From: Dipodascopsis uninucleata var. uninucleata
Taxonomy: Eukaryota; Ascomycota; Lipomycetes; Lipomycetales; Lipomycetaceae
Direction of reading: 5' to 3'
DNA length: 64,000 nt
Assembly: GCA_030568195.1 (NCBI GenBank)
Contig: JAJLTO010000002.1
Coordinates: 62,001-126,000, forward strand
Position 1 is the stretch's first letter, and the number at the start of each line of letters is the position of its first letter. The notes under the pieces are model-generated. The model had not been told where the DNA came from. It worked only from the letters and a program-made list of their open reading frames with translations, and searched no databases. Positions 1 to 64,000 of the stretch are shown piece after piece. Both the position numbers and the translations under genes were made by a program.

Positions 1-52
1 AATAAGAGTATAGAACGTGGAAGACAGAAACTAGCCCGAAAACGTTTAGCTC

Positions 53-3000
53 TTAGGTTGCTAAAGGTTTTGAAGCCCTCTTTTGATTATTGTTACGTTC
101 CTTTTGGCTAATAGTGACTTCGGCAATTTTAGCTTTAGCTTTCTCGATGTCTTCCTGGGCACCTTCAATCTTGATTTCCGTGGTAGTATTCTGAGGTGGA
201 ACTGTTAGAACGACACCGAATTCTTTTTCAATCGATCTTTTCGTGTTACCAGAAGGACCAATGACGTATCTGTGCTTGTCAAGTGGAACCTCAACCTTTT
301 CCTCCACTCTTCTAGATAGAACATCGACGCGTCTCTCGATCTCCTTAATTATCTTAGCTACCACATCTTTCTTGCCCTGAACAATGATCTTGGAATCTGA
401 CGACTCAGGAGGTGGTATTCGAATCATTCTACGCTGAGAACCACTTTGGTCACCAGCTCCAGCAATGTTCATAATTTCTCTCAATGCGAACCCTTTGTTA
501 CCTATAAGACTCTTGTGGTACTTCTTATCAACGTCAATTGCTTGACTTGTAAACTGTTCCACCTCTTCTACAATGGCTGTAATCTTTGCCTTTGCCTTAG
601 CAACAGAGTCTTCAGTTCCGGTCAAAACGACAGACACATTCTCCGTTTCAGTATTGTCACGACTAACATCGACCTTGGCGCCAGTATTATCCATGATCTC
701 GTTAATATATTCACCATTTCTTCCAATCAATCGAGATAATGCCTTGCGTGGTACATCGATGGATATACTATATCCATGCTCTGCTTCATACTTATAAAGC
801 TCCGTTAGCTCATCACGAGCTTTGGCTGCACCTTTGGATGGTCCCCGGATGACAACTTCATCCTTTGTACGCGGCATATATTCAGGTTGCTCAGCATCTT
901 CTTCTTCTGAGCCGTTGTTACGGGGAAACAAGACTCTGACTTCGTATCTTTCTTCCAAACGACGTACAAACTTGCCCTTTTGACCAATCAAAGCAGCGTG
1001 ATAGTCATTTGGAACAGTGATGCGAATGATCGTCTCATCCTCAAGTCTCTTAGCAAGAGCCTTAATACGCTTCTCAGTTTCCAAAACATTGCTCTTAATA
1101 CCCTTGATAGTCAACGTTCCATCGTCTTCGAGATCGATTTTGACACCTAGTTCCTCTCGTAACTTGGAAATATTAGCACCACCTTTTCCAATCAATTGAG
1201 CAGAAAATTTCATCGGAAACTGAAAGTTCACTGTAAAGCTATTCAAGATCTCTTGGTTACTGGCCTCCTTTACAATCTCAGTAATGCTCTTTGTAACACG
1301 TTCAACTTCCTCTGCTGGACCACGAACAACAACACTGTCTTCTGTAAGGCCATCATTAGGCCTGTCCTTGCTCAGCCCAACCTGAACATAGATGGGTGAA
1401 TCAGGAGTGCCAATTATGGAATTGATAGTGGATCGCTTGGGACCAATAATATACTTGTGTTCGTTAACAGGGATCTTCAAGATTTTGGTCACCAGCTCAG
1501 CTTGTTTGTCTTTAATATCCTCGTAGACATCTATAGCTGCCTTCAGACTTGCTTTGATTTCAGACTCGTCCGGAGCAAAGTCATCGTCCGACTTACCATC
1601 ATAGACAAGAATAATGTCAGTGCTACCGTCAGTCTCGTCTGGAATGATCGTCTCAACGCCAAATTGCTCTTTCACCTTCTGGATGTTACGGCCCTTAAAA
1701 CCAATAATATGACGATGGATCAGAGGATCGATACCAGACAAATGAAAAACTCGTACAGGCGGAATTCCATTAACCAGATCAATGATTTCCTTGCGAGCCT
1801 TTTTAACACTTTCATTACTCTTGCCGGCAATATCATAGACTAAATCTGCAGAATTGACGTCAAAAATGTCTCTCGACTGAGGAACAAAAATCTGGACGTC
1901 GCTCTCTTTCTCGATAGCTTGAAGCTTCTTAGTGACCAAGAAATAACGCGTCAAATCTCCGGCGTGGGATCGGTTTTTTCCGTGGGACTTGGAGACATCT
2001 AGAGAGTCTACTACAATGGAGTTTGCTTTTGCCAATGCAAGTCCAATGGCTTCTCCAAGCTTGGCTCGAGGACCAATGAATGTAACCGATTCTGAAGTAT
2101 CGTTCACAGGAGGAACCTTTACTATACACCCAGTTGCCTCGAAAATTTCTTGTGATGCTTTTCCCTTCTCTCCAACTACATAGCGATGCTGTCTCTTAGG
2201 TATGATAGTAGAGGCAGTGCCATATGAAAGCCTCAGCTCATCAGCGAACTCTTCAATCTTGGTCTTAGTCTCCAAAACAGCATTGCGTTCTCCAGAAATT
2301 ACTATACCACTGGGTTGAATATCACTGGTCTGCTCACGATAAAAGTTTGGGACCTTGATCCTGATATCCTTACCCTCCTCAAGCGCGGAGATTTGAGCAG
2401 ATACAAATGGAAGATAATCTGGATCAATAGTATTCAAACGAAGTGTAAGGTTCTTAGTACGCTCCGCTACAATAGCCATAATTTCTTGCTTAGCTATGGC
2501 AACTCCTTCTATATCACCCTCAATAAGGACTTCGGCAGTCTCATCCTCGGCAACATAGTCGTCATTAACTTTTTCCGTTTCACCGTTTTCCTGCTCTTCT
2601 TTCTTTGCAATCTGTATTTTAGTCTGACTCTTATCAATAATAGATTTCAAAGTACGTCCTTTGGTACCAATTATAAAAGAGCGGACACTAGCTGGAACGA
2701 TTAGCGTATCCTTTACACGAGGCGTTAATGAGCGTACCAGTTCGCGCCTTGCAAGAGCAACTTTTTCTGGTTTGCCCTTCACAATAAACGTCGTAGCGCC
2801 ACTGAGACCACTTGTAGAACTCTCAATAGACGAAACCCCAGAACTCTCCCTTGCTCTGGTAACGGCTTCAACAAAGACCAATCTACTTCGCTGTTGAGAC
2901 GGAATTTCTAGCGTAAATATATCAGTTATCTCGCCTGATCGAGCATGTGGTTGCCTAGACGCGCCATTCAATTTTCCCAAAGTAGTAGCTGATCCAGATG

Positions 3001-3391
3001 GATTTGCTGCACTAACAGTGCTCTTCGAAGAGCCACCCCAAACCGAAGAAGTAGACGCTTTTGTATTAGTCGCACCTCCCAAGCTTGGGAAGGCTTCAAG
3101 TGACTTGAAATCAAGCTTCTCCTTCGCAGGCTTTCGTAGAACCTCAGATTTCATCTCCGGTGTTGATGCTAGAGACAGAGATGCGATTGGTGGTGGAGAG
3201 GAAGCAGAAGTAGTTGCCGTAGTAACAGACGACGTCAAATCTGCGGAAACATCTTCGTCAGCAATTGGATACTGAGACGAAGATATATCGTCTACAGTTG
3301 CAGTCACAGCAGCAGCTTCATGCTTCTCTCTGAGCAGATCTGCTGGAGAAAGATTGGAAGCCTTTGATAACTCCTGAGATGTACTATCCAT
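53..3391 (-). CDS. SCP160: Vigilin/Scp160-type multi-KH RNA-binding protein
   Basis: A single exon of 1112 residues with an ATG at 3391-3389, close to the length of budding-yeast Scp160 (about 1220). An acidic, Ser/Thr-rich N-terminus of roughly 150 residues is followed by tandem KH domains to the C-terminus. Visible KH loops include IIGTKGRTLKSII, VVGEKGKASQEI, IIGFKGRNIQKV, LIGKGGANISKL, LIGQKGKFVRRL, LIGRNGEYINEI, LIGNKGFALREI and VIGPSGNTKRSI. One loop reads IIGPKRSTINSII and has lost the second Gly of GxxG, and several intervening repeats look degenerate. The family binds mRNA on ER-associated polysomes and affects translation and ploidy maintenance; that role is from family knowledge. 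The C-terminus (KERNNNQKRASKP) is basic, as in homologues that contact ribosomes. Confidence 0.95.
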   Translation of the reverse strand: MDSTSQELSKASNLSPADLLREKHEAAAVTATVDDISSSQYPIADEDVSADLTSSVTTATTSASSPPPIASLSLASTPEMKSEVLRKPAKEKLDFKSLEAFPSLGGATNTKASTSSVWGGSSKSTVSAANPSGSATTLGKLNGASRQPHARSGEITDIFTLEIPSQQRSRLVFVEAVTRARESSGVSSIESSTSGLSGATTFIVKGKPEKVALARRELVRSLTPRVKDTLIVPASVRSFIIGTKGRTLKSIIDKSQTKIQIAKKEEQENGETEKVNDDYVAEDETAEVLIEGDIEGVAIAKQEIMAIVAERTKNLTLRLNTIDPDYLPFVSAQISALEEGKDIRIKVPNFYREQTSDIQPSGIVISGERNAVLETKTKIEEFADELRLSYGTASTIIPKRQHRYVVGEKGKASQEIFEATGCIVKVPPVNDTSESVTFIGPRAKLGEAIGLALAKANSIVVDSLDVSKSHGKNRSHAGDLTRYFLVTKKLQAIEKESDVQIFVPQSRDIFDVNSADLVYDIAGKSNESVKKARKEIIDLVNGIPPVRVFHLSGIDPLIHRHIIGFKGRNIQKVKEQFGVETIIPDETDGSTDIILVYDGKSDDDFAPDESEIKASLKAAIDVYEDIKDKQAELVTKILKIPVNEHKYIIGPKRSTINSIIGTPDSPIYVQVGLSKDRPNDGLTEDSVVVRGPAEEVERVTKSITEIVKEASNQEILNSFTVNFQFPMKFSAQLIGKGGANISKLREELGVKIDLEDDGTLTIKGIKSNVLETEKRIKALAKRLEDETIIRITVPNDYHAALIGQKGKFVRRLEERYEVRVLFPRNNGSEEEDAEQPEYMPRTKDEVVIRGPSKGAAKARDELTELYKYEAEHGYSISIDVPRKALSRLIGRNGEYINEIMDNTGAKVDVSRDNTETENVSVVLTGTEDSVAKAKAKITAIVEEVEQFTSQAIDVDKKYHKSLIGNKGFALREIMNIAGAGDQSGSQRRMIRIPPPESSDSKIIVQGKKDVVAKIIKEIERRVDVLSRRVEEKVEVPLDKHRYVIGPSGNTKRSIEKEFGVVLTVPPQNTTTEIKIEGAQEDIEKAKAKIAEVTISQKERNNNQKRASKPLAT

Positions 3392-4884
3392 TGCAAATCA
3401 ACAACTTAATATAATTTTAGAAAAAGGATAGGGAATCGCACCTTCTATCTAAAGATGGAGAGATAAACTTGCTACTCGCTAATAGAAACTATGACTTCCT
3501 TATCCAATAAATTTTAATAATGATCTCGATAGCATGCAAAATTCCTTCCCAAAGACGATCCTTTTGCTAATAAGCAAAAATAGCAGCCAATTTAAATAAA
3601 ATGGAACGTGAAGTGAAGATACAGCACTGAAATCTAATGACCGTACCAAAAAAATATCGATCAAGTATTGGCGACAATCAGAGCAGACTCACGCTGAAAG
3701 AGACGAAAGCAAAGTACGATAGAATGCAGATATACGAATATATAAGAATATACCCTTAAGTAATATATCCTTTCAAATGATCTGAATTAAGTAGCTGCAG
3801 CTTGTTCTTGTCTAAAACACCTGCTATCTCGAGACAGTTGTCCTTAAAATTGTTAGCTTCCAAGAAATTATTATCAACGACTGAATCTACAACCACCACA
3901 AATCTTTATACGCACTACTATACATAAATATACAGATGAATCTATTTCATGCACATAAATATCGTATCTATAGATCAAGATGATATATGTACAAGAGTCT
4001 AAACGAACAATAAACTTCTAGCAATTTTTGATGAAATCAATGTCGCTTATCAATTATATTTTCATCTAATCAACTAAGATAGAAACAAATCATTAGTCAC
4101 AAACAATTAATTCGGTAGTGTCAATGTAGTACCACCAATATACCAGTTATTTTTATTTTCTGTCCACAAACGGTCCCCCCCCTCTTTGCTCAATACGCTG
4201 TTTGTCCGTATGGCATCTTCGAGAAGCCACGTTTCCACTATCAATTTGACCTTCACCAGTTTACTCCCAGACAAATAATCCTATCTGAATCAATCAATCT
4301 GACGTACTTACCAATCACTATACTATCAATTGAACCTGAATATCGAGTCTTATTCGTGCTGTTCGTGTGTCCTGCCTCAATTGAGTAGAATAATATTCTT
4401 CTCCTGTTAGCCCGGACGGAGAGTCTCTAGTATCCAGGTAGCTAAAAGCCAATCTATATTTTAAGAGTCCCACATGAGATTACCCGGACGTCACTTTCGG
4501 TTGGGCACAAACATCACTGAAGAATAGATCTGAAGCCAATTAAATAGATATCTTCACAAAGATATCTATAAAGCAATGGTGATACCAATAGGGAGCAGAA
4601 GCATGTGATATAATTGGGCTTGAACTTCATTTATTTTAAAATCTGAAAGTCGAGTCAGTAAAAGGCTCGTCAAGTGCAATTTTTGTTACGTAAAGACATG
4701 GCGTCTGCCACAGATCAGGAGTACTGCTTAAGAAACTGTATTAGTATCATAGCGAATAGCTATGCCCTATATTTGGATGTCGTAACATGCTAAAAATGTA
4801 AAATCTACGAAGCCCTTGCTAGAGGAGTGGATATGTATAGAAATTAAATGTTCGTGGGGATGCGTCGAATTGCTTGAATCAATG
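3392..4884. other. Intergenic: SCP160 promoter side and downstream of the DUF1308 gene
   Basis: About 1.5 kb, AT-rich, with no ORF I would call. It holds a run of eight C at 4175-4182 and a 9-bp perfect inverted repeat (4545-4553 with 4560-4568, 6-nt loop). The part next to 3391 should be the SCP160 promoter and leader. Confidence 0.5.
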
Positions 4885-6343
4885 CTAGAGCCCAAGAAGG
4901 CTGCGCGGTTGTATGACGAGGATAGTATGACCAAATTTTGATATTCGTCTTGCGATTCCTTTATTAGCGGTGACAGTACAGATTCCATCGATTTTAGAAG
5001 CGATAGAAAATACATTCGCTAGTATCCATGATATTTGAGGGTCGTCATAAAGAGTAACTGAACTTGTCGCCCGGTCCACCTCTTCCTGATCTAGCTCGAT
5101 AACTTCTACTCTGGGTATTTGTCCAACACCTGAGGCAAAGAGCTTTCTCGCGTTTTTCTTTTCTGCACAACTTCCCATTATATCCACCATATCCAAAACC
5201 CTCTGCTGCACACGATCAGAGCAAATCAACTTAATATCCGGTCTCAGTCGAAAAACTTGATAAAATATGTCGCATAAAAGCCTATGATTTTGTTCCGATT
5301 TAATCTGACTTGTTAAAAATTTAAGAGCGCTTTCAGACTTCAGCTTTGTGGAAGCCTCAAGCGCAGACAGTGTATCTGATGGCTCTTTCAAAGATATATC
5401 TGAAATGAGGCCTAATATTCCCGTGACGTCCAAATTTAATATTGAAGGCAATTGCTCCAGAAAATACTCTTGATCTTCCTTGACCATTGCGTCCGCAAGT
5501 TTGTCCGTTGTGATAGTCGCACTATCTAGACTCTGTACGATTTTCATCTTACATTCGAATCTTTCAGCTATGACCTTTGTAATGTAGTTGAGTATTTCCA
5601 GATCTTTGGAGCAGAGATCATTAAGGTCATCAAGAACAAATACAAATATGAGTTCTTTGTTAGCATCTAAGCGATCAGGTCTAATAAGGAACGGAAAGTT
5701 CATTTGATTAGCATCTAATGGACTATTTCGCAAACTTGATAGAATTTTTTGGCTCTTTTTTATTCGTTTTATAACTGACGAACATCGTAAAGCGTCGATT
5801 ATCTCGTCACATAGGAGTTCTTCGCTATCTGTCTCGTGCTTAACACGTACCATTTCCAGCAGTAACTGAGAAAAGCTTTGTTTATAGACCTTGACATAAC
5901 GAAATCCATACTCTGATACAATATCTACGCCCGTTGAGTCCCCTAGACTAATTGTTCCTTTACTTAGACCCCAGGAGGGATCTGCCGAGCCAAATACATT
6001 CCATGTAGTGGATAAGCTCCAAATATTCGAAGACTGCAGCTTATGATATCGAATTTCTGTCTCCAGGTCATCGCTATCTCCTAAAGATAACTATCAAATA
6101 AAGTGAGCTAGCCCAAATGACAGAAGCAACGCCAAAGCTAGAAAAACTTACATCTTCTAAGAATTTTAACTCAGCTTGCACTCGTCGTTCAAACTTCTTG
6201 AAACACGCAATATCACGGATCCATATTGGCCGTGGACGATGTAAATTGATCCTGAAATTTAGTTCTCTTTGAAAATCTGCCACTCTGGCGAGAAGATCTC
6301 GTCCATATTCTATGGTCTCTGATAACTCTGTATCAATATTCAT
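4885..6343 (-). CDS. DUF1308 (C7orf25/UPF0415-like) protein with PIN-like C-terminal part
   Basis: Two exons, 6343-6152 and 6090-4885, joined by a 61-nt intron (GTAAGT...GATAG); 465 residues from the first in-frame ATG at 6343. An N-terminal helical part (RDLLARVADFQRELNF, FKKFERRVQAELKFLED) is followed by LNLDVTGILGLISDIS and a C-terminal block ending ICTVTANKGIARRISKFG. This order resembles the DUF1308 family, whose C-terminal part is PIN-nuclease-like with an Asp in LDVT. I recognise the family from memory only, so the assignment is moderate. Function is not established. The open frame continues upstream of the chosen ATG to about 6373 behind an ATTTCAG, so an additional 5' exon is possible. 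Confidence 0.6.
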
Positions 6344-6819
6344 AGACTTTACAATGGTATGTGTTGAAGGCAACTGAAATTCTTATTACTAAAGTTATTC
6401 TCTATGATATAATAATGTCTTGAAGAGAGTAAAAATTATAAGCATAAATTTTAAATTTTGCTACGGGTAAATATTATAGCAATTCTTTAGAATAACAAAT
6501 TCAAACATTATAATAAAAATCCTGACTAGTTCAAAAAAATCCGATTATATTACTATAATAATGATTATTACTAAATATGCATAGCAAAACTCTTGATAAT
6601 AATTATTTAACATATTAAATGCTTTTACAAAACCCATAATACTCCAATCCATACTTAATAAACCCTTTAGAACTAATGAGAGAACCAAAAATACAAACAA
6701 ATACATACACATGCGTTTACAGGCCATGGAAAAGCATAAAAAGATACAGAAATGAAATTGATTACTTAGCATACTTGCATGAATCAACTATAAGCAATAG
6801 AACATTGTTTCTAAGGTAA
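6344..6819. other. Short AT-rich spacer
   Basis: Spacer between the DUF1308 gene start and the RasGAP stop codon, both on the minus strand. It is strongly AT-rich, consistent with the RasGAP 3' UTR plus a promoter. I see no coding signal. Confidence 0.5.
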
Positions 6820-9340
6820 TTAACGACGACGTCCTGAAAACTGACGCTGAAGAAACTCCAACATGCCCGATACACGCAAGATAACGTATTCGAGATCTAA
6901 TACCTCTACTTCATTGTTTGCCATTTCAAGAAGATCATCAAGCTTGAGGTTAAGTTCTAGAAGACTTTTACTCCTTCCTTTATAGTGTAGGGACACAATA
7001 AAAGTACCAGGTGTAGGTGATGCCATCAAAAAGTAAAGATTTTGCAGTCGTGCCTCAGGAACGTTACAGACAATAATGACGCCTTCTTTGCGAAGTACCT
7101 GCTGAGAGAATCTATACGGACCCAAATTTTGGCTCTTGTACGCAGATTTGATATCCTTACCATGAACAGCAACTAGACCAACACGATCATTCATGTTTGA
7201 CTTTTTAGGTCCCGACTGAATTCTGACATTACGCAAATAGTTCTTATATGTCTCCAGTTGTCCATGCAAATACTTATTGTGGTCACAAATATTTCGATAA
7301 ACAGACTCTAGGGAAATTAATTCTTCTAGAACCTTTTCACGGATGGAACCAACACGACAGATCTCACCTTCAACTTCGTCAGCCAAAGGATTGCCTGTCT
7401 CATTTAAGTTAACTCGGTCCTCGTCTTCAAGTATCCTCAACAGCTCTAGTACGCGCTGGCCCTTTTTAAGGACAACAGCATCCCTAGTTGTATGCGCAGC
7501 AGCTATTGCAATCTTATACAAATTCAATGGTCGCTCAAAGACAGGACTATCTAAAGGAAATGATCTTAGTATTTGAACAAGTAAAGTCTTCGCCTCTAGA
7601 TAGACTAGGTCCTTTTCGTTGATATCGAGCGTTTCATCCATCGAATCTGAGCCTGATTCGAAGCGATTAAACAAGGACAACTGCATATTAAAATTTTCAT
7701 GGCGCAGGAACAATGGAGGTGGAGTACCCAAGTCATCAAGGATGATCGTAAGCTTTCCTTGGTTCTCAGGACAAACGTCACTTCTATATTTAGCAAGAAG
7801 AGCGTGCATACCATACATCTCATTAACTGTAATGGATAAAATGATATCCTTCTTAGACAGAGCAACATATCTATCAATCTCCAAAGTCTCGTAAAAATCA
7901 GACACTTCACACAGATCATTGAGAAATTTGTTCATACGCGCTTTGTTGTCTTTGATGAAAGCAGTCAAAAAAGGCATGTCCTGCTCCTTTCTTGATGTAG
8001 GCATGTTTGACAAATTTTGCAACATTTTAGCGATGTAAGTCAACGTTCGTCGAGGATGCTCATCAGGCACCTTGTCAACTAATAAATATGAATGAGGACT
8101 GACAATGCAAGGATTAATATATCGTAGAAAGAAAAAAGCGCCAATAAGACTACAAGTGTCTGCATCGGTAACATCGGGGTACTTTCTTCTTGTAAGACTT
8201 CTGATTTGCTTGCATATCCATCGAATGCCATACGGTACGGACTCCAGTGATTCTATGATGCTGCTAAGGAGCTTATTTGCAAAATTGCTAATGTACACTA
8301 TGCGTGGTTGTAAAACAGCATGCACAGTTTTGTTACTAAGAGCTTGGTCCATTGTAACCGACCTTTGCATTTCCAAAAGATTTGCGTTTACACCAGCCTT
8401 TCGAATAGCATCATTATATATTTGTTCATACACTTTCAGAGCATTTATCTCTAAATCCAATTCGTTCTTCGCAATAATTTCTTTAATAGTAGGTGACAGC
8501 GCCGCTTTAAGATAGCTCTGTCCTGGTCCACGCCTAGTATATGTAGTCATCATGCGCGAAACAGCGGTATTTGCTCGCAGCAATGAAGAGAACTCAGTAG
8601 TCGTGTCAAATTGTGACGAGAGGACAGACTGGAACATAGACAGCAATAAATGCTCTTCACGCTGATCATACTGATTTCCATATATTGTGAACATAACTGT
8701 TTGGAGAAAAGAGTCGATCTCTTGCATAGACAATTTTCGACAAAGCGATGCAATATAACGAGGTTGAGTCTGCAACAAAAAGAAGAGGTTTCCGTACTTT
8801 TGCGTCTGCTTATAATCCGGTAATACTCCTTCAGCGACAGGATCGTGCTCAAGATGATTTTGGACCTCAGCCTGCTTAAATAAATAATAAAAAACAGTTA
8901 GCTCAATAAACACACAAAGGACAGCCCCAAATCGGCTCCAAACCTGCAGATGACTTAAAACATTCCCACAGAACAAACAATAAAAAAAAATAGCCAACCT
9001 CTTCTGTTGCAATTTTATTGTGAATAAGTAATGCTATCCTTGAATCAAGATAGCGCACATCCCGTTCCAGCAAAAAGTTTTGTTTCGACTGAAAGGTTAT
9101 CCTAGTTTTCAGATCCCGCAGTCGCTTCTGCGCCCTTGCTAGCTCGTCGTCAATTTCATAATCCTGATCTGACTCGGACATTGCTATATATATCTCGGTA
9201 ATGGGAGACCTTTTTGGATTGCACATATTGTTGCTACTAGTATTCGAAGAGCTATTGCTTTCTGTACTGCCATAGCTACTGTAATTGTAGTTGTCACTCT
9301 GCGAGCTCCTTAGGTCTGACATTAATATACCAGTCTCCAT
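6820..9340 (-). CDS. GAP1: Ras GTPase-activating protein, fission-yeast Gap1/IQGAP-related type
   Basis: Two exons, 9340-8999 and 8871-6820, with a 127-nt intron (weak 5' site GTTGGC, 3' GCAG); 797 residues from the first in-frame ATG, near S. pombe Gap1 (766). After a Ser/Asn-rich N-terminus and a short coiled segment (ELARAQKRLRDLKTRI) lies the RasGAP domain. The candidate arginine finger is in SSLLRANTAVSRMM, followed by RRGPGQSYLK and the signature FFFLRYINPCIVSPHSYL, then MLQNLSN. A RasGAP C-terminal domain runs to the end (IVSLHYKGRSKSLLELNLKL). The family stimulates GTP hydrolysis by Ras. An upstream in-frame extension has no ATG, so a further 5' exon cannot be excluded. Confidence 0.92.
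8872..8998 (-). other. RasGAP intron with weak 5' splice site
   Basis: 127 nt. The 5' site reads GAG|GTTGGC and the 3' site TTTAAGCAG|GCT. The only other in-frame GT considered (CAG|GTTTGG) would create an immediate stop at the junction. The frame across the chosen junction is continuous (EEAEVQNHL). Confidence 0.7.
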
Positions 9341-9987
9341 TTCGTCAATGACGGACGACTCTGGCGATGGCAAAACAGTAATATATTAATTAATTATACT
9401 ATATTACTTCTGTTAATCAAAGCTTGGATGAGCGCAATGTATCTTGAGTAGAAAAATTAGAGATCTAAATGGAGTACAGGGCGCTCTATTAATTTTCCTG
9501 TTCCAGGTCTCTTCTGACAGGCCCTTTAGTTGTAGGAAAAAAAATCTTAGAGCACAACCCCCTCCTTTCCAGTATTTGGATGTCAAACAAATGTACTCTC
9601 CTCAATTAACACTCGAATATACCAGTATCACCTTAATTATAGCAACTCCCGGTGAGTTTAACGACGATGGATTAATCCTTTAAGCTGTCTAGGTTGGCTA
9701 TTTGAGTGACAATGTCGAAGAATTAGTAAGCAATGTGGATTTCGACCGGCAACCGCCTTCCTCCCTGGACTACAGCTTTGATAATGATTTCGATTAGTGA
9801 CGAAAATATTTCTATCGTCTTATTGCACCGCTGATCTATACACAACAACAACCGAACATGAGATTGGCCAATTAATCACGACCCTGGTTGTTTAATTTGC
9901 GCGGAAGAATCGGACTTCTGGAGAGCTGGGAGCAGTTCGTTGATCAACGCGTTTAAAGCTTCTTGAAATATCCTCCCTTATCACCTA

Positions 9988-10012
9988 AACTACTACTACT
10001 ACTACTACTACT
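9988..10012. repeat. ACT/CTA trinucleotide microsatellite
   Basis: About eight uninterrupted ACT units in non-coding DNA upstream of the RasGAP gene. Confidence 0.9.
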
Positions 10013-10053
10013 CAGGCACACGAATGACTATTGATGCATGTGCATTTAAATAT

Positions 10054-10254
10054 TCAATTTTTTTCTGGTTCCGCTGTCACTAGACTCTCACTGCTATCTT
10101 TACTGACCGCGAGAGATGTATAGTAGTTTAGCGCCTCTGTCATAAATTGTAGATTATTCAGAATAGGAAAACTTTTAATGGTGGTAAGAAGACGGTCCCA
10201 CATTGTCGATGGTAAATGACGAATACTAGTTAATGAACACTGCATTATAGACAT
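10054..10254 (-). CDS. Possible 66-residue small protein, unidentified
   Basis: An ATG-started ORF with a stop, in an otherwise gene-poor stretch. It begins MSIMQCSLTSIRHLPSTMW and ends in a charged tail (KDSSESLVTAEPEKN), which looks more protein-like than other short ORFs nearby. I do not recognise a family and see no supporting neighbour. It could be chance or an exon of something larger. Confidence 0.22.
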   Translation of the reverse strand: MSIMQCSLTSIRHLPSTMWDRLLTTIKSFPILNNLQFMTEALNYYTSLAVSKDSSESLVTAEPEKN

Positions 10255-12665
10255 AACACTTGCACACTATATAGGCCTATATGCGTTAGATGCGCTACGT
10301 ATTTACTCTATTTCCGTTATATTTGTAGCCTGTTAGCCTTATACTTTTCTTTTCCACTACTAGCGTGGTTTTAAGACTACAACGAGCGACCCAATAGAGA
10401 ATTCAAGTCACCCCTTCAGCATGAGTTTGAATACGCGTTAAACTATTAAATAAGATGAGAGCAGAGGCGGTGACTTATAATATGTTAAAACGAGAATTCG
10501 AAAACACGAAAAAGTTAGGCGATCAACATGGGGTCCAAATAATAGCGCAGAGTGTCCTCGCTCCTTTTGGTGGAAAGCGTCCCTGTTCAAAGCAGCCTTC
10601 GCGGGCTATTAGTGCCAGGGATGCTCTCGGCGTTCGTCAGATAGTCAGAGCCAAGGAAGTCGGCATGTCCAACTGTAGCTATAGGGCGAACAGTGATTCT
10701 TAATATGCCACCTTATTTGATAATATTATGTAATCATACTACAATTTGCGCACGAGACAGGTCTGTGGGTTTTAGTTTGTCGCGGATAATTATATTTTCC
10801 GTCTTAGTGCGGTGGAAGAGTAAGCCTGCGAACGCCTCAGTCCCGGTCGCATAGGCAAAGGGCGCTGCACAAGTGCTTGGATAGAAACAATTGCACAGTC
10901 GTTATAGAACTGTTTAGGTTTGCGACGGACTTAAAAAGCAGCAGCAGCACATCAGGACCCTCATGTCAATGTCGCACTTTGGGCGATGATTACTTGTTAC
11001 TTTTACGTACATTTTTCTCATCATTCACAGCCTTTTTTGACAGATATATCTGCCAATTAAAAGATTCCTTGCATCTAGGCGGCAGTTTACTGTAGATCAT
11101 GCATGTAGATGTATCAACGCTGTGTTTTCGTCTCAGTATTACTCAACTAGCCTAATGTACATGTGTCTAAATGAGAAGCGGGTCTTCTTGCATACTTTCG
11201 ACCACATATACTGCGTCACGTTTGCAACTTTAATACTCCGAGACTATTGGCGCGACTATCTTCATGTTCTTGTCGACTAGCCTGTCTACTCCTTTTCCCC
11301 GTCTGTTCCAAGAGCGTCAGTCCTCCAAATTAACCACCAATAAACGCATAAAATAAAATAAATTAACGAGAATATTGCGCCAGCTTGTTGCCAGTCGGTA
11401 TGCACGGAACTGCAGATTGCAGCTTGCTCCGCTTGTATTGATGAGTCCTGTCAGTAGCAGCAACACACAGAGCTCCAATATGTAATGTCGCAGTCCTGCT
11501 CCGAAGATATCCTCAAATAGCGTGTGCATGTGCACAGGTCTAGGTTAGTGAACTAGTTTTGATTGCAGCAAGCCTCCAGATCGCTCTGACGTTTTCACTG
11601 TAACTTAAGTGACCAAGCACGATCACTTTTCTAGATTTAATTGCAAGGCACGACAGCATGGGTGGGGACATATGGGTGCTATTCCCATCAAAGCGCTGTG
11701 GAGCCCTAAGTTAGCTACGCCAACACATGTGCATAGGAAGTATCTGACAGACAATGATGTCTACGGACAGCTTAATGCTTCTGACTCTCTTACACGGATG
11801 CCCAAGTTGACATTTTTCATGTGCGAGCTTTATTTTTGTAAACTACTCAGTATACTTTATTGCCCTACTTTTCTAAAAAAAATAAAAATAAAAAAAGAGA
11901 CAATTCCCTTTAGCTAAACTCAATAGACTTGCTTCTGAAAGCATATATGCACAGGACCCATCACAGAATTAATCGTACAGATCCAGTCTACTAAATAGAC
12001 TCATCAGTTCCTTCCTCTGCCTGATGCGCTACGGAGTCAAGATACCCCGAGCCTGCCGACAGGCAACAAGGTTCTCACTGAATTGTGACTACTATTGTTA
12101 GTATACTTTGTTTATTCAGCTATACAAAAAAGAAAATAGTGAATGCATGCTATATAAACGAATTCATGTTTGGCAGCGACTGCCATGACCAAAAGCTACA
12201 TTGCGTATGCTCGTCCCTTCTCCTTTTCATTTTCATTTATTTTTTTATTTTCTCCCTTCTGCTTTCTCTTATTCTATAAACGTATACCAACCAATTTTGT
12301 ATTGTGTTCGTGGTGCTGACTAACTATTCAGAGATTGCAGTCTAATCGTACTGCAAATGAAAGAACAAAGCACTAAAGAGGAAAACTGAAAGATGAATTT
12401 TTTAGTATGTACGCAACACGGAATATAGTAAAATATCACAAAAATGTGGTTGTCAAAAATGAGAAGAACCATCTGAAGAACTCAGTTAAATGCCATAAGC
12501 AACACCATGAAGTGTCGCAGTAAATGAAAAGCTTTTGTTCGACACCCGCGCTTGCGTGTCATATCAAAATAACATTGCTCAGCAACATAAACCAGAAATC
12601 AATAAACAACATGATAGTAGTAAAAATCAATAAATCGACGTAAATTGTCATGACCATGAGTACTC

Positions 12666-15010
12666 TTAACTTATTTTTCTAATCTTTTTAATATGCTCTG
12701 CTAATCTTTGCAAAGATGTAAATTGATTAACTTTCCTCATTTCTTCAACTCTTCCAACAGCTTCCTCGATGCTCACGCCATCCTGCTGGCATAGTTTCAT
12801 AATATAATCTATAATCACTTTCCGTAGACAGAAAAACTTCCTCTCCGCACTATTTTGACGCCACCTCGTTCCATACTTTTCTTCGAGTTCCCTTACGATC
12901 GGACCTCCGTTGAGGCCATGCTCCCACTCCTCCCACAAGTCTGGTACTGTTGAGATGTCACGGCTCATTCGATACTGAGGGACAGTAGCACCCTTATACG
13001 GGGAGTCAGAATTATCTATTAGACCACTGCTACTAAATGTTCCATTACTAGTAGACAGTGGACTGCTTAGTATATACGGGTCTGTTACATGCTGATTTTG
13101 AAGATGATGTTGCTGTGCATGCGTCAATGCCTTATTTTGACGTTTAGCAGCCTGATGAAGTAAATGACTCTGCGTTTCCATATGACTTACTTGAGGGTGA
13201 TTGTGATTTGATTGAAGCGTTGGAGATTGATGCTGCTCAGGAAGAGTTTGCTGCTGCTGCTGCGGCGGCGGCGGTATCTGCTGCTGAGGAGGTTGCTGCT
13301 GCGATTGTCGAGCTACTTGCTGTTGCTGCTGTTGCTGCTGTGCAGAAGATGGTTGATGCTGTTGATGCGATTGCGGATGAGGATGTCTCTGGTTCACTAC
13401 GGCCATGGCAGCCTTAAATAGGTTTGCCTCGTCCGTAGACTGCGGAGTCGGTAGACCTCCGTTGGAAAATGGAACAGAAGGATCACTGGTGCCATCTGAA
13501 CCGGCAGATAAAATTGAGGAGGAATCTAAAAAATTCGAGGTTACAGTTGCTGAATCATGTTGTTGACCCACAGATATAGGTCCAGAGCTACTTGGAACCG
13601 TAGCTGGTATTCCTGTGCTAGATGTAGGGGTGATAGGAGTACCAGTTAGCTGGTTATTAAGCTGAGAGAAAATTGACTGATTACCAACATTACTAGTATT
13701 ATTTGAATTTCCACTAGTTGCCAATAATGTTCTGTAGATAGGAATGATTTCATTTGCCAAGTCAGGAGCATCTTCACCTGCCCATAAAATAATTTTTTCC
13801 ATCATGATCGTAAGCAAACTAAATGATTTCATCTGACGTTCCAAGAGAGCTTTATGCTCACTACTCTCACGCGCAATACTTTGCATAACCTTATCAGAAT
13901 GCAGACTTAATAAATGCTGCATATTGTCTCGAAGACTATCAACAGCCGTTCTGAGCATATTTTCAAGTCGCGTAGTTGCAGTTGAGAACGACATCAATTG
14001 AGATCTATTTTCTTTATGAATACCACCGGAAGTTGATATTGAGCCTGACGGTTGGATATTCATCTGATTGCCAAGGTAGTCAGTGCCTCTCAATAAACCA
14101 TCATCTGAGAAACAGTCTAGCTCATCCGAATCAGATTCATCTGAAGATAGAGCAGGAACAGATGATCTATCTCCAATCTCTGACATGAAAACCCGACGAT
14201 GACTTCGAGAATTTAAGCCACTGAACTGATGACCACGTCTTCTCTTGGCCGAAGTAGCAGCATTCTTCAATCTTTGTAGATAACCGCGCAAAAGAATTCC
14301 ACATGGGTATGGATGTGAATTGAGACCAGATCGTCGTTGATGCTGATATTGATCGAGCAGCAGAGTAACATACGATTTCACAAGTGCATATTTTTCTATA
14401 GTATTGATAGAGCACGTGAAACTTGATTCTGTCATTTGATTTTGGTCATCTTGCTCCGATTGAGATTGCTGTTGACCTTGTCCAACTGTATTAGATACTG
14501 CTGACGACTGTGGGTGCTGTTGACTTTGAGGCTGTTGCTGTGGTTGCTGTGGTTGCTGCTGAGAATCACTTTGCTTCTGCAAAAACTTCTGTGACTTCTG
14601 GATACGCATTACTACATATTCCTGTAGAAAAAGACATATTTTATCTTCCGTAACAGTCGCACCATCAGCGAAACCTCTGGTCTCCTTACACCAGGTCTAT
14701 ATTCACCGCCAAGACTGTCAATAGTCGTCTTCAGCAACACGCAATAGCGATTTTCGTGACTTACATTCCAATTATGAAGCTTCAATATTAAAGACCTGTT
14801 CTCATTCCCCAACTGAGTATCATCCTCTCCATTGACCGCGATAGATGTCGCCACTTAATAATATTTATTAGTATATCATGAAATCGAGCAGAAGAGAAAG
14901 CACGTTACATATTATGCCAACAAAAAAAGCGTACTCTCACGAATCAAGCGGTGTCTGTTCTCCAACAGATCCTTTGTATTTTGGTCAACAGTAACAGAAA
15001 CATTATCCAT
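12666..15010 (-). CDS. Glutamine-rich transcription factor with Gcr1/Hot1/Msn1-type DNA-binding domain
   Basis: Preferred model: exons 15010-14935, 14853-14765 and 14621-12666, 706 residues. Intron 1 has a perfect TACTAAT branch but ends in TTATTAAG (AAG). Its 5' site may be GTACGC as modelled or GTGAGA six bases earlier; both keep frame. Intron 2 starts GTAAGT at 14764; a second in-frame donor (GGT|GTAAGG) would retain about 25 extra residues. Residues near 608-706 carry the Gcr1_C domain (PDLWEEWEHG, GPIVRELEEKYGTRWR, ERKFFCLRKVII). Two Gln-rich tracts flank a Ser-rich middle. The family comprises activators of glycolytic, osmostress and filamentation genes; which one this matches cannot be told from sequence alone. 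Confidence 0.85.
13201..13400. repeat. CAG/CAA repeat tract encoding polyglutamine
   Basis: On the minus strand this is a mixed CAG/CAA/CCG run inside the Gcr1_C factor giving Gln/Pro-rich sequence (for example [19 protein letters not shown]). On the plus strand it produces spurious Ala- or Leu-rich ORFs. Such tracts are length-variable in many fungal regulators. Confidence 0.85.
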
Positions 15011-16979
15011 TTCTGTAACTGGACTATCTTATTCTCTATGTTTAAATTTGGCACACCTGTAGAACGATCAGTTTGCTGTCAGTGTAAAGTCCATTAATTA
15101 GAGATGAATATCTAGATTCTAAGTGAACATGAAACCAAGACATTCGTATTCATTCTTTCAGTAACATACTTAATATATACAGTCTTTGAAGACTTCTCCG
15201 GTGATAAAAGTTGCTAAAACAAGATCACATCAGTTAAGAGCTCATCTATAGCGATCTAATACTATACTATTGTGCTTACAATTTGTTTTTTGGATATCTG
15301 AACTTCGTGAAAACTACTCAATCATAACCACTTGTAAATTTAATGAGCTCTGCTTAATATCAGAAACCATCAGATGAGAATAGTATATAAAAAAAAGTAA
15401 AATAGCTATCGCATTAACTGAAAGAGAATAAAAGGAAGACCACGAAACTGAGATCAGATCGTCGGTTCAATCGTGTTCTGCTCTTATGCTACTTTTTTTT
15501 CCTAAAGATAAAGAAACAAATCAGCCATTGAATTACAGGAATATTAAAGTTATATTCTCAAGCGCAAAGTCAAGAACCGCTAATAGGCTTGTGAAAAAGA
15601 TACGACTCTCTCAAGTTCACAAGAAACACACCTTTGAATTGAGAATTTTTTTGTAAATGAGCTTTATAATAATAATTAATTGTTTTAGAAGGATTTTTGT
15701 CTTGAGTTAAGAAAATTTTGTAAAAATTTATGACCACAGATCTCTGCTTTCGAGGGAGTGTTGCGCATATATCTCTGATAAATTTCACTATTTATTTCAC
15801 AGCTTCTATTACAGGCACAAGAAATAGTTTTTTAAGCACAAGCTTTCTACTAAGCGTCTCTTCTTAGTGTTTTGCTCCTGCCCAACGTAGTTTCAATCGC
15901 GTCAGTTGGCAAACTGGAATATCTTTATGGCAAAGAATTACATAGCTCTGGTAAAACGCACTGCTAATAGCAAACAAGACGTGTATTATCCCTCTAATAA
16001 GAACGCTTCTTTAGAAAGATCTGGAAAATTTTAGGAAGATCAAATTAATCTGTTTGAGATTGGCCATCAAAATGAATTTTGCAGAGCATCTGTCATTTGT
16101 ATAACAAATTGCATTTGTCCTGTGATCCACAGCTCTCTGTATTGTCTCGAAACGCGAAATGGCAGAGAAAAAGAAAGTTCATAACATAAGAGTGTACACT
16201 CACAACGAAAATTAAAATTAGATTAAACTTCAGTAAGTGCTACCGCACGTTTTCTATGCAATAATCACAAGATATTATAAAAATATAATGAAAATGGAAT
16301 CGATCTCACGGCAAAACACTAAAACTTGTGTCGACATCTGTGTCGACATCTTTAATAGCAAAATATCTTACCAAACTATCGTCTGCACGATAACTCTTCA
16401 TGACCTCATTTAGACATGGCCCATCTGTATATCTGATATTACCTTTATAAAGCCAATTTAGAAGTAGAACATGACTTTCACTACGTATGCTGCGAATGAT
16501 TTGCCTCTTGTTCAATTATAGCTTACTTCGCGCACATCTGGTATATATCGAGCAATTATTCTAGTCTACTGTATGCCATATAACCGAATACTCATGCTTC
16601 ATTGGAATATTGTTGAGCCAGTAATATTTTGAGTAAATAATAATAGCACTGAAGTATGTCATCAAGCATTTATTCAAAGTAATTCCACACGTAGCTTCCA
16701 CAAATGCTATGACGAGTTATTAACGAAAGTAGGTATACAATGTATTCTAAAACAATAACAATCGAAATAAGCAAAATTGTTATAAAACCGAAAATGACTG
16801 CAGTAAAACAAGTATTATTCATGTCAAATAAAAAACTACTATATGTATAATGTACAAACACATAAGCTTGGCACAAATAACAGTCAAGAAGTCTAGATAC
16901 GAGAATGTATTAATGATCCCAGATATTGAAAATTATGCATACACTGGATAATAGAAGATCAAGGTATTAAACTAGCCTA
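15011..16979. other. Intergenic, 2.0 kb
   Basis: Promoter and leader of the Gcr1_C factor gene plus the 3' flank of AsnRS. It contains a perfect two-unit 12-bp tandem repeat (TGTGTCGACATC) at 16327-16350. Short ORFs here lack ATG starts or family resemblance. Confidence 0.5.
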
Positions 16980-18668
16980 TTAAGGCTTGCATCTGCCTGT
17001 AAATCTAGGGTACAACGAGCATTCACGAACAGTAAAACGGTCCAAAAGCCATGCCAAAATACGTTCAGTTCCCAGACCGTAACCACCATGAGGGCAGGTA
17101 CCATAAATTCGCTGATCATTGAACCAGTAGTATGGCTTGGGATCAATTCCTTCGCGTGCAAATCCCTTGAAGAGCTCTTCCAAATCGTAAATACGCATGC
17201 TACCACCAACAATTTCTCCAACATTAGGCATCAATACATCAACCGACTCAGTGACACGCTGATCATCAGCGCATTTCTGCATGTAGAACGATTTAATCTC
17301 CACAGGAAATCTTGTCAGAAGGATAGGTTCGTTGATAGCATCTGTCATCTGACGCTCAGCAGCCTCGGCAATATCATCGCCGAACTTGAATGGCTCGTTA
17401 TCCTCGTTTGGTATAGCATGGTCGTTGAGCCAAGTCAAAGCGGACTCATAGGTCATTCGCTTAAATGGTAGCTTTGGTGGAACAAAGTGAGGGTTCAATT
17501 CCTTGACAATAGCAGCAATCTCTGGATCCTCCAAAAGGTATTCAACAGTCTTTGCAATGAACGTCTCTATATGACTCAGCAAATCATCAAACGTTAAAAA
17601 CGCAAGTTCAGCTTCGACATGTGTGTATTCAGATAAATGACGACGAGTGTGAGAACGCTCGGCACGGAATGATTCTTGAACGCAGAAAACATCACCAAGC
17701 GCAGGCAAGCAGGTCTCAAGGTAAAGTTGAGAAGACTGTGTTAAGTATGCATCCTCACCATAGTATTTCAAACTAAACAATGTGCTTCCACCTTCGACTT
17801 GTGTCTGAACCATGCATGGCGGGGTGACTTCAATAAGACCAAGTTCCTCATAAACACGGCGGAAACTTCGCAGTAAGGCAGCGCGAACCTTAAATATACC
17901 AGCCATTTTCTCACCTCTAAGAACAAGGTGACGATTATCCAGTAGCAGGGATGGGTCAGCATTCTCCTGAACCTTGTTTGTAATTGCATCGTCTCCGCCT
18001 GGTGCCCGTCCAACAATTTCATAGTAATCTACATTGAGCTCATGGTTTCCAGGTGCCAGCTTTCCTTCTGGCAAGGCATTGATGACACCATAAACAGTGA
18101 TAGTAGACTCCATGGTCAGATTAATAATGTCGTATGATTTGGCAAGATCACCAGTAAGGACACATTGTAGGAATCCTGTACCATCACGTACAACCAAAAA
18201 GGCAAGCTCCTTCTGCAGTCGCAGTCGGTGAACCCATCCTTGGACTTTAACCCGAATCTGTCGGTTTGCAGCACTGTCTCTTATTTTAATTTTCTTCGCT
18301 ACAGGTAGGGAAGGATCTTCCTTGACAACTATGGCCTTAGCTTCCTCCATTCGCTTTGCATCGTCAGCATCTTTCTTAGCTTTCTTCTCTTCAGCAGTCT
18401 TGCTCTTTTTGAGAAGTCCCTCTGCGCCCTTCTTCGCCTTTTTCAATGCAGATGCAGTAATTGGCTCATAGAAATCATCGCCTTCCTTTTTAACAAGAAC
18501 TTTCGCGGGATCGATTTCCGGGAAAATGAAAAAAGCGAAGGCAGGAGTTTTAAATCCACTTTCTGGGGACAGACCACTAGTCTCCTCGTCCTTGCCGCCG
18601 ACCGTATCGACATAAATAGGTCCTTTTTTGTCTTCTAGAGACAATGTCTGCAATGATGGCGCTGACAT
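16980..18668 (-). CDS. DED81: Cytosolic asparaginyl-tRNA synthetase
   Basis: A single exon of 562 residues (yeast Ded81 is 554), ATG at 18668. A fungal-type N-terminal extension, Lys-rich around residues 75-115, precedes the OB-fold anticodon-binding domain (IRVKVQGWVHRLRLQKELAF). The class II catalytic core follows: motif 2 ESFRAERSHTRRHLSEYTHVE and motif 3 GGYGLGTERILAWLL. EGGSTLFSLKYYGEDAYLTQ distinguishes it as AsnRS. It charges tRNA-Asn with asparagine in the cytosol. Nothing in the protein looks unusual. Confidence 0.96.
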   Translation of the reverse strand: MSAPSLQTLSLEDKKGPIYVDTVGGKDEETSGLSPESGFKTPAFAFFIFPEIDPAKVLVKKEGDDFYEPITASALKKAKKGAEGLLKKSKTAEEKKAKKDADDAKRMEEAKAIVVKEDPSLPVAKKIKIRDSAANRQIRVKVQGWVHRLRLQKELAFLVVRDGTGFLQCVLTGDLAKSYDIINLTMESTITVYGVINALPEGKLAPGNHELNVDYYEIVGRAPGGDDAITNKVQENADPSLLLDNRHLVLRGEKMAGIFKVRAALLRSFRRVYEELGLIEVTPPCMVQTQVEGGSTLFSLKYYGEDAYLTQSSQLYLETCLPALGDVFCVQESFRAERSHTRRHLSEYTHVEAELAFLTFDDLLSHIETFIAKTVEYLLEDPEIAAIVKELNPHFVPPKLPFKRMTYESALTWLNDHAIPNEDNEPFKFGDDIAEAAERQMTDAINEPILLTRFPVEIKSFYMQKCADDQRVTESVDVLMPNVGEIVGGSMRIYDLEELFKGFAREGIDPKPYYWFNDQRIYGTCPHGGYGLGTERILAWLLDRFTVRECSLYPRFTGRCKP

Positions 18669-21600
18669 TTTTCTTTATCTTAGATTACTGCTCAATAACA
18701 AAGACTGAATCGCAATCATCAGAAAAACAGAGATAATGAGTTAGTATGCAATACAACAAAGTGCCCAATTGAGTGCAATGCTACATTGTGACTTAATTTC
18801 AGCCCATGAAATCGAGTAGCGGCATACTTACACAAATGACAAATCTTTCTAGGATCCACTCAATATTAATAGCAAAAAATAGGGATAATAAAATAAATTC
18901 GCTACAAATCTGGCTAATTCAACTTGGTGTACTCTAAAAAAATTCTAGGAGTACATTCACCTTCCTAGGAAAAAAATCGTCAAATTATTTAGTAGTCTGC
19001 TAAAGTGCTGTTGTGAGAGTAATACTTTCAGCTGATATTTCGTTACCCTGAATAAACTCCTGCATAGATCTACAGTTATGAGTAATTCACGCGCAAGCTG
19101 AAAGCTCCCACATTTGAGCCTTAACGCGTGGGTTTGGGGCAGCTCACAGTCAAAATCCAATTTTGATACGGAATATGCTTTTCAGGAACCAGATGCTGTG
19201 TTTGGTGCTACATAGTTTTTCGCCGCATGATTGATATGTAGTCGACAGTCATAAGGAAAAACAGCTATATCGATCAAAACTCATTTTGAGATAAACTGAC
19301 AATTTCATCGTCATACCCAATTAGGGGATAACTACCGACCTGACCCGGCCCACGCGTCGTATATTGATTGATAATAGCCCACTGTTAAAAGATATCCGTC
19401 ATTAGGATAAAATTACGCATCTCTTTCCGATTATGGCTCTAAATAGAATCGTAATATGCTGTTGGTCAAGTTTTAATTTTTGAAATAATATCAGTAGTTG
19501 CTAATAGAGATTCAGTAGTCCACCTATCTCAAATATTTGCGTGCATTCTATCAGTCTACATCTATCCTTGACATTCAATTCTATATAATAGCAGAGTCCG
19601 TGAAGTACTGCTCACACAGACCAGATTTGGGGGTCAGAACAGCCGATGCATGCCCAGGAGCTTATTTGAGCTTCCATTCGCGCGGACACCACGCTCAAAC
19701 TGGTCAAACTGCTGAACTGCAAGTAATGTGGCTTTCTTAAGCCAAACCTAACATGCAGTTTACATTTCAATTGCGGAAGCTGATAGCTAAGGTAGGTTAG
19801 CTAATGCGATTGCCTCTATTACAGCGCAAACATGCCTGTACTATAGATAGGTGGACGAAGATAGGGATGAGCGAGTGACATTCTGAGATACTGTCTTGCA
19901 TATAAGCATTCGAATAAGCTGAGTGATAGATTTAACACCGGAGGTTATGCTTTATTGTCTCTCTGGTCGCGCTAGTGCAGAAAAGTATCTAAGAGCATTA
20001 CTGGCTCTGCCAAAGAGAATAGCACATCGTCAGACAGAAAACCCAACAAAAGCAGGAGCTAGAGGTGCGGAGGGAAGCCTCTGAAAAACACCGTAGAGAA
20101 TCTGGCTATTGTACTACAGAGTATTCGAGTTCGACACTCTAGAAAGGAGTTGATCTTATGAGCCTCGTTATACTTGACACGTTAATAGCTCGTACTTCTG
20201 ACAAACGTTGAGTAAGCCTTGTATATCTATGCCTAACAGGAAGCTACGCTGGGTAAACTGTAGTGTTGATATTTTTAAGGCCGTGAGCTTCAAGAGTTCC
20301 TTATGGCTGACTAGTTAGGCGCACGCAAACATCTGAAGCAGCATCAGCCGCCATCTCATTATATATAAGGTCAAACTGTCATCGCGTCTATTAGTACTCA
20401 TGTGAACATACTTGCACAGTAGTTCGTCTGATTTTTTTGTATCTTTTACGTTGCTTCGCTGAGAAACAGCGAAGAGCAGTCTATAGCTGATCCATGCAAA
20501 GTCAATCACTTATGTCGGGTCACAGCCGACCTAGGATAGCCACTACGGCCATGGTATTTGTCAGAACCGCTGTCTAGAGGCTATTAGCTATGTAACACAC
20601 TCTTGTAACACTTCAGAAGTCCGCCCTGTCCCAAAGCAAGACTCCTATGCGTCAAAGTTAGTAAGATGCACTAGCTAATAGACGACCTAATCTACTACGC
20701 AGCTGAATCTCTCAGATAATGTTTTTCAGGTTTTACTATAGTTTACACTGTACCTGCATTCCGAATGTCACTGCAAACATAACTGGCCTGACGCCATTAT
20801 ACTGAGCCAGAGAAATACTGGGCTGATAAAATAGATATTTTAAGGTTTAATATATTCCAAGCTCGAACTCTGTTGTCGGAAATATGTGTAGCAAACAAAG
20901 TAGCTTCCTGCCCAGCTATACTAACGGACGGCGATATTACAAATAGTAGTAATAATAATACTTGCATAGTGAATAGTTAATAGTTCAAAGCTAATAGCTC
21001 ACGCTGAGTAGAACGGGTAAAATGCGTACATAATCAACGCTAACAGTTTGAATAATATACATAATAAATAATAATAATAATAAAATGAAGCAGCATATCG
21101 TTCACTCAAACCAATTTGTTCAGTAGTTCATTAATCTCATTTCTCTACGGCTTTTTCCCTTCCTGATAATTTCTCTACTATCCGTGTGTTTTTATTTTAT
21201 ATATTTTATTATCTAATTCTCGGTCTCGGTGGATAGCCAACTTCGATCGGCTAGCGGCTAAAGAATTTACCGGTGCTTCTATAGAATTTAGCTAGTTAGT
21301 TAACTTGCCATTCGGGTTTCCTTCTCAATTGCCTGTACTATTTGTTTGCCTCTCGTTTAGATAACGGGAATTTCGACTGTAGCAACGAGAGCAATTATTC
21401 GCTAGAATAGGTAAGTGTCACTTTTTTGCTTATTTGTGAAGTGCGATGGCCTTTTTTGTGTAAAGCAGCGAATTGAGTTATCGGGTGGTGGTGTTGGCTC
21501 TGGACTGGGCGAGAGTGTGAGAGATTAGTGAACGAGTATGTGCGTATTGGAACCAGGGACAGACGAACACATAATTGCGGTCTTACAAACTCGACCAATT

Positions 21601-22715
21601 GATCGATATACTATTCATTCAGAAACTCCGTATAACTGGATTGCATGATATTTGATTTATTTTGATTAATTGAGGTGGTTGGTTGTCAGATTGCGGTTCT
21701 TCTGGTACTACTGTAGACCGGCTGGATGGTGCTGAGATTAATTTGGCGAAGCTGATTAGCACATTTGCGAGATTGTTTTAGTTCACTATTCTTTCTCACG
21801 CTCTCTTTCTTTTCCACCACCCATTACTCCGACGCAGCAGAAAGAAGAAGTCAACGGCCAATTCATCAATTGTCACCTGAATTATTTTTAGAGACTTGTT
21901 AATTGCTTGAATACGACTTCATTTTCTCTTTCCTTGTATGCCACGTTCGCAGAGGTCCGAAATTTTGGAGTTGTTAGTGCTTCCTCATCCCATTCACACG
22001 AAGAGCTGGGGCCTTATCAACTATTCTGTGGAATTATTATTGAAGATATATCCTATGATAAGCTTGCTAACGACGTCTTTCAGCTTTTTTCAAAATATTT
22101 CTTTTCGTTTACTCCTTTAGGCGTTATTTTTTACATCGGTTTATATCGATAAGAAGACGATACGAATCGAATTAATAAGGTTGTTTTGACTTCTGTATTC
22201 GATACCTGCGATTAAACACATCTGGAGTCGACTCTATAGATATTTCAGTTATTTAGTTTGTGATTATTTTTAGTTTTCAGTATTATCTCTTATCTTCGGT
22301 TTTTTATTTATCAATTTTTAACAGTCAACCGTCGTTCATTCCGGTTTGTTAGTGTTGTAAATGTAAGTTCTTTCGATTGAAAGTTAGTATAACTCAGTGG
22401 CTGTTAATCTCAATATTTTAGAGGCAGCTTGCTGGATGTGCATCGATAGGTGGTAGTGACGCGTAATAATTGTAATTATGATGCAAGGCTGCTGTGTTCT
22501 TTCAATTTAGTACTATTGACTATGTTTTGGTAGTAATGATATAACTAACAACCGATGTTTGTTTTCAAGACATTTGAGCAAACTTATGAATTTTAGTGGA
22601 TAGTAAAAGCTATATAATCGGCATTGAGCTTGTTGGATCTTTTGTAATACTCTTGTTTATATACGAATTTATTTAATCAATAGAGCATATCGGGTTTAAA
22701 AGAAACCCCTTTGTT
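18669..22715. other. Gene-poor 4.0-kb divergent region (AsnRS / MRN1-like)
   Basis: Between two divergently transcribed genes. The middle (about 19.5-20.9 kb) carries only short ORFs and no recognisable gene. Simple AAT/AGT repeats occur at about 20944-20960 and 21060-21085. The portion from about 21.4 kb looks like a long T-rich leader of the RNA-binding protein gene, with GTAAGT donors near 21413 and at 22363. Confidence 0.45.
22363..22421 (+). other. Candidate 5'-UTR intron of the MRN1-like gene
   Basis: 59 nt: consensus GTAAGT donor, GTTAAT branch-like motif, TTTTAG acceptor. It lies 295 nt before the start codon, and its size matches the coding introns in this window. There is no coding constraint to test it, so this rests on splice signals alone. 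Confidence 0.4.
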
Positions 22716-24440
22716 ATGCCTTCTTTTGTCGCATCTTCATCACCTGCAACTTCAGAAAGCATGGCATCTACTAATGTTGGCGGTGGCGCACCTCAGAGTG
22801 TCCAAAATGAACGTCCAATTCTCTCAAGTTCAAGGAGCGGTGGTGTTGTTTCTAATGGTCTTGTATCACCTTCTTCACAATATGATATGCAATTCAATCC
22901 TCTACTTCCTAGCCAGCTTTTACTTGGCTCTCCCTTTCAGTCGGGCACTCCCTCTGCTGCATTTACTTCTCCCCAAGTTGCTTTTCCCGCATCGCCATCT
23001 CTTAGTCCAGGATTTAATCCGGCCGACCAATATGTTGGTATTCCTTATCAGTCATATGTTGACCTGGCTGGACTTGGTGATATAGGCGGTTCCGGTTCAT
23101 CTTCACAAATTGTACAAGCGTCAAGGACCGTTTACCTTGGCAATGTACCTTCAGAGACGACTGCGGAGGAATTACTTTCTCATGTTCACTCTGGACCAGT
23201 GGAATCAGTTCGAATGCTTCCTGAGAAAAACTGTGCTTTTATCTCATTCCTTGATGTTGCGTCTGCTTCTCATTTCCACTCGGATGCAATTCTTAGAAAG
23301 CTCTCAATTCGCTCGCAAGACATTAAGATTGGATGGGGTAAACCATCCCCAGTGCCTATGAACACGGTTGTTGCTGTTCAACAATCTGGTGCTTCAAGGA
23401 ATGTTTATTTAGGGAATTTACCAGAGACTATTACAGAAGATGAAATTAGAGAAGATCTCGGACGTTTTGGTCCAATCGACACCATCAAGCTTGTTCGTGA
23501 GAAGCCAATTGGATTTGTACACTTCCTTTCCATCTCGAGTGCCATTAAGGCTGTTCAACAGCTTCCACAAGAGCCAAAATGGTCCAACCGAAAGGTATAT
23601 TATGGTAAAGACAGATGTGCTTATGTTTCCAAAACGCAGCAGCAAAATGCTGCTCAGTTTCTTGGTATTACACCTGGTTATGAACACCTTGTTGCGAACG
23701 CGGATCGTGATATGATCTCCAATGCCCTTGCACAACAGTCGGCAGCAGCCGCGGCGGTTGTAACTACTACTGGTGGTATGGCTAATTTGGGTAACCGAAC
23801 AGTCTATCTAGGTAGCATTCATCCGGATACCACACTAGAGGAGATATGTAATGTTATTCGTGGTGGTCTTTTACATCATATCCGATATATTCCTGATAAA
23901 CATATCTGCTTTGTCACGTTTGTCGATCCAACTGCAGCAGCGCAGTTTTTTGCAATGTCAAATATCCAGGGCCTGATGATCCACAGCAGAAGGCTGAAGA
24001 TTGGCTGGGGTAAGCATTCTGGACCTCTCCCTGCTGCAATTGCTCTCGCCGTTACCGCAGGTGCTAGCCGAAATGTTTATGTTGGTAATATAGATGAGTC
24101 TTGGACGGAAGATAGACTTCGAAAAGATTTCTCTGAATACGGAGAAATCGAGCTTGTTAATACCCTTCGAGAAAAATCTTGTGCGTTCGTCAATTTTACA
24201 AATATTGCCAATGCAATCAAAGCAATCGAAGGAATAAAGCAGAAGGAAGAGTACCGTAATTTCAAGATCAATTTTGGAAAGGATAGATGTGGTAATGCTC
24301 CACGGCCTCTGAATATGGGTGCTCATAACCACAGTAACCATGAGGTGCAAACAAATGGTAACAGTCAGTCAGTTGAAGATATCGCAGTTGCTCCTGAAGG
24401 TGATGTTGCATCTTCTGTTCTTGACATACCTTCTAGTTAA
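22716..24440 (+). CDS. MRN1: Four-RRM RNA-binding protein, Mrn1 (budding yeast) / Nrd1-Msa2 (fission yeast) type
   Basis: A single exon of 574 residues with ATG at 22716. A low-complexity Ser/Ala/Pro N-terminus of about 130 residues precedes four RRMs that start SRTVYLGNVPSE, SRNVYLGNLPET, NRTVYLGSIHPD and SRNVYVGNIDES. RRMs 1 and 3 each end in KIGWGK, and RRMs 2 and 4 in a conserved GKDRC (YYGKDRCAYV, NFGKDRCGNA), an arrangement typical of this family. The N-terminus includes SPSSQYDMQFNPLLPSQLL, near the MAPK-phosphorylated region of Nrd1. Homologues repress differentiation mRNAs or stabilise myosin mRNA. The very long 5' leader also fits a regulated gene. Confidence 0.92.
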   Translation: MPSFVASSSPATSESMASTNVGGGAPQSVQNERPILSSSRSGGVVSNGLVSPSSQYDMQFNPLLPSQLLLGSPFQSGTPSAAFTSPQVAFPASPSLSPGFNPADQYVGIPYQSYVDLAGLGDIGGSGSSSQIVQASRTVYLGNVPSETTAEELLSHVHSGPVESVRMLPEKNCAFISFLDVASASHFHSDAILRKLSIRSQDIKIGWGKPSPVPMNTVVAVQQSGASRNVYLGNLPETITEDEIREDLGRFGPIDTIKLVREKPIGFVHFLSISSAIKAVQQLPQEPKWSNRKVYYGKDRCAYVSKTQQQNAAQFLGITPGYEHLVANADRDMISNALAQQSAAAAAVVTTTGGMANLGNRTVYLGSIHPDTTLEEICNVIRGGLLHHIRYIPDKHICFVTFVDPTAAAQFFAMSNIQGLMIHSRRLKIGWGKHSGPLPAAIALAVTAGASRNVYVGNIDESWTEDRLRKDFSEYGEIELVNTLREKSCAFVNFTNIANAIKAIEGIKQKEEYRNFKINFGKDRCGNAPRPLNMGAHNHSNHEVQTNGNSQSVEDIAVAPEGDVASSVLDIPSS

Positions 24441-25373
24441 ATAGTTATCAAAGAGTAATCACTCTATTTGGGTGAAAATGACAAAAAAAGAAAGAAAAAA
24501 TTATTGGAAGTTATAGATGTGCTACAATTACTGAATTATATGTTTGTTTTACTTTGTTATATGTAAGGTTTCTTTTTTATAGTATCTTTATATGATGATT
24601 GTTGGTTCTTATTTTAAGTAGAATGCAAAGTATCAATAACTATTTATGAATGTAAGGATGGAACGCTATGTAAACAGCATATCAATGTAATAAGATCCAG
24701 ACGGAACTGGAAAGAGAAGAAAGATGTGGACAAGGATAAAGAGAGGAACCTGCTGCATGTATGTGTCATGTTTCAACTAATAATTTTGTTTTACGATAGA
24801 AAAAAAGATAAGTACTTTGATATTCCATCACTGAGCCTCTTATATTTGTTTAATATTTGTTCGTTATATGCGTTTAATGATAGAAGGATCGAATATTTAT
24901 GTTTTTATGTATCTTATTATTGTTCTAAATAAGAATGATTAATTACACATTAACCTTATGGATGTGCTTCAATGATTGGGCATGGACACGGAGCTTAGAG
25001 GAAATCTTTTCTGAGATATCTTCTTAGATTATGAAGTATCGGAAATCAATGTGGCTAGCACAAATATTGATTTTTTCAATAATAATAAAAATGTAGAGGA
25101 AAGCTATGATTTCATGTTAATATGTGTAAATTTACATATATAGAAATGAAACCAAACATAAGTGATTGATAGAATGAACCATGAAGGACAATATAAGTAG
25201 TAAGGATTCACCATATTGTCTATCCTACATTCGACAAACTTACATTTGATTCAATATCGCTTAGTATAATAGATTGTATTGAAACACTGGACCATCCATA
25301 ATATGAGGTTAAATATAAGGAATCAAAATTAATTATAAAATCGAAAAGCATTTGAGATCCGTATTTTCAATCT
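24441..25373. other. Intergenic between convergent genes, 0.9 kb
   Basis: 3' flanks of the MRN1-like gene and the sororin-like gene, strongly AT-rich. A short ORF at 24726-24932 has no family resemblance. I see nothing else. Confidence 0.5.
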
Positions 25374-26690
25374 TCACTCAGAACTACCAGGAACTTCTTC
25401 TATCTCTAAAGCCCACTTATCTATTTCCCGAAATTTCTCCTTGAGCATCTGATTTTCTAGAATTTGACTCTGTTCCAGCTCTTTGTCATTGAGATTTTCG
25501 TCTTCAGAATTTATATCAACTAATTGCCGATCCTCGTGCGATCCGTCTATCAGTGGTATATTGTTCCTTTGTTTACCGGAATTATGGACCTGTCTAACTG
25601 CAGATTGTGATCTACGAATTGATTTACTTGAATTCTCATCAACTCTTTTGTCTGAAAGTGGATTCGATGCCTGTCTTTTATTTCGCAGCTTTCCGATATC
25701 TTTATTTACCTTAGTTGACAGCATTGCGTTGTTTAATCCTGGGTTAACATTCTCTTTATCATTCTGTATGCTTCGTTTTGCTCGTCTAGCAAATTTCCTT
25801 GCTTGCGTCTCTTCCAGATTGTAATCATCATCGCTTCTCAATGCACCGAAATCTTCGTCGGAATATACAGTTTTTACTCGTTTTTTACGTCCTCGTCGAG
25901 GAAGTAACTCTGTTAACTGGGCTGTATTTAGGTCCTTAACTATCTTAGCTTTGTTTGTCGGGAGCTGTTGTTGGATTGGAGGTAGCGACGGAGAAGACGG
26001 TAGAGAAGGTGAATGTGAGAGTACAGAGAGCGGTGACGAAGAAACGGATGCTAAGCTATGGGCCTCTAAACTGCCAATCTCCTGTGCACGGTCGATATTT
26101 TGGTCACTATCATCGCTAACATCATCCGAATATTTATCTTGTTCTTCGGCGTGAATTACGCGAATACCCGCTATTTTGTTGAAACCAAATGGATCAGAAG
26201 ACGATGAAAGGAGTGGTGAGCTGGATTCTTCTGCCATAGTCTCTACTTTTGGATGGTGCCAATTATGCTGTTGTACAGCTGTCTTTGGTGTAGATGTCGA
26301 GCGAGGCAAGAACATCCCTGACTCATCAGCTATCTCGTCCAATGTGATTCTTGAGTTATCCAGAAGATCACGATCATCCATCTCTGATAAATGTATAAGC
26401 GACTCTTCATCCGTTCCCTGGTTAATATCTGCTACACTTGGCGCAGTGCTATCAGCAACCACTAGTTTGATTTCATGCTGTTCTGTTTCTTCGCCGACCT
26501 CGACGCTGTCATTATGTCCTGCTATTCTACTATTCTCACTTTTTCTGCTGGATCTGCGTGAAGACTTCAAAGAGACAGTTTTATATCGTGTACCAGTAGT
26601 TTCACCTGCAGCCATTTCCTTAAGTTCCTCGTGGCGTTGTGGCCTTTTAGACACGAGCCCGACCTTGCGTCTTCGTGATGCACGAGGCAT
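25374..26690 (-). CDS. Sororin-like chromatin/cohesin regulator candidate
   Basis: A single exon of 438 residues, ATG at 26690, otherwise low-complexity and charged. Four features stand out: a basic N-terminus (MPRASRRRKV); an FGF motif in SSDPFGFNKI at about 167-170; a LPRRGRKKR patch at about 263-271; and a KEN box in QNDKENVNPG at 312-314. A C-terminal helix reads KFREIDKWALEIEEV. Sororins carry an FGF motif that competes with Wapl for Pds5, a KEN degron for APC/C-Cdh1, and a short C-terminal helix of the EIDEW type. The order and spacing fit. I also recall uncharacterised ascomycete proteins with the same DPFGF, LPRRR, DKEN and EVDKWELEFE blocks. The assignment is an inference from short motifs. 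Ser/Thr-Pro and SP sites in the middle could be CDK targets. Confidence 0.55.
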   Translation of the reverse strand: MPRASRRRKVGLVSKRPQRHEELKEMAAGETTGTRYKTVSLKSSRRSSRKSENSRIAGHNDSVEVGEETEQHEIKLVVADSTAPSVADINQGTDEESLIHLSEMDDRDLLDNSRITLDEIADESGMFLPRSTSTPKTAVQQHNWHHPKVETMAEESSSPLLSSSSDPFGFNKIAGIRVIHAEEQDKYSDDVSDDSDQNIDRAQEIGSLEAHSLASVSSSPLSVLSHSPSLPSSPSLPPIQQQLPTNKAKIVKDLNTAQLTELLPRRGRKKRVKTVYSDEDFGALRSDDDYNLEETQARKFARRAKRSIQNDKENVNPGLNNAMLSTKVNKDIGKLRNKRQASNPLSDKRVDENSSKSIRRSQSAVRQVHNSGKQRNNIPLIDGSHEDRQLVDINSEDENLNDKELEQSQILENQMLKEKFREIDKWALEIEEVPGSSE

Positions 26691-26909
26691 TCTTCCTATG
26701 TAGAAGTCGCCTTAACTTACAACTCTTCAATCGCGCCCGAGTGTCAAGCGTATTAGATCTAGATTATTTAAACTAGCAAAATTCTATCCTTATCGGGATA
26801 TTCTGATGAATTTGATGTTTTCCTACTGTACGCAGATTGATCATGCTTGTACGCTGCAGTTCTATGCAAACAATCCTGTTATTCGCATATTTTGTTTATA
26901 CACGCGTAA

Positions 26910-26950
26910 TCACGTGATTACATTATGCAACTTATGTTCGCATCACGTGA
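26910..26950. promoter_or_regulatory. Paired TCACGTGA (Cbf1-type E-box) sites
   Basis: Two identical 8-bp palindromes, 33 bp start to start. In yeasts Cbf1 binds RTCACRTG and recruits Met4 to sulfur-amino-acid genes, so control of CYS4 is a reasonable inference. The sites are nearer the sororin-like gene (about 220-260 bp) than CYS4 (about 585-625 bp). Confidence 0.6.
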
Positions 26951-27146
26951 AATTTATAGAGATCTTACGTACTTTCCTCGAACTCCAGTGAGGGCAGTAC
27001 TCGTCAGCATTATATAACGTATAGCATGATGAAGCTGTAAAATCTGTGCAAGATCCATTATTTGTCTTATTCGATAATAAAACTAAATTTAAACTGGAGA
27101 GACACCATGAATGAGTACTGTAGCCACCAAAGAGCTCCCAATAACG

Positions 27147-27211
27147 AGCATGTGCTATGTCGTCATAGATCATCATCCTTTCTCCAGTGTGAAAACCACA
27201 TAGCACATGCT
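27147..27211. repeat. 14-bp perfect inverted repeat
   Basis: AGCATGTGCTATGT at 27147-27160 is matched exactly by its reverse complement at 27198-27211, with a 37-nt loop. It could form a stem in an mRNA leader or be a spaced operator. Function unknown. Confidence 0.8.
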
Positions 27212-27534
27212 TTGTACAGTCATACAATATCTAAAACGAGTAATTAATGGAGATGCACTATACAAAAGCAGAGTATAATTTAAATGTGATTTGACTCTAA
27301 CAGCTACCGGAATCATAAGCTCTTAGAACTCATTTAAGCACAAAGAATGCACCCCGAGATCACGAGAAAGCGGGGACTCAGAATATATATAAGATCAGAA
27401 AGTTAGAAACTATCAAAAATTACTAAAAAGTATTTTGCTGGGCGGAATAAGTCATAAAACCATCGACAGCGTTAATAAGAAATATCCATCTTCCTTGTGG
27501 TCGTTATTAGTAGTACAAACAACGAGTCACTACG

Positions 27535-29284
27535 ATGAATAGTGCGGATATTCTTTCAGAATCATTTATACATAAAAAGGCTTGCGATCCGCAGCATATT
27601 GAGAGTGTAGAATGCACGTCTACTCGATCTAATCATAACCCTGACTCGCAGACAAAGAAAGGGGATCCAACAGTAAACACTAGTAAAATGGCTGTTAGCA
27701 GCAATAGCGGTCAAGAGCTCTTAAGTAATGGTACGATGAAGTACCGAGTGCAGGACACTGTACTCGACCTCATTGGTATGACACCTATGGTCCGGCTCAA
27801 CAAGATTCACAAGAATATGGGAATTCGAGCAAACATATGTAAGTATGATCGCTGTTTTACGCTTGCTAGAACTACAACACGAGCACTAACGAGTCGTTAT
27901 CAATAATTTTAAAGTACTCAAATTAGAGTACTTCAATGCTGGTGGTTCTGTTAAGGACAGAATTGCAAAGCTAATGGTTGAGGAAGCTGAGGCTAGCGGC
28001 AGAATTAAACCTGGGGTGACAACTTTGATCGAGGCTACATCAGGAAACACTGGTATTGGTCTTGCACTTGTTGCAGCAGTAAAAGGCTATAGGCTCATAG
28101 TAACTATGCCAGAAAAGATGTCGCACGAGAAAGTTTCCGTTCTTAAGGCGCTTGGTGCTGAGATTGTAAGAACTCCAACAGAGGCAGCATGGGACTCACC
28201 GGAGAGCCATGTTGGTGTAGCGAAGAAACTGCAAAGAGAAATACCAAATTCTATAATTCTTGATCAGTATTCAAATCCAGCTAATCCTGAAGCACACCAA
28301 GTTGGTACAGGTGAGGAAATATGGTTACAGACCGGAGGAAAAATCAGTGCTGTCGTGGCTGGTGCAGGAACTGGAGGAACAATTTCTGGTGTCTCTAGAG
28401 CACTCAAGCGGCACGATCCAAAAATCAAGATCGTTGGAGTTGATCCAGTTGGATCCATTTTGGCATTGCCAGAGACCCTTAATTCCAATATTCTACCCTA
28501 CAAGGTAGAAGGAATTGGTTATGACTTCATTCCAAAAGTCATGGATCGCTCAACGGTCGACGAGTGGGTGAAAACTAACGATGCTGACTCATTTCACCTG
28601 GCTCGTAGATTAATAAGAGATGAGGGGGTTCTATGTGGAGGCAGCGCGGGATCCGCACTACAAGGAGCATTTGAGTACGCGAAGAGGAACAATTTAACCG
28701 AGAATGATACCATTGTCGTAGTAGTACCTGATGGCATACGATCATATCTGACCAAGTTTGTATCCGATGACTGGATGAAATCGAATGGATTTGAGACTGA
28801 TTCAACTATTATTGACAAGTCTAAAAAATTTAATGCCGCAACCATTGCTGATATGAATCTCAAGCCCGTCGAGACAATAAATGAGACTGATACCGTATCA
28901 AAAGCAGTTGAGATTATGAAATCGAAAGGTTATGATCAGCTACCCGTACTTGATAAAAACGGATTGTTTACCGGTCTCGCGACACTGGGCCACATTCTTT
29001 CGCTCATTGCTGGCAAGCGTCTATCACTAAACTCAAAGGTCGGTCAGGCTAAACTAGATATTTCCAACAGCTTGAGTCCTCGCGATCAAAGAATGAGACC
29101 AGGTTCTGAGACTTTTGGTGTTGTTCACGTAGGAACGCCGTTATCTCATTTAACAGACTTCTTCGAATATAATTCCGCAGCTATCGTTACTGATACTGGT
29201 GGTGCACATGCAAAACCTGTGCATGTCGTTACTAAGGTTGACGTGCTAGAGTATCTGATGAAAACCGGGTTAGATATTATTTAG
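27535..29284 (+). CDS. CYS4: Cystathionine beta-synthase
   Basis: Two exons, 27535-27838 and 27915-29284; the 76-nt intron has GTAAGT, a CACTAAC branch and an unusual TTTTAAAG acceptor. 557 residues if the first ATG is used. The PLP-binding core carries [13 protein letters not shown] (Schiff-base Lys), [29 protein letters not shown] and KVEGIGYDF. Two CBS repeats follow ([23 protein letters not shown]). The N-terminus shows no human-type heme-binding Cys/His, as in yeast. It condenses serine and homocysteine to cystathionine. The core begins near residue 70, and in-frame ATGs at 27688 and 27736 would remove most of the extension, so the true start is open. Confidence 0.95.
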
Positions 29285-29642
29285 GTTGTGACTACTTAGT
29301 ATTTAATATAAGAAATACTTTCACTCAATTTTAATAAACTGCTGTTCTGTAGAATGTTTTGTGTAGAAAGTGCGGGAGGCGTCTATTGACTTATTTCGGT
29401 TTCGAGCTTCCAAACTGATAGTAGCCCTATGTTCAAATATTTCACTTAGTTATTCTTGCTACATAGACTTTATAAACCTATTATCTACCAAAGCTGGCTA
29501 TTATTAGAAAGTTCATTTATATTACTGATCGATAGAGAAACATTTATTTCAAAATATATTTTTATATAGAGTGGCTTGCTAGTGAAGCAGGAGATATAAA
29601 AGACAGATTAATCGGCTGAATACGTAGAATTTCGTCAGTATC
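29285..29642. other. Short intergenic spacer
   Basis: 358 bp between tandem plus-strand genes, AT-rich. It holds the CYS4 3' UTR and SRP102 promoter; nothing else seen. Confidence 0.5.
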
Positions 29643-30585
29643 ATGGAGTCTCTAGAGTCAGCAAATACGCCATTCAACGGCTTTAAGCTGCCCGTAATAG
29701 TAGCAGTAACGGGAATATTTTTAATAATTATTTATTTTTTTATAGACTTCATCTATCTCAGGCTACGAACAGTTGGTAATGGAGGGCCCACGTTCATGAT
29801 TGTAGGTCCATCAGGCGCAGGAAAGACAGCTTTGTTCTCGATGGTAAGAGTGATATGCATTATTTTGGAAATCATTTCATAGGGGGCTCGAAGGGTTTAC
29901 TAGGCTCTTAGGCACTAGTTAAAAGCCGTATCTATATTTAACTGACACTGATTTCGTTTAGTTGCAATATGGTGAAAGAGTGTCAACACTGCCCTCAATT
30001 GAGCAGAATGTGAGCACCACATTCAAGCTGACCTCAGTATCAGACCAAAAGAATTTTGTATTGATTGATACACCAGGACATCAAAAGCTACGACATTCTA
30101 TGTTCGCTACCCTTCAGGCAAACCAGGTGGCACGTTCAATTTTGGGAGTCATTTATATGGTCGATGCATCAGTAGTTAGCAAGCCTGAGAAACTTCGGGA
30201 GGCAGCTGATTATCTCTATGATCTGCTTCGGATAGCCGAACGTGTGAGACTTGGAACTGATGTCCTTATTGCTGCAAACAAATCAGAGCTCTTCACTGCA
30301 GTACCTGCTAAACGTCTTCGATCTCTCCTTGAAAATGAAATCACAAAGATCCGTGTTCTGAGATCCAAATCTGTTGGATCAGTAACTTCAGGAGATGAGA
30401 AGACTGTAGACGAAGAAGAAGAGAGCGACTCTATCATTGGAGGGAGAGCCTGGTTAGGTGCGCCAGACAGCAAGGAATTTCACTTTGAGGACTTGGAAAG
30501 TGATGTGGTGGTTATTGATGGTAGTGTTGAGAAAGGCAGTATTGATAGCTGGATTCGATGGATGGAAGAGCGTGTTGTCAGCTAA
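29643..30585 (+). CDS. SRP102: Signal recognition particle receptor beta subunit
   Basis: Two exons, 29643-29843 and 29962-30585 (118-nt intron, GTAAGA...TTTAG); 274 residues, similar to yeast Srp102 (244). An N-terminal transmembrane segment (PVIVAVTGIFLIIIYFF) is followed by a small GTPase fold: P-loop GPSGAGKTALF, the SRbeta-specific switch (TLPSIEQNVSTTF), G3 DTPGHQKLR and G4-like AANKSEL. An acidic linker (DEEEESDS) lies near residue 205. The family anchors SRalpha to the ER membrane in co-translational targeting. The intron falls just after the P-loop, and the protein frame is continuous across it (ALFSMLQYGERV). Confidence 0.93.
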
Positions 30586-32025
30586 TAGTATTTGAATGGT
30601 GTATATGCTACAATAGAATTAATTTTCTACATGCATACTTTCATCTATAGTTACTATTAAAATTATTTAAAGTGTTTGAAGAGGTTTCAGGTACTTTGTA
30701 TTCTATATAGCGAAGAGTCCAAATTATGGCCCTAATAGACATGGCCAATTAACACAATGAAATGGACGAGTATTAATCTAGGATATTCGATTTCAACAAG
30801 AAAACTACGCTAAAATATTTTATTACAAGTACAGTTTCATTTGAGGCCATTATGTCTTTCGTCTTGTTCTACAGAAGAGATGTTTGTAATTTGTTCACTT
30901 TGCCAATAGCCTCAAAATCGAGATCAGCTTAACAAGTATAGTTTTCATATATACACATTTCGTATGATTTGTGTGTATACAACGGCTTTACTATTGTCTT
31001 CTTTTATTATTATGAATACAGACAAATTCCAAAGGATTTTTGTTCGTATCAGAGACCGTATGAAGAATAGAATCTACGTAACTTTTACTACTACTTGATC
31101 TACAAAGCATAGCTACTCTTTATTCCTTACCTTTTTAATCACATTTACAGCATTGGTTCGTTTATAGAAAAGATTTTATCTAAATACAAATTTAAGACGA
31201 TTTTTGTAACAGTTCTTTATATTTGGTCCACTAGTGGTGTTTCTGGTGAGTTGAACGTAGAGAACGGTGCCGAGCTACTGGCTGATTTTACGGATTGCTA
31301 TTAACAGTCTCTTTTTAAGAAAAGGGCAAAATTAAGAGTGTCATCTTCAGGAAATTGAGATCAACTTTTGTTTAGATTTTTATCTTTTTTCGAGTACCAT
31401 CATTAGAGAACACCGATCTTTAAGTTACCTTATCTGAGGAATTTGAACTTGTGAGTATTTTAAGTGATATGTTATTGCCAATACAATTCATACTTCTGTG
31501 TTTTGTTGTGGATTGCAATCTGTTGCGCGATGCGAAAATATTTTTACTGGGGCGATATTGAAAGAACATGACCAGACTTGTCATCTTGGACAGAGCAAAA
31601 AGTTTTTTGTTTTTTCAACAATGACAGTTCTTCTTCGTTCCTGTTTACTTCACTGGTTTCAGAGACTAAAATGCTAGTGATCATGGATGCTACCATAATT
31701 ATTTGATACCAGTATATTTGTTCAGTTTGAAGCATTTCTGAACACGAGATCAACAAGCCCGTCAGACCGAACACGGGCGATATTACAAATACGAAAAGAC
31801 TCGGGATCTAACTAAGAATATTGTTTCTTTCTAGGATAGTGGATAATTTTGTCTAGATTTGTACTGTTATTAGTGGTTTTGTCCTCTTACTTCTATATCA
31901 CCTTGTGTACAGTTGACTGTACCGGTTCTTGCTGTAATATCTTTTGATACTGCTGCCCACACGATTTAAGAGTCGATTCGCCTATTTACGGTTAATTTAA
32001 TATCAACTATATAGATTTCGCTATA
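30586..32025. other. Intergenic, 1.4 kb
   Basis: 3' flank of SRP102 and the promoter/leader of the PP2C gene. It is AT-rich, with only one short ORF (31544-31774, minus) that has no family resemblance. No RNA gene or repeat recognised. Confidence 0.5.
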
Positions 32026-33706
32026 ATGGGCCAATTACTTTCGGAACCAGTCGTAGAGAAGGTATGAGTGACTAAATATGATTGTAGTAAATACGAATCT
32101 CCGAGAGGGATTTGAAGAGAGGGGAGCAAGGTTACTGACGAGGGAATTTGTTACAGGTCTCTGACGAGGGTGGTGATGAGCGATTAATTTATGGTACTTC
32201 AAGTATGCAGGGATGGCGAATGTCTATGGAAGATGCACATGCAGTTGTCCTCAATCTCTCACGAGAGGATGGCAAATCTTCGCCCGATAAAATAAGTTTT
32301 TTTGGTGTTTATGATGGTCATGGTGGATCGAAGACGGCGATTTTTGCGGGTCAGAATCTTCACAACATTGTTGCTCGACAGGCAGCTTTCGAGAGGGGAG
32401 ATTATGAACAAGCTCTTAAAGATGGTTTTTTAAGCACTGATCGTGCACTGTTACAAGGTAAATAACTAATCACAAGTGTAATTGGCGTATCCATCAGTCT
32501 AACATAGGCTACTAGATCAAAACTTTGGTAATGATCCTTCAGGCTGTACTGCAACTACTGCTATTATAACAGACAATAAAATTTACGTCGTATGTATAAG
32601 CTTATTTAGTTGTAATTATCTTGTTCAATCTCACTAATGATTGGGTTTAGGCCAATGCTGGTGACTCGCGTACCGTACTTGGTGTTAAGGGACAAGCTAA
32701 ACCGCTGTCGTACGACCATAAGCCACAAAATGAAGGTGAAAGAGCTAGAATTGTTGCTGCTGGAGGGTTTATCGATGGTGGTCGAGTGAATGGTAACTTA
32801 GCTTTGTCTCGAGCAATTGGTGATTTTGACTTTAAGAAGAGTCCAGACCTTCCACCAGAAGAGCAAGTTGTCACTGGTAAGATCATATTGGTTACTTCTC
32901 ATATGTTCTAACCAGCTTACTAATAATTGCTTTTGAATATAGCTTTTCCTGATGTCATAGAACACGAATGTAGTACTGATGATGAGTTTTTGGTTCTTGC
33001 GTGCGACGGTATCTGGGATTGCCTCTCTTCGCAGGCTGTTGTTGAGTTTGTTCGACGAGGTATTGTCGAGAAGCAGGATCTCAAAGTAATTTGCGAGAAT
33101 TTAATGGATAACTGCTTGGCCCCTAGTAGTGATATTGCTGGCGTTGGCTGTGACAATATGACTGTAACAATTGTTGGTCTCCTGAATGGCCAAAGTAAGG
33201 AGGAGTGGTATAATACTATTGCAACTAGAGTTGCCAACGGGGACGGAGCTGTAGGTGATCCCGAACTGGCTATATTACGGGGCCCTCCAACCTTCAATCG
33301 ACCCCCACAAAATATGTACTTAGATGCTGAACAGTTTCTGTTGAATGGCATCGTAGATGGCAACAGTGAGTTGATTGTTTTGGGTGACGGTAAGCGTCAT
33401 TTTGTGACTGAAAGTCTGGTCTCTGGAGGTTCTTAGAGAATTCAACTAATATCTAATATAGGACGGGCTATTATCAGAAGGGCTGGCGGTTCTACTGATG
33501 AGGATGAAGATGACGAAGATAGTGGTGACCTCGGTAGTGAATCCTCTCCTCGTATTATCCAACTCGACAACGGAGATTCAAGTGATTTCAGAGAGGGTAA
33601 AGAGCATGATAACAGCGACGAAGCAGCGGAGCATGATTCCAACTCTAATTCTGCTGAAGAAGATGTTGTTGATGCAAAGGATGTAGATAAAAAATCTCCA
33701 AAGTGA
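32026..33706 (+). CDS. PTC2: PP2C-type Ser/Thr protein phosphatase (Ptc2/Ptc3 type)
   Basis: Six exons: 32026-32061, 32157-32457, 32543-32589, 32651-32876, 32943-33389 and 33462-33706; 433 residues. The start [12 protein letters not shown] (12-codon first exon) is diagnostic for fungal Ptc2/3 and carries a Gly2 suitable for N-myristoylation. Metal and catalytic motifs are intact: [56 protein letters not shown] and GCDNMTV. The last exon adds [10 protein letters not shown] and a long acidic tail. These phosphatases act on stress MAPK, CDK and checkpoint kinases. If the last intron were retained, translation would stop at 33434-33436 and the acidic tail would be lost. Confidence 0.95.
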
Positions 33707-34495
33707 ACAGAGCTAGAAAAAATAGATTTTTTTCTTGAATTCTTAGCATCTATTCTTCGCATAAGATATGTAACTATATTTTCTTTCCTCTGTTGTTGGC
33801 ATGAAATTTATCCTTAATAATACAGCAGCTTTTAATAGCAATTATTTGATAATGATAAGAAGATATTTACTATTTTCTGTCTTCGGTTGCGTTAAATGAA
33901 TAAAATACCATAAGAAAGTGAATTGACTAGGATGGATTCTAAGTGTTTAACTAAATCTTTATCACTTTTTCAGTATTTCCTGTTATTATTATTTTACTTG
34001 CCTATGATATACCTTTGGCTTATTCTATGTTTTATTACATTGATTGATCCTGGTCGAATTTATCTTATCTATCTTTATCAATCAATCGCCTTTCTTGTCC
34101 GTATATGGTAATGTATCTTTGAATCGTTTCTTGTGTTCTTTAAAGGGTTCGGCTTTTCTTTTGTTTCATAACGATTCATCTCGTTCATATATTCTTGTTG
34201 TTATAGTTATATTGTAGCTGTATTTGCGTATTTTCTATTAAACTATTTTGTTATGTCTATTATAATAGCCTATAGTATGATTTCCGTTTTAATTATTTCT
34301 TGATTTGTTTTATTGTTTACGGCTTTTCGCAATTTAACGTTGATCATTATATATTATCTACCTCATGTAACTTTGAACCTACAGACATTACAAATATCAG
34401 TTCAAACCTTTAGCCAATTGAGGATACACAAGTTTAGAATTGGTTCCACAACAAGATACCTTCGAAGAAGCTGTGGCCTTAATACTTGTACACTA
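33707..34495. other. Intergenic between convergent genes, 0.8 kb
   Basis: 3' flanks of the PP2C and TatD genes; T-rich on the plus strand. ORFs at 33923-34111 and 34313 onward are hydrophobic or overlap TatD and look spurious. Confidence 0.5.
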
Positions 34496-35741
34496 TTAGA
34501 TATCGCTAACTTTGATATTGAATCCAAAGAGACGAACACTATTGTCCCATACCTTTTCACAAAGCTCATCTACTGTTATATTCTTCAGCTTTGCAATAAC
34601 GACAGCGACCTGAGAAATTGCACATGGCTCACATCGGCCCTTGATCATATCACCCTTTTTAAATTTTTCCTTCTTCACTGCTTTAGGAAGACTTTTGATA
34701 TCATTGCCTCGTTCGTCGGCCAAAAACTTATGGGACGCGTGAGTTGGTCGTATTTCACACCAAGGAGCATCAGTCTCGAGAAGTAGACGATCTAATGGGA
34801 TGTTTTTGATAACAGAGAGATTTTCCTCTGTCTTGAGTGAGCAACCATTTACTCCAATGTATAAGCCCTTTGCCACTAAGCCTTGCATTTCTTCAACAGT
34901 GCCTGTAAAAGAGTGAACAACGCCTCCGCGTGGAAGCGACTGTAGTCGAGGAAACAATAGCATTTCGAAGTCGGCCGCACAATCTCTCGAATGTAGAAAT
35001 AGTGGAAGCTGTAGTTTGATTGCAATATCTAGTTGCTTTTCGAAATATTTCCTTTGTACATCTGCTGGTGCGTAATGCAACCTAGCATAATCTAATCTAT
35101 GTTGAATTAGACATTGCCGAAGATATCAAAGATATGACAATTATACTAACCCAATTTCTCCAAATGCCATCACAGTGCCTTCTTCCTTTCCTTCACGGGC
35201 CAGAATTTCGATTTCTTCGAGGTACCGTTCAGGATCGCCGCTCTCTTCGAATCTCAAGCTACTACATGGATGTACGCCAACGGTTGCGAACAACATACCC
35301 ACTGTATAATATATTTATTATCAGCCAACTGAACAAAACTAGTACAAAGGTATTCTAGTACCATTCGACTTAGCTAGGTGAATTGCTTCCTTTGATTCCT
35401 TAAGATCAGATCCCGTAACTAGCATCTTCTGAACACCTTGATCTCTTGCTCGTTGTAAGATGTCTTCGAAATCATCTATCACAATATATCATATTACAGT
35501 CAACCATTGAGCCATACGTACGATAAAAATTATCTCCTAATGGGATATTTCACAAAATGATTTAGTCCTTTTGACAATAATGTGACTTGTTCATACCTTC
35601 ATGGCTTCGTTTGCCGTGATAGATTCCCCGAAACATGGGATCTGTAAGATTAGCTCCTAACAGAATTATAGATTTGTTAGACACTTTTCGAGGTCGAGAC
35701 CCAGTGAACATATTACCTATATCAATATATCTTCTGGCCAT
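34496..35741 (-). CDS. TatD-family metal-dependent deoxyribonuclease
   Basis: Five exons: 35741-35717, 35656-35597, 35475-35362, 35301-35151 and 35096-34496; 316 residues; introns of 60, 121, 60 and 54 nt. The start [19 protein letters not shown] matches eukaryotic TATDN1/Tat-D. Later motifs are [22 protein letters not shown] (metal-binding Glu), LFLHSRD, VHSFTGT and [12 protein letters not shown]. The family has 3'-5' exonuclease/endonuclease activity and takes part in apoptosis-like DNA degradation and peroxide repair in yeast. Each intron is supported by frame and by family sequence at the junction, for example [12 protein letters not shown] across the 54-nt intron (donor GTTAGT). Confidence 0.93.
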
Positions 35742-36069
35742 CCTTACGCTTTTGCCTACATGTAGCTGCGCTAATCGTCTCAAGGAACTCGAAAATTGCA
35801 TATGTAAGCCTTTTTTTTTAATAATAACTACATGTAATTCCTTCTTGCATTCCTTCAGTCTCAAATATCGGGTTAGGAGGATCTTGTTCACTGACCCAGG
35901 GGCATAAATGGGTCGGAGTTGCTAATGTTCCGCTCGCCCTTTCCCGAAATTTAGAGCGTTCAAAAAAAAATTTTGACGCTTAATTTGTTTCCATCCCACA
36001 AATACCAGTTCTGAAATTATCGCGGGAAACATTTGGTAGACCTGTTAGCAGGTGAAGATCTAAGTTAAC
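35742..36069. promoter_or_regulatory. Divergent promoter, TatD / aconitase
   Basis: 328 bp between two divergent start codons. No specific binding motif stands out. Confidence 0.45.
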
Positions 36070-38554
36070 ATGAGAAATATTGTAATACATAGAGGCACCT
36101 TTTCTAGGGGTATTGCCTCGAGAGTCATGCTAAAAAGAGCTGTCCGCGAGCAGAGTAGACATCTCGCATCGCTCTCCTCAGAGCCCGTGAGTCTCGAGGT
36201 ACCACCAGAGTACAAAACGCGAACACCACCATATACTGCATTACTGGACCGTCTTAGTAAGGTGAGAAAGATCCTCAATCGGCCTCTCACACTTGCTGAA
36301 AAGATTCTGTACTCACACGTTGTCGATGTGGAAGAGGCTTTCGCCGGAAAGAATGACAAAATCAGAGGAGAGACTTATCTCAAGCTCAATCCTGACCGTG
36401 TCGCAATGCAGGATGCTAGTGCGCAGATGGCTTTGTTACAATTTATGACATGTGGAATGGACAATACTGCAGTTCCGGCGTCTATTCATTGTGATCATTT
36501 GATTGTGGGCCACGATGGTGCTGAACAGGATCTCAAGGCATCTATCGCAACAAACAAGGAAGTCTTCGACTTCTTACAAAGTTGCGGAAGAAAATACGGT
36601 ATCCAGTTCTGGGGACCTGGCTCTGGTATAATTCATCAGATTGTTCTCGAGAACTTTGCTGCACCAGGTCTAATGATGCTAGGTACCGATAGTCATACAC
36701 CTAATGCTGGAGGTTTAGGTGCCATAGCTATTGGTGTGGGAGGAGCCGATGCTGTCGATGCGCTCACCGGTACGCCATGGGAACTTAAGGCCCCTAAAAT
36801 CCTTGGCGTCAAGCTGACTGGCAAGCTGAGCGGTTGGTCTACTCCAAAAGATGTTATTACCTATCTGGCAGGTATTCTCACTGTCCGTGGTGGTACTGGT
36901 TTCATTGTTGAGTATTTTGGAGATGGTGTTCCCACATTGTCTTGTACTGGTATGGCTACCATCTGTAACATGGGTGCTGAGGTTGGTGCTACGACTTCTA
37001 CGTTCCCTTACACTGAATCGATGAAGAGATATCTCTATGCTACTCGTCGCGGTCCTATTGCTGATGCTGCTTCAGCTGTCAATAATATGTACAGTTTCTT
37101 GAAGGCAGATGAAGGAGCTGAATACGACCAAGTAATTGAAATTGACTTGTCAACTCTCGAGCCCCATATTAACGGCCCGTTCACGCCAGACTTGTCGACT
37201 CCTTTGAGTGAATTTGGAAGTGCAGTAGAGAAGAATAATTGGCCAGGAAAATTATCAGCAGGCTTGATTGGAAGTTGTACTAACAGTTCTTACCAGGACA
37301 TGTCGCGCGTTGTTTCAATTGTAAAGCAAGCAAACGAAAAAGGAGTTAAACCAAAAGTTCCTTTCTTTGTAACACCTGGAAGTGAGCAAATCAGAGCGAC
37401 TATTGAAACTGATGGTCTTACTGATATTTTTATTGGTGCTGGCGCAACTGTTCTGGCTAATGCTTGTGGCCCTTGTATTGGACAGTGGGCTCGGGATGAC
37501 GTTACTAAAGGCGAAGCAAATGCCATTCTTACTAGTTTTAACCGTAACTTCAGAGCACGAAATGATGGTAACCCAGATACCATGAATTTCCTTACCAGTC
37601 CAGAGGTATGAGAATATAAGATTTTAAAGTTGAAGTTATACTCATACTAACATACTATTATTGCAGATTGTTACTGCTATGATATACTCTGGGGATATGT
37701 CTTTCAATCCTCTTAAGGACAAGCTCATTGACGCACATGGAAATGAATTTTCATTTAAACCACCAACTGGCGATGAACTTCCTCCTGATGGATTCAAGCA
37801 AGGAAATGCAGAGTATACTCCTGTTCTTGACCCTACTCCTGCGCCAGCGACTGAGGTTGCCGTTTCTCCTACTTCCGATCGGCTTGCTTTACTGGAGCCA
37901 TTTGACTCTTTTGATGGCAAAGAACTCAAGCTTTCTGTTCTGATGAAGGTGAAGGGGAAATGCACTACTGATCACATTTCTGCAGCAGGTCCATGGCTGA
38001 AATATAAAGGGCACCTTGAGAACATATCTTATAATACTCTTATTGGTGCTATGAACGAGGAGACTGAAGAAGTAAACAAGGCTTATGATTTTGATGGTTC
38101 TTCATTTGGAATTCCGGAACTCATGATCAAATGGAAGGACGAGGGCCGTCCATGGGCTGTAATTGCTGAGCATAATTATGGTGAGGGTTCTGCTCGAGAA
38201 CATGCTGCGCTGAGTCCAAGATTTTTAGGTGGTAGAATGATCTTATGCAAGAGTTTTGCTCGAATTCACGAGACGAATTTGAAGAAGCAGGGAATTCTTC
38301 CCCTCACTTTTGTCAACGAGTCTGATTATGATGTTATCAAGGGTTGCGATACTATTGAGACATTAGACCTGCTCGAAATGCTTAAGAATGAGGGAAGAGG
38401 CTCTGGTTTGCTTACTGTAAAGGTCACCAACAGAGACGCTACCCAGCATATTATCAAGGTCAGACATACCATGAGTAAGGATCAAATAGACTTCTTTAAA
38501 GCAGGAAGCGCAATTAATTACATCGGTAATATGCGCAAACAACAACAAAACTAA
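36070..38554 (+). CDS. ACO2: Mitochondrial aconitase family protein, Aco2 type
   Basis: Two exons, 36070-37605 and 37667-38554 (61-nt intron, TACTAAC branch); 807 residues. A basic, Ser/Arg-rich N-terminus ([20 protein letters not shown]) looks like a mitochondrial presequence. The [4Fe-4S] ligands are in SCTNSS and [11 protein letters not shown]. Other motifs: [38 protein letters not shown] and [14 protein letters not shown]. The combination [30 protein letters not shown] and [10 protein letters not shown] matches, from memory, the fungal Aco2 group rather than the TCA enzyme Aco1 (EGSSREHAAL). Yeast Aco2 dehydrates homocitrate in lysine synthesis, so either aconitate or homoaconitate chemistry is possible here. 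Aco1 would then lie elsewhere. Confidence 0.9.
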
Positions 38555-38896
38555 ATGTATTTAAAATATCGGACTCGTGGCCGCATATATTTCTTGAGCA
38601 TTAAATGAAAAGTAGGGAAATAAAATTTGTATTTACATATAACGCCAAACAAAATACTTTGGGTAGTTGAATCATTAATATTACTAAAATTAACGAAATT
38701 TTTTGTCTTCTTAATACTTTTTATCTACTACCGATTAACAGGATATTATAACGATAAAACCTCCAATTCCTCGAATAAATTGCCATCTACTAATTAAGGA
38801 GCTTGCGGGTATAACAAAACTATGCAGGTAAGCATTCAATTTCCTTCTCACAAATCCGTTAATAATAACTAATCACAGCAAACTTCCTCTCTTATT
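38555..38896. other. Short spacer between convergent genes
   Basis: 342 bp between the aconitase and URA3 stop codons, AT-rich. Nothing recognised. Confidence 0.5.
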
Positions 38897-39691
38897 CTAA
38901 TTTACACGGCTCAAGTACGCCTTCCAACCTGCCGCCCTGTACCTTTCAGCCTCAGCTATCGGGTCTCGGCCATTGCCAATGATACCACGACCAACAATGA
39001 TGATGTCACTTCCTCCAGAAACAGCCTCGTCAACAGTACGATACTGCTGTCCGAAGCCATCGCCCTTATCATCCAATCCGACGCCTGGAGTCATGATGAC
39101 AAAATCATCATCCTCTTTTCCAAGACGGAACATGGCAATAAATCCGAAAACAAACATTTTCATTTGCCTAGCCATCTCAATTGTTTTTTCAGTGTAATCG
39201 CCAGTTGCAAGGTTACCCTTTGATGACATCTCGGCTAGCATAAGAAGCCCCCGCTCGTCACCTACTTGTGATGCTCCAGCGTATAAACCATCGATGATTC
39301 CAGGGCCGGGTACTGAATGGGCATTAGTTATATGAGCCCACTGAGCAATTTTGAATACACCAGACGTATACTGTGATTTAACAGTCGATCCAATATCTGC
39401 GAACTTTCTATCCTCAAAAATTAGGAAATTATGCTTTTTTGACAGCTCTACAAGAGGGGCCACGGTACCTTCGTAAGAGAAGTCACCCAAAATGTCAATA
39501 TGAGTCTTAAAGACGCATACATAAGGACCGAGTAAATCTGCAAGTTTCAGTAGTTCGAGAGTTGTAAGGACGTCTAGTGAAACACAGAGATTTGTTCTTT
39601 TTTCAAGCATGACCTTGAACAATCGCCTTGCCAACGCAGACGTGTGAGCGTTCATTCGCTCCTCATAAGACTTTGAGTTCACTGACGACAT
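38897..39691 (-). CDS. URA3: Orotidine-5'-phosphate decarboxylase
   Basis: A single exon of 264 residues from the ATG at 39691, the same size as yeast Ura3 (267) and matching its N-terminus ([18 protein letters not shown]). The frame stays open 23 codons upstream but without an ATG. The catalytic array is intact: [49 protein letters not shown] and [10 protein letters not shown] (phosphate-binding). It catalyses OMP to UMP in pyrimidine biosynthesis. It is divergent from the lipoate ligase, with 235 bp between start codons. Confidence 0.96.
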
Positions 39692-39926
39692 ATTCTCGAT
39701 ATAGCCTGTTTTGTGAATGAAGTCTTTATATTCTCCTGATATGTCCTTGATTGCTGCCAAATCTAGCTGATAATACGCAGTTCGCAGTAATATAGAATCA
39801 CAAAAAAAAATTCAAGAAATTTTTCTTATGATTGGGAGGACAAAACTTAATGAAGCTTTAACATACCACTTCACCACTAATATTGGTAGTGTATGCTGAC
39901 ATATATAATCAAAAAATTTTAAAAAA
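39692..39926. promoter_or_regulatory. Divergent promoter, URA3 / AIM22
   Basis: 235 bp containing several oligo(A/T) tracts, including A-runs at about 39800-39810 and 39911-39926. These fit nucleosome-excluding promoter elements. No specific regulator site recognised. Confidence 0.5.
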
Positions 39927-41131
39927 ATGCTCCTGAGGGCAGGATGGCATTTATCAGGGCTTAATAGGAGTCAAATTCATGGCTTAAGAATTCAGGGTGA
40001 ATTAATAAGGCACTTGTCCACTGAATTTTCTCCTAACAAGTTCAATATCAGGCTCTATCTGTCGACGTCTAGGTCTCCTTATTTCAACCTTGCCTTTGAA
40101 GATATCATCTTCCAGTTATTTCCTACGAAAAGTAATAGCGTCAAGAAGGATTCGAAGATTCTTGATAAAATATTATATTTGTATATAAATGAGCCATCTG
40201 TCGTAATTGGAAGAAACCAGAATCCGTGGAAAGAAACAATTATACCTATTTTAAACAAGCATAGCATTAATCTTGTTCGTCGGAAATCTGGGGGGGGTAC
40301 AGTGTTTCACGATGAAGGCAACGTGAATTATAGTGTTATAAACTCAATTGATTTCTTTGATAGAGATGAGCATGCAATATCTATTTGTGAAGCTTTAAAT
40401 CCGATTATAGCATCCAAGGGAAAACAACTCCGCGTTAACGAACGTCATGACATCGTGGATGAAAATAACAATAAAGTAAGTGGATCAGCTTACAAACTAC
40501 AGCGAGGCAAGGCATATCACCACGGAACGATGCTATTGAACTCTAAGATTGAGTTTTTACTAGAACTCCTACATAAAGAATCAGTATACAAGGGTGTTAT
40601 AGAAGGAGCGGGTGTGGAGAGCGTGAAGTCACCAGTCACCAACGTCGGCATTTCAAACGATGAATTTATATCATCCGTGGCATCCTTTTTTTGGAACAAA
40701 TACTCTATAGATTGCTCTAACTGCAAAATGATTGAAGTGAATGAAGATATTTTCAAAGAAAAGTGGCCGGAATATATTGATCTAATGCAAGACAAAATTA
40801 GTGAACTCAAGGTGAGTAATAAACACATTGTTAGATTGAAATTCGTCATGCCTCACTATACTTTGAGCTTGTCTGATATTTTAACTAGAGCTGGGATTGG
40901 ACTTATGGTGCTACTCCAAAGTTCACGCATATATTTACTTTGGACGAACCGGACAACCATGGTAGTGTGAAATTTTCTGTTGCCAACGGAGCTGTTACTG
41001 ATCTTGATTCCGAGATAGTAGAGCTGAAGTCTCTAAAAGGCAAGATGCTCGGTAAGAAATATCGTGCTTCTGACTTAGTACCAGATATTCCTATCGGAAA
41101 GTGGAAGAAAATTATTTCGAAAGTGATATAA
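39927..41131 (+). CDS. AIM22: Mitochondrial lipoate-protein ligase
   Basis: Two exons, 39927-40811 and 40889-41131 (77-nt intron, GTGAGT...AACTAG); 375 residues. Basic N-terminus without acidic residues for about 20 positions, consistent with mitochondrial import. Motifs of the LplA/LipB fold: YLSTSRSPYFNLAFED, PSVVIGRNQNPWKE, VRRKSGGGTVFHDEGNVNYS and KVSGSAYKLQRGKAYHHGT (catalytic Lys). The spliced exon supplies SWDWTYGATPKFTH, the accessory-domain motif that follows the core in LplA. Homologues attach lipoate to 2-oxo acid dehydrogenases and the glycine cleavage H protein; whether this copy works from free lipoate or by transfer cannot be seen. Confidence 0.92.
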
Positions 41132-41250
41132 GTATGAGATATGAGCAGGTTTGAGAGACTGAAACAATAGGAAATAGGATAGAATAATCTTAAAATTTCT
41201 CTGTAATGTACATAAACTTGTATATAATTTTTTTAATGCAATTAGCATAA

Positions 41251-44042
41251 TCAGAGTCCTTTTCTAAACTGTAGATGTGGACTAAGAACATCTATTATAC
41301 TGACAAAATTAATATTGACAGGAAGCGACGGCACTTTCTTCAAAATCTCTTGTACGATGTTATACACCGGAAGAGAGCAAAGCCTCAAAACAATCTCATG
41401 CAATGGTTGAGCTTCTTCCGACAATGTCGGAGGCAGAATCAAGGTCTGAAGTATCTGAAGTGGTGTTGCTAGATCTACAAGTGTCCACATGTGAAACGAG
41501 AGCCAGTGAAGTGCGCCGACGACGGAAGGTAACAGAAAAGGTTGAAGAAAATCTTTTGAGATTATTAGATTATTCAATACCATAGATCTGACAAACTGAA
41601 TTATAACTTACATTCTAGTCCACCTTTAAGAGTATCTATATCGAGAATATTTCTGTTCGATGCCGCCACCGATTGCTGAAATATTGTAGGAACCAAGAGC
41701 AGGTAATCCATAGGTGTACATGTTCTAACATGTCAATCAGTAAATGAGTTACACCAGCAAAACAATCTCGTAAGATGGTAACTACCTCATAAGTTCATCC
41801 GATATGCCATTGGTATCGTAGAGTGCCATGATCCATCCACCAAGCAAATCTGAGTTTTCTTGTTGAAGCGATTCGACTGGGAAAGCATTGCCAGATGTAG
41901 TGAAGTATTTTAGACAAAATGAATCCTCAGATTTTGTGCACAGCTCTGGAAGTTGCAGGTTGAAATGGTAATAGAATGAAGTCACAAAAAGCAATATAGT
42001 TCCAAAATCTGTATAATTATCTTGAAAATCTAAACGGAAATTGTGTTAACTCTATTTGGTAATTTAATAGCGTGACAAAAAAGGAATATGTGATTCTTAC
42101 TTTCTTCGTCGTCATAATTCCATGAATCCAGACAGCTTGTTAATGGCGATATGAAGTCGGCAACGTCAGCATATATTAGCATTATTTCCATCAAGAAAGT
42201 ATTGAGACAAATTTCCTGACAAAGCATTCTCAGCTTGAAAGTTTCATGACGGCTTGCCCAAAGAGAAATAAGCTAACAAATAAGAAAATTAGTAACCACC
42301 AGTACCATATTGAAAAAAATCAACAAACCTTTACGATAACAGTTATCGTAGGTCCTTGACGCACGCAAGACGCAGTATCAATATCTGCTACTAGATTCTT
42401 GATGCTACTAAGACAATCATAATCCGTTGATATTCTCTCAACAGTTTCATTGATCTCAAGTTGCATTTCTGATATTTGGGGCTCTTGAAGAGCGCTATTA
42501 CCTAGTATACGATCCACTGAATCTGCACCAAGTATTCCCAACTTGATCATTGATACAAGAAATTCTATACGAATGTCATAAGGACCTGTCTCAGATGTCG
42601 AAAACATTGCATCAATATCATTATTTGACGTTGAGTTTACCATTGAAAGGGTGTCCTCGTTGATCGATGACAGTGATCTTCTCAGAGCGAACTCGTATGT
42701 TGACCTTGGGATATTCGATAAGAGTTCTTGAAACAAAAGAGGTAACTAGAATTTCCTCAGCTCTAGAACATGCCTGTTTAACTCAAATCAAAAACTTTCC
42801 AGTGATTTACACATACCCTATTTATAATGAATATCTTCCAAAGGTTAACTTTTGTTTGGTGCTGTCTCAATATAGCATTAGACAAACAGTCGAAGGCCGA
42901 GCAAGTAAGTCTAGTAATAGCTACGTCTGAACTTTCATTCTACCAATATCCACCGTTAAAACTTCAAATCCTTGTCGCTGAACATGCATAAGAGTATACG
43001 TACGTCAATTACTAGCGTTGCTCTAGTCCTGAATTCAGATGATCCAAATCGTGGACGTCCATCCATCTTTTAAGAGTGTCAGTATTTCATCCAGTAGGTG
43101 AGATATTAATAGTATTGACCAATACTTCTTACCATTCTCTCCATCCAATCGACCTTTTGGTCCCCCAACGCTGGTTTCGCAGGCTTAACTTTAGCTACAT
43201 TGTAATCAACGCTTTCTTGCTTCTCTAATCTCATAAAACGCCTTGCTGATTCTTCGACTTTTTCTGATAGTGGCCTGTTCGTCATCCGTAGGTAGCCTAT
43301 AAAATTACGAGTGGAATCATGCATCTTCTTAAACTCCTCGTTGGCGATTTCAGAAGGGCTCAAGAAATATTGGATATTTTCGTTTGTTCCAAAGGAAATA
43401 AGTAAGCCGGCCGTCACATCCCTTTGGATCTCATTGAACACAGGCTTCATATCAGAAAACTCTTGTAGAGAGTCAGATGCTGCCAACTCCGTATAAAATG
43501 ACAGGCTATTGCACATTTGTTTTACATCATTGACTGATTTTGGATTCCAAGTCTTCGTACACGGAGTAAGAGCTTGGATAACGTCAATTCGTAGCTCCAA
43601 ATCAGCATCTTTAGCAGCATTCAGTATATGAGGAAGTAACCCACTAGCCCACTCCGAATCCGCAATAGAAATCAGATATTTTAAGTGTAATGGATCCGTG
43701 CCTGTAGTTATCGGAGCTTTAAGTACTTGCTCTGTAATAGTACAATGAATCGTCAGAATGCTGTCATTTGTGATTTCCTGCCTTGACTTCACCTAGAATA
43801 TAGCTAACCTGAGATAATTTCTTCACTGATTCCACTTGATTTAATCAGGGCAAAAAGACGATTAACGAACTTTTAAAGCAATCGTCAGTATCTATAGTTC
43901 AAGATTATTTAATCCATCTGAATCTCAATATACAAACATATCTTACTTCTTTAGCATCTGTTCGGTTCCTCAATGAGGAATATAGCAAGTTATTCACTGA
44001 CAAGTTAGCTTCAGCGGATACAAAAGAATAATTTGTATCCAT
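41251..44042 (-). CDS. MED5: Mediator tail subunit 5 (Nut1)
   Basis: Ten exons: 44042-43947, 43869-43809, 43731-43133, 43066-43004, 42939-42817, 42745-42329, 42272-42101, 42029-41786, 41724-41612 and 41552-41251; 729 residues. No ORF looks like a gene alone, but the splice reads as Med5: SAFDCLSNAIL, FIINRLPLLFQELL, SDLLGGWIMALYDTNGISDE, MDYLLLVPTIFQQSV, DTLKGGLEYFLQPFLLPS, SEEAQPLHEIVLRL. Introns are 56-77 nt; introns 1, 3 and 9 end in AAAG, the others in TAG or CAG. Med5 belongs to the Mediator tail, linking activators to RNA polymerase II. The C-terminus stops after SPHLQFRKGL, about where filamentous-fungal homologues have (from memory) another 100-200 residues. The stop lies only 120 bp from AIM22, so the shorter tail appears genuine. 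Confidence 0.88.
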
Positions 44043-44291
44043 ACTGAATCGGAGCCCACTTTGGACTGATTAAAGAAGGGTTCTGGCACCGTCTCCAGAT
44101 TATTTTGTTGGCAATTCGGAAAGGTAGGTCGAAAGGTTGATACCATAAATACAGAAGTACAAGAATATTATTGATTACACTGAAAATGAGAACAAATTTG
44201 TTTGCATTGGGACGTTTCAACGTGAGACTTAAAAGCTTTAGCTAGTTGTGAGACTGACAATTTCTTCCACATACACAAGTCAGAGCGAAAT

Positions 44292-45880
44292 ATGTCGTTA
44301 TACGATGCCTTGCCACCTCCTGAATCGGAAAAGAATAAGCCAGGCACTGATGAAGGGGTATCTGGTCAATTTTCTGTCTCTACGGATAATCAATCCGAGA
44401 AATCTGCGCAAGGAACTTATGTATCGAAGGAACCAGTGACGTACACCGCGGAAGACAAAAAAAGTACAGAACAGGAGGAAAAGGATAGACTCTTCATTAG
44501 TGGTACTGATTTTTTATACATGCACATGTAATTTGAATCGTGTAAAGAATTTTGAAATAAGCTAACTGCTATTACTACTTGAATCAGCGCTTCAATTTCA
44601 GCCTGCTTTAAGAAAGAATGCCGATGCGAAAACCAAGAAACCAATTACGACAGGCAAACCTATAATAATTAGCCAGCCGCAGAATGTAGAACAGCAGAAT
44701 GCAGAACAGCTATCTACACAAGACCGGACAGACTACGGATGGCGGCAAAAGAACCGTTCGAAACGACGAAAAAAGCCACGCGATGAAGGGCCTGAAGTAA
44801 AGATAGACTGGGACGACACATATGATCCAGCACAGCCGAATCATTATGAGCACTACATACAGAGCGATGAGAGATTTATGGAGGATGAGGATTGGAAAGA
44901 TTTCCTTCTCAATCTTAAATCTCAAAGGAAATGGCGTGGCCGTAAAGGTATCTTATATCATTTTATATGGTTAATGTTGCACGATGTCTAATTATATTAA
45001 CATGCCTACCAGAGTCACGCTCACCGTTCTGTTCACCGTCTCCCAAGATAAATCCAATGTTTGCTCCGCCTATTGATTTATATTCCTCTGCTATGAGGCC
45101 GGAAAATGATGGAGAAAATACCGAAAGCGCTCTACTGATACCATCAGAGAGACTGTCCTCACCATTGCATGAAAATACTTGTGAAATTCAAAACGACTCC
45201 TCGACTGTCATATCAAGTGCTCCAGTTATCTATGACAAGTCGATTAATAAATCATTGTCAATATCGGAAGTAAAAGCCAATGAACCTTCTCGTCAGAAGA
45301 GCACCAAAGAGACATTTGCAAAGCGCCTTTTATCAAAATACGGCTGGACACCTGGTTCTGGACTTGGAGCCAATTCTACAGGAATCACTAAAGCTTTACA
45401 TTTCAGCGCAGACAAACGTGTTAAAGGTCACGGAAAAATAATTGATCGGAATCAAAAGATTGAAGATAATGGAAAATTTGGTGCAATGTCTAAGGTTATA
45501 GTCATGATGAATTTAATAGAACCAGGAGAAGTTGACGAAGAACTTGCAACAGAAATCGGAGAAGAATGTGGCGAGAAGGTATGACGTGATTATCTATGTT
45601 ACCTTGTGATCCATATTCAATTTGAAAACTAACAATGTATAGTATGGAAACGTGGAGCGTGTATTTATTCATGAGCAGACTTTGAATGTTAATGTCTACG
45701 TGAAGTTCAACAGTGAACTGTCTGCGTTGCGTGTAAGTCACTATAACAATTCATTTCATGCGACGTTTGTTAACTGAGATATAGGCGGTGAATGGACTAC
45801 ATGGTAGACTGTTTAACGGCAATTCAATTTCTACAAAATTCTATGACGAAACCGATTTTGAAAATGGAATTTACGCCTGA
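44292..45880 (+). CDS. SPF45: SPF45/RBM17-type splicing factor (G-patch plus UHM-RRM)
   Basis: Five exons: 44292-44502, 44588-44947, 45013-45578, 45643-45732 and 45785-45880; 440 residues. It starts MSLYDALPPPES, like human SPF45 (MSLYDDLG). A region near 71-74 (LQFQPALRKN) and an acidic segment (IDWDDTYDPAQPNHYEHYI) correspond to the SPF45 linker. The G-patch is ETFAKRLLSKYGWTPGSGLG, followed by SADKRVKGHGKII. The last two exons complete a UHM-type RRM: VIVMMNLIEPGEVDEELATE, YGNVERVFI, and a RLF loop in NGLHGRLFNGN that would bind ULM tryptophans of U2-associated factors. The role is in 3' splice-site use and alternative splicing, which is of interest given the relaxed acceptors in this window. 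Confidence 0.93.
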
Positions 45881-46189
45881 AATATTGCGATTACTTTCAA
45901 TATCTGGTCTAAGAAGTCGAGACTAGTTTTATTCACTGGCTCACTATTGTACATTATTATAAGAACAAATACAGGTTCTGTGGCCAAATATTTACAAGAG
46001 TAGGTATCTGTACAATTTTTTAAAGGAAAAAAGCTAATTTAGTGTTACACTAAGTAAATCTTCGACTATGTCTAGATTACATTAAATTTGGAATGCTCAC
46101 GATCATCGGCTTTTTGACTCTCCTTTTTCTTTTCACCATATTTCCACTACCTTGAATGCACAACTTTTTAGATATCATGTAGTCCATCT
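45881..46189. other. Short spacer between convergent genes
   Basis: 309 bp holding the 3' ends of SPF45 and the MCP2-like gene. Nothing recognised. Confidence 0.5.
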
Positions 46190-48013
46190 TCATGACGAGT
46201 ACGTTAGGATGTTCTTAATCCATAAAAGAGTATCATAATATCTCATTTTGCCAACCCGACTGAAATATCTGTATAAAGCATCAATCTCACCCTTTATTCT
46301 CTCTAATTTCCAGACCTTGATTTTATCAAGTCTCTCACGGTCTTCTTCGTAAACTGTTTTAGCACAGTAATTTGCCATTATCAAAAATGTACGCTCGGGC
46401 CCCAATGTAGTATGTAGATTCTCATCAAGTGCTCTCGTTAAATCGTTTGTTTTCAGAATCAGAAGTACAATTCTGGGCATGCCTGCAAGAAGCTTGATTA
46501 AGGGTCCCATAAGACCATCACTCTGGAGTGCATTTGCCATTTTCTCTCTTTCTTGTTTAGTACGCTTGGTAGCAATCGAAGTTGTTGCACTCATGTAATC
46601 TCTTCCGGTTATTGCACTAGCAAAAAGTGGAAATTGAGAGTCATCAATGCCTGCAAACTCCTTGGCATACCTCTTCATATTTGGCACATCAGAATCGATA
46701 ACAGCGAGCCAAAACTTAGAATATGAACGTCGGAGTTCCAGCGGGATATCACGATATAAGCCATGGTCATATAAAATAATCTCAAAATTGTGGCCCTTAT
46801 TATACCATGGACCTTGCTCTTCCTTGGGAACCGGTCGAATTGCTAAATTTCCTCCATGAGGATCACAATGCAATCTTACACCCGGGGTAAAAATCATAGT
46901 ATTGAATATATGAGACAAACATACACTGACTTCGTTTCTTGAGATTTTATGCTTGTCCAGGAAAGCAATATTGTCTGGTCTTGCACCAGATATGTATTCC
47001 ATCACAAGAATTCTAGGTTTCGCCCACACCACTTCGGGAATTCTTAAGGCAGTCTTCTTTTTGAGATTTTTAAAGTACTCTCTCGTTCGAATCGCGTTTT
47101 CTGCCTCTTTGGTGAAATCAAGTTCGACGAAGATAGAGGAGTTAAGTTCTTCGTAGAGCCAGTACATCGGGTATTCGGGAAAAAATCTCTCCATTGCGGA
47201 GAAAACTAATTTGGTCAACTGAAGATCCAAAGGGATAAACTGTGCGAGAGAGGGATGCTGTAATTTAACAGCTACTTGTTCTCCAGTATCCTTCAATACT
47301 GCAATATGGACTTGAGCCAGACTTGCGGTTCCTAAAGGGATCGTTGAGAACTCAGAAAAAACATCTTCTAGCTCAAGACCTGTATCACACTGGAACATTT
47401 CTCTGATACTTTGAATAGAGGACACTGGACATTGATCCTGTAGAGGAATAAATGTATGTGTCCACTCTGGAGGAAGTAAGTAGTTCATTGCACTTAAATG
47501 CTGGCCGACCTTTATGTATATGCCAGCATTAGCTTCTAGCACCTTGTAAGTCCGGTCGGCACATCGTTGATGACATGCTGATAAGGCGACCTGCCGCGTC
47601 TCAGCAGAATCATATTTCTTTCCTAAAACTGCCCTATAGTCTTCGAAGCATTGCGCTGCAGCAACAACTATCCTAGTGCTCCGCTCAGACACTGACACCG
47701 CATGCGAAAACATATCCTGAAGCTCATCAAAGTAAGAAGCCCCTGTAACTCCCGCAGCACCCAAGGAGACTCCGAAAAACATTTTCGAAACTGCCGAAAT
47801 GCGAACCGGTCTTTGCGGACTTGGATTCTTTCCAACTTTGCCAGTTACACATTTCTTACATTTGAACGAGATGTTCCTCTTAATTATCACCTCTCGACCG
47901 CTGTAGCCTACACTACTTCGTAGACACCTTGATAATGCATGAGGTGCCGCCCCAAAGCTCGTTACGTTCGATAGTGGGCGCCGTACAACTGCAGAAACCG
48001 CTATTTGAATCAT
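46190..48013 (-). CDS. MCP2: ABC1/ADCK-family atypical kinase, Mcp2 type (mitochondrial)
   Basis: A single exon of 607 residues, ATG at 48013 (yeast Mcp2 is 569). The Arg/Ser-rich N-terminus is a likely mitochondrial presequence, followed by a possible hydrophobic segment (MFFGVSLGAAGVTGASYF) near residues 78-95. Family motifs are visible: KxGQ in AGIYIKVGQHLSAMNYLLP, SLAQVH in GTASLAQVHIAVL, VAVKLQHP, LDFTKEAENA, LHCDPHGGNLAIRP and the metal-binding DHG in ILYDHGLYRDI. Yeast Mcp2 sits at the mitochondrial inner membrane and affects lipid homeostasis and coenzyme Q distribution. The glycine-for-alanine start of the SLAQVH loop (GTAS rather than AAAS) is a minor deviation. Confidence 0.92.
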   Translation of the reverse strand: MIQIAVSAVVRRPLSNVTSFGAAPHALSRCLRSSVGYSGREVIIKRNISFKCKKCVTGKVGKNPSPQRPVRISAVSKMFFGVSLGAAGVTGASYFDELQDMFSHAVSVSERSTRIVVAAAQCFEDYRAVLGKKYDSAETRQVALSACHQRCADRTYKVLEANAGIYIKVGQHLSAMNYLLPPEWTHTFIPLQDQCPVSSIQSIREMFQCDTGLELEDVFSEFSTIPLGTASLAQVHIAVLKDTGEQVAVKLQHPSLAQFIPLDLQLTKLVFSAMERFFPEYPMYWLYEELNSSIFVELDFTKEAENAIRTREYFKNLKKKTALRIPEVVWAKPRILVMEYISGARPDNIAFLDKHKISRNEVSVCLSHIFNTMIFTPGVRLHCDPHGGNLAIRPVPKEEQGPWYNKGHNFEIILYDHGLYRDIPLELRRSYSKFWLAVIDSDVPNMKRYAKEFAGIDDSQFPLFASAITGRDYMSATTSIATKRTKQEREKMANALQSDGLMGPLIKLLAGMPRIVLLILKTNDLTRALDENLHTTLGPERTFLIMANYCAKTVYEEDRERLDKIKVWKLERIKGEIDALYRYFSRVGKMRYYDTLLWIKNILTYSS

Positions 48014-48418
48014 TGAACTGCCTTGTCGGGAGATAATTAGTAGCCTCCACAGAGGTATTAGCTATTGGACTATTTCTCACAGAATTGCGTTTATATCCAA
48101 AATGCAAATAGTATATTTAGTTTTCTGTCAGAGCTGAACATCATATGTCCTTCTCAAATACATGTAAAGTTTACCCGGCCAACTTAACTCCTCTACGTAC
48201 CACTCCAAGGTCCATACATGTCCATCCTCCATTCGCAAGTGTAGAAAAGCTATATAAAGTAATTTGGTAGTATTTGCGATAAAGAGTAATTACATGGCTT
48301 AAACTACGAGAACTTCTATATAGTACTGTTCAAAATACGTAAGATAATACATATGTCGATTAACATCTATTAAATCAGATATATAAACTGAATTTCATGA
48401 TGTGAGAGTCTGAACTAT
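48014..48418. other. Short intergenic spacer
   Basis: 405 bp between two minus-strand genes: the MCP2-like promoter and the YCII gene 3' UTR. Nothing else recognised. Confidence 0.5.
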
Positions 48419-49031
48419 TTACTTAGCTCTACGAACAGCGACGAGGTACTGTAGAAAGAAATTAGTAATCGAAGAATGCCTGCATATCCTATAAGTCATA
48501 CTTACATCGTAAATTTGAACCTTCTCCCAATCCCATACCTCATTGGTGTAGTATGGGTCAGCCTTGAGAACCTCGATAATCTCCTCCTTGGAGTCGCCGA
48601 CAAGAGTGACAACAGATCCAAGGAAAGATGGGGTCTCGTTAGCGATTGCTGGGCCCTCCAAGTATGCACCTAGCAAAATAGAATCAATTTAATTTACATC
48701 CCCCATACAATACGAAATGTCGATAGAAGAGACTATGTCCTTTTGACTAAATAAGTCTATCTCACCTCCAGAGCTCATAATACCATCGGCGAACAACTTC
48801 TTGACATTTGCTAGATGACTATCACGGACACTCAAACGTCTTTGGAGCTGTACGTAAAGTTATAACTGTTAGTGAAAGTCATTGAAGTTTCAAGAATATC
48901 GAAGGACATTTGAATACTAATACGATTGTACCGCCACTTAAAACACAACACAAATCCACCAGAGAATTTACTTAACATACTGCATCAGATTTGTCTGGAA
49001 GAATGCATACGAATTCACGCTTAGCCGCCAT
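48419..49031 (-). CDS. YCII-domain small protein
   Basis: Four exons: 49031-48981, 48847-48766, 48669-48506 and 48448-48419; 108 residues; introns of 133, 96 and 57 nt. It begins MAAKREFVCILPDKSDALQR, followed by the YCII pattern RDSHLANVKKLFADGIMSSG, GAYLEGPAIANETPSFLGS, DSKEEIIEVLKADPYYTNEV and a final VQIYDYLVAVRRAK. YCII proteins are small alpha-beta barrel dimers; the conserved His/Asp pair (RDSHL here) suggests an enzymatic role, but no activity is established for the fungal members. Confidence 0.9.
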
Positions 49032-49924
49032 TCTCGTTGTAGATGTAAAAAAGCGCTGATTGAATTGGCCTTGAAAATGTTAGGAAAAATTAGAGCTGTC
49101 TATTTTTTAGCATTTATATAGACGAGCCTAACTCGCCAAAAATAACTAACGGCTAACTAGTTCCGCAATTCGTATACGTACCTGTTTATATTATATCAAT
49201 ATTTAAATTCTCACATAAGATACAATTATAAATTAATTTCTTCTTCTTCTTATAATGTGCAGCTTACCTGAAAATTTTATGATGTAGTTTCTAGTTGCTA
49301 GTCGGAGCAAGCGATTCATACTGATAATCGCTCTTTACAGTTCAAAGTTAGTTCCGTTCTTAATCTGGGAGTGAAGGTGTCTCGTCTCGAAGTTTGAGAT
49401 GGCCGTTCGGAATAGGGCTCCGATATCTAAGGTATTTCAAGTCAACTCACTAATTTATAATAGGTAAGAGAAGATAGAAATTTAATTCCGGCAAAAGATG
49501 ATTTTTTCTTACGTTAAATACAAATATTTCAAGAGATTTTATATTATATATTAGTAATGTACGCGGTAACTAAAGATGTAATATATAGCACACCTTATTA
49601 CAAAGCCAAGTAAACTGCGTATCATTGCACATTCACGTTAAACCTTTAACGTTATGTATTCATCAGATCATCGTGCTATAATCAAACTCCAGATTTTATT
49701 TTCTTTCCTTCATTTTATTTGATCCTTACTCTCCATGAGGAACTAGCGAAAGAGAGGAATTAGCCGAACCACCACGGACCAAATGCTTTGCCACATAACG
49801 CCGAGAAATCCAAAAAGTTGCTGTTATTTTATATTATAGTACTAAGTGTCAAGGGCAGTGCGTTAAGTCAACACATTGCAACAGACTTGATAAGTCTTAA
49901 TGAAACATCTAGCGTCTATACACT
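49032..49924. other. Intergenic, 0.9 kb
   Basis: Lies between the YCII gene start and the YPI1 stop, both on the minus strand. AT-rich, with a short CTT repeat near 49240-49252. No gene recognised. Confidence 0.5.
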
Positions 49925-50498
49925 TCAAGTCATCTGATTAACATTCTCAGATACCGGTGCCTTCGGTTTAGTCTTGTATTTTGGCTGCTTCTCATAAGCA
50001 TTAGGACTTGAAACTCTTCGGTGCCGCCGTCCATGAGAGTGGCTATGTTTGTGACTATTGCGTTTTCGATCACGCACGTCTGAATTCTTACTAGAATCTG
50101 AATGGCATTCGTCATCACTAGAATCTGATGACGACGAGCTTTCTTCTGATGAGCTTTCTCCAAATTCACGTTGCTTATGGAATATGCAACAGACTATTAA
50201 AATGGAGCCAAAATTGTTAACTCCTCTTCATTTATTATCTTGTTAAAAACTTCTCGTTTAACTTACTCTTCGATTTCTTCTTCCCCATCCCCTCATTGTC
50301 GATGACATCGTCTTGCCAAACCACTCTTCGATTTGAGATTGGTCCGCCTCTTAAATGAAGAGTTCCAGCAACATTTTCATTTTCGTCTACGGCTGTATCC
50401 GATGCTGAAGAAGGTGAAGAAGTCGCTTGGATATCTAATGTTTCAATTACTTGAGACGGACCCATAGAAGTGCGTTCTCTTTCACGCGCTCTCTGCAT
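49925..50498 (-). CDS. YPI1: Type 1 protein phosphatase inhibitor (Ypi1/PPP1R11 type)
   Basis: Two exons, 50498-50267 and 50193-49925 (73-nt intron, GTAAGT...TTAATAG); 166 residues. The defining block spans the junction: RRVVWQDDVIDNEGMGKKKS, then KICCIFHKQREFGESSSEE, including the PP1-docking RVVW and the CCIFH motif. The rest is low complexity: a Ser/Asp acidic run, then a His/Arg/Lys-rich segment (RNSHKHSHSHGRRHRR). Homologues bind and regulate the essential PP1 catalytic subunit Glc7 in the nucleus. The intron splits the PP1-binding region, so only the first half is visible as an ORF. Confidence 0.95.
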
Positions 50499-51077
50499 TC
50501 TTTCTCTAAAAACTATTTTGTAGTAGCTTACTGCTGATGATCTGATCGATGAAACCGCAAAAAATTTAACGCCCTATAACCTAGATATCTATTCACGTCT
50601 ATAGCTCAGTCTTAGGATACTCCAAGTTGTCGATCAAGTCAAGTCAAGCCAATACAGTAACGATATGTTTTATCTCATCTATCAAAAATCTCCTGATATA
50701 TTATGGTATTTATAGGATAATAAAATGAAGCGCATGATGTTACATCAGTATTAAGAGAAAACACAAATATGTGCTATTTATGGTTTGACAGCAAATATCT
50801 ACATTTACGGCATAAATGTGAACTAATTGTTTGAATGTCTAATCTATTTTACCATTGCCCATTTTTAGAACAAATATGAACAAAAAAATGTATAATGATA
50901 AAGATATTACCAATTTAAGTACAGAAATGTCAACTTCAATTAGATATTATTGGAACTGCGTGTTTCACAGTAGAATTTTATGATTCTACTCCGAGAATTT
51001 CTATCTGTAATACTGTGTTTATATTGCGGCAGATTTTGAAACTTATATGTATTTTGAACTGAAAGAATTTGTTGTCA
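50499..51077. other. Intergenic, 0.6 kb
   Basis: YPI1 promoter and DAL1 3' flank. A short direct repeat (AGTCAAGTCAAG) lies near 50637-50648. No gene recognised. Confidence 0.5.
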
Positions 51078-52460
51078 TTAAACGGTTCTTGGCTCTGTGA
51101 TCAAAATACCGTTTGCAGATGTAGAGTGTCCAGATTCCTTTGAATATACAACGGAACCTCGCAAAATTGTCTTCTCAACAACGCCCTTAAGTTTGCGGTC
51201 GCTGTATGGAGTCAATTTGTTCTTAAAATGGAGTTTATCAATAGTCACGCTAAACTCCTGGTCTGGATCAAAAATGACAAAATCAGCATCAGCTCCTACA
51301 GCAATGACACCTTTACGTCCAAGGAGACCAACCTGACGAGCAGTATTCTGTGTAGTCCATTCAGAGACCTTCTCTAATCCAAAACCACGGCTGCTTGCCT
51401 CTGTCCAGAGGATGGGTAAACCAAGGCCAAGACCTGATACACCACCCCAAGACTTCATGAAATCACCGTGTTCAAGATCCTTCAAATTGGGTGTGCAAGG
51501 AGAGTGATCAGACACCACAGTCTGTAAAATCCCATCCTTAAGTGCTTGCCATAATTTATCCTGATTCGACTTTGAACGAATCGGAGGACAGCATTTGTAG
51601 TGCGTGCCCTTATCTGGAATATCTTCCGAATAAAAAGTGAGATAATGGAAGCAGGTCTCTGCGGTAATATTGATACCAAGTTCACTTTGTGCCTTTGCCA
51701 ACATTGGTAATGTTTCACTAGAAGATATGTGAACAACATGGAGATTCAGATTCTCCTTGCGATCACCTTCCTGAGCAAGCTTTAAGATAGTCTTGATTGC
51801 TGTCGTTTCATAAGAATCAGGTCTCGACTTTAAAAAGGTAGAATAGGCAGTAGGAACCTCATCCTCGTCAACGACCGCTTCGCCTTCTGGTGGTAACATT
51901 TCAGCATGGAACATTAGTATAGATTTCTCATGTTTCAAGATATCCATTGCCTTCCTAATGTCATTTTCATCAACTGCAGGGAATTCATCGACACCAGATT
52001 CGATCATGAAACATTTGAATCCGCGGACTCCATTCTGAACTAGTGGTACCAAGTCCTTATCATTGTTTGGAATAACACCCCCCCAGAATCCAACGTCCAC
52101 CCAGCACTGCTGTTCAGCAGCTTTTTTCTTTACATTGAAATTCTCCAGCGTGGTTGTCGGTGGAATTGCATTCAATGGCATATCAATTACAGTGGTGACA
52201 CCACCAGCCGCAGCAGCCTTAGTGCCGGTCTCGAAACCTTCCCATTCGGTTCTTCCTGGCTCGTTAAGGTGTACATGACTGTCAACAAGACCCGGCAAGA
52301 TCGCCTTGTTTTCGAAATTGTAGTATTCAGCGATAGTGCCATTGTCATTTGAGACTATTCCTTCCTCTATGTCAACGATTTTTCCATTGTTCACAAATAT
52401 AGAGGCGGGAACGAACTTGCCGTTCAGTAACACTTTTGACGATGTGAACACCGATGTCAT
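51078..52460 (-). CDS. DAL1: Allantoinase
   Basis: A single exon of 460 residues, the same length as yeast Dal1, ATG at 52460. It is an amidohydrolase-fold protein: metal ligands in LPGLVDSHVHLNEPGRTEWE, the carboxylated-Lys loop GVRGFKCFMIESGVDEFP, then HAEMLPPEG, LHVVHISSSET, CFHYLTF and VVSDHSPCTPNLK with the catalytic Asp. It hydrolyses (S)-allantoin to allantoate in purine-nitrogen catabolism. No other DAL gene lies in the window, so the DAL cluster of budding yeast is not present here. Upstream GATAAG sites suggest nitrogen control. Confidence 0.96.
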   Translation of the reverse strand: MTSVFTSSKVLLNGKFVPASIFVNNGKIVDIEEGIVSNDNGTIAEYYNFENKAILPGLVDSHVHLNEPGRTEWEGFETGTKAAAAGGVTTVIDMPLNAIPPTTTLENFNVKKKAAEQQCWVDVGFWGGVIPNNDKDLVPLVQNGVRGFKCFMIESGVDEFPAVDENDIRKAMDILKHEKSILMFHAEMLPPEGEAVVDEDEVPTAYSTFLKSRPDSYETTAIKTILKLAQEGDRKENLNLHVVHISSSETLPMLAKAQSELGINITAETCFHYLTFYSEDIPDKGTHYKCCPPIRSKSNQDKLWQALKDGILQTVVSDHSPCTPNLKDLEHGDFMKSWGGVSGLGLGLPILWTEASSRGFGLEKVSEWTTQNTARQVGLLGRKGVIAVGADADFVIFDPDQEFSVTIDKLHFKNKLTPYSDRKLKGVVEKTILRGSVVYSKESGHSTSANGILITEPRTV

Positions 52461-52543
52461 TTCTTCTTATACTCTAATTGAATGCTATTATTTCAGACCA
52501 ATATATCGATTGTACACTAGACGCTCTGCTATGTAATCAAATG

Positions 52544-52562
52544 GATAAGTGAACACAAATTC

Positions 52563-52593
<31 letters not shown>

Positions 52594-52731
52594 CTGGTGC
52601 AATGTCAGTCACCTGCCGGTCAATACTTCACAGCAGCAATTAATTTTACGCTTTTGCTTAGACGCGATATTGCTGATATTAAGAAACAATTTTTTGATAT
52701 AAATAAGCCTATTGGCTTAGAATCTCTTATC
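52544..52731. promoter_or_regulatory. Two GATAAG motifs upstream of DAL1
   Basis: GATAAG at 52544-52549 and its complement at 52726-52731, about 85 and 270 bp before the DAL1 start. Gln3/Gat1-type GATA factors control allantoin genes in yeasts. Two hexamers in 300 bp are only modestly more than chance. Confidence 0.4.
52563..52580. repeat. TA dinucleotide microsatellite
   Basis: Nine AT/TA units in the DAL1 upstream region, followed by interrupted CATATA units. Confidence 0.9.
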
Positions 52732-54161
52732 TACGCTCAATATCCGTCTTTATTCTTGTACTATGATGTAGGAACCTCTGAAAATGCAAAACATCAGAAT
52801 TGACCACTTTGGCCATAGACAGTAACTTTGCCAAATCGCAGTAGTCCGAAGGTAAGTGGCGTGTACATTACAGTACCTAGGTATATTTCAGACATCCACC
52901 CGCAATCCGCCGATGTCAAGAGTCTCTCCAACAGAAAATTTCCACTAGCCAAAATCAAAATTAATAAACTATTGGTAGTTACAAAACATTATACATAAAT
53001 ACACCGTTACGCGGATATACGCTATAAGAGACACGAACTAATATGTCAAATACAAATTTCTTGACTCCGAACGTGTAGAGCAGTTGATCAGTTAGAAAAT
53101 TTAAATAAAATAGAAAGTATCCCTTTGTTATAATTATATATTCTGTAGAAAATGCTGTTAGCATGACAATGTGTCATAACGACTACCAACCGAAGAAACA
53201 AGAATAGTCTGTCCAAGATTTATCAGAGGAGGAGCTGGAAAAGGGTCTTGATATGCGTCCTCCGCCTCCTTGGTTGGCAGGCATTGATCTACAGCAAGGT
53301 CAACACGAAAGATCATCCATAGAACAGCTTGAATATTATTGTAGCCATAACTATAGGCAATTGCACAGAGGTAAAGGAAAATAGTGTAGGAGATCAGATC
53401 AGAAGACAGCATTCAGATAGGGACTACGGATTTGTTAGGCGAAATCAAAGCAACACAACTTCACAGATTTTGAGGATTTAGTGAGCATAGGGCTAATTAG
53501 TAGGACGAGGTCAGTAACGAAAACAAAACGACAACATCGTCGTCAACGTAAATATTTGGTCCCCATAAAGGAGATCTGGATATTAAAGCGGACGACTGGA
53601 TGGCCAAGTAATCGCTACAAATACCAGAGTTAACAAGTGGGCAGATTTTACTGAATAAAATTCTATCGCTGAATTGAGATCTCAGACTAATTTTGAAGGT
53701 GCTTGGAAAAGTGAACAACAACAGAGCTATTCATCATCATCGAAGCAGCAGAAATTAATTTTCTGCGCAGCACTCTCAGTATATTATTAATACTAGAGGA
53801 CTTCTGGCACACAAGGAAGACAGGAATATTGCAAACAGATATCAAAGGTGAGGAATTGTATAGATCGCATGATTGTCACTGCAACAGGAAGGGAAATTTG
53901 GTTAGTTGTGTGATCGGTTGGTCTTGTAGCCAATCTCCGCTATTTAACCATCGTAAATTCATAGATTTGACGATTCAATATTTTTTCAAAGCATTAGAGC
54001 GATAATTAAGACGGGGGAGATATTGTACGGAATTAAACATTTGCGCGGATGGCCAAGTGGAAGAAATGGATTGCTGTGTGATTCTATAAATTATGTACTA
54101 ACGAGGACAACAGGAACTTGGCTGAGTATCCGATTCTCTAGATAATCACTAGGAGATTCAT

Positions 54162-55445
54162 ATGAGAAGAAATATCAGGGAACGAGAGTATAATACGCAA
54201 CGATTACATCATACTATGGATGCCTCAAATTCCTCAAATATCGACTCACAGCAGCAGCAGCGGCAGCAGCAGCAACAACAACAGCAACAACAACAACAAC
54301 AACAACAACAACAGCAACAGCAACAGCAACAGCTACAAGACAACCAAGCTCACCAACAAGCAGTATCACTGCAGCAGCAGCAGCAGCAGCAGCCTTATAC
54401 TGTGACTAAGCCAATAGTTACTGGTGGTGTACTTTCTAGTCAGGTATCTAGTATCGTCTCATTACTGCCTCAGAGATCAACTGTAACTCGGGGCAAATAT
54501 TCCATAACGGACTTCGAGATCAAGCGAACACTAGGGACAGGTTCTTTTGGAAGAGTTCATTTGGTTCGTTCGAAGTACAATCGCCTGTACTATGCAATCA
54601 AGGTCTTAAAAAAGGCACAGGTGGTTCATATGAAACAGGTTGAGCATACGAATGATGAGCGCCGAATGCTGAAGCTAGTAGACCATCCATTTCTTATTCG
54701 AATATGGGGTACATTTCAGGACTCACATAACCTTTTTATGGTAATGGATTATATTGAAGGTGGTGAGCTGTTCTCTCTCCTCAGACGGTCCCAGCGCTTT
54801 CCGAATCCAGTAGCAAAGTTCTATGCAGCTCAAGTTACATTGGCTATAGAATACCTGCATTCTCACAACATTATCTACCGAGATCTGAAGCCTGAGAATA
54901 TTCTATTAGATCGTAAAGGACATATTCGTATAACCGATTTTGGATTTGCGAAGGAAGTGCCCGATGTTACCTATACCATGTGCGGTACTCCTGATTATAT
55001 AGCACCCGAAGTTATTGCAAGAAAAGCATACAATAAGTCAGTGGATTGGTGGTCTCTAGGAATATTGATTTTTGAAATGCTTACTGGCTATACTCCCTTC
55101 TATGATCAAACTCCAATGAGAACTTATGAAAAGGTTTTGCAATGTATGGTTCGATATCCGAACTACATTTTACCTGAGGCTAGAGATCTGTTGTCGAATC
55201 TTATAACGCCAGATCTCACTCGACGTTTAGGTAACTTGGCTAACGGATCCGCTGATATTAAGAATCACCCTTGGTTCAGTGAGGTTGATTGGGAGAGAGT
55301 ACTCTCGAAGAGAATAGATACGCCTTATGAGCCTCCTGTTCGACATGCTGGTGATTCCAGCTTGTTCGAACATTATGCTGAAGAAGAGTTGGATTATGGT
55401 ATACAGAGTCAAGATGACTTTGGGCACCTCTTTCCTGATTTTTAG
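54162..55445 (+). CDS. TPK1: cAMP-dependent protein kinase catalytic subunit
   Basis: A single exon of 427 residues. The first ATG is 54162; a second at 54216 (MDASNSSN) may be used. The N-terminal 100 residues are dominated by two polyGln tracts. The kinase domain follows: [49 protein letters not shown], and the activation loop [14 protein letters not shown] with the phosphorylatable Thr. The C-terminus ends in the PKA hydrophobic motif HLFPDF. The AGC-type C-tail and PKA-specific CGTP context favour PKA over PKC or Sch9. It acts downstream of cAMP in nutrient signalling. CTG in the catalytic loop (54885-54887) encodes the invariant Leu, showing standard CTG decoding. Confidence 0.95.
54250..54393 (+). 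repeat. CAG/CAA tracts encoding polyglutamine in the PKA gene
   Basis: Two runs, about 54250-54332 and 54370-54393, of mixed CAG and CAA codons giving roughly 26 and 8 Gln. The other frames read as poly-Ser or poly-Asn. Codon mixing reduces but does not remove slippage. Confidence 0.9.
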
Positions 55446-56182
55446 TGGCATTATCAAATCAGTTTTTTACTTCCATTGGGATTTTTTGGTCGAGAATATT
55501 GACTGTTTTGGCTTAAGTTTTCTACTCTGTTCGTTGTCCTACATATATATCTTCTTCTCATCGTTCCTATTTGTTAGCCTCAATCCGTCTTTATGCTCCG
55601 TCTATATATAAATATTTGAGTAAATTATTTCTTGCAAGCTGGATTGATTAAAAAAGCATAATTGATATTTGTGTATGCTCGCACATGCCAAATGATGCTT
55701 TTCTTATGCAGATTCTCGTTCTGTGATCGTGCTTTCTTACGAAATTATCAGATATACTAGCGTGAGAGGTGTATAACGCAGAACGTTTTATTTATTTGCT
55801 TAAACATATTAGTTGATTATTGGTTTCAGTACGGTAAATGGAATGTAATTTTTCAGAGATAAGCTTGTAGTGTACTAGTGGGACGGCATTTGAATTCTCC
55901 TACTAAGAATTTAATGCTCTTTCCCATAGTAAGATTTATTATTCTCGATTTCATGTTCATCGTTATATTCACTTATACATTTATAAACTTGAATTTTTCA
56001 ATATTCTGCATCGTATGTCATTAATCCTAGGGGTTTGAAATATCTTTCATACAATAAGGATACAATTCATTAGCACTCAATTTTCTGTCCTTCTTATCTC
56101 AATATAGCTGTTACAGGTAACGTTGTTAGTTATCAAGACCAAATGATATTTCTTATATAATTTCCAAATACTCCTCCAGTTT
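55446..56182. other. Intergenic between convergent genes, 0.7 kb
   Basis: 3' flanks of the PKA and LrgB-like genes; T-rich. Nothing recognised. Confidence 0.5.
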
Positions 56183-58276
56183 CTACTCAAGTCCAACCAT
56201 ATGACGCATCACTTTTGCAAGAGGTGATATGGCACTCAAAACAACAAGTGTAGTTCCATAGACAACGAAACTCAGACTACTCAGAGCACTTGCTCGTGGA
56301 TCTACAGTCAAGAGATGCGCTGTACCAACAGCTGAGGCACTTATTCCAGTAGTAATTCCTCTAGTTAGATAATCATCGTCACGAATTTTAATCCAGGTCA
56401 AAATTTGGAATCCAATCAAGACTCCTACAATGCCACTTAAAATAGCGATGACCGCGACAAGTGACTCTGATCCACCAAGTGATCGTACTACTGGTAAAGC
56501 CAATGCCAACGTCACACTTCGACCTATGAAAGCGATACTGCGCTCGGCCGATATTCCTATAGCGTAGCATATAGGAGGATAAGCAAAGAACGTGATAAAA
56601 GCGACCACAATATTAGGAATTATAATAACTAAAAAATATTTTTTAAGATCTCCTCGATATCGATACATAGGCATTGCTAAAGAAACAATGCTGACATCGA
56701 GCAGGGTTTTAAGAAGGTCACCAGCACCAGGAAGCACACCCTTGTATTCTGCGACACCAAACAAATTCAGATATGTTTTTCCTGTACTGTAGGCATTAAG
56801 ACCATCATCTAGAGAACTGTGTCGAGCTAACTGAAGAACATATATCCCAAGAATAGTAAAACCAGAACAAGTGAAAATAGGATGAATGAATCTTCGAACC
56901 TTAGCTGGTAACTTAAGCCCAATGAACAGCATCAGGACCGTGAATGTAGAATGGGCAATTAATGTATAACCAGTAACGAAAAACACAGGGATGCCGACTG
57001 TGAAAAACACAAATATATATATAGAGGTATCTAGATATTGAGTTGCCAGTGCTGCAAAAAGTTCTGAACGCTTGGATGGTGATCCAATGTAAGGATATTT
57101 TACGAGACTAGTCCATGATAGCAGTGGTGACTTGAGAAACTTTGACGTAATAGGTGTAGATAATCGATCGCCAGACTCTTCATTCGATATTTCAGAAACA
57201 GATTTCCTACTATACGCATATGGCTCCGTGTCGTTACCTTGATTACCTTGCTGAGGTCCTTTATAATTACTACTATTCGATTCCGTGTCAAAAAAATGAG
57301 AACCATGAGTAGGGATTACGTCTAGCCCACGGTCACTCTCATTATCAGCCATGCTAGCAAGATCACTGTCGATTTCCACATTAAATCTATCTTGTGATGT
57401 CATACTGTCGCTATCCCGAGGATCAATCTTAGATGACCTTACACTAGCTCTGGTGGCAGCTGGACGAGGTATTTCAAGTGCAGAAGCTGAGGGACCTATC
57501 CCGGTATCGCTGTGCTCTAATCTTCCATCAGTGACACTTAAATCATTCAGTTCAATTGATTCTAACACTGGCAAGGATGAATCAAGGCTCTTTGACTGAT
57601 CGAGGTTTTCGCTATGGTCTGTCTGAGAAGGAATCTCCTCCGCACGCTCAACCATTGCACGCTTCGAAACCTTGAACAGTTTCTGCAGACCAACAATCAT
57701 GTAGGCAGTGAATATATGCATTAATACAAAACCAATGACAAATACTGCAGCAATCTTTCCAACTTCCTTACCGCCTACAGCTGGAGATAGTGGTAACAAA
57801 ACAAATGATGGAGTGAAGAATGTGTTGATCCATCTCAAACTGAATCCTAAAGGGACATCAAGTACACGCGAGATTGTTGCTGTTCTCTTACTGCCCGCAA
57901 ATCGATTAAGAGCGAGTAGTACAAAGAAAAGCAGAAGCATGCACACTACGGATGCTGGAAAGCTGATTGTAGTGACCAAAATAATTCTGTTAACTCCATA
58001 AAGAAATAGCAAAATAACGATAATACCAGCCGGTATAATTATGTAGGATTTTATGAGTCTCCACGCATTCTTACTTAAGATCTATAACAGAGCATGCACG
58101 ATTAGCCATATTTCCTATCTGACATCAACATGATGGTTTCTTTATTATACACATATCGCTAAAAAAATAAGCATACCTACCAGACCTATTCCGTTATAGA
58201 AGTCTATAAGAAGCTCATCTAGAACAATACTATTCTCGGAGTTATTATTGTTATTATCTTGCGAAGACGGTTGCAT
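56183..58276 (-). CDS. LrgB-like integral membrane protein
   Basis: Two exons, 58276-58181 and 58081-56183 (99-nt intron, donor GTAGGT, acceptor TTATAG); 664 residues. It begins MQPSSQDNNNNNSENS and continues across the junction into ILSKNAWRLIKSYIIIPAGI. An N-terminal membrane part includes the LrgA-like segment LRWINTFFTPSFVLLPLS. A hydrophilic Ser/Asp-rich loop of about 200 residues is followed by a C-terminal LrgB block with several membrane spans (SAERSIAFIGRSVTLALALP, GITTGISASAVGTAHLL). Bacterial LrgAB/CidAB are holin/antiholin-like, and the plant relative PLGG1 carries glycolate and glycerate. Fungal proteins with this fused arrangement are mostly uncharacterised. Confidence 0.88.
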
Positions 58277-59383
58277 TTTAAACTACTGTTCGCGCTAGTT
58301 AATCAAACGCATCGTACTCTGAAAACACAGACTTAATTATCAGAATTATTAATATCTACGGCTCTTTGAATTCGTGAAAGTCTCAAAAAGCTGGGAACTA
58401 AAAGAGTACTTTTGCTGCCTGCGAACTGTGCTGATTTCGGTTACTATTTAAGTGGATAGAAAATGGCATATCTACGTAATACCTCTTCCCGTGACTCATA
58501 CACGTATAATCCCGTTAGAAAAAACATTTGCGATTCTAGACATAATTCAACCAGGGGCCCAAAGCAGTATATATCAAAGTGTAATTATAGCCGAAATGTC
58601 TCTAGCAAAACTTGCTTAGTATGCGAATAATATGGCAGCCTTTTAGAGGTAAACAGCATTTGTCCATTATTTTGTGAGCGAGTGAAAGTGTCCTACTGGA
58701 ATTGGAAGTTAAAGTATAGTTTCTCGTTGACCGGAATTCAGGCATAATCGGAAGTAGTTTATTTCGATTAGAGTGGCCATATATGATCGAGATATATATT
58801 TCGCTGACTATGCTATTGCTAATACCTGTAGAAATGTTTGCGATATTCAGGTGCTTTATTGGCCATCAATGAGCTCTTTTTTCGTTCAGTAACCGTACAC
58901 AGATGATTACCGATCCTGTGTCTGCAGACCGTACGTTTACTGCACTCATAAAGCAAACTATCCCTCTTCATGTATCGATGAAGTATATTTAAAGTGTCCT
59001 ATGGATTCTCTCAAACATTACTGTTCGATTAACAGGACATCTGCTGACTAGACACTGTACAGGAAGTAGGCCCGCGTATAAACCGGAGAAGACCGCCCGC
59101 TACTCATGTGATGTACGTCATAATTCGGGCTGGAGCGTGTCTGGCACTCATTAAGCCGCACGCAGAACGTGATGAGACGTAGGAACATAAAATACATAAA
59201 AGAGGACGACTGACTCCTCCAGACAGGAAAAGATCTAGAGTTTGATCTCATGTTAACAGAGATCAAATAATAGCTATACCATAGTATAACAGGAAATAGT
59301 CACATAAGATATCAGAATCAGAAATAACATTTTCAAGTGCGTAATCGCAAGCAGCAGAAATCATTGCACATACTAAGTTATCA
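58277..59383. other. Intergenic, 1.1 kb
   Basis: Divergent region between the LrgB-like gene and the Pmp3/Sna-like gene. Only one short ORF (59048-59266, minus), with no family resemblance. Composition is less AT-rich around 58.9-59.2 kb. Confidence 0.45.
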
Positions 59384-59913
59384 ATGGATCCCGGATCATC
59401 ACTCGTCGTAATCATTGTGTCTTTGTTTGGTATGCGATTCAAATAGAGCTATTTTCGACACTAAAGTGAATAACGGATGTATATCTAACATAATGGCTAC
59501 TACGCTGCCATATTATTTTGTCTAGTACCCCCAGTCGGAGTATTATTCATCAGCGGATGTTCAGCTGACTTCCTTATTAATCTTGGTCTTACTTTGCTAG
59601 GATATCTCCCGGGTCTCCTTCATGCTCTTTACCTGTAAGTAGTGTATCTGAATTTTGATTTTTGTGCTAAGGATTTTGTGATGTTATTACGTGCCTGGGG
59701 AGTTAAACAGTCGCTGATCATACTTTTCTGCATTATAGGGAGTATGTTTATTATAGCAGGCGCGAAGACGCGGCTAATGGCATGCCAAACACGGAACGCG
59801 CTCCGGGTGTATACTCTGATATCATTCAGAGAGGAGGATTTGACTCTATCTGTCTGACATCCTCGAGGCCGCCATCCCGTGAGCGTGGCAGAGATGGCGC
59901 TCCAGAAATATAA
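59384..59913 (+). CDS. Pmp3/Sna-family small membrane protein
   Basis: Three exons: 59384-59429, 59526-59634 and 59739-59913; 109 residues. No single frame shows it, but the spliced protein reads MDPGSSLVVIIVSLF, VPPVGVLFISGCSADFLIN, LGLTLLGYLPGLLHALYLEY. This is the two-helix UPF0057/Pmp3 signature with the PPVGV and LGYLPGLLHALY landmarks. A 50-residue hydrophilic tail follows (VYYSRREDAANG, SSRPPSRERGRDG), resembling the tailed Sna2/Sna3/Sna4 members rather than the short Pmp3. Yeast Sna proteins go to the vacuole via Rsp5-binding PPxY motifs; no clear PPxY is visible here. Pmp3 affects plasma-membrane potential. Introns are 96 and 104 nt with CTAG and ATAG ends. Confidence 0.9.
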
Positions 59914-60653
59914 TGAAGTACTTTGGTGATTGACTTCCGCAAAAAATTAAAATCGTGGAACTTGTAAAGGCCTGTAAATACTAGTTGTGTCGAGAGGTTG
60001 AATTCTTTTTCTGGAGTAAGGAGGTCAAGAATTGTTTTTTTAATCTGCTTTTGTATTTTGTGTTTTCAATTAAGCATATAGTAATGATTTCGCTTTATAA
60101 ATATTAGTTCCGTTCATGTTATTATTTTTGAAGGTACAAACTTAAATAGTACAGTACACATTAACAAGATATACTTAAATATATATTGATATATATACAA
60201 GGTCCCTATAAAAGAAACGGTGAAAATTTAAAGGAATATAAGTAGATTGAAATATGCAATAAATTCCTGCCTCCCAATAAATAAGTTCAGATAGTCATGT
60301 TGAACAACTTAGATCTCGACACACGAAAGAACATAGATGAACCAATCCGTCATGAATCACTCCAGACATTTAAAATAAGACAGACAAAAGTAGAAATGAA
60401 AATAGCTAGAGATGTAAGTACTCCTTATGTCCATAGTCTCATTAATAAACTAAAACATATAGAAGTATTCTGCTAAAATACAAGAAATTAAACTAAAACA
60501 AAATATTTCAAAAAATATTTCCTCCAGGTCTTCATTAGTGTATTTGAAGCCGAATAGACCATTTTTAACGAACTTCTATTTCCATTCCCTGAATTATTCA
60601 CAGGCAGTTCACCACTTTTCATACGAGGATATAAAGCGTTAGAAGCAAAATAA
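59914..60653. other. Intergenic between convergent genes, 0.7 kb
   Basis: AT-rich 3' flanks of the Pmp3/Sna-like gene and COQ1. No gene recognised. Confidence 0.5.
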
Positions 60654-62190
60654 CTATTTCTTTCTATTCAAAACCAAATGCGTCATCTCATTCAAAGCAT
60701 CCTTTGCTGAAGAGTTAGGTAATGAGTCTAGAGATTCACGAGCCTTTCTACCATATTCCTGCGCCAGCTCTCTTGTTTGCTCAACTCCGTCAGTCAAGGC
60801 AACCAAGTTACGAGCCTATTAGATTTCGATAACAATCAGTATCTCCAACAACTGATATTAAATATTAACGACACATTCTACTCACCTTCTCAATATCGCC
60901 CGGCTCGCTAAACTTACGTTTAATTAGATCTCCAAGTTCAGGGTATTTTTGCCATGCAAATAAAACTGGGGCAGTTGCTAATCCAAGCTGCAAGTCTGCA
61001 CCAGAAGGCTTGCCAAGGTCTTGAGCGGACACCGTGTAATCCAGTAAGTCATCGACAAGCTGAAATGCAAGGCCCAGGTTTCGGCCATAGTAGTATGCAC
61101 TGTCAACGATGGTCTCGTGAACACCCGCAAGGATAGCAGCAGATCGACAGGACTTTGATATCAGGCTAGCAGTTTTCAAATAAGTTTTGTCCATATAGTA
61201 ATCAAATGTTGCCTTAGTCGCACCACCATTGACTTCATCGGTCGCCATGTTTTTCAGCTGCATAAATTCGCCTTCGACGAGATTTGCGATCACAGTCGAC
61301 ATTAATTCAACTACCTCCAAGTTACGCAAACGAGCTAAACTGACTGACGCTCTTCCAAGCATAAAGTCACCAGCAAGGATTGCCATTTTATTGCCAAAAG
61401 TAATATTTAAAGAAGGTGCTCCTCGTCGCAGTGCAGAACCATCAATTACGTCGTCATGCATAAGAGATGCAGCGTGTATCATTTCTGTTATCTCAGCAAG
61501 TCTTTTTTGCGAAGAAAGAATTCCAGTTTCCTCATCTATAGGTAAGGGATCACTAGTCTTGCCTATCTTCGACATCTGAGATACTGTAGTAGCAATGGAG
61601 TTAATCAATTTTGAAGGATTCCAGTCTCGCAAAATATCCAGTGGACTCAAACTGTCGTCCACACCTTCGTAACGTGGCTCTGATAATTCCGATTTTGGAG
61701 CATTCATAACAGCTCTACTCATGAGAAGCACTAACAATGGTCTAATGTGTTTGCCTTCATTTCGAACATAGTATTTGGCGGCAGTGTCCAAAGAAGGATG
61801 TCCAGAGCCAAGAAGCTCCCGAATGTTGCTCGTAAGGTACGACATTTCAGCCGCCACAACTGAAAATGGATCCAATATCTTTTTATAGTCGGAGCTTTTG
61901 TTATTATCATTTTCGTGTATATCATCCTGCGGATTAGATACCGCGCCCTTGTTACTTACGGTTGAAGATGCGGGAGACGCAACTGAGGATGCATGACTCT
62001 GTCCACTTGGTTGGTTATTGCGTCGTCTCGCCCTAACTTGCTCTATAGCGTCTCCAACGTAATTGAGTCTGGTATAGGATGTAGCCAATCGCCGATCGTA
62101 TATTTCCGTTCCTAATGCTATCTTTATATTTCGCACGTTGGCATTTTTGGTCAATACCGACTGTGCTCGTAATATACGGTACTTCGACAT
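60654..62190 (-). CDS. COQ1: Mitochondrial polyprenyl diphosphate synthase (coenzyme Q tail)
   Basis: Two exons, 62190-60886 and 60815-60654 (70-nt intron, GTGAGT...AATAG); 488 residues (yeast Coq1 is 473). A basic N-terminus and a Ser/Asn-rich linker precede the trans-prenyltransferase fold: GKHIRPLLVLLMSRA, first Asp-rich motif LMHDDVIDGSALRRGAPS, GDFMLGRASVSLARL, and second Asp-rich motif FQLVDDLLDYTVSAQDLGKP. The second exon supplies the C-terminus (ARNLVALTDGVEQTRELAQE, ending LVLNRKK). It makes the isoprenoid side chain of ubiquinone in mitochondria. Chain length (Q6-Q10) cannot be read from the sequence. Confidence 0.95.
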
Positions 62191-62657
62191 TGCGGAAAGT
62201 ACAGTTTGCCCGTTGTCGCTATATATAAAAACAGAATAAAATATTACGCAATGTAGTTATCCTCTAAGTCAATCCGGTTTAAACCGTCAAATTGTCTGAT
62301 CAACCAATGCAATTTGGTAGAGCTGTCAGAATTTTGTAGCCGATTTGTTGGATTTATTTTATAATTTGTTTGCAGAAAACCCGTCTGGATAAAAAAAAAG
62401 TCGTAACGGAAAAAATGATCGGCTCTTGGGAAATTGTGAGGATTTTTTTACTGTATGGTGCCCATAATTTAAAGCAATATTCTATAGCAAGTAAGATCCA
62501 ATTTAGTGCAAGAACTACAGGCACTTTATTATCAATAAGTTAAATAAAATTTAGAATGATTGTGAAATAATTTAATAAAACATATATGCTTCTTTCAATT
62601 ATTGACCTTCATTTAAACGAATGTTCGTTGAAATTTTCGTAATGAATGGATTACTTC
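62191..62657. other. Short intergenic spacer
   Basis: 467 bp between two minus-strand genes: COQ1 promoter and oxygenase 3' UTR. A-rich runs at about 62391-62418. Nothing else recognised. Confidence 0.5.
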
Positions 62658-64000
62658 CTAATTACTCCAGCTATAAGTGGCCGCCAACCGTCTCATGAGA
62701 TGCTCACCAGCTGTAAGAATTTCACCGTCTTTAGGCTTATTTTTGGTAGTACTTGCATGGGCTTGGATCACGGTGCTTGGAACAGGCTCGAGCAATGTAT
62801 TGTCCATTGGATGACAGAAATATGCCATTGAATATCTGTCTCTTCCGCTCCGAACAGCTTCAATTGGGAACTTGACCCGATGGACTGCAGATTTTAAGAC
62901 ATCTGCGGACCAGAAGCTCAATTGATCTAAATATAATGTAATGTTAGTCTACTTAGTTGAATATTCTCTTCAGATAGCTCTACCATACCTGCAATGTTGA
63001 CGACAATTGGGGGACACGATGTTGAGTCCTTGGCTCTCAAGGCAGGAACAGAAATCCACTCTTTAGTAACCGGAGACAAGATTTCCAAACCTTCTTGTCC
63101 CGCTCGCTGGAACAAAAGTGTCATCGATCCCTATATATAAATTGTTAGTTATAACACGGAAAAATTGAAAAACATCTATACTTGCATAGTCTGTGTGAGA
63201 ACCTGCGCGTATATCTTCTGTGTCATCAGTGGTTTTAACAGCAGGATAATAAAGAAATCTTAAGATGCTTCCGCTCTTTTCGCTCAAGTCGTGCCTAATA
63301 GAAAAGAATCGCTTTCCACCTTTAGACTCATCTATTTTGAGGGCTTCACCTATAAGATCTAGCAGTTTGTTACAAGTATCGTGACATTTCTTTGAAAAGC
63401 AAGCGATTCGGCTCTCGGCGTTTTTAAACACTTCTGGCAAAGGCTGAGTAGTGCTGGAGTTTTCGAATTGACCAAAATTGAAAGCCCTAGATTTTGACTA
63501 GCGATTAGTTTAATTAGAAGCAAAAAAAGAATTGCATGATTGATATCCCATCTTGAATATGTATAAACAGACAACTTACTCTTTAGGGTCTCCTCGTTTT
63601 GTAGATGTATCCAAACTAATAAAAGAACATATATTTGTCAGATCCAAAAAGCCGCTAAAATTACTCTTAATCTTCACTCTCCTTTTACTTCATGCACTTA
63701 CACTTCTTGATTATATGAGGAATATCCCTTATTGTCTTCCGAGATTGCAAAATTATTTTTGTCTTCTACTGACTCAGCAAAGAAGGACTTCGACTATTGT
63801 CATATAGCATACTATGTTAGAAAGATCCAGCCAAACTAGACACTAGAAGCGATATTTAATGCAGAATGATATCGTGATACTTACCAAAGTAAACATCTCG
63901 TCCACCTCAGCCTGAGTGAATCTGCTTCCCTCGATAAATACAAATCCAAGTGTGCTACTAGCATTAAAAAGCTCTGCCGTGGTTTCCTCGGTTGGATTAG
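62658..64000 (-). CDS. 2-oxoglutarate/Fe(II)-dependent oxygenase, isopenicillin-N-synthase-like (5' end beyond the window)
   Basis: Partial at the window edge. Exons: 64000-63885 (continuing outside), 63793-63702, 63615-63580, 63486-63186, 63130-62989 and 62926-62658; about 318 residues present. It reads TLGFVFIEGSRFTQAEVDEM, SKSFFAESVEDKNN, EVLDTSTKRGDPKEAFNFGQ, then the facial-triad HxD in AGSHTDYGSMTLLFQRAGQE, SADVLKSAVHRVKFP with the distal His, and RYSMAYFCHP with the 2OG-binding Arg/Ser. The intron 63185-63131 starts GCAAGT, so it is a GC-AG intron. Fungal members act in secondary metabolism, nucleobase or gibberellin-type oxidations; the substrate cannot be assigned. Confidence 0.92.
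63131..63185 (-). other. GC-AG intron in the oxygenase gene
   Basis: 55 nt: donor TAT|GCAAGT, branch TAACTAAC, acceptor TATATAG|GGA. Joining here restores HTDYGSMTLLFQ, the conserved sequence around the Fe-binding HxD. The nearest GT donor (one codon later, A|GTATAG) gives the wrong frame. Confidence 0.85.

What the first reader, a model, noticed from the sequence alone, without database searches (positions are those of the whole stretch)
25374..26690. A fungal sororin candidate: FGF, LPRR patch, KEN box and EIDKW-type C-terminal helix in one protein
Seen: DPFGF at about 167-170, LPRRGRKKR at about 263, KEN at 312-314 and KFREIDKWALEIEEV near the C-terminus, in an otherwise disordered 438-residue protein. 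Known: animal sororin protects cohesion by displacing Wapl from Pds5 through an FGF motif, is degraded through a KEN box, and has a short conserved C-terminal helix; sororin-like proteins have been reported in fission yeast. Inference: this is the same family, and the LPRR patch is a fungal-specific conserved block. Most annotation would leave it hypothetical.
Basis: partly seen in the sequence, partly recalled or inferred. Interest (0 to 1): 0.8.

Follow-up and report, generated by a model that had tools for sequence, protein, structure and literature searches.

The report
Fungal sororin, guardian of sister chromatids
This mostly disordered yeast protein is very probably sororin, the protein that stops paired chromosomes from coming apart too early; a relative in the same yeast group was already proposed in print, and what is new here is mainly which docking motifs different fungi appear to have kept.

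Summary
In detail: a 438-residue ORF (25374-26690, minus strand) with FGF 168-170, LPRR 263-266, KEN 312-314 and KFREIDKWALEIEEV 419-433. Its family (12 Lipomycete proteins including this one) reaches Pezizomycotina by profile (Alternaria E 1.9e-5). The C-terminal box meets 8 of 12 positions of the published animal sororin consensus and has the spacing of the four residues tested in S. pombe Sor1. The genome also encodes Wapl, Pds5, Scc3, Eco1 and Haspin. Corrections: the conserved block is AQLTELLP, not LPRR; FGF is not a mark of all fungal sororins. Pezizomycotina relatives lack FGF (0 of 121) but carry an animal-like YSR motif just before KEN (120 of 121, a selected set); Lipomycetes have FGF (12 of 12) and no YSR (0 of 12). 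I saw this split and the TAQL block in none of the text I read. Function is inferred; no complex was modelled.

The parts
25374..26690 (-). sororin gene, one open frame, 438 aa plus stop
26664..26690 (-). N-terminal MPRASRRRK (residues 1-9), basic; M1 P2 R3 R6 R8 invariant in Lipomycetes; MPR start in 92 of 121 Pezizomycotina relatives
26283..26312 (-). FLPRSTSTPK (residues 127-136); STP is a minimal CDK site and a possible Polo-box docking site (recalled consensus)
   Evidence: FLPx(2-4)STP in 11 of 12 Lipomycetes and 99 of 121 Pezizomycotina
26160..26198 (-). SDPFGFNKIAGIR (residues 165-177), FGF motif block
   Evidence: FGF in 12 of 12 Lipomycetes, 0 of 121 Pezizomycotina
25893..25925 (-). 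TAQLTELLPRR (residues 256-266), shared fungal block; 257-264 invariant in 12 of 12; short helix 256-261 in the AF2 model
25749..25757 (-). KEN box (residues 312-314)
   Evidence: KEN in 12 of 12 Lipomycetes and 120 of 121 Pezizomycotina relatives
25419..25487 (-). predicted C-terminal helix (residues 402-424)
   Evidence: mean pLDDT of the blocks 71-85
25392..25436 (-). Sororin box KFREIDKWALEIEEV (residues 419-433), overlapping the end of the helix

Best explanation
The ORF is the Lipomycete orthologue of sororin, a cell-cycle-regulated, disordered antagonist of Wapl. Proposed working: (a) the C-terminal helix and box (402-433) dock on replicated, acetylated cohesin, at the Smc3:Scc1-N gate and/or Scc3, and keep the gate shut; (b) the DPFGF..I segment occupies the C-terminal trough of Pds5 and/or the Wapl cleft, so that Wapl cannot open the gate; (c) the STP block lets CDK and perhaps Polo kinase take it off in mitosis; (d) the KEN box lets APC/C-Cdh1 destroy it after mitosis. 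Family membership is supported by sequence; (a) and (b) are inferred from S. pombe, animal and AlphaFold work in print; (c) and (d) are inferred from motifs alone. The AQLTELLP block is guessed to be a further contact site, partner unknown.
For: Lipomycete orthologues with the same order of blocks from first to last residues. Profile reach to Pezizomycotina (Alternaria E 1.9e-5, Diaporthe E 0.018); profile-profile comparison 97.9% probability, on the SSPLS-to-TAQL stretch only. Separately, an HMM of the C-terminal 45 residues of 121 Pezizomycotina relatives finds 12 of 12 Lipomycete proteins (P0001 weakest, E 6.3e-4) ahead of every other window frame (best E 0.13). Pfam Sororin_C is the commonest Pfam match in the family: 36 of 57 members, best E 0.01. 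Box fits the animal consensus at 8 of 12 positions; F420/I423/D424/W426 have the spacing of S. pombe F299/V302/D303/Y305, whose alanine mutants all failed to rescue, though expressed at reduced levels (section 8 read); the pattern is in the last 60 residues of 12 of 12 and 121 of 121. AF2: helix 402-424, the rest almost all disordered. Wapl, Pds5, STAG, Haspin and Eco1 families are in the genome, Pds5 with an APDAP loop. In S. pombe, Sor1 co-precipitates with Pds5 and Psm3, and wpl1 deletion partly suppresses the sor1 deletion.
Against: No Pfam match for this protein worth the name (DUF1543 E 0.12); Sororin_C is in 0 of 12 Lipomycetes (whose one match among 14 members is P0013) and was not found in the genome at E 10. 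The 36 of 57 are close relatives of one another, and the bit scores seen (13.7, 14.4) are well under the cut-off of 27.4. The leading aromatic, the N, the F/Y (W here) and the E after it in the animal consensus are not met. No YSR in 12 of 12 Lipomycetes. By plain invariance the box is not outstanding (26 of 426 windows as good), and the strict box pattern is met near the C-terminus by 11 of 12 and 80 of 121. An HMM of the Pezizomycotina TAQL block finds only 4 of 12 Lipomycetes above HMMER's inclusion threshold. The genome's Wapl frame has no FGF and no [F/W]xF, so a contest of like motifs for Pds5 is not evident. No complex was modelled; nothing here is experimental.
Confidence: 0.86

Rival explanations
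1. A disordered nuclear protein that shares only the sororin box (as plant Haspin does) and does something else at cohesin than oppose Wapl.
For: The box is short; Arabidopsis Haspin carries such a box (PMC11148194 Discussion); Lipomycetes give no Sororin_C match.
Against: No other domain recognised in the protein; one match in the genome; FGF, KEN and STP blocks are conserved beside the box; Haspin is a separate gene.
Confidence: 0.09
2. A Sld2/Drc1-type replication factor or another low-complexity nuclear protein.
For: Lipomyces japonicus P0002 matches Drc1-Sld2 at E 0.003, 17.8 bits, below the cut-off of 28.
Against: The genome has Drc1-Sld2 matches over the cut-off elsewhere (best E 6.6e-13); 1 of 57 family members matches; that match lies in a charged low-complexity stretch (by eye).
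Confidence: 0.02
3. Chance assembly of short motifs in a disordered protein.
For: KEN appears in 3083 of 20,000 shuffles.
Against: FGF, KEN and the TAQL block are in 12 of 12 proteins whose identity to the window protein is 25-33%; strict box pattern in 0 of 200,000 shuffles. The other 11 are related to each other more closely than to this one.
Confidence: 0.01

Closest known systems
Lipomyces starkeyi sororin candidate Lipst1_1|72111 (Prusen Mota et al. 2024, PMC11148194)
   Same: Same yeast group; C-terminal match. L. starkeyi proteins P0006 and P0008 are found by our profile and hold all blocks.
   Different: That the named JGI protein is P0006 or P0008 is inferred, not checked by accession. 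The passages read give only its C-terminal match and no FGF, KEN or TAQL block for it; figures were not seen.
S. pombe Sor1 (SPAC9E9.05)
   Same: C-terminal box with F, V/I, D and aromatic in the same spacing; a putative FGF motif.
   Different: Sor1 has no KEN box found; its sequence was not fetched or aligned here.
Vertebrate sororin (CDCA5)
   Same: FGF, KEN and C-terminal sororin box in a mostly unstructured protein.
   Different: No YSR; the box lacks the leading aromatic; here KEN lies between FGF and box, in vertebrates near the N-terminus (recalled).
Pezizomycotina sororins (Pyrenophora candidate, Sordaria SMAC4_08091, Aspergillus fumigatus protein of the AlphaFold study)
   Same: In the 121 retrieved relatives: TAQL-type block ending LPRRR (121 of 121) and F..[VIL]D.[YFW] (121 of 121); FLPx(2-4)STP in 99; MPR start in 92.
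   Different: No FGF (0 of 121) and a YSR/YGR-type motif just before KEN (120 of 121). Sordaria sororin itself is reported to lack FGF and KEN and was not fetched here.

Membership tests
Sororin | C-terminal sororin box, the feature common to all members (PMC10656103) | tested here: met
   8 of 12 consensus positions, 3 of 5000 shuffles as good; F..[VIL]D.[YFW] in 12 of 12. But no Pfam Sororin_C match
Sororin | Box region forms a short C-terminal helix, rest unstructured | tested here: met
   AF2 helix 402-424, block means 71-85; mean pLDDT 48.6 overall
Sororin | Basic (K/R-rich) stretch just before the box | tested here: inconclusive
   Basic residues are frequent at about 327-375, but about 380-408, next to the helix, is acidic (by eye)
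Sororin | FGF motif (common to vertebrate sororins; absent in Arabidopsis) | tested here: met
   12 of 12 Lipomycetes; flanks fit the vertebrate consensus only in part
Sororin | YSR motif (common to vertebrate sororins; not stated as common to all members) | tested here: not met
   0 of 12 Lipomycetes; listed in print as a vertebrate feature, the box alone as common to the family
Sororin | KEN box (vertebrates, Drosophila; not found in S. pombe or Arabidopsis) | tested here: met
   12 of 12 Lipomycetes; weak alone, 3083 of 20,000 shuffles have one
Sororin | Binds cohesin and Pds5 and antagonises Wapl | not testable with these tools
   Partner families are in the genome; no multimer prediction or experiment
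Drc1-Sld2 | PF11719 match | tested here: not met
   None for P0001; matches over the cut-off lie elsewhere in the genome

The most novel reading that the evidence does not exclude
Ascomycete sororins split the two animal docking motifs between clades: Lipomycetes keep FGF and lack YSR, Pezizomycotina keep YSR/YGR beside the KEN box and lack FGF, while both share a TAQL..LLP block. If so, FGF and YSR are interchangeable ways to hold sororin on Pds5 or Wapl, and nature has already done the motif-swap experiment. The motifs lie on opposite sides of the TAQL block (FGF before, YSR after), so shuffling or independent gain is as possible as reciprocal loss.
Probability: 0.45. Interest if true: 0.6.

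Novelty: new member of a known kind. Interest (0 to 1): 0.42.

Why it matters
How sororin blocks Wapl is still unsettled, and FGF and YSR are said not to be essential when the protein is overexpressed (PMC10656103). Two fungal clades that each appear to carry only one of the motifs would make their separate roles testable in simple organisms, and the TAQL..LLP block may point to a contact not described in the text I read.

Tried and rejected
Pfam, and PDB by sequence, for the protein alone or its C-terminal piece: nothing meaningful. Pfam Sororin_C against the whole genome: none at E 10 (one of 14 prokaryote controls rings, below cut-off). Sld2 reading: rejected. A YSR-like site in the window protein (TVYSDED, just after the LPRR block): Y[SG]R in 0 of 12, rejected. 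MluI cell-cycle box upstream (26902): 9 in the window against 6.0 expected, 19 of 100 shuffles reach 9. A search for the recalled Polo-docking site of human sororin: 39 papers hold 3 of the 4 terms, none of the 8 listed holds ST159P; the Polo idea stays recalled.

Its query region contained the YGR and KEN motifs, so 120 of 121 is a selected count; only P0013 and P0014 were found by a query without a YSR motif, and both have TYG plus KEN (2 of 2). For A3 I gave 45 of the 121 and for A5 32 of the 121, chosen by hand. All three protein searches are used.

Full report
The finding is real. The genome (16.2 Mb, 25 contigs) gives one match, the gene itself. Its nearest relatives are hypothetical proteins of Lipomyces and Limtongia, so the organism is inferred to be a Lipomycete yeast; no tool names it. 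'Lipomycetes' below means the 12 proteins P0001-P0012, the window protein included; 'Pezizomycotina relatives' means P0013-P0133 (121), some without an organism name.

Conservation. The other 11 Lipomycete proteins are 25-33% identical to the window protein. Invariant in all 12 are MPR..R.R at the start, F.P..TSTPK, DPFGF..I.GI, SPL, AQLTELLP, K.N of the KEN box and K-F-...-D-.-W-.-L-..-E of the box. KEN itself is in 12 of 12, but that of P0012 does not align with the others. Of 438 residues 43 are invariant. Windows as conserved as the block: TAQL 5 of 428, FGF block 9 of 426, FLP..STPK 8 of 429, N-terminus 24 of 430, box 26 of 426, KEN 33 of 436. So by invariance the TAQL, FGF and STP blocks stand out, the box and KEN do not. 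The LPRR of the finding is the end of the TAQL block; RR is not conserved within Lipomycetes.

Sororin box. An animal consensus from PMC10656103 (section 10, part 1 of 2 read), with my coding of the hydrophobic class, is met at 8 of 12 positions in 11 of 12 Lipomycetes and at 6 in Limtongia; in the four Pezizomycotina relatives scored it is 9 or 10. Three of 5000 shuffles of the protein reach 8, none more. A stricter pattern is met near the C-terminus by 11 of 12 and 80 of 121. In S. pombe, alanine at F299, V302, D303 or Y305 of Sor1 abolished rescue, though the mutant proteins were expressed at reduced levels (PMC11148194, section 8 read); the window protein has F420, I423, D424 and W426 in the same spacing. 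F..[VIL]D.[YFW] is within the last 60 residues of 12 of 12 and 121 of 121. AF2 gives a helix 402-424, a short helix 256-261 and little else (mean pLDDT 48.6, pTM 0.20).

Bridge to the known family. A profile of seven Lipomycetes reaches Alternaria (E 1.9e-5) and Diaporthe (E 0.018). hhalign joins the two groups at 97.9% through the SSPLS-to-TAQL stretch only. An HMM of Pezizomycotina C-termini finds 12 of 12 Lipomycetes, P0001 weakest at E 6.3e-4, with the best other window frame at E 0.13; an HMM of their TAQL block finds P0001 at E 2.2e-5 but only 4 of 12 Lipomycetes above HMMER's inclusion threshold. Pfam's Sororin_C is the commonest Pfam match in the family, 36 of 57 members, best E 0.01; the two bit scores seen are 13.7 and 14.4 against a cut-off of 27.4, and it appears in 0 of 12 Lipomycetes. 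The 45 Pezizomycotina members scanned are close relatives, so 36 are not 36 independent matches.

Setting. The genome has Wapl, STAG, Haspin and Eco1 matches over the Pfam cut-offs, and Pds5 exon by exon at one place. The Pds5 locus holds an APDAP loop; the Haspin frame holds RRTYGRR; the Wapl frame holds TYGSQRSFL, which fits the fungal Wapl motif TYxxxR[T/S](hydrophobic)L quoted in PMC10656103 (passages), and PTTYGRK near its start, which fits the other motif except at its first position. The Wapl frame has no FGF and no [F/W]xF, a point against a contest of like motifs for Pds5; the frame may miss an exon.

Motif split. FGF is in 12 of 12 Lipomycetes and 0 of 121 Pezizomycotina relatives; Y[SG]R is in 0 of 12 and 120 of 121, the exception being Diaporthe with RTYGSR; the stricter Pds5-interaction pattern is in 115 of 121. 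In 120 of 121 the YSR-type motif stands 2-9 residues before KEN. The large group was fetched with a query that held YGR and KEN, and 120 of 225 hits were listed, so the count is selected; P0013 and P0014, found without YSR in the query, agree. PMC12758814 (passages read) reports no FGF and no KEN in Sordaria sororin, so KEN is not universal there; the passages do not say whether a YSR-type motif is present.

Literature. PMC11148194 (abstract, sections 6, 8, 14 and passages read) already nominated sororins in Lipomyces starkeyi (E 0.0041), Yarrowia and Pezizomycotina. A search for sororin with Lipomyces gave only that paper, and one for sororin, YSR motif and fungi gave three; of these I read parts of two (PMC11148194, PMC10656103) and saw no statement of the FGF/YSR split or of the TAQL block. 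PMC8198109 was seen in the listing only. The library holds open-licence papers only.

Verdict: a new member of a known kind, well supported by sequence, with function inferred.

Noticed in passing
P0013-P0133 (Pezizomycotina relatives): KTYSRR/RTYGRR motif, close to the animal Pds5-interaction motif, 2-9 residues before KEN in 120 of 121 (selected set).
   Followed up: partly
P0013, P0014 and A5 members: A further conserved block NFKRRARQPS(I/L)L in the N-terminal half, seen in the alignment rows of P0013 and P0014 and the A5 consensus, not in the Lipomycete rows.
   Followed up: no
window 26283-26312 (residues 127-136): FLP..STP block conserved in both fungal groups (11 of 12, 99 of 121), a candidate CDK/Polo site.
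   Followed up: partly
window 26902-26907: ACGCGT (MluI cell-cycle box, recalled) 212 bases upstream of the start codon; not above chance for the window.
   Followed up: yes
window 22716-24440: Protein with several RNA recognition motif matches.
   Followed up: partly
window 27535-29284: Frame 27974-29284 matches pyridoxal-phosphate enzyme and CBS domains; with the frame 27535-27906 before it, likely cystathionine beta-synthase split by an intron (inferred), divergent from the sororin gene.
   Followed up: partly
L012: Haspin frame with RRTYGRR, the motif type that the Pezizomycotina sororins carry.
   Followed up: partly
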